Position numbers and translations under genes: made by a program
Assembly: GCA_023954175.1 (NCBI GenBank)
Contig: JAMLIM010000030.1
Coordinates: 1 to 40,574 of the forward strand
Reading direction: 5' to 3'
Source: Rhizobacter sp.
GTDB lineage: Bacteria; Pseudomonadota; Gammaproteobacteria; Burkholderiales; Burkholderiaceae_C
Length of the DNA: 40,574 bases
Shown here: positions 1 through 40,574 of the stretch, one piece after another
Layout of the letters: every line of letters starts with the position of its first letter
How positions within the stretch are numbered: position 1 is the first letter of the stretch
Notes under the pieces: generated by a model
Seen by the model: the letters and a program-made list of their open reading frames with translations, nothing else
Databases searched by the model: none
What the model was told of the DNA's origin: nothing

Positions 1-846
1 GTTCCAGCCGGCGCCGACGACCATGCCGATCGAGGCGATCTCGTCTTCCGCCTGCACGATCGCGAAGTTGTTGCGGCCGGTGTCCTTGTCGACCCGGTAC
101 CGGGCGCAGTATTTCTGAAAGCCTTCGATCACCGAGGTCGAGGGCGTGATCGGGTACCAGGCGGCGACCGTCGCGCCGCCGTACACGCAGCCGAGCGCCG
201 CCGCCGAATTGCCGTCGACGAAGATCGCATCGCCGACGCGCTCGGCGTGGCGCACCTTGAGGCCGATCGGCGCCAGGTGGTCGCGCGCGAACTCGCGCCC
301 CGCGGTGAGCGCGCGCACGTTCGAGTCGAGCAGCCGCTCCTTGCCGCGAAACTGCTCGGTGAACAGCGCTTCGATCTCCTGCGGATCGATCTCGAGCAGC
401 ACCGACAGCGCACCGACGTACATGATGTTCTTGAACAGCTGACGCTGGCGCGAATCCTCGTAGGTCGCATTGCAGATCGCGGTGAGCGGCATGCCGATCA
501 CGTTCACGTCCTCGCGAAACGCGCTCGGCGGCAGCGGGCGCGTGCTGTCGTAGAACAGGTAGCCGCCGGGCTCGATCTCGGCCAGGTCCTGCGCCCAGGT
601 CTGCGGGTTCATCGCGACCGTCATGTCGAGGCCGCCACGCCGGCCGAGGTAGCCCTTCTCGCTGACACGCACCTCGTACCAGGTCGGCAGGCCCTGGATG
701 TTGCTCGGAAAGATGTTGCGCGGGCTGACCGGCACCCCCATGCGCAGGATCGCCTTCGCGAACAGCTCGTTGGCCGACGCCGAACCCGAGCCGTTGACGT
801 TGGCGAACTTGATGACGAAATCGTTGACTGCCTCGATGCGGTTCAT
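1..846 (-). CDS. 2-oxoacid:acceptor oxidoreductase, fused gamma-alpha subunit (KorA-like), 3' end outside window
   Basis: The 282 visible codons start with ATG at 846 (MNRIEAVNDFVIKFANVNGS). The first ~190 residues look like the gamma domain of 2-oxoacid:ferredoxin oxidoreductases, with an early glycine/serine-rich turn (NVNGSGSASANEL) and RRGGLDMTVAMNP. The alpha domain starts near residue 200 and shows AAWYPITPSTSVIEGF and VQAEDEIASIGMVVGAG, hallmarks of the alpha subunit that works with the TPP-binding beta subunit. The family oxidatively decarboxylates a 2-oxoacid (often 2-oxoglutarate) to acyl-CoA and passes electrons to ferredoxin or a flavoprotein. The upstream gene on the same strand, 35 bases away, encodes a likely electron partner, and a beta subunit is expected beyond the window edge. 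Substrate cannot be settled from this sequence; 2-oxoglutarate is the best guess. Confidence 0.88.
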   Translation of the reverse strand, partial: MNRIEAVNDFVIKFANVNGSGSASANELFAKAILRMGVPVSPRNIFPSNIQGLPTWYEVRVSEKGYLGRRGGLDMTVAMNPQTWAQDLAEIEPGGYLFYDSTRPLPPSAFREDVNVIGMPLTAICNATYEDSRQRQLFKNIMYVGALSVLLEIDPQEIEALFTEQFRGKERLLDSNVRALTAGREFARDHLAPIGLKVRHAERVGDAIFVDGNSAAALGCVYGGATVAAWYPITPSTSVIEGFQKYCARYRVDKDTGRNNFAIVQAEDEIASIGMVVGAGWN

Positions 847-881
847 ACCGGCCTTTGCTTGACCTCGCGTCACTCGCTGCC

Positions 882-2795
882 TCATGCCGTTGCTCGAACG
901 GCCTTTTTCTTGCTTGCTGCCTTCGCGTCGCGGCAGGCGGCCCCGGCGTAGGTGCTCTGAAACAGGAACTTCTGCATGTCCCAGGCGCCCGTCGGGCAGC
1001 GCTCGGCGCACAGGCCGCAGTGCAGGCAGACGTCCTCGTCCTTGACCATCACGCGGCCGGTCTTCACCGGCTTAGAGACGTACAGGTCCTGCGTCAGGTT
1101 CAGGGCCGGTGCGCTCAGGCGCGTGCGGAGCTCGGCCTCCTCGCCATCGGCGGTGAAGGTGATGCAGTCCATCGGGCAGATGTCGACGCAGGCATCGCAC
1201 TCGATGCAGGCGGGCGCGGAGAACACCGTCTGCACGTCGCAGTTCAGGCAGCGCTCCGCCTCCTTGAACGCGGTCGCGGCGTCGAAGCCGAGTTCGACCT
1301 CGATCTTGATGCTCGCGAGCGCCGTCTCGGCCGCCGCCCACGGCACCTTGAAGCGCAGGTCGTTCGAGATGGCGTTGTCGTAGCTCCACTCGTGGATGCC
1401 CATCTTCTGCGACATCAGGTTCACGTGCGGCGCCGGGCGCGTGCGCACGTCCTCGCCGTGGAGGAAGCGGTCGATCGACACCGCCGCCTCGTGCCCGTGC
1501 GCCACCGCCGTGATGATGTTCTTCGGCCCGAACGCGGCGTCGCCGCCGAAGAACACGTCCGGGCGCGTGGACTGCAGCGTGGCCGGATCGAGCACCGGCA
1601 GGCCGTGGCGGTCGAAGTCGATGCCGCTGTCGCGCTCGATCCAGGGGAAGGCGTTCTCCTGGCCGACGGCCACCAGCACGTCGTCGCATTCGAAGAAAGC
1701 GTCGGGCTCGCCGGTCGGGACGAGCGAGCGCCGGCCGGCGTCGTCGTAGCGTGCCTGCACGATCTCGAAGCTCATGCCGACGAGCCGGCCGCCCTCGTGC
1801 ACGAAGGCCTTGGGCACGTGGAAGTTGATGATCGGGATGCCCTCGTGCTGCGCATCCTCCTTCTCCCACGGCGAGGCCTTCATCTCGTCGAAGCCGCTGC
1901 GCACGATGACCTTCACGTCGCGCGCGCCGAGGCGGCGCGCCGAGCGGCAGCAGTCCATCGCGGTGTTGCCGCCGCCGAGCACGATGACGCGCGCGCCGAT
2001 CGCCTCGATGTGGCCGAACGAGACCGACGCCAGCCAGTCGATGCCGATGTGGATGTTCGCACCCGCCTCCTCGCGGCCGGGCAGCGGCAGGTCGCGCCCG
2101 CGCGGTGCGCCACAGCCGACGAAGACCGCGTCCCACTTGCCGTCCGCGAGAAACGCCTTCATCGAATCGATGCGCTCGCCGCCGCGGAACTCGACACCCA
2201 TGTCGAGGATGTAGCCCGTCTCCTCGTCGATCACGGATTCGGGCAGGCGAAAGCGCGGGATCTGGCTGCGCATGAAGCCGCCCGCCTTCGCCTCCGCATC
2301 GAACACCGTCACCGCGTAGCCGAGCGGTGCCAGATCGCGCGCGACGGCAAGCGACGCCGGCCCGGCGCCGATGCAGGCAACGCGCTTGCCCTTGCGCGAT
2401 GACACCGCCGGCATGCGCGCGACCACATCGCCCTTGTGGTCGGCCGCGACGCGCTTGAGGCGGCAGATCGCGACCGGCTCCGGCAGACCCTTGCCCCCGA
2501 GGGCTTCACCCTGGCCCCCCGCGGGGGCGCTCCCGACTCGGGGCGGCCCATCGTCGGGACCACCACCCTCCTCCACCCGCGAACGCCGGCACGCCGGCTC
2601 GCACGGCCGGTCGCAGGTGCGCCCGAGGATGCCGGGAAACACGTTCGAGACCCAGTTCACCATGTAGGCGTCGGCGTAGCGGCCGGCGGCGATCAGGCGG
2701 ATGTACTCGGGGACCGGGGTGTGGGCCGGGCAGGCCCATTGGCAATCGACGACCTTGTGGAAATAGGCGGGATCGGCAATGTTCGTGGGTTGCAA
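882..2795 (-). CDS. GltD-like FAD/NAD(P) oxidoreductase with N- and C-terminal iron-sulfur domains
   Basis: A 637-residue protein related to the glutamate synthase small subunit. In order: an N-terminal Cys cluster (DCQWACPAH near residue 17, TCDRPCEPAC near 60); an FAD Rossmann motif (VACIGAGPASLAVARDL); an NAD(P) motif (VIVLGGGNTAMDCC); a second FAD contact (FFGGDAAFGPKNIIT); and a C-terminal two-cluster ferredoxin domain (CIECDACVDICPMDC, CLHCGLCAERCP). It probably moves electrons between the neighbouring 2-oxoacid oxidoreductase and NADP(H) or ferredoxin, by analogy with KorC-type subunits (inference). I chose the TTG start at 2795 because AGGAGA lies 5-6 bases upstream and the protein then begins MQPTNIADPAYFHKVVDC; the frame is open further up to 2897. 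Oddity: residues ~77-105 (GGGPDDGPPRVGS onwards) have no place in the family and correspond to a GC-rich repeat inserted in frame. Confidence 0.9.
   Translation of the reverse strand: MQPTNIADPAYFHKVVDCQWACPAHTPVPEYIRLIAAGRYADAYMVNWVSNVFPGILGRTCDRPCEPACRRSRVEEGGGPDDGPPRVGSAPAGGQGEALGGKGLPEPVAICRLKRVAADHKGDVVARMPAVSSRKGKRVACIGAGPASLAVARDLAPLGYAVTVFDAEAKAGGFMRSQIPRFRLPESVIDEETGYILDMGVEFRGGERIDSMKAFLADGKWDAVFVGCGAPRGRDLPLPGREEAGANIHIGIDWLASVSFGHIEAIGARVIVLGGGNTAMDCCRSARRLGARDVKVIVRSGFDEMKASPWEKEDAQHEGIPIINFHVPKAFVHEGGRLVGMSFEIVQARYDDAGRRSLVPTGEPDAFFECDDVLVAVGQENAFPWIERDSGIDFDRHGLPVLDPATLQSTRPDVFFGGDAAFGPKNIITAVAHGHEAAVSIDRFLHGEDVRTRPAPHVNLMSQKMGIHEWSYDNAISNDLRFKVPWAAAETALASIKIEVELGFDAATAFKEAERCLNCDVQTVFSAPACIECDACVDICPMDCITFTADGEEAELRTRLSAPALNLTQDLYVSKPVKTGRVMVKDEDVCLHCGLCAERCPTGAWDMQKFLFQSTYAGAACRDAKAASKKKAVRATA
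2481..2567 (-). repeat. GC-rich multi-hairpin repeat inserted in frame inside the GltD-like gene (copy A)
   Basis: Read on the minus strand: arms TCCCGAC/GTCGGGA (2553-2559 and 2531-2537) enclose the loop GGGCCGCCCC (2540-2549). A perfect palindrome CCCCCGCGGGGG (2516-2527) and a small AGGG/CCCT hairpin follow. The same order of hairpins and the same loop occur in the two copies at 4491-4655. The length, 87 bases, is divisible by three, so the reading frame survives and 29 residues are added between the CEPACRR and PVAICRLKR motifs. The limits are set by where family-like protein resumes and are approximate. Confidence 0.7.
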
Positions 2796-3033
2796 CGAAG
2801 TCTCCTGGGCCGTGCCATGCGGGCTCGCCGTCCACAGCGAACGGCCGCGCGCGCGCCTTGCGGCGCCCGCGAAGTCTAAGCGCAGCGCAATTCCCACGCT
2901 GCGCGCACCCCCGGTTTCAGGGGATGGCGCGGCGACCGGCTGGAAGCGGATGAATCCGCCACGGGTGCGGGAAGGTGCGCGCTCTAGAACGAGTCGTCAC
3001 AATGGGTGGATCAACCGAACCAGGGGGAACGCC

Positions 3034-4482
3034 ATGAACGCACCCGTATTCAACCTCGACGAAGTCATGATGCCGGCCGAGTTCAAGCGCTGCTTCGACG
3101 CGCAACGTGCCGCCTACCTGGCGCGGCCCGAGCCGACATACGCCGAGCGCAGCATCGACCTGCAGTCGCTCGTGCGACTGCTCAAGGAAAACCGCGACGC
3201 GCTGATCGAAGCGATCAACCAGGACTACGGCAATCGCTCCGCGTTCGAGACGCTCTTCACCGAGTACTACGTCGTGCTCGAGACGATCCAGGACGCGGCG
3301 AAGAACTTGAAGCGCTGGATGAAGCCGCAAAAGCGCCGCATCGACTTCATGACCTATCCCGGCGCGCGAAACCGCGTCATCCCGCAGCCGCTCGGCGTCG
3401 TCGGCGTCATCGTGCCGTGGAACTTCCCGCTCAACCTGAGCTTCGCGCCGCTCGCCGCGATCCTCGCCGCCGGCAACCGGGCGATGGTGAAGATGTCGGA
3501 GAACTCGAGCCATCTTGCGGCACTGCTCGCGCGCCTGAGCCCGAACTACTTCCCCGAGGACAAGCTGAAGTTCTTCGAGGACGGCGGCGGCCGCGGACCG
3601 GCGTTCTCCTCGCTGCCCTTCGATCACATCCTCTTCACCGGCTCGGGCGCGACGGGCCGTGCGGTGATGGCGAACGCCGCGCGCAACCTGACGCCGGTTA
3701 CGCTCGAGCTCGGCGGCAAGTCGCCCGCGATCGTCGGCCCGGACTTTCCGATCAAGACCGCGGCCGAACGCATCATCTGGGTCAAGATGCTCAACGCCGG
3801 GCAGATCTGCACCAACATCGACTACGTGTTCCTGCCCGAGGGCGCGGTGCCGGAATTCGTCGAGCATTGCAAGCGGCTCGTCGCCGAACGCTACCCGGAT
3901 CTGAACGGCCCCGACTACACGTCGATCATCGACGAGCGCTCCTTCGCCCGCCTGCAGGGCGCGCTCGACGACGCGCGCGCAAAGGGCGCGACGCTCGTGA
4001 ACCTGGCCGAAGGACAGACGCCCGATGCGGCGCGCCGGAAGTTCGCGCCGCATCTCGTGCTCGACCCGACCGAGGACATGCTGTTGATGCAGCGCGAGAT
4101 CTTCGGCCCGATCCTGCCGGTGCGCACCTACCGCGACCAGCAGCAGGTGGCCGACTACATCAACGCGCACGACCGGCCGCTCGCGATCTACCCCTTCACG
4201 AACGACCGCGCGCTGCAGGACTTCTACATCTCGCGCGTGATGTCGGGTGGGGTCTCGGTCAACGAGGCGCTGCTGCACGTCGGCCAGCATGACCTGCCGT
4301 TCGGCGGCGTCGGCGCCAGCGGCATGGGCCACTACCATGCGCAGGAAGGCTTCAACACCTTCTCCAAGTTGCGCCCGGTGTTCTACCAGGGGCCGTTCTC
4401 GGCGATCCAGATGATGTTCCTGCCGCCCTATGCGGGCCGCGCGACCAGGATCCTGAATCTGCTGATCAAGCTCAAGACCTGA
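3034..4482 (+). CDS. Coniferyl-aldehyde-dehydrogenase-like aldehyde dehydrogenase
   Basis: A 482-residue NAD(P)-dependent aldehyde dehydrogenase. Visible family motifs: VIVPWNFPL with Asn130, FTGSGATGR for cofactor binding, catalytic Glu225 in LELGGKSP, catalytic nucleophile Cys259 in NAGQICTN, and QREIFGPILPV near residue 355. Length, the C-terminal YHAQEGFNTFSKLRPVF segment and the hydrophobic tail fit the coniferyl aldehyde dehydrogenase (CalB) branch, which oxidises aromatic or long-chain aldehydes to acids. The actual substrate is unknown. I chose ATG 3034 because of the strong AGGGGG ribosome-binding site just upstream; the frame remains open to 2779. The gene is divergent from the oxidoreductase pair at 1-2795 and convergent with the SDR gene, with the tandem repeat in between. 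Confidence 0.93.
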   Translation: MNAPVFNLDEVMMPAEFKRCFDAQRAAYLARPEPTYAERSIDLQSLVRLLKENRDALIEAINQDYGNRSAFETLFTEYYVVLETIQDAAKNLKRWMKPQKRRIDFMTYPGARNRVIPQPLGVVGVIVPWNFPLNLSFAPLAAILAAGNRAMVKMSENSSHLAALLARLSPNYFPEDKLKFFEDGGGRGPAFSSLPFDHILFTGSGATGRAVMANAARNLTPVTLELGGKSPAIVGPDFPIKTAAERIIWVKMLNAGQICTNIDYVFLPEGAVPEFVEHCKRLVAERYPDLNGPDYTSIIDERSFARLQGALDDARAKGATLVNLAEGQTPDAARRKFAPHLVLDPTEDMLLMQREIFGPILPVRTYRDQQQVADYINAHDRPLAIYPFTNDRALQDFYISRVMSGGVSVNEALLHVGQHDLPFGGVGASGMGHYHAQEGFNTFSKLRPVFYQGPFSAIQMMFLPPYAGRATRILNLLIKLKT

Positions 4483-4490
4483 GCGCGCAA

Positions 4491-4572
4491 ACCAACGAAG
4501 CGTCGGGCCGCCCCAAGCTTCATTGCTCCCCCTCGGGGGGCGGGCGCCGCAGCGCGGCGACCTTGGGGGTCG
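4491..4572 (+). repeat. GC-rich multi-hairpin repeat, tandem unit 1 (copy B)
   Basis: An 82-base unit starting 8 bases after the aldehyde dehydrogenase stop. It can fold as four successive hairpins: CAACGAAGC/GCTTCATTG (4493-4501, 4517-4525, one mismatch) around the loop GGGCCGCCCC; CCCCC-TC-GGGGG (4528-4539); CGCCGC-AGC-GCGGCG (4545-4559); and CGACC-TTGGG-GGTCG (4558-4572). It may act as a transcription terminator for one or both convergent genes, though no U-tract is seen. Confidence 0.85.
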
Positions 4573-4655
4573 ACCAACGAAGCGCCGGGCCGCCCCAAGC
4601 TTCGTTGCTCCCCCTCGGGGGGGCGGGCGCCGCGGAGCGGCGACCTTGGGGGTCG
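4573..4655 (+). repeat. GC-rich multi-hairpin repeat, tandem unit 2 (copy C)
   Basis: A near-exact direct copy of the preceding unit, one base longer. The first stem is perfect here: CAACGAAGC (4575-4583) pairs with GCTTCGTTG (4599-4607). The third hairpin keeps its stem (CGCCGC/GCGGCG, 4628-4642) but its loop is GGA instead of AGC. It ends 4 bases before the SDR stop codon. Confidence 0.85.
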
Positions 4656-4658
4656 ACA

Positions 4659-5468
4659 TCAAATTCCGGCGCGGCCGATCGCACCTGCCACACGCCGCAC
4701 GAGCCACTTCGGCGCTGCGCGGCCGGCGATCGTCGCGGCGGCGTTGAGCTTGCCGGGCACACAGATCACGGCCCCCTGCATGCAGGCGCGATAGCCTTCG
4801 GCGGCCACCGCCTCGACATCACCGATCAGGAAGCCGGGAAGCTTCGCGAGTTGCGCATTCGTTTCGACCGCGGCAGTGAGCATGTGCGTCGCGGTGATGC
4901 CGGGGCACAGTGCAGTGGCCGTCACGCCCGTCCCGCGCAACTCCTCGGCGAGCGATTCGGTGAGCGACAGCACGTAGGCCTTGGTCGCTGCATACACCGC
5001 AAGCGACGGCACCGGCTGGAAGGCGGCGATCGACGCCACGTTCAGGATGCGCCCCTGCCCGCGCCCGACCATCGCCGGGACGAAGGCCGACAGCATCGCC
5101 GTCAGGCCGCCGACGTTCAGATCGATCATCGGCTGCACACGCTGCCTTGCCATGCCCACGAAGCCGCCCTGCTCGAGCACGCCCGCGCAGTTGACGAGGA
5201 TGTCGATCGCGAGCCGCCGCCGGCGCAGCGCCGCCGCGAGCTTCTCGGCAGCCGCGGGGTCGGCGAGGTCGGCCGCGAGCGCGACCGCCTTCACGCCAAA
5301 TTCATCCGCGAGCGCCGCGGCGAGCGCCTCGAGCTTGTCGGCGCGGCGCGCGACCAGCACCAGGTTCACGCCATCGCGCGCAAGGCGGCGTGCGAGCGCC
5401 TCGCCGATGCCCGACGACGCGCCGGTGACGAGTGCGGTCTGTGTGTTTCCCGATCCTGCGCTTGCCAT
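4659..5468 (-). CDS. Short-chain dehydrogenase/reductase (SDR) family protein
   Basis: A 269-residue classical SDR. The N-terminal TGASSGIG motif (about residues 15-22) binds the dinucleotide, NCAG (in ILVNCAGVLEQ) stabilises the sheet, VASIAA supplies the catalytic Ser, and YAATK the catalytic Tyr and Lys. Dinucleotide preference is not certain; basic residues after the second strand (VARRADKLEAL) favour NADPH. The C-terminal ~50 residues (PKWLVRRVAGAIGRAGI) resemble the DltE/YqjQ-like SDR subgroup. ATG 5468 is preceded by AAGGGCAG. The substrate is not predictable. Convergent with the aldehyde dehydrogenase gene. Confidence 0.9.
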   Translation of the reverse strand: MASAGSGNTQTALVTGASSGIGEALARRLARDGVNLVLVARRADKLEALAAALADEFGVKAVALAADLADPAAAEKLAAALRRRRLAIDILVNCAGVLEQGGFVGMARQRVQPMIDLNVGGLTAMLSAFVPAMVGRGQGRILNVASIAAFQPVPSLAVYAATKAYVLSLTESLAEELRGTGVTATALCPGITATHMLTAAVETNAQLAKLPGFLIGDVEAVAAEGYRACMQGAVICVPGKLNAAATIAGRAAPKWLVRRVAGAIGRAGI

Positions 5469-5584
5469 GAAGCTGCCCTTTGCGCTTGTTATCCCGGCGC
5501 CCTGCCGGGATGATTCGGCATCGTATCGCGCAGCGTGTGCGCGCAGGGTGTGCTCCTGGATCGCGTGAGCCTCCTGGTTACGTA

Positions 5585-5649
5585 GTCTGCTTGCGTCGTC
5601 TGGTTGCGTCTTCTGCTTGCGTCTTCGACTTGCGTCGCTTGCTTGCCTC
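5585..5649. repeat. Five tandem copies of a 13-base repeat
   Basis: The units GTCTGCTTGCGTC, GTCTGGTTGCGTC, TTCTGCTTGCGTC, TTCGACTTGCGTC and GCTTGCTTGCCTC follow without gaps. They lie in the 194-base spacer between the cytochrome stop codon and the SDR start. Seen directly; function unknown. Otherwise I see nothing in that spacer. Confidence 0.85.
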
Positions 5650-5662
5650 GCTCGCCCGCGCC

Positions 5663-8326
5663 TCACCCGCCGGGCCGGATGCGCGTCTGCAACTGCTGCT
5701 CGAACTGGCGCAGTTGCGGATCATCCGGCGACAGCTGGCGCGCCTGACGCACCGCGGCGAGCGCATCGGCCCAGCGCTGCTGCTGCGCGTACAGCACGGC
5801 CAGCGCATAGGGTGTCGCAGGGTCCCGCGGGCTCAGGCGCTGCGCCTCGATGAACGCGCGTTCCGCTTCGCGCGGCTTGCCGCTCTGCTGCAGCGCGAGC
5901 GCCAGGTTGTAGCGCACGCGCGGCCGGTCCGGCATCAGTTTCGCCGCACGCGCCAGCGCCGCCGCCGCTTCCGGCATCTTGCCAAGCTCCGCCAGCACAA
6001 GGCCGAGCGAATACTGCAGTTCGCCCTGCTCGGGCAGGCGCGCGACGCCCTCGGCCAGCACGCGCTCGGCGGCTTCGGGCTCGCCCCGCAGGCTGTAGAA
6101 CTGCGCGAGATTGGCGCGCGCGGGCGTGAAGTCGGGGTCGATCTTCAGCGCCGCCAGATAGTTCGCCTCGGCCAGCACCGGCTCGCCCGTCAGTTGGTAG
6201 ACGACGGCCAGGTTCAGGCGTGCGCCCGGCATGTCGAGCGCGGTGTTCTGCGCGGCGATGTACTCGGCGAGCGCGGCATCGAAGGCGCGAAGCTGCGCCG
6301 CATCGAAGAGTGCGCGATCGACGCCGACCAGGCTGCGCGCGGCGCTCGTGCGCACGCCGCGCACCGGGTCGCTCAACAACGGCGCCAGCGCGCGCACGCG
6401 CAGCGTGGGCTCGGCGGCTTCGAGGCTGTCGGCGGCGGCGGCGCGCACCTCGGCGTCGGTGTCGCGCGTGGCCGCAAGTCGAACATCTTCGTGGCCCTGC
6501 GGCGTGGCACGCAGTGCGGCGAGCGCGGTGGCGCGCACGATCGCGGGTTTGCCGGCGTCCCCTGCCAGCGCGGCGAGCGCCGCGTTCGCCCCCGGCGCGC
6601 CGCTGCGCGCGGCGGCGAACGTCGTGCCGTAGTGCGGGCCGCGCTGGCCGCCGAACCAGCCATCGATCGCCTTCGCCGCCCAGGCCGGCGGCTTGCCCGC
6701 ATGGCAGGTGGTGCAGGCGTCGGGCGCGCCGGTGGCGGCGTCGAGGTCCGGACGCGGAATGCGCAGGCTGTGGTCGGGCCGCGCATGCACCTGCATGTAG
6801 GTCGTGCTCGGCATGTGGCAGGCGACGCACTGCGCACCGGCGCTGCCCTCCTTGTGATGATGGTGCGCGGGCGTGTCGTAGTGGCCGGCCGCGTTCGGAA
6901 AGCGCGGGTTCGGCGCCTCGGCGTGGCATTGCAGGCACACGCCGTTGCCTTCGGCCTTCAGCTTGAGCGTGTGCGCGTTGTGGCAATCGGTGCAGCGCAC
7001 ACCCTGCGCGTACATCTTGCTCTGGCGAAACGACCCATACACGTAGACCTCGTCGTGCTGCTGGCCGTCGGCGTGGTAGAGGCCGCGGTCGAGCCGCGCC
7101 GGCATGAAGTTGTCGAGCAGCGGCTCGCCCGCCGTCGCGCGGCCGGTGAGCTCGCTGCGGCGCGAATGGCAGGCGGCGCAGACCTCGACCTGCGCCTTGT
7201 GGTCGCGCGCCGCGAAGTCCATCGTCAGGCCGAAGCGCGGGCCGCTTTTGACACTTGCGGCACGGGCGGGACCGGCGGAACCGGTGCCACTTGCTCCGCT
7301 TGCAACGCTTCTGCCGCCGGCGGCCGGCACGCTCGACGGGGCGACGGCAGGGGCCCCGGTTGCGTACCCCGCATCACCAATCTTGCCGTCCTTGCCAGCG
7401 TGCCGCGCCCACGCGAGGTGCGCCGAACCCGGGCCGTGACACGCCTGGCAACTCACGTTCGGCTCCTTCCATCGCGTATCGAAGCTGTCGGTCGCCGCGT
7501 CGTAGCGCTTCTCGTAGCCGGTGGTGTGGCAGGCGATGCACATCGTGTTGCCGGTCTGGTAGCGGCCGGTCCAGTGCATCACGTCGCCGGGCGGCGCCTT
7601 CTCGTGCGGGTAGAGGTGAAACCAGCGCCTCTTGCGCGTGTCCCAGGCGATCGTCAGCGGTTGCAGGCGGCCGCCGGGGGTCTCGATCAGGTACTGCTGC
7701 AGCGGATCGACGCCGAAGGTGTACTTCACCTCGAAGTCGGCCATCTTCCCGTCCGGCCCGTCGGTGTTGACGAAGTACTTGCCGTCGCGGCGGAAGAAGC
7801 GTGAGGTCACGCCCTGATGCCTGAAGCTCGTCTTGTCGAAGTCGCCGCGCACCGTCTCGGGCGTCGGCGGCGCCATCGCCATGAAGTGGTGCGACTGCTT
7901 CCACTGCTGCGCCGCGTCCTGGTGGCAGCCGATGCATTGTTGGTTGTCGACGTAGGTGGCAAGGCCCGCACTCGATGCCGGCGCACTCGCGGCCGCGGAC
8001 GGGTGAACGTCGCTTGCGGCGATTCCGGCGGGTGCGGCGGGCGCTGCATTGGCAGCGTCGGCATGTGAGGGCGCCGCGCCTCGCGTCTGCCACCACCATC
8101 CGCCGCCGACGATTGCCGCCAACGCCACGACCGCCACCAGCGCCCACACGAAACCGCGACGCCGCCCGCGTCCGACTTCATCCTTCACGCCGCTCGTTGG
8201 CTGATCGTGCGAACCCGCCGCAACCGCGCCCGGCGCGGCCGCCGGCGCGGTCGCCTTGCCGCTCGGCGTCGGTGCGGATGTCGACGCAGGCTTCGGCGCC
8301 CGGCCGCCCTTCTTGTTTCGACCCAT
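5663..8326 (-). CDS. Membrane-anchored octaheme cytochrome c with HEAT-like and TPR repeats
   Basis: An 887-residue protein. Residues 1-57 form a Lys/Arg/Ala-rich, probably cytoplasmic tail; residues ~58-76 a single membrane helix (FVWALVAVVALAAIVGGG); the rest should be periplasmic. Eight CXXCH haem sites start at Cys131, 263, 293, 383, 445, 464, 500 and 538. The first (CIGCHQDAAQQWKQSHH) resembles cytochrome c554-like modules. Residues ~585-670 look like HEAT-type helical repeats and ~700-870 contain about five TPR units. The haem part probably carries electrons and the repeats bind a partner. No enzymatic activity can be assigned. A low-complexity Ala/Ser/Gly linker (~318-362) separates haems 3 and 4. 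It starts 25 bases after the parC stop. Confidence 0.88.
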   Translation of the reverse strand: MGRNKKGGRAPKPASTSAPTPSGKATAPAAAPGAVAAGSHDQPTSGVKDEVGRGRRRGFVWALVAVVALAAIVGGGWWWQTRGAAPSHADAANAAPAAPAGIAASDVHPSAAASAPASSAGLATYVDNQQCIGCHQDAAQQWKQSHHFMAMAPPTPETVRGDFDKTSFRHQGVTSRFFRRDGKYFVNTDGPDGKMADFEVKYTFGVDPLQQYLIETPGGRLQPLTIAWDTRKRRWFHLYPHEKAPPGDVMHWTGRYQTGNTMCIACHTTGYEKRYDAATDSFDTRWKEPNVSCQACHGPGSAHLAWARHAGKDGKIGDAGYATGAPAVAPSSVPAAGGRSVASGASGTGSAGPARAASVKSGPRFGLTMDFAARDHKAQVEVCAACHSRRSELTGRATAGEPLLDNFMPARLDRGLYHADGQQHDEVYVYGSFRQSKMYAQGVRCTDCHNAHTLKLKAEGNGVCLQCHAEAPNPRFPNAAGHYDTPAHHHHKEGSAGAQCVACHMPSTTYMQVHARPDHSLRIPRPDLDAATGAPDACTTCHAGKPPAWAAKAIDGWFGGQRGPHYGTTFAAARSGAPGANAALAALAGDAGKPAIVRATALAALRATPQGHEDVRLAATRDTDAEVRAAAADSLEAAEPTLRVRALAPLLSDPVRGVRTSAARSLVGVDRALFDAAQLRAFDAALAEYIAAQNTALDMPGARLNLAVVYQLTGEPVLAEANYLAALKIDPDFTPARANLAQFYSLRGEPEAAERVLAEGVARLPEQGELQYSLGLVLAELGKMPEAAAALARAAKLMPDRPRVRYNLALALQQSGKPREAERAFIEAQRLSPRDPATPYALAVLYAQQQRWADALAAVRQARQLSPDDPQLRQFEQQLQTRIRPGG

Positions 8327-8351
8327 GTGCTGCTCTGCTCCGCGCCTGCCG

Positions 8352-10679
8352 TCAGGCCGCCAGCACGCGCTGCGCCTTCATGCCGGCAACGAGCTTGCCC
8401 TTGCGCGCACGCCGGCCGACGTGATCGGCGAGCCTGTCGCCCTTGAGCACGTCCTCTTTCGGCTTGCCGCCCCGGCCCGACCCGAGCACGCGCAACGCCT
8501 GCGTGAACGCGGCGACGCTCGCGAGCGCGTCCTTCGCGTCCAGGTCCATCAAGGTCAGTCCGCGCCCGCCCTTGGGCTGGTGCTTGAGTTCGTCGAGCGC
8601 GAAGACGAGCAGGCGCCCGCCGTTCGACAGGCAGGCGAGTTGCTGACCGAGCAGATCGCCGGTCGGCACCGCACTCGGCGCGAGCGTCGTCTCACCCGGC
8701 TCGAGCGCGAGGAAGGTCTTGCCACCGCGCTGGCGCGACAGCAGATCGCCCATCTTCGCGAGCAGGCCGAAGCCGCCGCTGCCGGCCAGCACGAGCATCT
8801 GGTCGGCACCGGCGGCAACGTAGTGCAGTGGCTGCGTGCCTGCCTCCAGGTCGATCAGGCTCGTGATCGGCTGCCCGTCGCCGCGCCCGCCGGGCAGCGC
8901 GCCGACTGCGACGGAGTACACGCGCCCGTTGCTGCCGAACACCGCGAGCGTATCGACGCTGCGGCAGGCGAAGTGGCCGTAGAGCGCGTCGCCTGCCTTG
9001 AAGGCGAAGCTGGCCGGGTCGAGTTCGTGGCCCTTCAACGCGCGCACCCAACCCTTGGCGCTGACGACGACCGTCACCGGTTCATCGACGAGCCGGATCT
9101 CGGCGACCGCACGCTTCTCCGCCTGCACGAGGGTGCGGCGCTCATCGCCGTGCTGCCTGGCGTCGGCTTCGATCTCACGCACCAGCGTGCGCTTCAGCGC
9201 CGAGGGGCTGGCGAGGATGTCCTCGAGCTTGCCCTGGTCGGTGCGCAGGCCACTCAGTTCCTGCTCGATCTTGATCGCTTCGAGCCGCGCCAGCTGGCGC
9301 AGCCGGATCTCGAGGATGTCCTCGGCCTGGCGCTCGCTGAGCTTGAAGGCCTCGATCAGCGCGGGCTTCGGCTCGTCGGCCTGGCGGATGATGCGGATCA
9401 CCTCGTCGATGTTGAGCAGCACCAGTTGCCGCCCTTCGAGGATGTGGATGCGGTCCAGCACCTTCGCGAGCCGATGCCGCGTGCGACGTTCGACCGTCTG
9501 CTGGCGAAAGCCCAGCCATTCGGCGAGCATCTGGCGCAGGCTCTTTTGCGTCGGCCGGCCGTCGGCGCCGATCATCGTCAGGTTGATGCTCGACGAACTC
9601 TCGAGGCTGGTGTGCGCGAGCAGTGTCGCCACCAGTTCCTGCACCTCGACCGTGCGCGTCTTCGGTTCGAAGACGAGACGCACTGCGGCCTCGCGCCCCG
9701 ACTCGTCGCGCACCGCGTCGAGCACCGCGAGCACGCTCGCCTTCAGCTGCAACTGCTCGGCCGAGAGCGCCTTCTTGCCCGCGCGCACCTTCGGGTTCGT
9801 GATGTCCTCGATCTCTTCGAGCACGCGCTGGCTGCTCGCACCCGGCGGCAGTTCGGTGACGACGAGTTGCCACTGGCCACGCGCGAGTTCCTCGATCTTC
9901 CAGCGCGCGCGAACCTTCAGCGATCCGCGACCGCTCGTGTAGGCGGTGCGGATGTCGTCGGCGCTGCTGATGATCTGGCCGCCGCCGGGGTAGTCGGGCG
10001 CCGGCAGCAGCGCGAACAGCGCATCGTCGGAGAGCTTGTCGTCCTTCAGCAGCGCGACGGCCGCGGCGGCGACCTCGCGCAGGTTGTGGCTCGGCACCTC
10101 GGTCGCGAGGCCGACCGCGATGCCGCTCGCGCCGTTGAGCAGCACGAACGGCAGCCGCGCCGGCAGCAGGCGCGGCTCTTCGGTCGAGCCGTCGTAGTTC
10201 GGGATGAAGTCGACCGTGCCTTCGTCGATCTCGTCGAGCAGCAATCGCGCGATCGGCGCGAGGCGCGCCTCGGTGTAGCGCATCGCCGCCGCGCCGTCGC
10301 CGTCGCGCGAGCCGAAGTTGCCCTGGCCATCGACGAGCGGATAGCGCTGGCTGAAATCCTGCGCCATGCGCACCATCGCGTCGTAGGCGGCCTGGTCGCC
10401 ATGCGGATGGAAGCGCCCGAGCACGTCGCCGACGACGCGCGCGCTCTTCACCGCCCGCGGCCCGCTCGCGGTGGTGAACGCGAGGCCCATGCGCTCCATC
10501 GCAAACAGGATGCGGCGCTGCACCGGCTTTTGCCCATCGCAGACGTCGGGCAGGGCGCGCCCCTTGACGACCGACAGCGCGTACTCGAGATAGGCGCGCT
10601 CGGCGTAGTGGGCGAGCGTGATGGCGTCGGCGGGGTCGGCGGGCGGGCCGCTTTCGAATTCGAGGGGAGTCTGGTTCAT
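8352..10679 (-). CDS. parC: DNA topoisomerase IV subunit A
   Basis: A 775-residue type IIA topoisomerase A subunit, which cuts and rejoins DNA to decatenate daughter chromosomes with ParE. The catalytic tyrosine is Tyr135 in AMRYTEARL. The quinolone-resistance region reads [17 protein letters not shown], so Gln96 and Asp100 replace the Ser80 and Glu84 of E. coli Par[10 protein letters not shown] before the active site is the form I recall from betaproteobacterial ParC. The C-terminal third has the degenerate beta-pinwheel repeats ([31 protein letters not shown]). The start ATG 10679 gives [11 protein letters not shown]. parE is only 1.4 kb upstream but three genes lie in between. Confidence 0.97.
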
Positions 10680-10690
10680 CGAGAAGAAGG

Positions 10691-10717
10691 TTCAGTTTGC
10701 GGCGCGCGCAAGCTGAA
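10691..10717 (-). terminator. 11-bp hairpin between the PIN toxin gene and parC
   Basis: TTCAGTTTGCG (10691-10701) pairs with CGCAAGCTGAA (10707-10717), one G-T pair, loop of 5. It lies downstream of the toxin stop and 12 bases upstream of the parC start. It may end toxin-antitoxin transcription or control entry into parC. No U-tract is visible. Confidence 0.5.
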
Positions 10718-10751
10718 TGGGCGCAGGGGCAGATGGGGAGGATGGGGTGGA

Positions 10752-11168
10752 TCAGGCAAACGGATTGCGAATCGTCATGCCGTCGATGATCTGGCCGTGC
10801 TGGAAGTCCTCGGAAAGCAAGCTATCGCATCCGGCCTCGATGGCAGCGGCGACGATCATTGCATCGTACAGACCAAGCTGGTAGCGCTGCGCCAATGCCA
10901 AACCGCGCTCGTGGGTCTCGATCGTCAGCGGACGGACCTCGGCGAAGTGGCGCACGCCCGCCAGCGAGAGCGCCAGCTCGGCCCAGTCCAGGCTGTGCTT
11001 GCGCCGCGCGACCTGGGCAAATTCGTTGAGCACCTGCACGCTGATGACGATGCGGCCTGCAAGCAGCGCTTCCGCGCGGCCGGCCTTGGCGTCGTCGGCA
11101 GAGATCAGGTAGAGCAGGACGTTGGTGTCTACGAAGGGTGGCCGCCCGGCTGCCGCGACCGGGCTCAC
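10752..11168 (-). CDS. PIN-domain toxin (VapC-like ribonuclease)
   Basis: A 138-residue PIN-domain protein, probably the metal-dependent RNase toxin of a type II toxin-antitoxin pair. The acidic site is complete: Asp14 in FVDTNVLLYL, Glu49 in VLNEFAQ, Asp102 in LYDAMIVAAA and Asp121 in LLSEDFQHG. I chose GTG 11168 because its GTGA overlaps the antitoxin stop codon, a usual translational coupling in such pairs; an in-frame extension further upstream runs through the antitoxin gene and is not protein-like. No frameshift or missing residue is seen, so it should be active. Confidence 0.9.
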   Translation of the reverse strand: MSPVAAAGRPPFVDTNVLLYLISADDAKAGRAEALLAGRIVISVQVLNEFAQVARRKHSLDWAELALSLAGVRHFAEVRPLTIETHERGLALAQRYQLGLYDAMIVAAAIEAGCDSLLSEDFQHGQIIDGMTIRNPFA

Positions 11169-11404
11169 CGCCCGCGCTCGCTGGCTTCCAGACGGTCGAA
11201 CCTGAAGTCCGCCGGCAGGCGCCCCCGAAACGCACGCAGCCGCGCCAGCACCTCGGCGTCGCGCACGTCGCCGCGCCGAACTGCAAGCGCGCGCGCCCCT
11301 TCCACGCGAATGTCGATGTCGTCGCCTTCCTTCAAGTCCAGCACCTCCACCACGGCGGCCGGAAGGCGGATCGCAAGGCTGTTGCCCCACTTGGAGACCT
11401 GCAT
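11165..11404 (-). CDS. AbrB/MazE-type antitoxin
   Basis: A 79-residue protein with the swapped-hairpin AbrB/SpoVT DNA-binding fold at residues 1-50 (MQVSKWGNSLAIRLPAAVV then LKEGDDIDI). The C-terminal part (LARLRAFRGRLPADFRFDRL) would bind and block the toxin. Members of this family usually repress their own promoter. The gene overlaps the PIN toxin by four bases and precedes it, the typical order. ATG 11404 follows GTGAGGGAAC on the coding strand. Confidence 0.9.
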   Translation of the reverse strand: MQVSKWGNSLAIRLPAAVVEVLDLKEGDDIDIRVEGARALAVRRGDVRDAEVLARLRAFRGRLPADFRFDRLEASERGR

Positions 11405-11430
11405 TGTTCCCTCACTTCATCGGTTGGATA

Positions 11431-11447
11431 AACATAATGTTATTGTA
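11431..11447 (-). promoter_or_regulatory. AT-rich promoter/operator candidate of the toxin-antitoxin pair
   Basis: The palindrome AACAT-A-ATGTT (11431-11441) adjoins TACAAT (11447-11442 on the minus strand), a possible -10 box about 38 bases before the antitoxin start. This is the most AT-rich patch nearby, in otherwise GC-rich DNA. An AbrB-type antitoxin commonly binds such sites (family knowledge). No clear -35 box is seen. Confidence 0.45.
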
Positions 11448-11519
11448 TATCCAGTCGCAGCGCACCTCGACAACGCGAAGCTCGAGCGGCTCGGCCGGAC
11501 GGCGCGTCGCGATTCGCCT

Positions 11520-12077
11520 TCAGCCGGCTTCCAGGGCAGCGGACAAGCGCGCCGCGTACTCGCCCTCGAGCATCGACATCACGACCAGCGAGTCATAGCC
11601 GTCGGCGAGCCGCACCGCCTCGCGCAGCGTGCCTTCGACGACGAAGCCCTCGCTCAGGTACAGCTGCTGCGCGCGCAGGTTTTCCGATTTCACGTCGAGC
11701 CAGAAGCGGTGCGCGTGAAGATCGCGAAACGCCATCTGCTTGAGCAACCTCACGCAGGCGCGGCCGAGCCCCTGCCCCTTGGCCTGCAGCACGATGCGCT
11801 TCAACTCCACCGCGCGGTGCGGGCTGCGGCAGCCTTGCAGGATGACGAAGCCGGCCGCCTGCGTGCCCTCGCCGGCTTCGACGATGAAGTGGCGAAAGTC
11901 CGGGAAGCGCACCGCGCCCTCGTGCTGCGTGCGCTCCCACGGCGTGATGAACGGCAGGTTGCCGGCGTCGCGCTCGACACTGAGCACGAAGTCGAGGTCC
12001 GACAGCATGGTCGGGCGCAGGCGAAGCTGTTGAGCCGGAGTCACGACGGGAAACTGACGCGCACCGGGCTCACACAT
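11520..12077 (-). CDS. GNAT-family N-acetyltransferase
   Basis: About 185 residues. The GNAT fold starts near LRLRPTMLSDLDFVLSVER. The acetyl-CoA loop reads AKGQGLGRACVRLL (Q/RxxGxG type) and the later RFWLDVKSENLRAQQLYLSEGF is the usual alpha4-beta6 segment. The layout is close to RimJ/RimL-like acetyltransferases, but the acceptor is unknown. The start is uncertain: ATG 12077 overlaps the parE stop by 8 bases and has GAGG close upstream; GTG 12044 would remove an N-terminal stretch without family likeness; ATG 12092 is also open. It is probably translated with parE. Confidence 0.85.
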   Translation of the reverse strand: MCEPGARQFPVVTPAQQLRLRPTMLSDLDFVLSVERDAGNLPFITPWERTQHEGAVRFPDFRHFIVEAGEGTQAAGFVILQGCRSPHRAVELKRIVLQAKGQGLGRACVRLLKQMAFRDLHAHRFWLDVKSENLRAQQLYLSEGFVVEGTLREAVRLADGYDSLVVMSMLEGEYAARLSAALEAG

Positions 12078-14052
12078 CCACCTCGATTGCATCGCCGTGC
12101 AACTCCATCAGCTCGCGCCGCGCGGCGGCTTCGCCCTTGCCCATCAGCTTGGTCAGTGACGCGGTCGTCTGGCCGAAGTCGAGCTGGCCGTAGGCGACCG
12201 GCAGCAGGCGGCGCGTCTCGGGATTCAGCGTCGTCTCCCACAACTGCTCGGCGCTCATCTCACCCAGGCCCTTGAAGCGGCTGATGCTCCATGCCCCTTC
12301 GCGGCAGCCTTCCTTGCGCAGCTTGTCGAGGATCGCGGTCAGCTCGCCGTCGTCGAGCGCGTAGAGCTTGGCCGCGGGCTTCCGGCCGCGCGCCGGCGCA
12401 TCGACGCGAAAGAGCGGCGGCTTGGCGACGTACACGTGGCCGCGCGCGATCAACTGCGGGAAATGGCGGAAGAACAGCGTCAGCAGCAGCACCTGGATGT
12501 GCGAGCCGTCGACGTCCGCATCGCTCAGGATGCAGACCTTGCCGTAGCGCAGGCCGCTGAAATCGGGCGTATCGCCCGGCCCGTGCGGATCGACGCCGAT
12601 CGCGACCGCGATGTCGTGGATCTCGTTGTTGGCGAAGATGCGGTCGCGCTCGACCTCCCACGCGTTCAGGACCTTGCCGCGCAGCGGCAGGATCGCCTGC
12701 GTCTCCTTGTCGCGCCCCATCTTCGCGCTGCCGCCGGCCGAGTCGCCTTCGACGAGGAAGAGTTCGTTCAGGTTCAGGTCACGGCTCTCGCAATCGGTCA
12801 GCTTGCCGGGCAGCACGGCGACGCCCGAGCCCTTCTTCTTCTCGACCTTCTGCGATGCGCGCTGGCGCGTCTGCGCCTGTCGGATCACGAGATCCGCGAG
12901 CCGCTTGCCGTGCTCCACGTGCTGGTTCAGCCACAGCTCGAGCGGCGGCTTGACGTAGTTGCTGACGAGGCGCAGCGCGTCGCGGCTGTTCAGCCGCTCC
13001 TTGATCTGGCCCTGGAACTGCGGGTCGAGCACCTTGGCCGAGAGCACGAACGAGGCGCGCGAGAACACATCGTCGGGCATCAGCTTGACGCCTTTGGGGA
13101 GCAGGCCGTGCAGGTCGATGAAGTTCTTGATCGCACCGAACAGGCCGTCCTTCAGCCCCGATTCGTGCGTGCCGCCGGCAACGGTCGGGATCAGGTTGAC
13201 GTAGCTCTCACGCACCGTCGGGCCGTCCTCGGTGAAGGCCGCGACCCAGGCCGCGCCCTCGCCCTCGGCGACGTTCTCCGCCTCGCCGCCGGTCGCGTAC
13301 TGCTCGCCTTCGAACAGCGGGATCAGCGGATCGGCCTGCAGCGTCTGCGTCAGGTAGTCGCTCAGGCCGCCCTTGTACTGCCAGATGGCGGTCTCTGCGT
13401 CCTTGCCGGCGCCCTTCTCGACGGTCAGCGTGACGACGACGCCGGGCATCAGCACCGCCTTGCTGCGCAGCAGGTGCGTCAGGTCGTTGCGCGGCAGTTC
13501 GACGCTGTCGAAGTACTTCGGCTCCGGCCAGACACGCACCGTCGTGCCCTGCTTGCGGTCGCCCGTGGCGGCCTTGCGCAGCACGAGCGGCTCGGCAACC
13601 TCGCCGTGCGCGAAGGCGAGTGTCGCGACCTGACCTTCGCGATAGACCGTCACCTCCAGTCGCTTCGCGAGCGCATTCGTCACGCTCACGCCGACGCCGT
13701 GCAGCCCGCCCGAGAAGCTGTACGCGCCGCCCGCGCCCTTGTCGAACTTGCCGCCGGCGTGGAGCTGGGTGTAGACGATCTCAATCACCGGCACCTGCTC
13801 CTCGGGGTGCAGGCCGAACGGGATGCCACGGCCGTCGTCCTCGACGCTGACCGAGCCGTCGGCGTGCAGCGTGAGCGCGAGGCGCTTGCCGAAGCCGGCG
13901 AGCGCCTCGTCGGCAGCGTTGTCGATCACCTCCTGGATGCAGTGCAGCGGGCTCTCGGTCCGGGTGTACATGCCCGGCCGTTGCCGCACGGGTTCGAGAC
14001 CCTTCAGAACGCGGATCGATGCTTCTTCGTACTTGCCTTGCCTGGTCGCCAT
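12070..14052 (-). CDS. parE: DNA topoisomerase IV subunit B
   Basis: A 660-residue ATPase subunit of topoisomerase IV. GHKL ATPase motifs: IDNAADEALAGF, EDDGRGIPFG and SGGLHGVGVSVTNALA. The TOPRIM domain carries the metal site: EGDSAGGSAKMGRD and DADVDGSHIQVLLL. The C-terminal SRFKGLGEMSAEQLWETTLNPETRRL is diagnostic of GyrB/ParE, and the length (GyrB is usually ~800) and pairing with parC make it ParE. The start ATG 14052 gives MATRQGKYEEASIRVLKGLEPV. It lies 53 bases downstream of the tetR-like gene. Confidence 0.97.
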   Translation of the reverse strand: MATRQGKYEEASIRVLKGLEPVRQRPGMYTRTESPLHCIQEVIDNAADEALAGFGKRLALTLHADGSVSVEDDGRGIPFGLHPEEQVPVIEIVYTQLHAGGKFDKGAGGAYSFSGGLHGVGVSVTNALAKRLEVTVYREGQVATLAFAHGEVAEPLVLRKAATGDRKQGTTVRVWPEPKYFDSVELPRNDLTHLLRSKAVLMPGVVVTLTVEKGAGKDAETAIWQYKGGLSDYLTQTLQADPLIPLFEGEQYATGGEAENVAEGEGAAWVAAFTEDGPTVRESYVNLIPTVAGGTHESGLKDGLFGAIKNFIDLHGLLPKGVKLMPDDVFSRASFVLSAKVLDPQFQGQIKERLNSRDALRLVSNYVKPPLELWLNQHVEHGKRLADLVIRQAQTRQRASQKVEKKKGSGVAVLPGKLTDCESRDLNLNELFLVEGDSAGGSAKMGRDKETQAILPLRGKVLNAWEVERDRIFANNEIHDIAVAIGVDPHGPGDTPDFSGLRYGKVCILSDADVDGSHIQVLLLTLFFRHFPQLIARGHVYVAKPPLFRVDAPARGRKPAAKLYALDDGELTAILDKLRKEGCREGAWSISRFKGLGEMSAEQLWETTLNPETRRLLPVAYGQLDFGQTTASLTKLMGKGEAAARRELMELHGDAIEVDV

Positions 14053-14105
14053 GCGGACGATTCTAGGAGCGACCCAGGTCGCCCCCGGTCACCGCCTGTC
14101 GCACT

Positions 14106-14801
14106 TCATGCCCGTGCGCGGCGCCCCGACCCCTCGGCGGCGTGCGTCGCGGCGTCGGCCTGGACGCGATCGAGCAGCGCCTCGAGGCCGAGTTCGAACG
14201 TCACCTGCCAGTGCGCGGCCTGGAAGTACGGCGCGCTCGCGGCGAGGCGTGGGCAATGCTCGGCAATGAAGCTCGCGTCCACCGGCTCGGCCGCCGACGG
14301 GCCGCGCGCGTAGCCCGCCGTCTCGTCCAGCGCGGCGCCGGTGATGTAGTAGCCGAGGGTGCGGAAGTGGCGCGCCGCGAGTTCGACGTCGGGCACGACA
14401 TCGGCGACCATGCCGATGAAGCCTTCGATCATGCGCACGCCGGTCGGCGTGTTGAGCCGGTGCACCGCGATCAGTGGGTAGAGCGCGGCATGCCGATGCG
14501 CCATGTCGCGATAGCTGTGCAGCGTGAACCGCAGCCGATCGATCGGGGCCATGTCTTCGGGCGGCATTTCGAGCGACAGCAGCGCGCGGTCCACCATCGC
14601 ATCGAGCAGGTGGCGCTTGCTCGGGAAGTGGTGGTAGATGCTCATCGCCTCGCAGCCCAGGCGCGACGCAATCTTGCGCGTGCTCAGCGCATCGAGCCCG
14701 GCTTCGTCGGTCAGCGCGAGTGCGGCATCGACGATGCCTTCGCGGCTCAGCGCCGGGGCAGCCTCGGCGCCCGCGCGGCGCGTCTTGGCGGGTGCATTCA
14801 T
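14106..14801 (-). CDS. TetR/AcrR-family transcriptional regulator
   Basis: A 231-residue regulator. The helix-turn-helix is at about residues 18-65 (REGIVDAALALTDEAGLDALSTRKIASRLGCEAMSIYHHF), with the family's SIYHHFPSK turn. The C-terminal domain (TetR_C-like, ~100-215) would bind an unknown small ligand. I prefer ATG 14801 to the in-frame GTG six bases upstream. It is divergent from a sterol-desaturase-family gene, and the shared spacer has two palindromic sites, so it very likely represses that gene and itself (inference from layout and family habit). Confidence 0.92.
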   Translation of the reverse strand: MNAPAKTRRAGAEAAPALSREGIVDAALALTDEAGLDALSTRKIASRLGCEAMSIYHHFPSKRHLLDAMVDRALLSLEMPPEDMAPIDRLRFTLHSYRDMAHRHAALYPLIAVHRLNTPTGVRMIEGFIGMVADVVPDVELAARHFRTLGYYITGAALDETAGYARGPSAAEPVDASFIAEHCPRLAASAPYFQAAHWQVTFELGLEALLDRVQADAATHAAEGSGRRARA

Positions 14802-14810
14802 GGGCACGAG

Positions 14811-14855
14811 TTTACAGCGTAAGGTTGCTTCGCTAGAATCGACTTACGGCGTAAG
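14811..14855 (+). promoter_or_regulatory. Promoter with two TetR-type operators
   Basis: TTTACA (14811-14816) and TAGAAT (14834-14839), separated by exactly 17 bases, form a good sigma70-type promoter for the desaturase gene. Operator 1 (TTTACAGCGTAAG, 14811-14823) overlaps the -35 box. Operator 2 (CTTACGGCGTAAG, 14843-14855), a palindrome with a central G, overlaps the expected start site. Their centres are 32 bases apart, about three helical turns. Confidence 0.75.
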
Positions 14856-14916
14856 GCAGGAACCCGGCAGCGACGCCATGTGGGCTTCGCGGGTTCGAGC
14901 CGAAGGAGAGGATTCC

Positions 14917-15696
14917 ATGAGCGCACTCGATATCGTCGGTTTGCTGGTTCCCGTGACCTACTTCATCTTCCTCGCCGTCGAAACGGTCTGGCCGGCCCGG
15001 ACCTTCCCCGCCCGCAAGGGCTGGGGCTGGATCGGCGTCGCCTTCCTGCTGCTGATCGGCACCGTCGGCACCGTCGTGCCGCTGCTGTTCGACCCGGCCT
15101 GGCTGGCGGCGCACCGCTGGCTCGACGGCAGCCGGCTCGGCGTCGTCGGCGGCACGGTCGTCGGCTACGTCGTGCTGTCGGGGCTGATGTACGCCTACCA
15201 CCGCACGGTGCACAAGGTGCCGCTGCTGTGGCGCCTGACGCATCAACTGCACCACAGCCCGCAGCGCGTGGACATGCCGGGCTCGGTGCTGTTCCACCCG
15301 ATCGAGATGGTGCTGCAGGTCCTGATCCAGCTCTTCGCGACGCTGATCGTGCTCGGGCTCGACCCGCTCGCCGCCGCGCTGACCGGCTACGTCGCCGCCT
15401 TCTACGGCATGTTCCAGCACTGGAACGTGCACACGCCGCAATGGCTGGGCGTCTTCATCCAGCGCCCGGAAGCGCATTGCGAGCACCACCGCAAGGGCGT
15501 GCACGCCTACAACTACGGCGATCTGCCGATCTGGGACATCCTGCTCGGCACCTTCCGCAACCCCAGGCACTTCGACGGCGAATGCGGCTTCGAGGCGCCG
15601 GCCGACCGCAGCCTGGCGGCGATGCTCGCCTGCCGCGACGTCAACGAGCCGGCCTACGGCCGCGGCAGCCGCGGCGCCGCGCCACAGCGAAGCTGA
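14917..15696 (+). CDS. Sterol desaturase / fatty acid hydroxylase family membrane protein
   Basis: A 259-residue membrane di-iron enzyme candidate. Hydrophobic segments run at ~5-22, 40-60, 80-95 and 130-165. The histidine motifs of the superfamily are present: HRTVH, HQLHH, an HWNVH segment and HCEHHRKGVH. These bind two irons and allow oxygen-dependent hydroxylation or desaturation of a lipid-like substrate, unknown here. ATG 14917 follows AAGGAGAGG. Expression is probably controlled by the divergent TetR regulator through the two operators upstream. The MFS gene starts 43 bases downstream and may be co-transcribed. Confidence 0.92.
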   Translation: MSALDIVGLLVPVTYFIFLAVETVWPARTFPARKGWGWIGVAFLLLIGTVGTVVPLLFDPAWLAAHRWLDGSRLGVVGGTVVGYVVLSGLMYAYHRTVHKVPLLWRLTHQLHHSPQRVDMPGSVLFHPIEMVLQVLIQLFATLIVLGLDPLAAALTGYVAAFYGMFQHWNVHTPQWLGVFIQRPEAHCEHHRKGVHAYNYGDLPIWDILLGTFRNPRHFDGECGFEAPADRSLAAMLACRDVNEPAYGRGSRGAAPQRS

Positions 15697-15739
15697 CCCT
15701 GCGCCGGCGCGGCCGCGTGCCATCCGCTAGAGTGCGCGG

Positions 15740-16960
15740 ATGCCGCCGGCCACAGATCATTCCCCGCGCCTCTCGCTGACGCAGGTGCTGCTGTGCGGCG
15801 CCGCGATCGTGACGCTCTCGATGGGCATCCGCCACGGCTTCGGGCTGTGGCTGCAGCCGGTGACGATGGACCGCGGCTGGACGCGCGAGAACTTCGCCTT
15901 CGCGCTCGCGGTGCAGAACCTGATGTGGGGCATCGCCGGCCCGTTCGCCGGCATGGTCGCCGACCGCTTCGGCGCCTGGCGCGTGCTGATCGTCGGCAGC
16001 CTGCTCTACGGCGGCGGGCTGGCGTTGATGGCGGTGTCGTCGACCGTCGCCGGCTTCACCGGCAGCGCCGGGGTGATGCTCGGCATGGCGCAGGCGGGGA
16101 CGACGTACGCGATCGTGTTCGGCGTCGTCGGCCGCAACGTCGCGCCCGAGAAGCGATCGTGGGCGATGGGCGTGACGGCCGCAGCCGGCTCGTTCGGCCA
16201 GTTCCTGATGCTGCCGATCGAGAACGCGCTGATCGGCCAGCTCGGCTGGCAGACGGCGCTCATCGTCCTCGGCTGCGCGGCACTCGCGATCGTGCCGCTC
16301 GCCTTCGGCCTGAAGGAGCGCGCGCAGCCGGCGCCGACCGGGCCGCAGCAGAGCATCGGCCATGCCGTGCGCGAGGCCTTTGCCTACCCGAGTTTTCGTT
16401 TGCTGACGGCGGGCTACTTCGTCTGCGGCTTCCAGGTCGTCTTCATCGGCGTGCACCTGCCGAGCTACCTGAAGGACAAGGGCTTCGGGCCCGAGGTCGC
16501 GACCTATGCGCTCGCGCTCATCGGCCTCTTCAACGTGTTCGGCACCTACCTCGCGGGGTCGCTCGGCGAGCGCATGCCCAAGCGCTTCATCCTGTCCTCG
16601 ATCTACATCCTGCGTGCGGTGGCGATCGTCACCTTCCTGCTCGTGCCGATTTCGCCTGCCAGCGTGTACGTCTTCGCGGCGGTGATGGGCGTGCTCTGGC
16701 TCTCCACCGTGCCGGCGACGAATGCGCTCGTGGCGCAGATCTTCGGCGTCAAGTACCTCTCGATGCTGAGCGGCTTCGTCTTCCTGAGCCACCAGGTCGG
16801 CAGCTTTCTCGGCGCGTGGCTCGGCGGCAGGCTCTACGACAGCACCGGCAGCTACGACGTGGTGTGGTGGATCGCCGTCGCGCTCGGCGTGCTCGCCGCG
16901 CTGATCAACCTGCCGGTGCGCGAGACGCCGATCGTGCGCCCGGCGCTGGCCACGGCATGA
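15740..16960 (+). CDS. Major facilitator superfamily transporter
   Basis: A 406-residue protein with about twelve hydrophobic helices. The MFS loop 2-3 motif appears as GMVADRFGAWRVL and its second-half counterpart as GSLGERMPKRFIL. The family type resembles monocarboxylate/oxalate-formate-like porters (GIRHGFGLWLQPVTMDRGWTRENFAFALAVQNL near the start). The substrate is not predictable. The stop overlaps the start of the next small gene (ATGA), so the two are translationally coupled. Confidence 0.92.
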   Translation: MPPATDHSPRLSLTQVLLCGAAIVTLSMGIRHGFGLWLQPVTMDRGWTRENFAFALAVQNLMWGIAGPFAGMVADRFGAWRVLIVGSLLYGGGLALMAVSSTVAGFTGSAGVMLGMAQAGTTYAIVFGVVGRNVAPEKRSWAMGVTAAAGSFGQFLMLPIENALIGQLGWQTALIVLGCAALAIVPLAFGLKERAQPAPTGPQQSIGHAVREAFAYPSFRLLTAGYFVCGFQVVFIGVHLPSYLKDKGFGPEVATYALALIGLFNVFGTYLAGSLGERMPKRFILSSIYILRAVAIVTFLLVPISPASVYVFAAVMGVLWLSTVPATNALVAQIFGVKYLSMLSGFVFLSHQVGSFLGAWLGGRLYDSTGSYDVVWWIAVALGVLAALINLPVRETPIVRPALATA

Positions 16961-17091
16961 CGACGCGTCGACCCCTCGTGCGCGCCGCCATCTGGACGGC
17001 TGTGCTCGCTGCGCTGGTCGGCGTCTTCATGCTCTACCTGCGCCCGGACCTGGTGTTCGCGCTGGCGACGCAGGTCTGGAATTGCTTCTGA
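16957..17091 (+). CDS. 44-residue single-helix membrane protein
   Basis: ATG 16957 overlaps the MFS stop codon by four bases and the frame runs 44 codons. The sequence has a basic N-terminus (MTTRRPLVR), one membrane helix (AAIWTAVLAALVGVFMLYL) and a tail RPDLVFALATQVWNCF. The coupling and protein-like composition argue that it is real. I recall similar short proteins next to transporters in Burkholderiales but cannot verify it. It could assist or regulate the transporter. Confidence 0.7.
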   Translation: MTTRRPLVRAAIWTAVLAALVGVFMLYLRPDLVFALATQVWNCF

Positions 17092-17104
17092 CCCCAGGAC
17101 ACGC

Positions 17105-17668
17105 ATGCCACAGCCGCACGCAACGCTCGCGCCCTCGCCCTGGGTGCAACGCTGGTCAGCGCTCGTGCCGTCGGGCGCGCGGGTGCTGGACGTGGCCTGC
17201 GGATCGGGGCGCCACACGCGCTGGTTCACGGCGCGTGGCGCGAAGGTCACGGCGATCGATCGAGACGCGGCGGCGCTCGCGCCCTTGCGATCGCTGCCCG
17301 AAGGCGCGGTCGAGGTGATCGAGGCCGACATCGAGAACGCGCCCTGGCCGCTCGCCGACCGGCGTTTCGACGCCGTGATCGTGACGAACTACCTCTGGCG
17401 CCCGCTGCTGCCGACCCTCGTCGCCAGCATCGCCGAGGGCGGCGTGCTGATCTACGAGACTTTTGCGCGCGGCAACGCGAGCGTCGGCAAACCGTCGAAC
17501 CCGGCCTTCCTGCTCGAGCCCGGCGAACTGCTTCGCGCCGCCGCGGGCCTGCGCGTCGTCGCCTACGAGGACGGTTTCATCGCTGCCGAGCCGCAACGCT
17601 TCGTGCAGCGCATCGCCGTGGTGCGCGAGGCCGGCTCGCAGGCCGCACCGGCGCGCTACCCGCTGTAG
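17105..17668 (+). CDS. Class I SAM-dependent methyltransferase
   Basis: A 187-residue Rossmann-fold methyltransferase. Motif I is VLDVACGSGRHTRWF (about residues 27-41), the acidic residue after strand 2 is in TAIDRD, and motif IV-like DAVIVTNYLWRP follows. Its small size and sequence resemble the TehB/UbiE-like methyltransferase group. The acceptor is unknown. ATG 17105 has AGGA seven bases upstream. It starts 13 bases after the 44-residue gene and so probably belongs to the same transcript. Confidence 0.9.
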   Translation: MPQPHATLAPSPWVQRWSALVPSGARVLDVACGSGRHTRWFTARGAKVTAIDRDAAALAPLRSLPEGAVEVIEADIENAPWPLADRRFDAVIVTNYLWRPLLPTLVASIAEGGVLIYETFARGNASVGKPSNPAFLLEPGELLRAAAGLRVVAYEDGFIAAEPQRFVQRIAVVREAGSQAAPARYPL

Positions 17669-17703
17669 TGCGGGTCGGGGCGGGCCGGGCGCGGCAGCGC
17701 GGC

Positions 17704-17709
17704 TAAAAT
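17704..17709 (+). promoter_or_regulatory. Possible -10 box for dapA
   Basis: TAAAAT lies 22 bases upstream of the dapA start in GC-rich DNA. No good -35 box is seen at the right distance, so this is weak. Confidence 0.3.
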
Positions 17710-17731
17710 CGCCCGATTCAGAGGAACCCGA

Positions 17732-18613
17732 ATGAAACCCATAGTTGGCAGCATCGTCGCGCTCGTGACGCCGATGCGCGAGGACGGCAGTGTCGATCAT
17801 GACGCGTTGCGCGCGTTGATCGACTGGCACGTCGCCGAGGGCACCGATTGCATCGGTGTCGTCGGCACCACCGGTGAGTCCCCGACCCTCAACATCGAGG
17901 AGCACTGGGAGGTGATCCGTGTCGCCGTCGAGCACGCGCGCGGACGCGTGCCGGTCATGGCCGGCACCGGCGCGAACTCGACCGCCGAGGCGATCGAGCA
18001 TTCGCGCTACGCGGCCAAGGTCGGCGCCGATTGCACGCTCTCGGTCGTGCCCTACTACAACAAGCCTTCGCAGGAAGGCATCTACCAGCACTTCCGGGCG
18101 ATCGCCGAGGCCTGCGAACTGCCGATGGTGCTCTACAACGTGCCCGGCCGCACCGTCGCCGACATGCAGCCCGACACCGCGTTGCGCCTGGCGCAGCTGC
18201 CGAACATCGTCGGCATCAAGGAGGCGAGCGGTGACATCGAGCGCGCGGCTTACCTGATCAAGCATGCGCCACCCGGGTTTGCCGTCTATTCGGGCGACGA
18301 CGGCACCGCGATCGCGCTGATGCTGCTCGGCGGCCAGGGCAACATCAGCGTGACGGCCAATGTCGCGCCGCGCGCGATGCGCGAGTTGTGCGTTGCGGCG
18401 CTCGAAGGCCGGGTGCGCGAGGCGACGCAGATCCATATGCGCCTGCTCGCATTGCACAGCGTGCTGTTCGTCGAGCCGAGCCCGGCCCCCACCAAGTGGG
18501 CCTTGTCGCGCCTGGGCCATGGCGCGAACGCGATGCGTCTGCCCATCACGCCGCTCAGCGCGGCGGGCCAGGCGCGCGTCGAGCAGGCGATGCGCGAAGC
18601 CGGCGTCCTTTAG
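17732..18613 (+). CDS. dapA: 4-hydroxy-tetrahydrodipicolinate synthase
   Basis: A 293-residue enzyme that condenses pyruvate with aspartate semialdehyde, the first committed step of lysine and diaminopimelate synthesis. Key residues: Thr46-Thr47 in GTTGESPTL, the tyrosines in [12 protein letters not shown], Tyr135 in [11 protein letters not shown], and the Schiff-base lysine Lys163 in GIKEASGD. Length matches the family. ATG 17732 is preceded by AGAGGAACCCGA. Followed by bamC, an order I know from many betaproteobacteria. Confidence 0.97.
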
Positions 18614-18735
18614 TGGCCCATTCCACTCCCATTTCACGGCTGCAGGCCACCAGTGCTGCTTGCGCTGAGCCTGGCCGACGCGGCGCGCCCTGACCGCTTC
18701 GGCGCGTGACGCCTGCCCTTTCGGAGATCCCCAAC

Positions 18736-19896
18736 GTGACCCTTCCCTCTTCCGTGCGGCCGTTGTGCCTGTCGATCGTGCTCGCCCTTGCGGGTTGCAG
18801 CTCGTTCGATCAGCTCACGAACGGCGAGAGCGTCGACTACCGAACCCAGGGCAACAAGACGGCGCCGCTCGACATCCCGCCCGACCTGACCCAGCTCTCG
18901 CGCGACCCGCGCTACGCGCCGCAGGGCGCCGCCGTCAGCGCCAATGCACTGCAGAGCACCGCGCCGGCGGCGGCGGTCGGCGGTGGCGCCAAGGCGAAGG
19001 TCGTGGCCGTCAACGAAGTCGACCAGACGCGCATCGAGCGCCTGGGCAACGAACGCTGGCTGTCGTCGCCGCTCACGCCCGAGCAGATGTGGCCTCAGCT
19101 GCGCGCGTTCTGGCAGGAGCGCGGGCTCGCGCTCACCGTCGACAACCCCGAGGCAGGCGTGATGGAAACCGACTGGGCCGAGAACCGCGCCAAGATCCCG
19201 CAGGACATCATCCGCGGGACGATCGGCAAGGTGTTCGATTCGGCCTATTCGACCGGCGAGCGCGACAAGTTCCGCACCCGCGTCGAGCGCACGCCGACCG
19301 GCTCAGACGTCTTCATCACGATGCGGGGCATGGTGGAGGTCTACAACACCTTGGACAACACCAACACCATCTGGCAGCCGCGGCCGGCGGACCCGCAGAT
19401 CGAGGCCGAGATGCTCGGCCGCCTGCTGCTCAAGCTCACCGCCAAGCCGCTGCCGCAGGCGGCCAGCGCTTCGGCGCCGACGAATGCCGCCGCCCTCGTG
19501 AACAGCGTGCCGCCCACGCCGCCGCGCGCGCGCATGGTGGCCGACGCACCGACGCCGACACTGCAGGTCGACGACAGCTTCGACCGCGCCTGGCGACGCG
19601 TCGGCGTCGCGCTCGACCGCAGCGGCTTCACGGTCGAGGACAGGGACCGCGCGCAGGGCATCTACTTCGTTCGCTACGTCGACCCGAAGATGGCGGGCAA
19701 GGAAGAGCCGAACTTCTTCACCAAGCTGTTCACGAGCGGCAAGGACGCCGAAGCCGCCAAGCCGGTGCGCTACCGCGTCACGGTCAAGTCCGACGACAAG
19801 ACAAGCCTCGTCACGGTGCTCGACGGCCAGGGCCTGCCGGCGATCGGCGAGGCCGGACAAAGCATCCTCTCGATGCTGCTCAACGATTTGAAGTAG
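18736..19896 (+). CDS. bamC: Outer membrane protein assembly lipoprotein BamC
   Basis: A 386-residue NlpB/DapX-type lipoprotein of the BAM complex, which inserts beta-barrel proteins into the outer membrane. The signal peptide (LCLSIVLALAG) ends at lipobox LAGC, with the lipidated Cys near residue 21. The unstructured N-terminal region contains LDIPPDLTQLSRDPRY, the BamC signature that contacts BamD. Two helix-grip domains follow (ERWLSSPLTPEQMW onwards; DDSFDRAWRRVGVALDRSGF onwards). GTG 18736 is preceded by GGAGA at 8 bases; an in-frame ATG at 18706 would give a non-signal-like extension. Confidence 0.93.
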   Translation: MTLPSSVRPLCLSIVLALAGCSSFDQLTNGESVDYRTQGNKTAPLDIPPDLTQLSRDPRYAPQGAAVSANALQSTAPAAAVGGGAKAKVVAVNEVDQTRIERLGNERWLSSPLTPEQMWPQLRAFWQERGLALTVDNPEAGVMETDWAENRAKIPQDIIRGTIGKVFDSAYSTGERDKFRTRVERTPTGSDVFITMRGMVEVYNTLDNTNTIWQPRPADPQIEAEMLGRLLLKLTAKPLPQAASASAPTNAAALVNSVPPTPPRARMVADAPTPTLQVDDSFDRAWRRVGVALDRSGFTVEDRDRAQGIYFVRYVDPKMAGKEEPNFFTKLFTSGKDAEAAKPVRYRVTVKSDDKTSLVTVLDGQGLPAIGEAGQSILSMLLNDLK

Positions 19897-19900
19897 CGCG

Positions 19901-20680
19901 ATGCGCTTTTGCAGCCTGGGCAGCGGCAGCGCGGGCAACGCATGGGTGGTCGAGGCACGCTGCGGCGCATCCGCAAGCCGTGTGCTCGTCGATTGCGGGT
20001 TCTCGCTGCGTGAGTTCGATGCCCGCCTCGCGCGCGCCGGCCTCGCAAGCGAAGACATCGACGCGATCTTCGTCACGCACGAGCATGGCGACCATATCGG
20101 CGCCGCGCTCGGGCTCTCGCGCCGACGCCGCATCCCGCTCTGGATGAGCCGCGGCACCTGGCGCGCGCTCGGTGAAACAGCGCGGCCCGACGATCTGCTC
20201 CATTTCGCGCGCGACGGCGAAGCGATCAGCGTCGGCGCACTCGAACTGCGTCCCTTCACCGTGCCGCACGACGCGCTGGAGCCGCTGCAACTGAGCTGCA
20301 GCGACGGCGCGCACCGTCTCGGCATCCTGACCGACGCCGGCTCCAGCACCGCCCACATGATGGCGCATCTCGCCGGCTGCGACGCGATCGCGCTCGAATG
20401 CAACCACGACCGCGAACTGCTCGCGCGCTCCCGCTATCCGGCCTCGCTCAAGGCGCGTATCGGCGGCGCGCTGGGTCATCTCTCGAACGACACCGCGGCG
20501 CAGATCCTGGCCGAATGTCGACACGCCGGGCTGCGCCATGTCGTCGCGGCGCATCTGAGCGCCGAAAACAACACGCCCGAACTTGCCGCCGACGCACTCG
20601 CCGCGGCGTGCGGTGGGGCCGAGAGCGATGTCGTCGTCGCCACCGCGCTCGGCGGGACGCCCTGGCTGGCGCTCGGCTGA
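19901..20680 (+). CDS. MBL-fold metallo-hydrolase (YycJ-like)
   Basis: A 259-residue metallo-beta-lactamase-fold protein. The metal motif is THEHGDHIGAA (HxHxDH), the N-terminus FCSLGSGSAGNAWVVE is typical of the YycJ/WalJ-like group, and the later metal ligands are in ILTDAGSS and LECNHD. These are usually nucleases or phosphodiesterases; the substrate here is unknown. It starts 4 bases after bamC and so shares its transcript. Confidence 0.92.
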   Translation: MRFCSLGSGSAGNAWVVEARCGASASRVLVDCGFSLREFDARLARAGLASEDIDAIFVTHEHGDHIGAALGLSRRRRIPLWMSRGTWRALGETARPDDLLHFARDGEAISVGALELRPFTVPHDALEPLQLSCSDGAHRLGILTDAGSSTAHMMAHLAGCDAIALECNHDRELLARSRYPASLKARIGGALGHLSNDTAAQILAECRHAGLRHVVAAHLSAENNTPELAADALAAACGGAESDVVVATALGGTPWLALG

Positions 20681-20728
20681 TCGGCGCCGGCCCGCACATC
20701 AGACCGAAACACGCGCACCCAGAACGGA

Positions 20729-20750
20729 CAAGCCGCCCGAAGGCGGCTTG
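20729..20750. terminator. Hairpin terminator between convergent genes (1)
   Basis: CAAGCCGCC-CGAA-GGCGGCTTG, a 9-bp GC-rich stem with a tetraloop, 48 bases after the MBL hydrolase stop. No strong T-run follows. Its symmetry lets it serve either strand. Confidence 0.7.
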
Positions 20751-20766
20751 CAACGTCCCAGAAGGC

Positions 20767-20786
20767 CACCGGATCGCAATCCGGTG
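20767..20786. terminator. Hairpin terminator between convergent genes (2)
   Basis: CACCGGAT-CGCA-ATCCGGTG, an 8-bp stem with a 4-base loop, 20 bases beyond the lipoprotein stop on the minus strand. Together with the first hairpin it separates the two convergent transcripts. Confidence 0.65.
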
Positions 20787-20805
20787 AACCCCTGAAGGGC
20801 CGGAT

Positions 20806-21099
20806 TTACTTCTTCATTTCCGACGCAGCGGCGTCGGCAGCCTTGCCGGCAGCGGCCGCAGCGGCGGCCGCCGCAGCGTCGACGCCGGAAGCCGCGGCAG
20901 CCGACGTATCGGCCGCAGCGTCAGAAGCAGCGGTGGCGGCCGTGTCGGCAGCGCCGGAAGCAGCCATGTCAACGGCCGAAGCGGCGGCGGCGACAGGAGC
21001 AGGAGCCGGCGCGGGGGCCGGGGCAGCTTCTTCCTTCTTGCCGCAGGCCGCGAGGGCCACGACGACAACCAGGGAAGCCAACAGGTGCGACTTGTTCAT
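20806..21099 (-). CDS. Small alanine-rich lipoprotein
   Basis: A 97-residue predicted lipoprotein. The signal peptide MNKSHLLASLVVVVALAA ends at lipobox LAAC with lipidated Cys19 followed by GKKEE. The mature part is low-complexity: a (PA)n stretch, then Ala/Asp/Ser runs, ending SEMKK. Helical Ala-rich lipoproteins of this size are sometimes envelope tethers (Lpp-like C-terminal Lys), but no heptad repeat is clear, so function is unassigned. I chose ATG 21099 because GAGGA lies 5 bases upstream; ATG 21105 and TTG 21111 are in frame. Confidence 0.8.
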   Translation of the reverse strand: MNKSHLLASLVVVVALAACGKKEEAAPAPAPAPAPVAAAASAVDMAASGAADTAATAASDAAADTSAAAASGVDAAAAAAAAAAGKAADAAASEMKK

Positions 21100-21219
21100 A
21101 TTCATCCTCAATCAAAAAAAGCAGACGATTAGCGACCGTTGTCGGACTCTTTTCTGCATCGAGCCCAGCATTCAGGGACCGCAGCTCTCGCACATTTGGC
21201 GCGCCGCATCCAACCCGCA

Positions 21220-21225
21220 AGTATA
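21220..21225 (-). promoter_or_regulatory. Possible -10 box of the lipoprotein gene
   Basis: TATACT (minus strand) in GC-rich DNA, about 120 bases before the lipoprotein start. It would leave a leader of about 115 bases. No clear -35 box. Confidence 0.35.
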
Positions 21226-21244
21226 CCGAGGCAAGGGATAATCC

Positions 21245-21727
21245 CTATAAACCCAGCGTCGTGACCGGCAGGGCCTCGGTCGAACGTTGCAAAATAACAT
21301 CAACTTTTTCCCGTGCGAGCAGGGCGACGGCGGGATCACGCGAGACGCGCCCGAGAAAGCGCACCCGGTCGTCGAGTTGAACCGTGAGCGCGCCGGTGGC
21401 GAGCAACAGCACCGGCACGTCGTCGGCCGACATCTCGACCACCGCGCGGCAGCTTACGAGATGGGCCCACTGATGGCGCCAACGCACCCAGCGCGAATGG
21501 CGACGCGCCACTTCGTCGAAATGCGTCGCAATGAGCGTCAGATGTCGATTGCCGCCAATCCATTGCGTCAGGCTCTCGACCACCGCGCGCTCGCCCAGCG
21601 GCCAGTGCTCGAAATCCGGGTCGCACAGGATCAGTTCGCGCCAGCCCGCCGCGGCCGCCTCGGCGAATGCCGCGCGCAGCGCGTCCTCGAACGCCTTGCG
21701 TCCCTCGATCAGGTTTGCGCCGTCCAT
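21245..21727 (-). CDS. Conserved hypothetical protein (DUF7931-like), partner of the cupin oxygenase gene
   Basis: A 160-residue soluble protein. It begins MDGANLIEGRKAFEDALRAAF and contains ELILCDPDFEHWPLGER and HLTLIATHFDEVARRHSRWVRWR, which is faintly like phospholipase-D-fold helper proteins; I recall it as DUF7931 but cannot confirm. ATG 21727 has an excellent AGGAGGT site and starts 2 bases after the upstream stop, so it is co-translated with the JmjC-type gene. No function can be given. Confidence 0.8.
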   Translation of the reverse strand: MDGANLIEGRKAFEDALRAAFAEAAAAGWRELILCDPDFEHWPLGERAVVESLTQWIGGNRHLTLIATHFDEVARRHSRWVRWRHQWAHLVSCRAVVEMSADDVPVLLLATGALTVQLDDRVRFLGRVSRDPAVALLAREKVDVILQRSTEALPVTTLGL

Positions 21728-21729
21728 CG

Positions 21730-22866
21730 TCAACCTCCTTCGTCGGCGGCACCGTGCAGCCAGCCGGCGCGCGCCCATTCCTCGATCAAGCGGTGTGCCT
21801 CCGGGCTCAGGCGTTTCGTCTCCGTTGCGCCGAGTGCTCGCCGGTCGGCCAGGCTGCGCATCAGCTTCGCATCGCGCCCGCTGGCGAGGTAGGACTCGCC
21901 GTTCAGGTAGATGCGCGCGTCGTCGTAGAGCATGCGGCTGCGCCGGTCCAGCACGATGCCACCACCCATCGCGGCGGTCTCGTTTGGGTCGAAACTCACG
22001 CGCGGCTTGGGTTCGCTCAGGACTTCGCCGAGCGCGCAGGCCAGCGACGACGCATCCCCGACAAGGCGCGCGACGGCGTCGTTCGCAAACGCCAGCAGTG
22101 CGGGCGGAATGCGCCCGGGCGCGTCGGTGGCAGGCTGAAGTGGGTCGCGGTAGAGCGCGTCGCTCTCCGGCGCCTCGGTCTCGTCGAGCGTGCGCTGCAG
22201 CACGCTGCGCGCGAGTTCCTCGCGGCCCGGCGCACGCATGCCGATCGAGCAGGTCACGCAGTCGCCACCGAGCGCGACGCCGTCGTGGCCCCAGCCCGGC
22301 GGCAGGTAGAGCATGTCGCCGGGTTCGAGCACCCATTCCTGCTCCGGCTCGAAGTTGCGCAGGATCTTGAGCGGCAAGCCGGGGACGAGGCTGGTATCGC
22401 GCTGGCGCGCAATCTGCCAGCGGCGCCGGCCGCTCGCCTGCAGCAGGAACACATCGTAGGAGTCGACATGCGGGCCGACGCCGCCGCCGTCGCTGGCGTA
22501 GGAGATCATCAGGTCATCCAGACGCGCCTCGGGGACGAAGCGAAAGCTGTCGAGCAGCGCGCGCGCCGCCTGCACATGCAGATCGACCCCCTGCAGCAAC
22601 AGCGTCCAGCCCGGGCGCGACAGCGGCGGCAGCGCGCGGCGCGGCATCGGCCCGTGACGCAGGCGCCAGCGCGCACCGTCGCGCACGAGCAAGCGCGATT
22701 CGACCGCGTCGTCCGCTGCGAGCGCGAACAATTCCGTGCGCGAAAGCGGCGGCGCGAAGCCGGGAACGGCCGCGCGCACGAGCAACGGCTTCTTCTGCCA
22801 GTGGCGGCGCATGAACTGCGCCGGTGTGAGCCCGCCGAGCAGCGCAATCGGATGGTCGTTTTCCAT
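21730..22866 (-). CDS. RoxA/YcfD-type JmjC-cupin protein hydroxylase
   Basis: A 378-residue Fe(II)/2-oxoglutarate oxygenase of the ribosomal oxygenase family. The N-terminus (LLGGLTPAQFMRRHWQKKPLLVR) is typical. The iron ligands are His and Asp in GPHVDSYDVFLL and the distal His in GWGHDGVALG; RRRW after the first motif helps bind 2-oxoglutarate. The C-terminal half carries the winged-helix-like dimer region. E. coli YcfD hydroxylates an arginine of ribosomal protein L16; that target is inferred here from the family. Divergent from the SlyD-like gene, 56 bases apart. Confidence 0.92.
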   Translation of the reverse strand: MENDHPIALLGGLTPAQFMRRHWQKKPLLVRAAVPGFAPPLSRTELFALAADDAVESRLLVRDGARWRLRHGPMPRRALPPLSRPGWTLLLQGVDLHVQAARALLDSFRFVPEARLDDLMISYASDGGGVGPHVDSYDVFLLQASGRRRWQIARQRDTSLVPGLPLKILRNFEPEQEWVLEPGDMLYLPPGWGHDGVALGGDCVTCSIGMRAPGREELARSVLQRTLDETEAPESDALYRDPLQPATDAPGRIPPALLAFANDAVARLVGDASSLACALGEVLSEPKPRVSFDPNETAAMGGGIVLDRRSRMLYDDARIYLNGESYLASGRDAKLMRSLADRRALGATETKRLSPEAHRLIEEWARAGWLHGAADEGG

Positions 22867-22922
22867 CCCGGGATTGTGCCGCGACGCACTGGCCGCGATG
22901 GCCGCTGTGCGATCATCGCCGC

Positions 22923-23444
22923 ATGCAGATCACCGCACCCTGCGTCGTCACGCTCAGCTGGCGGCTCGAAGACACCCTGGGCAACCTGATCGACGAACTC
23001 GAAGAGCCGGTCGAGTTCTTCTACGGTGGCGACGACCTGCTCGCGAAGGTCGAGGAAGCAATCGCCGATCAAGAGGCGGGTTTTCATTCCCGCCTGCAGC
23101 TCGATCCGGAGCACGCCTTCGGCGACTACGACGCGGCTCTGGTCTGCTTCGAAAGCCGCACGCTGTTCCCGCAGGAAATCGAGGTCGGCATGCGCTTCGA
23201 GTCATTGCCCGCGGGCTGCGCCACCGAAGGCATGCCGGGCGACACGATCTACACCGTCTCCGAGCTCTATCCCGACCACGTGGTGCTCGACGGCAACCAC
23301 CCGCTGGCCGGCATCGCGCTGCGCCTGGACTTGACGGTGCGCGATGTGCGCGCGGCGAGCAGCGAGGAGATCGAACGCCGCAGCGTCGGCGAGCTGTCCT
23401 TCATGGTGCAGGGCGGCGGCGCGAACGCTGCGACGCGGCACTGA
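22923..23444 (+). CDS. SlyD-like FKBP-type peptidyl-prolyl isomerase
   Basis: A 173-residue protein with the split FKBP domain of SlyD: the first part VVTLSWRLEDTLGNLIDE, the junction FFYGGDDLLAKVEEAI, the inserted flap with LDPEHAFGDYD, and the return segment HPLAGIALRLDLTVRDVR. The His-rich metal-binding tail of E. coli SlyD is absent. It probably aids protein folding in the cytoplasm. It is convergent with dut. Confidence 0.9.
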   Translation: MQITAPCVVTLSWRLEDTLGNLIDELEEPVEFFYGGDDLLAKVEEAIADQEAGFHSRLQLDPEHAFGDYDAALVCFESRTLFPQEIEVGMRFESLPAGCATEGMPGDTIYTVSELYPDHVVLDGNHPLAGIALRLDLTVRDVRAASSEEIERRSVGELSFMVQGGGANAATRH

Positions 23445-23483
23445 CCGCCGCCGGATCAGGCTGAGCGAAGGAGACCGAACCGA

Positions 23484-23933
23484 TCAGGCTGACCCGGTCG
23501 AGCCGAAACCGCCGCCGCCGCGCGTCGACGCGTCGAAATCGGAGACCCGTCGAAAACCCGCCTGAACCACCGGCACGATGACGAGCTGCGCGATGCGATC
23601 CATCGGCTGGATCGTGAAAGCGCTCGCACCGCGGTTCCAGCAGCTCACCATCAGCGGCCCCTGGTAGTCCGAGTCGATCAGGCCCACGAGGTTGCCAAGC
23701 ACGATGCCGTGCTTGTGGCCGAGCCCCGAGCGCGGCAGGATCATCGCCGCCAGGCCCGCATCCGCGATGTGGATCGCAAGGCCGGTCGGAATCAGATGCG
23801 TCTGCCCGGGCGTGAGGACGAGCGGGGCATCGAGGCAGGCGCGCAGGTCGAGCCCTGCACTGCCCGGTGTCGCATAGGCCGGCAGCTCGGCCGCCATGCG
23901 CTCGTCGAGCACCTTGACATCGATGACGCTCAT
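23484..23933 (-). CDS. dut: dUTP diphosphatase
   Basis: A 149-residue trimeric dUTPase, which hydrolyses dUTP to dUMP and keeps uracil out of DNA. All five motifs are visible: [10 protein letters not shown] (1), PTGLAIHI (2 region), RSGLGHKHG with [11 protein letters not shown] (3), [13 protein letters not shown] (4) and the C-terminal arm [10 protein letters not shown] (5). ATG 23933 overlaps the coaBC stop by four bases, the common coaBC-dut arrangement. Confidence 0.97.
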
Positions 23934-25150
23934 GCGGGCGACGCCGCGAGACGCTCCGCAAGATCGGCCACCAGCGCGCGCGCCAGGCTGAGCTTGTCGG
24001 CACGCGGCAGTTCGCGCTCTCCGTTCGCGTCCACGAGCGTGAGCGCGTTGTCGTCGCGCCCGAACGTCGCAGGGCCCAGATTCGCGACGATCAGCGGCAC
24101 GCCCTTGCGCACGCGCTTGTCGCGCGCGTTCTGGATCAGATCGTGGCTCTCGGCGGCAAAGCCGACGCAATAGGGCGCGTCGGCAAGCCGCGCGACGGCG
24201 GCAAGAATGTCCGGGTTTTCGACCACCGCAAGTGCCGGTGGGGGCTCGCCGGCCTGCTTCTTCACCTTGCGCTCTGCCGCCGAGACCGGCCGCCAGTCGG
24301 CGACGGCGGCGGTCGCGATGAAGACGCCGTGGCGCGACGCGAGCGGCAACACCGCGTCATGCATCTGCTGCGCGGTCGTCACGTCGATGCGCCGCACGCC
24401 GCGCGGCGTCGGCAGGTGCACCGGGCCGGCAACGAGCGTCACGGCAGCGCCGGCCTCGGCCGCTGCGCGCGCGATCGCAAAGCCCATCTTGCCGCTCGAC
24501 AGATTGGTGATGCCGCGCACCGGATCGACCGGCTCGAAGGTCGGGCCGGCAGTGATCAGCACACGTTGGCCGACGAGCAGCTTCGGCTGGAAGAAGGCGA
24601 TCAGTTCGTCGAGCAACTCCTCGGCCTCGAGCATCCGCCCGTCGCCGACTTCGCCGCAGGCCTGGTCGCCACTTGCAGGGCCGAGCAGCAGCGCGCCGTC
24701 GGCACGCACCTGCGCCGCATTGCGCTGCGTGGCCGGGTGCGCCCACATCTCGCGGTTCATGGCCGGCGCGAGCAGCAGCGGGCAGCGTTCGATCGGCCGC
24801 GCCAGGCACATCAGGCTCAGCAAATCGTCGGCCGCGCCGCGCGCGAGCTTGGCGATGAAGTCTGCGCTCGCCGGCGCGACAACGATCGCATCGGCCGCAC
24901 GTGACAGATTGATGTGCGCCATGTTGTTCGGTGCGCGCGCGTCCCACTGGCTGGTGAAGACCGCGCGGTCCGACAGCGCCTGCATCGTCACCGGCGTGAT
25001 GAACTGCTCCGCCGCCGCCGTCATTACGACCTGCACCGTCGCGCCCGCCTTGACCAGCCGGCGCGTCAACTCCGCCGCCTTGTAGCAGGCAACACCGCCC
25101 GAAAGCCCGAGCACGATGTGCCGGCCGGCGAGTTCCGTGCGCTCGGTCAT
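23930..25150 (-). CDS. coaBC: Bifunctional phosphopantothenoylcysteine decarboxylase / phosphopantothenate-cysteine ligase
   Basis: A 406-residue enzyme for two steps of coenzyme A synthesis. The N-terminal CoaC flavoprotein has [17 protein letters not shown], the catalytic-His segment [18 protein letters not shown], and the active-site Cys in [10 protein letters not shown]. The C-terminal CoaB has [18 protein letters not shown] followed by SSGKMG and the PDILA region. ATG 25150 ([15 protein letters not shown]) is the family-like start; the frame stays open upstream through non-coding DNA. Overlaps dut by four bases. Confidence 0.97.
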
Positions 25151-25191
25151 GGCGTGTGCGATCGGCGTTCCATCATGGCGCGAAATGTAGC

Positions 25192-25241
25192 AGCCGCAAC
25201 CGAGGCCCCCGCAGAGCCCGCACCCGCGGGGAGCTGCGGCT
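25192..25241 (-). terminator. Nested hairpin after rng
   Basis: AGCCGCA (25192-25198) pairs with TGCGGCT (25235-25241), and inside it CCCCGC (25207-25212) with GCGGGG (25226-25231). It starts at the rng stop codon and ends the long yebC-to-rng gene block. No T-run. Confidence 0.4.
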
Positions 25242-26736
25242 ACAGCAAGACGATGTCGTACTGCTCCGGTGACCCCACCGGATCGGCCTGCAGCGAGATC
25301 GGTTTGCCGATGAACTCGGAGAGGCCCGCCAGATGCTGGCCCTCCTCGTCGAGCAGCATCTCGACGACGGCGGCCGAGGCGATGACGCGGAATTCCTTGG
25401 GGTTGAACTGGCGCGCCTCGCGCAGGATCTCGCGCAGGATGTCGTAGCACACGCTGCGCGCGGTCTTCACCTGGCCCTTGCCCTGGCAGGTCGGGCACGG
25501 CTCGCACAGCATGTGGGCGAGCGATTCACGCGTGCGCTTGCGCGTCATCTCGACCAGGCCGAGCTGCGTGAAGCCGCTCACCGTCGTCTTCGTGCGGTCG
25601 CGCGCGACCTGCTTGCGCAGCTCCGCGAGCACCGCGGACTGATGATCCTCGCGCACCATGTCGATGAAGTCGATGATGATGATGCCGCCCAGGTTGCGCA
25701 GGCGCAGCTGGCGCGTGATGGCCTGCGCCGCCTCGAGATTCGTCTTGAAGATCGTGTCGTCGAAGTTGCGCGCGCCGACGTAGCCGCCGGTGTTCACGTC
25801 CACCGTCGTCAGCGCCTCGGTCTGGTCGATGATCAGGTAGCCGCCCGACTTCAGCTCGACGCGGCGCGCGAGCGCGAGCGCGATCTCCTCGTCGATCTTG
25901 TGCAGGTCGAAGATCGGCCGCTCGCCGCTGTAGAGCTCGAGCTTTTCGACCGAGGTCGGCGTGAATTCGGTGCCGAAGGCGCGCAGCCGCTCGAACTGTT
26001 CGCGCGAATCGACGCGCACGGACTGCGTCGCGTCGTTCACCAGGTCGCGCAGCACGCGTTCGGCCAGGCTCAGATCCTGGTGCAGCAGCGTGCCGGGTGG
26101 GGACTTGAAGCCGCGCTCGCGCACCGCCGCCCAGGTCTTGCGCAGGTAGCGGATGTCTTCGGCGAGTTCCGCGTCCGAAGCCTCTTCGGCATTCGTGCGC
26201 AGGATGAAGCCGCCCCCCTCGTCGCCGGCGAGTGCCTGCACGCGGGCGCGCAGCTCCTCGCGCAGTTCGTGGGAGCCGATCTTCTGGCTCACGCCGATGT
26301 GGTCGTCCTGCGGCAGGAAGACGAGCAGGCGCCCTGCGATGCTGATCTGCGTCGACAGCCGCGCGCCCTTGCTGCCGATCGGGTCCTTCAGGACCTGGAC
26401 CATCAACGCCTGGCCCTCGAACACGAGCTTTTCGATCGGCAACGGCGGCACGCCATTGGTCGCGCCGTTGTCGCCCCGCGCCGAAGCACCGGCGGCGCCG
26501 CGCGCCGTGCCGTTGACTTGCAGGTCCGCGACATGCAGGAAGGCCGCGCGCTCGAGGCCGACGTCGATGAAGGCCGACTGCATGCCGGGCAGCACGCGCG
26601 CGACGCGCCCGGTGTAGATGTTGCCGACGCGGCCGCGCGCGGCGGCGCGCTCGATGTGCAGCTCCTGCACGGCGGCGTTCTCGACGACGGCGACGCGCGT
26701 TTCCTGCGGCGTCCAGTTGATCAGGATGTCTTGCAT
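25240..26736 (-). CDS. rng: Ribonuclease G
   Basis: A 498-residue endoribonuclease of the RNase E/G family, which matures the 5' end of 16S rRNA and decays some mRNAs. The S1 domain is at ~35-130 (GNIYTGRVARVLPGMQSAFIDVG); the catalytic DNase-I-like domain has VDVNTGGYVG and IIIDFIDM with the metal-binding aspartates; and the zinc-link CPTC is in CEPCPTCQGKG. There is no long RNase E-like C-terminal scaffold, so RNase G fits. Last gene of the yebC-rng block, 48 bases after maf. Confidence 0.95.
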   Translation of the reverse strand: MQDILINWTPQETRVAVVENAAVQELHIERAAARGRVGNIYTGRVARVLPGMQSAFIDVGLERAAFLHVADLQVNGTARGAAGASARGDNGATNGVPPLPIEKLVFEGQALMVQVLKDPIGSKGARLSTQISIAGRLLVFLPQDDHIGVSQKIGSHELREELRARVQALAGDEGGGFILRTNAEEASDAELAEDIRYLRKTWAAVRERGFKSPPGTLLHQDLSLAERVLRDLVNDATQSVRVDSREQFERLRAFGTEFTPTSVEKLELYSGERPIFDLHKIDEEIALALARRVELKSGGYLIIDQTEALTTVDVNTGGYVGARNFDDTIFKTNLEAAQAITRQLRLRNLGGIIIIDFIDMVREDHQSAVLAELRKQVARDRTKTTVSGFTQLGLVEMTRKRTRESLAHMLCEPCPTCQGKGQVKTARSVCYDILREILREARQFNPKEFRVIASAAVVEMLLDEEGQHLAGLSEFIGKPISLQADPVGSPEQYDIVLL

Positions 26737-26784
26737 GGGAGCCTGGCGATCGCCTCGTCCGTTCGTCGTCGTCCCGGGGCCTTG

Positions 26785-27405
26785 TCAGAACCGCACGCCG
26801 GCCTGTCGCAGCAGCGCAGCGGTCTCGTACAGGGGCAAACCCATGATACCGGAGTGACTGCCTTCGATGCGCGTGATCCAGCGTGCCGCGCCGCCCTGGA
26901 TCGCATACGCGCCGGCCTTGCCGAAGGGCTCGCCGCCTTCGACGTAGCGCTTCAGATCGGCGGGGCTCGGATCGCAGAAACGCACGTACGAGACGCTCAG
27001 GGCCTGGCGCACGCGGCGGCCGTCGGCGACCGCCACTGCCGTCAGCACGCGGTGGCTGCGGCCCGACAGCAGGCGCAGCGTAGCGAGCGCCTCCGCGGCG
27101 TCGGCCGGCTTGCCGAGAATGCGCCGGCCGAGCGCGACCGTCGTGTCGGCGCACAGGATCGGCGCAGGCACCAGCCCGCGGCGAACGAGGCGCCGGCGCG
27201 CGGCGTCGAGCTTGGCGCGCGTCACGCGCTCGACGTAGGCGGCCGGCAGCTCGCCGGCACGCGTCGCTTCGAGCGCTTCGACATCCTCGCCCGCATCCGC
27301 AAGCAGCGGCACGTGGCGCACGCCGAGTTGATCGAGCAACTCGCGCCGGCGCGGGCTCTGCGAGGCGAGGTAGATGAAGTCGAAGCGCGCTGCGTGGGAC
27401 GTCAC
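26785..27405 (-). CDS. maf: Maf-family nucleoside triphosphate pyrophosphatase
   Basis: A 206-residue house-cleaning pyrophosphatase acting on non-canonical or pyrimidine nucleotides. Motifs: ASQSPRRRELLDQLG at the N-terminus, CADTTVALG in the middle, KAGAYAIQGGAA and GLPLYETAALL near the end. That suits the dTTP/UTP-type (YhdE) branch, with moderate certainty. The start is uncertain: GTG 27405 gives the family-like MTSHAARFDFIYLASQSP; ATG 27456 or TTG 27483 would add low-complexity residues and shorten the gap after rlmH. Confidence 0.92.
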   Translation of the reverse strand: MTSHAARFDFIYLASQSPRRRELLDQLGVRHVPLLADAGEDVEALEATRAGELPAAYVERVTRAKLDAARRRLVRRGLVPAPILCADTTVALGRRILGKPADAAEALATLRLLSGRSHRVLTAVAVADGRRVRQALSVSYVRFCDPSPADLKRYVEGGEPFGKAGAYAIQGGAARWITRIEGSHSGIMGLPLYETAALLRQAGVRF

Positions 27406-27502
27406 GATCGCACCCGATGCGGTGCGCGCATTGCGCCCGCGCGTGCCTTCGCGCATGCCTGCGCCTGCGCCGGGCCAAGGCAAGCAAGGTTTCGGGAGCG
27501 CG

Positions 27503-27970
27503 TCACTCGCGGTGATACGGATGGTTCGCCGTCACCGACCATGCGCGGTAGAGCGCCTCGGCGAGCAGCACGCGGGCGAACGCGTGCGGCAAGGTCAGGT
27601 CCGACAGGCGGAGTGTCTCGTCCGCGCTCGCCTTGAGGGCGGGCGCGAGACCGTCCGGCCCGCCGATCACGAGGGCGACGTCACGCCCGTCGGCCATCCA
27701 GGCGCGCAGGCGGGCGGCGAGTTGCTGCGTCGTCACCGATTGCCCATGTTCGTCGAGCACGACACGGCGCACGCCCCGCGGAATGGCCGCCTCGATGCGA
27801 TCGGCCTCGGCCGCCATCAGCTGCGCCGCGTTGCGCCCGCTGCGCGGCTCGGCCTTGCAGGCCTTGAGTTCGAGCCGGAGTTCGGGCGGGAGGCGCTTGG
27901 CGAAATCCTGGTAGGCGGTGTCGGCCCAGGCCGGCTGGCGCTGGCCGACAGCGACCAGCCAGAGCTTCAT
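27503..27970 (-). CDS. rlmH: 23S rRNA (pseudouridine-1915-N3)-methyltransferase
   Basis: A 155-residue SPOUT methyltransferase, which methylates pseudouridine 1915 in helix 69 of 23S rRNA. It shows the family's [16 protein letters not shown], the knot segment [35 protein letters not shown] and the C-terminal HPYHRE. Full length. ATG 27970 overlaps the rsfS stop by four bases (ATGA), so the two ribosome-maturation genes are translationally coupled. Confidence 0.97.
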
Positions 27971-28740
27971 GCCTTGCGGCGGGTGGTCTTGGTCGCCGCG
28001 GCGGCACGCTTGGCCGCCGGTGCTTTGCGAGGTGCAGACGTGCCAGCGGTGGCTCCAGCGGCGCCGGTCGCAGCCGTCGATGCGCGCTTGACGCCGACGC
28101 TGCGCGTGACGGTCTTGCGCGGTGCCGCGGGACGCTTCGCGCTTGCCGGCGCCGAAGTGGCGGGTTGCGCGCCGGTCGAGGCCGCGCGCCTGCGCGGCGT
28201 TGCGGAAGCAGCACGCTTGGGCGCCGCGGCCGTCTTCGCACTCGTCGATTTCGCGGGCACCGTTTTCGCAGTCATCGCTTTCGCAGTGCTCGTTTTCGGA
28301 GCCCCCGCCTTCGGGGCGGCACCCGACTTCGATTTGCGCGCCACGCGAGCGACCTTCGGCTCGGGCTCCGTCGCCTTCACCAGCCGCGCGGGCGCGCTGT
28401 CGAGCTTGAGCCGGACCGGCTTGTCACCCCAGATTTCCTCGAGGTAGTAGTACTCGCGGATGCTCGGCTGCATCAGGTGCACGACGGCCGCGCCACAGTC
28501 GACGATGATCCACTCGCCGTTGTCTTCGCCCTCGGTGCGCGACAGCCCGAAGCCGCTGGACTTCACCGCATCGCGCACACTGGCCGCGAGGGCCCTCGTC
28601 TGCCGGTTGCTCGTGCCCGACGCGATGATCACGCGTTCAAACAGGGGCGACAGATGTTCGGTGTTGAAGACGACGATGTTCTGGCCCTTCACTTCTTCCA
28701 GCCCATCGACGATGGCGCGTTGCAGTTTTCGAATGTCCAT
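27967..28740 (-). CDS. rsfS: Ribosomal silencing factor RsfS with histone H1-like C-terminal tail
   Basis: A 257-residue protein. Residues 1-115 are a normal RsfS/DUF143 domain ([28 protein letters not shown], then [16 protein letters not shown] and [12 protein letters not shown]), which binds ribosomal protein L14 and blocks subunit joining when nutrients are scarce. The family is usually ~105-130 residues; here ~140 more follow, made almost only of Ala, Lys, Arg, Thr, Ser and Pro, with pentad repeats ([15 protein letters not shown]) and ending KTTRRKA. The tail is strongly basic and probably disordered. It starts directly after the nadD stop and overlaps rlmH. Confidence 0.95.
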
Positions 28741-29367
28741 TCAGCTCCTGTGGGGGTTGCGGTAAAGCTTGTGCTCGTCAATATAGCGCGCGACCGCGGC
28801 CGGCACCAGCGAGGCAACGCCCTGCCCTTCGGCGACGCGCTGCCGGATCTCGGTCGAGGAAATCGTCATCGGCGCCAGCGGCACCTCGACCACCGTTGCG
28901 CCGGCCGCCAGCAACTCAGCCGGCGTCACCGCCGCCACACCCCCGCGATTGGCGACCGCGAATCCGACGCGCGACACGAGGTCGCGCCAGCGATGCCAGG
29001 ACGGCAGGTTCGAGAGCTGATCCTGCCCGAGCAGCAGCCACAGGCGGGCGCGCGGGTGGCGGCCCTGCAGTGCGAGCACGGTGTCGATCATGTAGCTCGG
29101 CCCTGCACGATCGACCTCGCAGGTGTCGATGCGCTGACGCTCGTCGTCTGCAATCGCCAGCCGCAGCATCGCGATGCGGTCCGCCGCGGGCGTCAGCGCG
29201 CGCGCCTTCTGCCAGGCGTTGCCGGTCGGGATCCAGAGCAGCGCATCGAGCGTCAGGCTGTCGATCGCGCTGCGCGCCAGCGCGAGGTGCGCGTTGTGGA
29301 CCGGGTCGAAGCTGCCGCCGAGGAGGCCGATCTGCGCCCGCGCGGCAACCCCTGGCGCGGTCGTCAC
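28741..29367 (-). CDS. nadD: Nicotinate-nucleotide adenylyltransferase
   Basis: A 208-residue enzyme of NAD synthesis that joins ATP and nicotinate mononucleotide. The N-terminal nucleotidyltransferase motif is [15 protein letters not shown], then [23 protein letters not shown] and the C-terminal [10 protein letters not shown] chose GTG 29367 because its GTGA overlaps the hemF stop; the frame is open upstream inside hemF but is not protein-like there. Directly followed by rsfS, an arrangement shared by very many bacteria. Confidence 0.96.
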
Positions 29368-30290
29368 TGCGCCTCGGCCTCGTTCGCCCAATCCCGCGGG
29401 CGCAGGAAGTCGCTGTAGAGCCGCGCCTCGGCCGAGCCCGCTTCGGGCTGCCAGTCGTAGCGCCACTTCGCGAGCGGCGGCATCGACATCAGGATCGCCT
29501 CGGTGCGCCCGCCGGACTGCAACCCGAAGTGCGTGCCGCGATCCCACACCAGGTTGAACTCGACATAGCGCCCGCGCCGGTAGGCCTGGAAGTCGCGTTC
29601 GCGCTCGCCGAAGGCCATGCCGCAACGCCGCTCGACGATCGGCAGATAGGCGCCGAGGAAGGCATCCCCCACCGCGCGCATCAGCGCGAAGCCGTTGTCG
29701 AAACCGCCTTCGGCAAAGTCGTCGAAGAACACGCCGCCGATGCCGCGCGGCTCGGCGCGGTGCTTGAGATGGAAGTACTCGTCGCACCACTGCTTGAAGC
29801 GCGGGTAGAGCGCAGCGCCGAACGGCGCCAGCGCGTCGCGGTTCACGCGATGGAAGGCGACCGCATCCTCTTCGAAGCCGTAGTACGGCGTCAGGTCCAT
29901 CCCGCCGCCGAACCAGCTCACCGCGTCACGGCCGGCGGGCATCGCAGCGAACATCCGCACGTTCATGTGCACCGTCGGCACGTAGGGGTTGCGCGGATGC
30001 AGCACGAGCGAGACACCCAGCGCCTCGAACGGCGCCCCGGCCAGCTCGGGGCGATGCTGCGTTGCCGAAGGCGGCATCGCCGCGCCGCGCACGTGGCTGA
30101 AATTGCAGCCGCCGCGCTCGAACAAGGCGCCCTCCTCGACGAGCCGCGTGATGCCGTCGCCCTGGAGCCTGTCGCCCGGCGCACGCGTCCAAGCGTCGCG
30201 CAGAAACGGCTTGCCGTCCGCCGCCTGCAAGGCATCGACGATGCGCGCCTGCAAGCCCAGCAGATAGGCGCGGACCGGCTCGACCTGCAT
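29364..30290 (-). CDS. hemF: Oxygen-dependent coproporphyrinogen III oxidase
   Basis: A 308-residue enzyme that decarboxylates coproporphyrinogen III to protoporphyrinogen IX in haem synthesis, using oxygen. Family stretches: [57 protein letters not shown] and [13 protein letters not shown]. Full length. ATG 30290 is 5 bases after the purD stop. Haem demand also comes from the octaheme cytochrome in this window. Confidence 0.97.
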
Positions 30291-30295
30291 CGCGC

Positions 30296-31579
30296 TCAAT
30301 GCCTGATCGCGCGGTAGCCGATGTCGCCGCGGTATTGCGCGCCGTCGAAGCGGATGCCGGCGAGCGCGTCGTAGGCGCGCTGCTGCGCGACCTTGACGGA
30401 GTCCCCGAGCGCGGTGACGCACAGCACGCGGCCGCCGGCGGTGACGGTCTGGTTGCCCTGGCGCGCGGTGCCGGCGTGGAACACCATCTGTTCGCCGTCG
30501 TCCGCCGGCAGGCCGGCGATGACGTCGCCGCTGCGCGGCGCTTGCGGGTAGCCCGCGGCGGCCATCACGACGCCAAGCGCGACGCGCCGGTCCCACTGCA
30601 GTTCGACCTGATCGAGCGTGCCGTCGGACGCGTGCATCAGGACGTCGAACAGGTCGCTCTTCAGGCGCATCAGGATGGGCTGCGCTTCCGGGTCACCGAG
30701 CCGGGTGTTGAACTCCAGCGTGCGCGCCTGACCCTGCGCGTCGATCATCAGTCCCGCATACAGGAAGCCGGTGAACGCAATGCCGTCGCGCGCCATGCCG
30801 GCGATCGTCGGCAGGATCATCTCGTGCATCACCTTCGCATGAACGTTGGGCGTGACGATCGGCGCCGGCGAGTACGCGCCCATGCCGCCGGTGTTCGGGC
30901 CGGCGTCGCCGTCGAGCAGCCGCTTGTGGTCCTGGCTCGTCGCGAGCGGCAGCACGTGCTGGCCGTCGCACAGCACGATGAAGCTTGCCTCTTCACCGAC
31001 CAGGCATTCCTCGATCACGACGCGGGCGCCGTCCGCGTTGTGTTGAATGCCGCCTGCCGGGCTCGGCTGCAGCATCGCATCGATCGCAGCGTGCGCTTCC
31101 TCGGCCGTTGCGGCGACGACGACGCCCTTGCCTGCCGCCAGGCCGTCGGCCTTGACGACGATCGGCGCGCCCACCTTGTCGACATGCGCATGCGCCGCGG
31201 CGGCATCGGTGAAGGTCGCGTACAGCGCCGTCGGGATCGCATGGCGCTGCATGAAATCCTTGGCGAACGCCTTCGAACTTTCGAGCTGCGCGGCAGCACG
31301 CGTCGGCCCGAAGATGCGCAGCCCGCGCGAGCGGAACTCGTCGACCACGCCTGCCGCGAGCGGCCCTTCGGGCCCGACGACCGTGAGCGCGATCTTCTCG
31401 CCCTGCGCAAAGTCGGCCAGTGCGCGCGGGTCGGTGATCGGCACGTTCTGCAGGCGCACGTCGCGCGCCGTGCCGCCATTGCCGGGGGCGACGAACACCT
31501 TCTGCACGCGCGCCGATCCGGCAAGCTTCCACGCCAGCGCGTGCTCGCGTCCGCCGCCGCCGATGACGAGGACTTTCAT
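30296..31579 (-). CDS. purD: Phosphoribosylamine-glycine ligase
   Basis: A 427-residue ATP-grasp enzyme that makes glycinamide ribonucleotide in purine synthesis. It starts [20 protein letters not shown], with the family's [21 protein letters not shown], the ATP-grasp [30 protein letters not shown] and [10 protein letters not shown]. Full length. ATG 31579 overlaps the yebC stop by four bases. Confidence 0.97.
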
Positions 31580-32301
31580 GCCGGCATTTCGGCGTTGTGA
31601 TAGACCTCTTGCACGTCGTCCAGGTCCTCGAGCACGTCGAGCAACTTCTGCATGCGCGCGGCATCTTCGCCTGCGAGTTCGACCGGATTCTCCGGGCGCA
31701 TCGTCACCTCCGCGAGCTCCGGTTTCAGGCCCGCCGCTTCGAGCGCGCTCTGGACGGCCTCGAAATCGGGCTGCGCGCAGAGCACCTCGACCGCGCCGTC
31801 GTCGTCGGTCAGCACATCCTCGGCGCCAGCTTCGAGGGCGACCTCCATCACCTTGTCCTCGCTCGTGCCGGGCGCGAACACGAACTGCCCGCAATGCTTG
31901 AACTGGAAGGCGACCGAGCCGTCGGTGCCGAGGTTGCCACCGTACTTGCTGAACGCATGGCGCACCTCGGCGACGGTGCGCACGCGGTTGTCGGTCATGC
32001 AGTCGACGATCACCGCCGCGCCGCCGATGCCGTAGCCCTCGTAGCGGATCTCCTCGTAGTTCACGCCCTCGAGGTTGCCGGTCGCCTTGTCGATGTTCTT
32101 CTTGATCGTGTCGGCCGGCATGTTCGCCGCCTTCGCCTTCTCGACCGCGAGGCGCAGGCGCGGGTTCATGCCCAGATCACCGCCGCCCTGGCGCGCGGCG
32201 ACCATGATTTCACGAATGATGCGGGTCCAGATCTTGCCGCGCTTCTCGTCCTGGCGGCCCTTTCGATGCTGGATGTTGGCCCACTTGGAATGTCCCGCCA
32301 T
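31576..32301 (-). CDS. yebC: YebC/PmpR-family protein
   Basis: A 241-residue protein starting [25 protein letters not shown], the family signature. It also has [16 protein letters not shown] and [18 protein letters not shown]. The family was long annotated as DNA-binding regulators; YebC homologues are now also linked to ribosomes translating proline-rich stretches (established for some members, not shown here). ATG 32301 has GGAG about 13 bases upstream. First gene of the minus-strand block ending with rng; divergent from the YjgR gene. Confidence 0.95.
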
Positions 32302-32404
32302 GATTCGATGTTGCTCCTGCGTACGGCGCCGATGGCGGCGGGTGTTTTCTCGATAGACTGCAATTTTACGTTCCCGACCGAACGGTACAGAGAGGGATAC
32401 AGAG

Positions 32405-33949
32405 ATGCCCGAACCCATCCTCGTCGCACAGCGCGAGCAGACGCTGTGCGAACTGCTCCCCGCGCTCGCCAACCGCCACGGCCTCGTCACCGGCGCCACC
32501 GGCACCGGCAAGACGATCACCCTGCAGACGCTCGCCGAGGGCTTCAGCCTGCGCGGCGTGCCGGTCTTCCTGGCCGACGTCAAGGGCGACCTGACCGGCA
32601 TCAGCCAGGCAGGGAGCATTCCACCGAAGCTCGCCGCCGTGCTGAAGGAGCGCGGGATCGAGGCCCCGCAACCCGTCGCCTGCCCGACGACGCTGTGGGA
32701 CGTGTTCGGCGAGCAAGGTCACCCGGTGCGCGCAACGGTAAGCGACCTCGGCCCGCTGCTGCTCGCGCGCATGCTCGCCCTGAACGACACACAGCAAGGC
32801 GTGCTGCAGCTCGTCTTCAAGGTCGCCGACGACAACGGCCTGTTGTTGCTCGACCTGAAGGACCTGCGCGCGATGCTGCAACACGTCGGCGACAACGCGG
32901 CGCAGTTCAAGACCGGCTACGGCAACGTCAGCGCGGCGAGCATCGGCGCCATCCAGCGCGGCCTGCTGCAGATCGAGGAGCAGGGCGGCGAGAAGTTCTT
33001 CGGCGAGCCGATGCTCGACATCGCCGACTTCATGCAGACGAGCGACGGCAAGGGCGTCGTCAACATCCTCGCCGCCGACAAGCTGCTCGCGGCGCCGCGC
33101 CTTTATGCGACCTTCCTGCTGTGGATGCTGTCCGAGCTGTTCGAGGCGCTGCCCGAGGTGGGCGACCTGCCCGCGCCCAAGCTCGTGTTCTTCTTCGACG
33201 AGGCGCACCTGCTGTTCAAGGACGCACCGACGGCACTCGTCGAGCGCATCGAGCTCGTCGTGCGGCTCGTGCGCAGCAAGGGCGTCGGCGTGTACTTCGT
33301 GACGCAGAACCCGCTCGACATCCCGGACACCGTGCTCGGCCAGCTCGGCAACCGGGTGCAGCACGCGCTGCGCGCCTTCACGCCGCGCGACCAGAAGGCG
33401 GTGAAGTCGGCGGCGGACACGATGCGCCCGAACCCGGGGCTCGACATCGGCGCCGCGATCACCGAGCTCGGCGTCGGCGAGGCGCTCGTGAGCTTTCTCG
33501 ACACCAAGGGCCGGCCGTGCCCGACCGAGCGCGCCTTCGTCCTCGTGCCCGGCAGCCAGATCGGGCCGATCACGCCGCAGCAACGCCAGGCGCTGATCGC
33601 CAGCTCGCTCGTCGCCGGCGTGTACGAGAAGGCCGTCGACCGCGAGTCGGCGTTCGAGATGCTCCTGTCACGCGCCGCCGCTGGCGCGGGCAGTGCAGCG
33701 ACCGACGCCGGGCGCGGTGTGGGCGCACCGTCCACCGCCGGCGGTGCCGCCGACGCACCGGCCAGCGGCGGCATGTTCGACGGCCTGAAGGACGTTCTGT
33801 TCGGGTCGACCGGCCCGCGCGGCGGCAAGCACGAAGGGCTGGCCGAATCGGCCGCCCGTTCTGCGATGCGCAGCATCGGTTCGTCCGTCGGCCGGGAAAT
33901 CGTGCGCGGCGTGCTCGGCTCGCTGCTCGGCGGTTCGCGCAAGCGCTAG
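32405..33949 (+). CDS. YjgR/DUF853 HerA-like ATPase
   Basis: A 514-residue P-loop ATPase of the HerA/FtsK superfamily. Walker A is [12 protein letters not shown] (about residues 30-41) and Walker [14 protein letters not shown] (~259-271). [13 protein letters not shown] and [31 protein letters not shown] are the usual DUF853 landmarks. The C-terminal ~80 residues are Gly/Ala-rich and end in a basic segment ([10 protein letters not shown]). Its function is not established. ATG 32405 follows AGAGAGGGATACAG. Confidence 0.93.
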
Positions 33950-34130
33950 CGCGAACGCCAGCGAGATCGTCGAAGCGCTTGCCGGCTTGACGCTCCAAGT
34001 CCTGCGGCGCCCTGCCGGCGCGCCGGCGCGGGCCACCGCCGCGCGCTGGTGTCGACCCGTGCCGGGTTGCGCCCGCCCGGGGTCTGACATCGCGCCGAAT
34101 TGCGACTACCATGTGCAAGACACACTTGGT

Positions 34131-34147
34131 GCGGCACGGCGTGCCGC
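34131..34147. repeat. Inverted repeat GCGGCAC-GGC-GTGCCGC
   Basis: A perfect 7-bp inverted repeat 22 bases before the lipoprotein start, inside the otherwise featureless 220-base spacer 33950-34169. It could be an operator or leader hairpin; nothing decides. Confidence 0.4.
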
Positions 34148-34169
34148 CCCGTGGTTGCGGGAGAGCGCG

Positions 34170-35324
34170 ATGAAGAATCTTTCCGCGATGCTGATGGTCT
34201 GCGCGTTGCTGGTCGGCTGCGCCACGGCGCCTGCGCCGCAGCTGGACGCCACGTTGTTCGCGGACGCGAAGTTCGAGCCGGCTTCCGAGCCGATTCGCGC
34301 CGCCGACGTGTTCGCGGTCAGCCCGGAGATGAAGGCCTATCTCGCCGGTGGCATCGTCGGCCGGCTGCATAACCACGGGCGCACCGAGGTGCTCGTCGAC
34401 GCGCTCTACAAGAAGAGCGAACTGCGGCTCGAGTACGACTCGGTGATGACGCGCAACGCCGCGCAGGCCTTTGCCGCGCGCTCGGGCAACTGCCTGTCGC
34501 TCGTCATCATGACCGCCGCCTTCGCCAAGGAGCTTGGCGTGCCCGTGCGCTACCAGAGCGTCGTCACCGACGAGCTGTGGGGGCGCAACGGCGGCATCGA
34601 TTTCGTCATCGACCACGTCAACATCACGCTCGGCCAGCGCATGGGCGGGGCGGTCTGGGCTGGCCCGTTCACCGATGCCGTGACGATCGACTTCCTGCCG
34701 CCCCAGGATCTGCGCGGCCAGCGCCAACACGTGATCCCCGAGGCGACCGTGCTCGCGATGTACATGAACAATCGCGCGGCCGAGTCGCTCGCGCAGGGCC
34801 GCGTCGATGCCGCCTACTGGTGGGCGCGCGAGGCGCTCGTGCAGGACCCCGGCTTCGTGCGCGCCCTCAACACCCTGGGCGTCGTCTACCGCCGGCACGG
34901 CGACCTGCCCGAGGCCGAGCGGGCATTGCGCACGGCCTACGCGAAGCAACCGTCGAACCCGCAGATCGTCTTCAACCTTGCGCAGGTGCTCGCCGACCAG
35001 GGGCAGGCCGCCGAGGCGCAAACCCTGCGCACCCGCCTCGCCCAGCTGCAGCCTGAAGCACCGTTCAGCTACTTCGACCGTGGCCGCATCGCGTTGAGCC
35101 AGGGCGACGTGAAGGGCGCGCGCGACCTCTTCCTGCGTGAAGTCGAGCGCGCCCCCTACAACCCCGAGTTCCACTACTGGCTTGCGGTGACGTACGCCAA
35201 GCTCGGCGACGTGCCCGCGGCGCGCAAGCAGCTCGAGGAAGCGATGGAGGCGAGTTCGACGCGCGGCGACCGCGAGTTGTACGCCGCCAAGCTCGAGCGC
35301 ATCCGGGCGCACACGACGCAATAG
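34170..35324 (+). CDS. Transglutaminase-like TPR lipoprotein
   Basis: A 384-residue predicted lipoprotein. The signal peptide MKNLSAMLMVCALLVG ends at a lipobox with lipidated Cys17. Residues ~85-175 look like a transglutaminase/NlpC-type papain fold: Cys108 in RSGNCLSLVIMTAAFAKELGVPVRYQ, His149 in FVIDHVNITL and Asp174 in VTIDF could form the triad. Residues ~185-380 hold about five TPR units (for example FVRALNTLGVVYRRHGDLPEAERAL). Probably a periplasmic or outer-membrane assembly or cell-wall factor; the real activity is unknown. ATG 34170 has GGGAGAG upstream; the frame is open to 33987 without signal-like sequence. Confidence 0.87.
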   Translation: MKNLSAMLMVCALLVGCATAPAPQLDATLFADAKFEPASEPIRAADVFAVSPEMKAYLAGGIVGRLHNHGRTEVLVDALYKKSELRLEYDSVMTRNAAQAFAARSGNCLSLVIMTAAFAKELGVPVRYQSVVTDELWGRNGGIDFVIDHVNITLGQRMGGAVWAGPFTDAVTIDFLPPQDLRGQRQHVIPEATVLAMYMNNRAAESLAQGRVDAAYWWAREALVQDPGFVRALNTLGVVYRRHGDLPEAERALRTAYAKQPSNPQIVFNLAQVLADQGQAAEAQTLRTRLAQLQPEAPFSYFDRGRIALSQGDVKGARDLFLREVERAPYNPEFHYWLAVTYAKLGDVPAARKQLEEAMEASSTRGDRELYAAKLERIRAHTTQ

Positions 35325-35337
35325 GCCGCGCGCGGCC
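35324..35337. terminator. 14-bp perfect palindrome at the lipoprotein stop codon
   Basis: GGCCGCGCGCGGCC begins on the last base of the stop codon, and a second GC-rich self-complementary stretch (CGGCCGGCCCGGCCG) follows at about 35349-35363. Possible terminator; no T-run. Confidence 0.4.
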
Positions 35338-35362
35338 GTCGCGGTGCCGGCCGGCCCGGCCG

Positions 35363-35393
35363 ACGCTTCGCGCCGATTTCACGACACTTCGCG
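35363..35393. promoter_or_regulatory. Direct repeats, candidate LytTR-regulator operator
   Basis: ACGCTTCGCG (35363-35372) and ACACTTCGCG (35384-35393) match at 9 of 10 bases and start exactly 21 bases apart. A weaker copy (TTCACGAC, 35378) lies in between. LytTR-type regulators commonly bind paired direct repeats about two helical turns apart. The site is 100 bases upstream of the operon that ends with a LytTR gene. Confidence 0.4.
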
Positions 35394-35492
35394 ACCGCCG
35401 GTGACGCAGCGTCGCACCGCGCTTGGCGGGGCTACGCTTCAGCGGCAAAGTGGCGCCGCTGCCAATCCCGGCAGTGCCACCGGAGTTCCGCC

Positions 35493-35984
35493 GTGATCAT
35501 TCGAATCGTCCAGGGCACACCCGTCTGGGTCTGGGGCTTGCTCGCGATGCTGCTCGCCCTCGGCCTCTCGCAATCAATGCCCCGGCGCGTCAGCGCGCGC
35601 CGCGTCATGCTGCTGCCGGCACTGATGCTCTTGCTGTCCGCGGGCGGCGTTGTCAGCAGCTTCGGCGTCGTGCCGCTCGCGCTCGTCGCCTGGGCGGCCG
35701 GCCTCGCGCTCGCCGTCGTGCTCGGTGTCGAGCGCATCGCCCCCAGGGGTGCGCGCTGGCTGCCCGATGTGGCGCGTTTCGAGCTGCCCGGCAGCTGGCT
35801 GCCGCTGATGCTGATCCTCGCCCTCTTCTGCCTGAAGTACGGCGTCGGCGTCAGCCTGGCGCTGGCACCGCAACTGGCATCGGACAAGGCGTTCGAAGCG
35901 ATCGTCGCGTTCGCCTACGGCGCGTTCAGCGGCCTGTTTGCGGCGCGCGCGGTTGCGCTGCGCCGGCTGGCGATGCCGCGCTGA
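35493..35984 (+). CDS. Small membrane protein, DUF6622-like
   Basis: A 163-residue membrane protein with about five hydrophobic segments (~10-25, 38-52, 57-77, 105-125, 135-155). The N-terminus MIIRIVQGTPVWVWGLLAMLLALGLSQ and the conserved-looking PGSWLPLMLILALFCLKYGVG match what I recall as DUF6622; I cannot confirm it. Function unknown. It precedes a sensor kinase by 26 bases, so it may be part of the signalling operon. ATG/GTG choice: ATG 35493 gives the family-like start. Confidence 0.8.
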   Translation: MIIRIVQGTPVWVWGLLAMLLALGLSQSMPRRVSARRVMLLPALMLLLSAGGVVSSFGVVPLALVAWAAGLALAVVLGVERIAPRGARWLPDVARFELPGSWLPLMLILALFCLKYGVGVSLALAPQLASDKAFEAIVAFAYGAFSGLFAARAVALRRLAMPR

Positions 35985-36010
35985 CGGCGGACGTGCGAGC
36001 ATCGCCACTC

Positions 36011-37114
36011 ATGTTCGACGCAGGCATTCACCCGGTCATCGCGCAAGGCAGCGCGGCTCGCCTTTGGCGGCGCGCGCTGCGCATCGCGAGCCTGATCCTT
36101 GTGATCTCGCTCGCCGTCGCGTTCATGTTCGCGCAGAACTTCTGGGTCACCTTCGTCTATTCGACATCGATCGCGACCGGCTGCTGGTTCTTCATCGACA
36201 GCTTGCGCGTGCTGACCGCGCGCTGGCTGCAGCGCAAACTTGGGGCCGACGAACGCAGCAGCTGGCCCGGCTGGGGGCCGATGGCGGGCGTCCTCGTGGT
36301 CGGCACCGCGCTCGGCTCCAGCCTCGGCAATGCGTTTGCCAACTGGGTGCTCGGCACCGATTCGGCGGGACTGCTCGCGAGCAGTCCGCGCCAGGCGCTC
36401 GGCATGCTCCTCTTCGCCCTCGTGCCGGGTGTCAGCGCGACCTATTTCTTCCATTCACGCGCGCGTATCGCGCAGACCGAAGCGCGTGCCCTGATGGCCC
36501 AGCGCGAAGCGGCGGAGAGCCAGTTGCGGCTGCTCGAGTCGCAGCTCGAGCCGCACATGCTCTTCAACACCCTCGCCAACCTGCGCGTGCTGATCGGCAT
36601 CGACCCGCCGCGCGCGCAGGCGATGCTCGACCAGCTGATCGCCTTCCTGCGCGCCACGCTCGACGCTTCGCGCGCCGGCACCCATTCGCTCACGACGGAA
36701 TACGCCCGCCTCGCCGACTACCTGGCGCTGATGCAGGTGCGCATGGGCGAGCGGCTGCAGTTCCGCTTCGATCTGCCCGAGGCGCTGGCGGCGGTGGAAG
36801 TGCCACCGCTGTTGCTGCAGCCGCTGGTCGAGAACTGCATCAAGCACGGCCTGGAGCCAAGCGTGGCCGGTGGTCGCATCGAGATCAGCGCCGCACGCGA
36901 GGGATCGCAGCTCGTACTGCGCGTGCGCGACACCGGCCTCGGGCTCGCCGACGCGCCGAGCGATCCCACGTCCTTCGGGCTGGCCCAGGTTCGCGCCCGC
37001 CTGGCGGCACTGCACGGTCCGGCCGCATCCTTGACTTTGACAGCAGCGACCGACGAAGAAGGCGGCACGCTGGCCACACTGCGGCTGCCGCTCGAAGCCG
37101 CCGGCGTCGCGTAG
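36011..37114 (+). CDS. LytS-type sensor histidine kinase
   Basis: A 367-residue membrane kinase. Helices at ~25-42, 45-67, 92-112 and 130-147 form the sensor part, with no large periplasmic domain. A coiled-coil linker (RIAQTEARALMAQREAAESQLRLLE) leads to the His_kinase motif LEPHMLFNTLANL, phospho-acceptor His182 (Met replaces the usual Phe after His). The ATPase domain has PPLLLQPLVENCIKHGLEP (N box) and RDTGLGL (G1 box). It should phosphorylate the LytTR regulator encoded 52 bases downstream. The signal is unknown. Confidence 0.92.
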   Translation: MFDAGIHPVIAQGSAARLWRRALRIASLILVISLAVAFMFAQNFWVTFVYSTSIATGCWFFIDSLRVLTARWLQRKLGADERSSWPGWGPMAGVLVVGTALGSSLGNAFANWVLGTDSAGLLASSPRQALGMLLFALVPGVSATYFFHSRARIAQTEARALMAQREAAESQLRLLESQLEPHMLFNTLANLRVLIGIDPPRAQAMLDQLIAFLRATLDASRAGTHSLTTEYARLADYLALMQVRMGERLQFRFDLPEALAAVEVPPLLLQPLVENCIKHGLEPSVAGGRIEISAAREGSQLVLRVRDTGLGLADAPSDPTSFGLAQVRARLAALHGPAASLTLTAATDEEGGTLATLRLPLEAAGVA

Positions 37115-37166
37115 ACGCCCACCGCCGCCGAATCGCCCAATTCACGCCCCGCACGCCCCGCCCGCC

Positions 37167-37988
37167 ATGCACGACATCCAGGCCCTGCACGCCACCGCCC
37201 TGATCGCCGAAGACGAATCCCTGCTGCGCAGCGCGCTGCAGGCCGAGCTTGCGCGGCTGTGGCCAGCCCTTGAAATCATCGCGAGCGTCGGGCATGGCGC
37301 GGCAGCGGTCGAGCAGGCCCTGACGCTGCGCCCGCAGGTGCTGTTCCTCGATGTGCGCATGCCCGGCATGAGCGGTCTCGAGGCGGCCCAGGCGCTGGCC
37401 GAGGACTGGCCGGCGGATGCAGCCTTCCCGCTCATCGTGTTCGTCACCGCCTACGACCAGTACGCGCTGCAGGCGTTCGAACATGCGGCGTTCGACTATG
37501 TGTTGAAGCCCGTCCAGGCCGAACGGCTGGCGCTGAGCTGCAGCCGCCTGCAGGCCGCGCTCGCCGCGCGCCACGGCCCGGCCCCGGCGCCGGACGAGAC
37601 CTTCGCCCGATTGCGCGACCTGCTCACCGCCACCGGCGCGGCGGCGCGGTCGCCTGGCGCGCGGCCGCTGAGCGTGATCCGTGCCGGCATCGGCGATGCG
37701 ATCCACCTCGTGCCGGTCGGCGACGTGCTGTACTTCGAAGCTGCGGACAAGTACGTGCGGGTCGTCACCGCCGAGCGCGAGTACCTGATCCGCACCTCGC
37801 TGCGCGAACTGCTGCCGCAGCTCGACCCCGATCGCTTCTGGCAGGTGCATCGCGGCACGCTGGTGCGCGCCGACGCGATCGCGACCGCGACACGCGAAGA
37901 GACGGGCAAGATCACGCTGACCCTGCGCGGCTCGCCCGACAAGCTCGTCGCGAGCCGGCTCTATGCGCACCTGTTCAAGGCCATGTAG
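37167..37988 (+). CDS. LytTR-family response regulator
   Basis: A 273-residue DNA-binding response regulator. The receiver domain (1-130) has the acidic pair in IAEDES, phospho-acceptor Asp62 in LFLDVRMPG, the Thr in VTAYDQYALQAF and the Lys in YVLKPVQ. A linker precedes the C-terminal LytTR domain (~168-270: YFEAADKYVRVVTAEREYLIRTSLREL then FWQVHRGTLVRADAI). Partner of the LytS-type kinase. It may act on its own operon through the direct repeats upstream (inference). Confidence 0.94.
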   Translation: MHDIQALHATALIAEDESLLRSALQAELARLWPALEIIASVGHGAAAVEQALTLRPQVLFLDVRMPGMSGLEAAQALAEDWPADAAFPLIVFVTAYDQYALQAFEHAAFDYVLKPVQAERLALSCSRLQAALAARHGPAPAPDETFARLRDLLTATGAAARSPGARPLSVIRAGIGDAIHLVPVGDVLYFEAADKYVRVVTAEREYLIRTSLRELLPQLDPDRFWQVHRGTLVRADAIATATREETGKITLTLRGSPDKLVASRLYAHLFKAM

Positions 37989-38054
37989 GGCCACGCGCCA
38001 GGCCATTGCGGATCACCCGTCACCCCACACAAGTCACTCGCAAGGAGTTCAGGC

Positions 38055-38339
38055 ATGAATGCAAGCACCCCGCCCGACGACATCGAAGCCCGCGCGCGCC
38101 GCCGCGTCGGCATGAAGATGGGCTTCTACATCCACCTGCTCGTCTACGTGCTCGTCAATCTCGGGCTGTTCGCGATCAACATGGCGAGGGGCGGCGAGCA
38201 CTGGGCGATCTGGCCGCTCGCGGGCTGGGGCCTGGGCCTCGCGATCCACGGCGTGGTCACCTTCCTCAACCTGAGCGGCGAAGGCATGCGCGAGCGCATG
38301 CTCAAGGACGAGATCGAGCGCCTGCGTCGCAAAGGCTGA
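38055..38339 (+). CDS. 2TM-domain protein
   Basis: A 94-residue protein with two membrane helices (FYIHLLVYVLVNLGLFAIN and IWPLAGWGLGLAIHGVVTFLN), flanked by RARRRVGMKMGF and a C-terminal basic/acidic helix (RERMLKDEIERLRRK). This is the 2TM domain, which elsewhere is found alone or fused to LytS-type kinases. Its position 66 bases after the LytTR gene supports a link to the signalling operon. ATG 38055 follows AAGGAGTTCAGGC. Confidence 0.88.
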   Translation: MNASTPPDDIEARARRRVGMKMGFYIHLLVYVLVNLGLFAINMARGGEHWAIWPLAGWGLGLAIHGVVTFLNLSGEGMRERMLKDEIERLRRKG

Positions 38340-38463
38340 GCCGGGTCGCTGTGTGTCGGGACGATGCGTGTCGGACCGCGGCTTGTCGAGTGAATGTACA
38401 GGGCGTCGATAGAATCCTGCGCTTCCCCCCAGTGGTGCGTGCACGTGTTGCGCGCCCCGTCAA

Positions 38464-40239
<1,776 letters not shown>

Positions 40240-40326
40240 GCTGCGCCTGCCCACGTGCCCGAGCGTGAAGCGCGGCCGCCGCAGCGCGCCAGCCGCGAGC
40301 GCAGGGATTTCCGGGTGAGCAGTCGG

Positions 40327-40574
40327 ATGACAGCCCCGCGTCACGGGTTGCGCGTCATCGCGACGTTCGAAGCGAGCAAGGGCGCGCTCGTGCTGCTCGC
40401 CGGCTTCGGCCTGCTCGTCGTCGTCGACGAAGGCGCGGCGCGGTTCGCGCAGTCGTTGATCGACCACATGCACCTGAACCCCGCCAAGGGCGTGCCGCAC
40501 ATCTTCATCGAACTGATGAGCGACACGTCGAACCGACGGCTCCAATGGCTGGCCTTCGGCGCGATCGTCTACGC
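40327..40574 (+). CDS. DUF2127-like membrane protein, 3' end outside window
   Basis: 82 codons are visible: MTAPRHGLRVIATFEASKGALVLLAG, one hydrophobic helix (ALVLLAGFGLLVVV), then FAQSLIDHMHLNPAKG and the start of a further helix (LQWLAFGAIVYA). This pattern (RxIAxFKxxKG, a helix, then HLHLNP) fits DUF2127, small membrane proteins of unknown function. GTG 40315 and GTG 40255 are in-frame alternative starts; ATG 40327 gives the most family-like N-terminus. Confidence 0.72.
   Translation, partial: MTAPRHGLRVIATFEASKGALVLLAGFGLLVVVDEGAARFAQSLIDHMHLNPAKGVPHIFIELMSDTSNRRLQWLAFGAIVY

Follow-up and report, generated by a model that had tools for sequence, protein, structure and literature searches.

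The window analysed here, a 40,574-nucleotide contig from a draft genome of Rhizobacter sp., carries a gene for a GltD/NfnB-like oxidoreductase and, in intergenic DNA, two tandem copies of a palindromic repeat (Table 1). The open frame of the gene extends to 2897, and the start adopted here is one reading of it. Profile searches (Pfam and NCBIfam) recognise in the protein an Fe-S domain at the N terminus, ferredoxin motifs at the C terminus and a domain for FAD/NAD(P), with matches to Pfam Fer4_20, Pyr_redox_2 and Fer4_7; the best NCBIfam profile is NF009410, at a score under its cut-off. From family labels and general knowledge we take the function to be that of a GltD/NfnB protein. Counting paralogues, 194 of 199 related genomes have a match to the protein. 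The frame runs through 638 residues without a stop, comparison with the homologue L101 over 629 codons gives a dN of 0.072 and a dS of 0.408 (dN/dS ~0.18), and an alignment of 40 homologues, the window protein among them, keeps 20 cysteine positions unchanged throughout.

Table 1. Features of the window, and genes elsewhere that carry a copy of the repeat in frame (locations beginning with L are our handles for loci outside the window).
Feature	Location	Strand	Details
GltD/NfnB-like FAD and Fe-S oxidoreductase gene	885..2798	minus	638 aa as read
Extra linker stretch	2484..2567	minus	28 codons (residues 78-105) vs 5 in relatives, net +23; linker alignments
Repeat element core	2493..2560	minus	68 nt, 82% G+C; pattern match, copy alignment, arm pairing
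Core stem 1	2554-2559 with 2531-2536	minus	encloses conserved GGGCCGCCCCGAG
Core hairpin 2	2514-2530	minus	GCGCCCCC-GC-GGGGGGC
Core hairpin 3	2500-2512	minus	AGGG-TGAAG-CCCT; core closes with CTCGGGGGC
Intergenic repeat copy 1	4491..4572	plus	tandem unit 82 bp, 76% G+C
Intergenic repeat copy 2	4573..4655	plus	same repeat
RlmN	L188		repeat copy in frame
AceK	L192		repeat copy in frame
PutA	L197		repeat copy in frame
MurD	L201		repeat copy in frame
PdxR-like aminotransferase	L219		repeat copy in frame
AceE	L220		repeat copy in frame
HypD	L229		repeat copy in frame
5-FTHF cyclo-ligase	L240		repeat copy in frame
ABC ATPase	L245		repeat copy in frame
XdhA	L248		repeat copy in frame
phn_DUF6 membrane protein	L252		repeat copy in frame
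UvrA	L254 (G001) and L100 (own genome)		repeat copies in frame
HerA-like helicase	L256		repeat copy in frame
ParE	L257		repeat copy in frame
Threonine synthase	L265		repeat copy in frame
2OG-Fe oxygenase	L181		repeat copy in frame
NuoL	L258		repeat copy in frame
M20 peptidase	L097 (own genome)		repeat copy in frame

Between the motifs RRSRVEE and PEPVAICRLKR the window protein contains a 28-residue stretch (residues 78-105; 2484-2567, minus strand), GGGPDDGPPRVGSAPAGGQGEALGGKGL. Two genomes of the same genus have five residues between RVEE and PEPVAIC (SNGDK in G003 and SDAAK in G004), and G002, also of this genus, is likewise without the insert. Measured against G003 and G004, the window protein gains a net 23 residues (69 nt). 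The earlier note had counted 29 extra residues here: the in-frame stretch stands, but the count was too high because it included residues that replace the short linker. The alignment check that it proposed bears the insertion out, the residues being absent from most homologues. Among 80 loci from named genomes, of which 79 were readable, the linker is exactly short in 67 and long in 2, and in the nearest solved relative, NfnA (9n5u), there is no linker, CRRNLVEE running directly into EPLAIRQLKR. Some of the homologue searches used strict cut-offs, and genomes without a match in those were not scored as insert-free. Several loci have other linker lengths at this site, from +2 to +13 residues. 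The f47 genomes (L065-L069, L071-L074) share a conserved insertion of 10-13 residues (GNVE.RKP..) in this linker, a single family which by eye looks unrelated to the repeat.

The repeat is built of a variable stem around GGGCCGCCCC-RAG, a hairpin of the form (GC)CCCCC-NN-GGGGGG(C) and another hairpin whose sequence varies, and it closes with CTCGGGGG or CTTGGGGG. Alignment of the copies gives the DNA at 2493-2560 the same architecture as the repeats at 4491-4655, and a pattern for the family, which the intergenic repeats show at 4505 and 4587, finds four matches at three places in the window and none in 100 shuffles. The in-frame extra stretch in the GltD-like gene is thereby confirmed as a copy of the repeat, lying in sense orientation to the gene; in the shared architecture and in the orientation the earlier note was correct, and its idea of a repeat read into the protein is supported by the open in-frame copy. 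Folding energies were no better than those of shuffled sequences, either for the in-gene copy (z 0.20) or for three others (-0.29, 0.02 and -1.46), so the description of the element as palindromic rests on the pairing of its arms. Across 90 copies, the arms of stem 1 pair with their own partners at a mean of 6.46 as against 3.89 with the arms of other copies (largest mean over 200 reshuffles, 4.24); the mean is 6.36 for the 22 in-gene copies and 6.49 for the 68 others. In these 90 copies the arm sequence varies from copy to copy yet is complementary within each, and some process, such as template switching between the arms, is needed to explain this. The idea that the arms derive from the target was dropped, since in UvrA the whole element with both its arms lies inside the insert. 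Rfam gave no match at gathering scores across the whole window.

If the gene is translated as its open frame suggests, the repeat copy would be read as extra residues of the protein. In a structure model with a mean pLDDT of 64, the blocks containing the insert fall to 24-33. We regard the insert as no better than likely to be disordered because the low values take in all of residues 63-110, beyond the insert itself, and because the mean for the model is itself 64.

Searched with the exact pattern, the window's own genome gives ten places, and with the reversed pattern none; two of the ten, which lie at the ends of contigs C90 and C127, probably represent a single copy. A looser pattern adds seven copies, with zero in reversed-pattern controls, and none of these seven was accepted as in-gene, by eye rather than by profile. 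The pattern is present in 11 of 12 related genomes, where its reversed form gives no match, and in 11 of 12 of a second set (in which G791 is G066 again), and the repeat-bearing records include ones named Polaromonas, Rhodoferax and Variovorax. Similar DNA is found in ten plasmid-collection records, from Burkholderia, Paraburkholderia, Variovorax, Azoarcus, Rhodoferax and Acidovorax; a single Bordetella-labelled record, a MAG (L163), gave no match to the pattern. Tandem copies are spaced by 82 bp in the window, by 84 bp in G031 and G074, and by 78-87 bp among pairs.

Our reading of copies took in 88 more distinct ones, spread over 12 genomes (the window's own, G001, G003, G004, G009, G031, G066, G074, G095, G101, G361 and G786): eight belong to the own genome, and 80 come from the 137 places found in the others. 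In 30 of these copies (37 frames) at least one open frame had a GC3 above 0.72 on both sides of the element; most of the 30 were read by eye, 19 were scanned with Pfam and NCBIfam profiles, and the other 11 were judged to be intergenic or tandem. All 19 lie in frame inside recognisable genes, making at least 19 of 88 overall, a lower figure and not a genome rate, as the sample is an exact-pattern, incomplete and filtered one and the screen misses copies near gene ends or in genes of low GC3. For 18 of the 19, a profile spans the element or the family matches on both sides of it; the M20 peptidase copy is matched on its downstream side only. The own genome, in which the earlier note had also proposed a search for further in-gene copies, contributes the M20 peptidase copy and one of the UvrA copies. 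RlmN is 27 residues longer at the element than E. coli 3rf9 and AceE 28 longer than 1l8a (E. coli), in each case about one tandem unit. Together with three GltD-like copies, the in-gene copies number 22 and use all six frames (sense 8, 2 and 3; antisense 2, 4 and 3). This is in keeping with an element that is mostly open in all six frames (460 of 540 cases over 90 copies), and it speaks against selection favouring a single coding sense. We refer below to some of the host proteins as core enzymes, presumably correctly, on the strength of family labels and general knowledge.

The UvrA copy of the own genome (L100:1501-1536, contig C146) runs antisense to its gene and shares its site with the copy in G001. 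The spacing between fixed motifs is 68 residues with the element as opposed to 43 in L278, L279 and L281 (G003, G009 and G002, respectively), and because the own genome and G001 belong to one genus a single insertion suffices for the pair. Other genomes have unrelated longer UvrA linkers at the same spot. Unrelated length changes at both the UvrA and the GltD-like linkers suggest that the element sits where a change in length is tolerated.

The repeat is probably the Beta-proteobacterial Repeat Element (BRE), to which it was matched by description and not by letters. In the part of the BRE report available to us, these elements measure 75-91 bp in Bordetella, are GC-rich and tandem at some loci, and have Bordetella, Polaromonas, Rhodoferax, Acidovorax, Delftia and Azoarcus among their hosts (PMC3110155). 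Our repeat has an 82 bp tandem unit of 76% G+C (82% in the in-gene core), is tandem at some loci and occurs in Comamonadaceae and other betaproteobacteria, such that size, composition, arrangement and hosts all agree, compared by description; the net in-gene insertion here, of 69 nt, is slightly shorter. One sentence of the same report places some copies entirely within coding sequences, and the portion available does not describe their frames, host proteins or effects (PMC3110155). The earlier note knew of no repeat of this family inserted in a protein; in-gene copies are in fact not rare, and those of the family to which the repeat probably belongs are already in print. Among the open-licence papers listed in our literature searches we saw none that describes which proteins carry this family, in which frames or at which common sites, and among the matches listed in a literature search by the repeat's sequence letters none is about this repeat by title.

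The in-frame insertion of the repeat is real and of a kind already known from Rickettsia palindromic elements (RPE) and tagged REPs. From the part of the source seen, RPE are palindromic repeats lying in frame in genes that likely encode functional proteins (PMC3733652). Our repeat is likened to them by mode of action, in-frame insertion in otherwise conserved proteins, and not by sequence, and its host group is different. Tagged REPs lie within genes in several species, including uvrA, which our repeat also hits, and a recB REP site is about common to two Xanthomonas species, again from the part of that source seen (PMC3733652). Our unit, at 70-85 bp, is longer than the 20-40 bp palindrome of the GTAG/CGTC REPs, and by its tags it does not qualify as one of them: GTAG was found in none of 90 left flanks and one of 90 tails, CGTC in 6 and 19, and GACG, the complement of CGTC, in 11 and 34, counted anywhere in the flank. 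Nor does it flank a RAYT (Y1) gene, as the GTAG type does, at any of the 12 Y1 loci examined, of 15 matches in related genomes; the Y1 transposase domain (PF01797) is present in 8 of 11 of these genomes and has no match in the own genome. A Y1/RAYT protein was rejected as the mobiliser on these grounds and because G004, G361 and G095 have copies of the repeat and no hit. The enterobacterial small mobile sequences RU-1/2/3 have also been found intragenically, according to the part of the report seen (PMC2759123); they are likened to our repeat by description, as small repeats in coding sequence, in different bacteria. The palindromes of PMC2755013, to judge from the part of the text available, are CRISPR and hence not this repeat.

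Our reading, to which we assign a probability of about 85%, is that a GC-rich palindromic repeat of ~70-85 bp was inserted into the Fe-S/FAD linker of the GltD-like protein and tolerated there, and that the same has happened in other genes. The repeat would have entered between the N-terminal Fe-S and FAD domains. Stop codons are scarce in every frame of the element and its net length here is a multiple of three, so the gene would have stayed open with a gain of about 23 residues, and because the site tolerates insertions, selection would have left the insert in place. The insert may then act as a flexible linker of about 23 residues, translated, neutral and disordered, in a protein that works. 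Insertions out of frame or in structured parts would disappear, and in-frame ones in tolerant loops would persist. The repeat itself is presumably non-autonomous and spreads by moving or by being copied.

The GltD-like linker carries the element in two further lineages, a Rhodoferax MAG (L102, the same gene as L006 of G031, around which the genus search covered a single genome) and a Rubrivivax MAG (L120). The earlier note had held that its reading would be refuted by distant genera with the same residues at this place and without the repeat's DNA structure; these two homologues have similar residues, and both carry the repeat's DNA. The three inserts are identical in length, in frame and in offset to both flanks, and differ in their residues. 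They look too alike for a free choice of site and frame, and one account is a single old insertion in a common ancestor, inherited and then lost in most lineages. Besides the shared length, frame and offset, it draws on the window element, whose nearest relative among 89 other copies is the Rhodoferax same-site copy (45; next 34.5), and on two candidate traces of loss. The linker of G009 reads GPDVG, a possible remnant, and a clade of Rhodoferax and G009 is not rejected (p-AU 0.42). G361 (L037) has a 23-residue insert of other sequence with a weak repeat trace at most, possibly a decayed copy; it matches the window insert at 38 of 78 positions, reached by 3 of 5000 codon shuffles, and the other two inserts at 35 and 38 of 78, reached by 36 and 11 of 5000, the shuffle means being 25-26 in all three comparisons. 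Against common inheritance, a quick tree (85 rows, linker removed) puts the three insert-bearing genes in separate clades, each with repeat-free sisters, requires at least three changes with G009 and G361 scored as lacking the insert, and rejects one clade for the three (p-AU 1.4e-97). Moreover, the Rhodoferax copy is closest to a copy in another G361 gene (48.5 as opposed to 45 for the window's), and for the Rubrivivax copy the other two linker copies rank only 34 and 7 of 89. We consider an old insertion unlikely on balance, though worth serious attention. Up to the insertion, the codons beside the window copy are like those of its own genus, which makes transfer of a long tract unlikely. 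More speculatively, and with rather low confidence, the repeat could be a mobile insert, readable in all frames, which returns to the same coding sites by site-recognising insertion without a known transposase, separate lineages having gained it at one position and in one frame of the GltD-like linker, and whose arms are rewritten in each copy yet stay complementary; if true, the repeat would be creating new loops in proteins throughout the order.

A quite different account would have the extra linker domesticated, with a function for which selection keeps it. We think this very improbable: the insert does lie in an open gene and is of equal length in three lineages, but its residues differ among the three, most relatives are without it, and the same repeat is found in unrelated proteins in every frame. 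The UvrA pair, too, varies more around the insert, where 24 of 37 residues (93 of 111 nt) are identical over the insert and near flanks, than over the whole match, with 89% of residues identical. An error of assembly or binning in a draft genome (148 contigs, 3.5% contamination, several other copies at contig ends) is a scarcely credible source of the stretch, given that the copy is in frame and internal to a 40.6 kb contig and that independent genomes have comparable copies inside genes, one of them in the PutA of G066, whose match coordinates are as in the named isolate Roseateles toxinivorans DSM 16998.

Tolerated insertion of the repeat extends protein-interrupting palindromic repeats from Rickettsia and the tagged REPs to a family of the Burkholderiales, with in-frame copies in the core enzymes AceE, MurD, ParE, RlmN and UvrA. 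It supplies a ready-made collection of tolerated insertions on which to test the origin of new peptide segments, and a caution for profile searches, as domains are split at these repeats. The threefold insertion at one site makes targeting and old inheritance directly testable against each other.

In G003, an identical matched string occurs at 8 of 14 places and a near one at three more, some of them in tandem, which suggests recent activity of the repeat as judged from the sequences; several of these places are at contig ends, where a single array may in some cases have been counted twice. The string of this subfamily (L182, L193 and L204) is also present in G004 (L206), and its copies are often at contig ends and in tandem. 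A partial match to the repeat lies beneath a gene annotated as a Fic family protein on a Rhodoferax antarcticus plasmid (NZ_CP019241.1:24219-24264) and is possibly a further in-gene copy.
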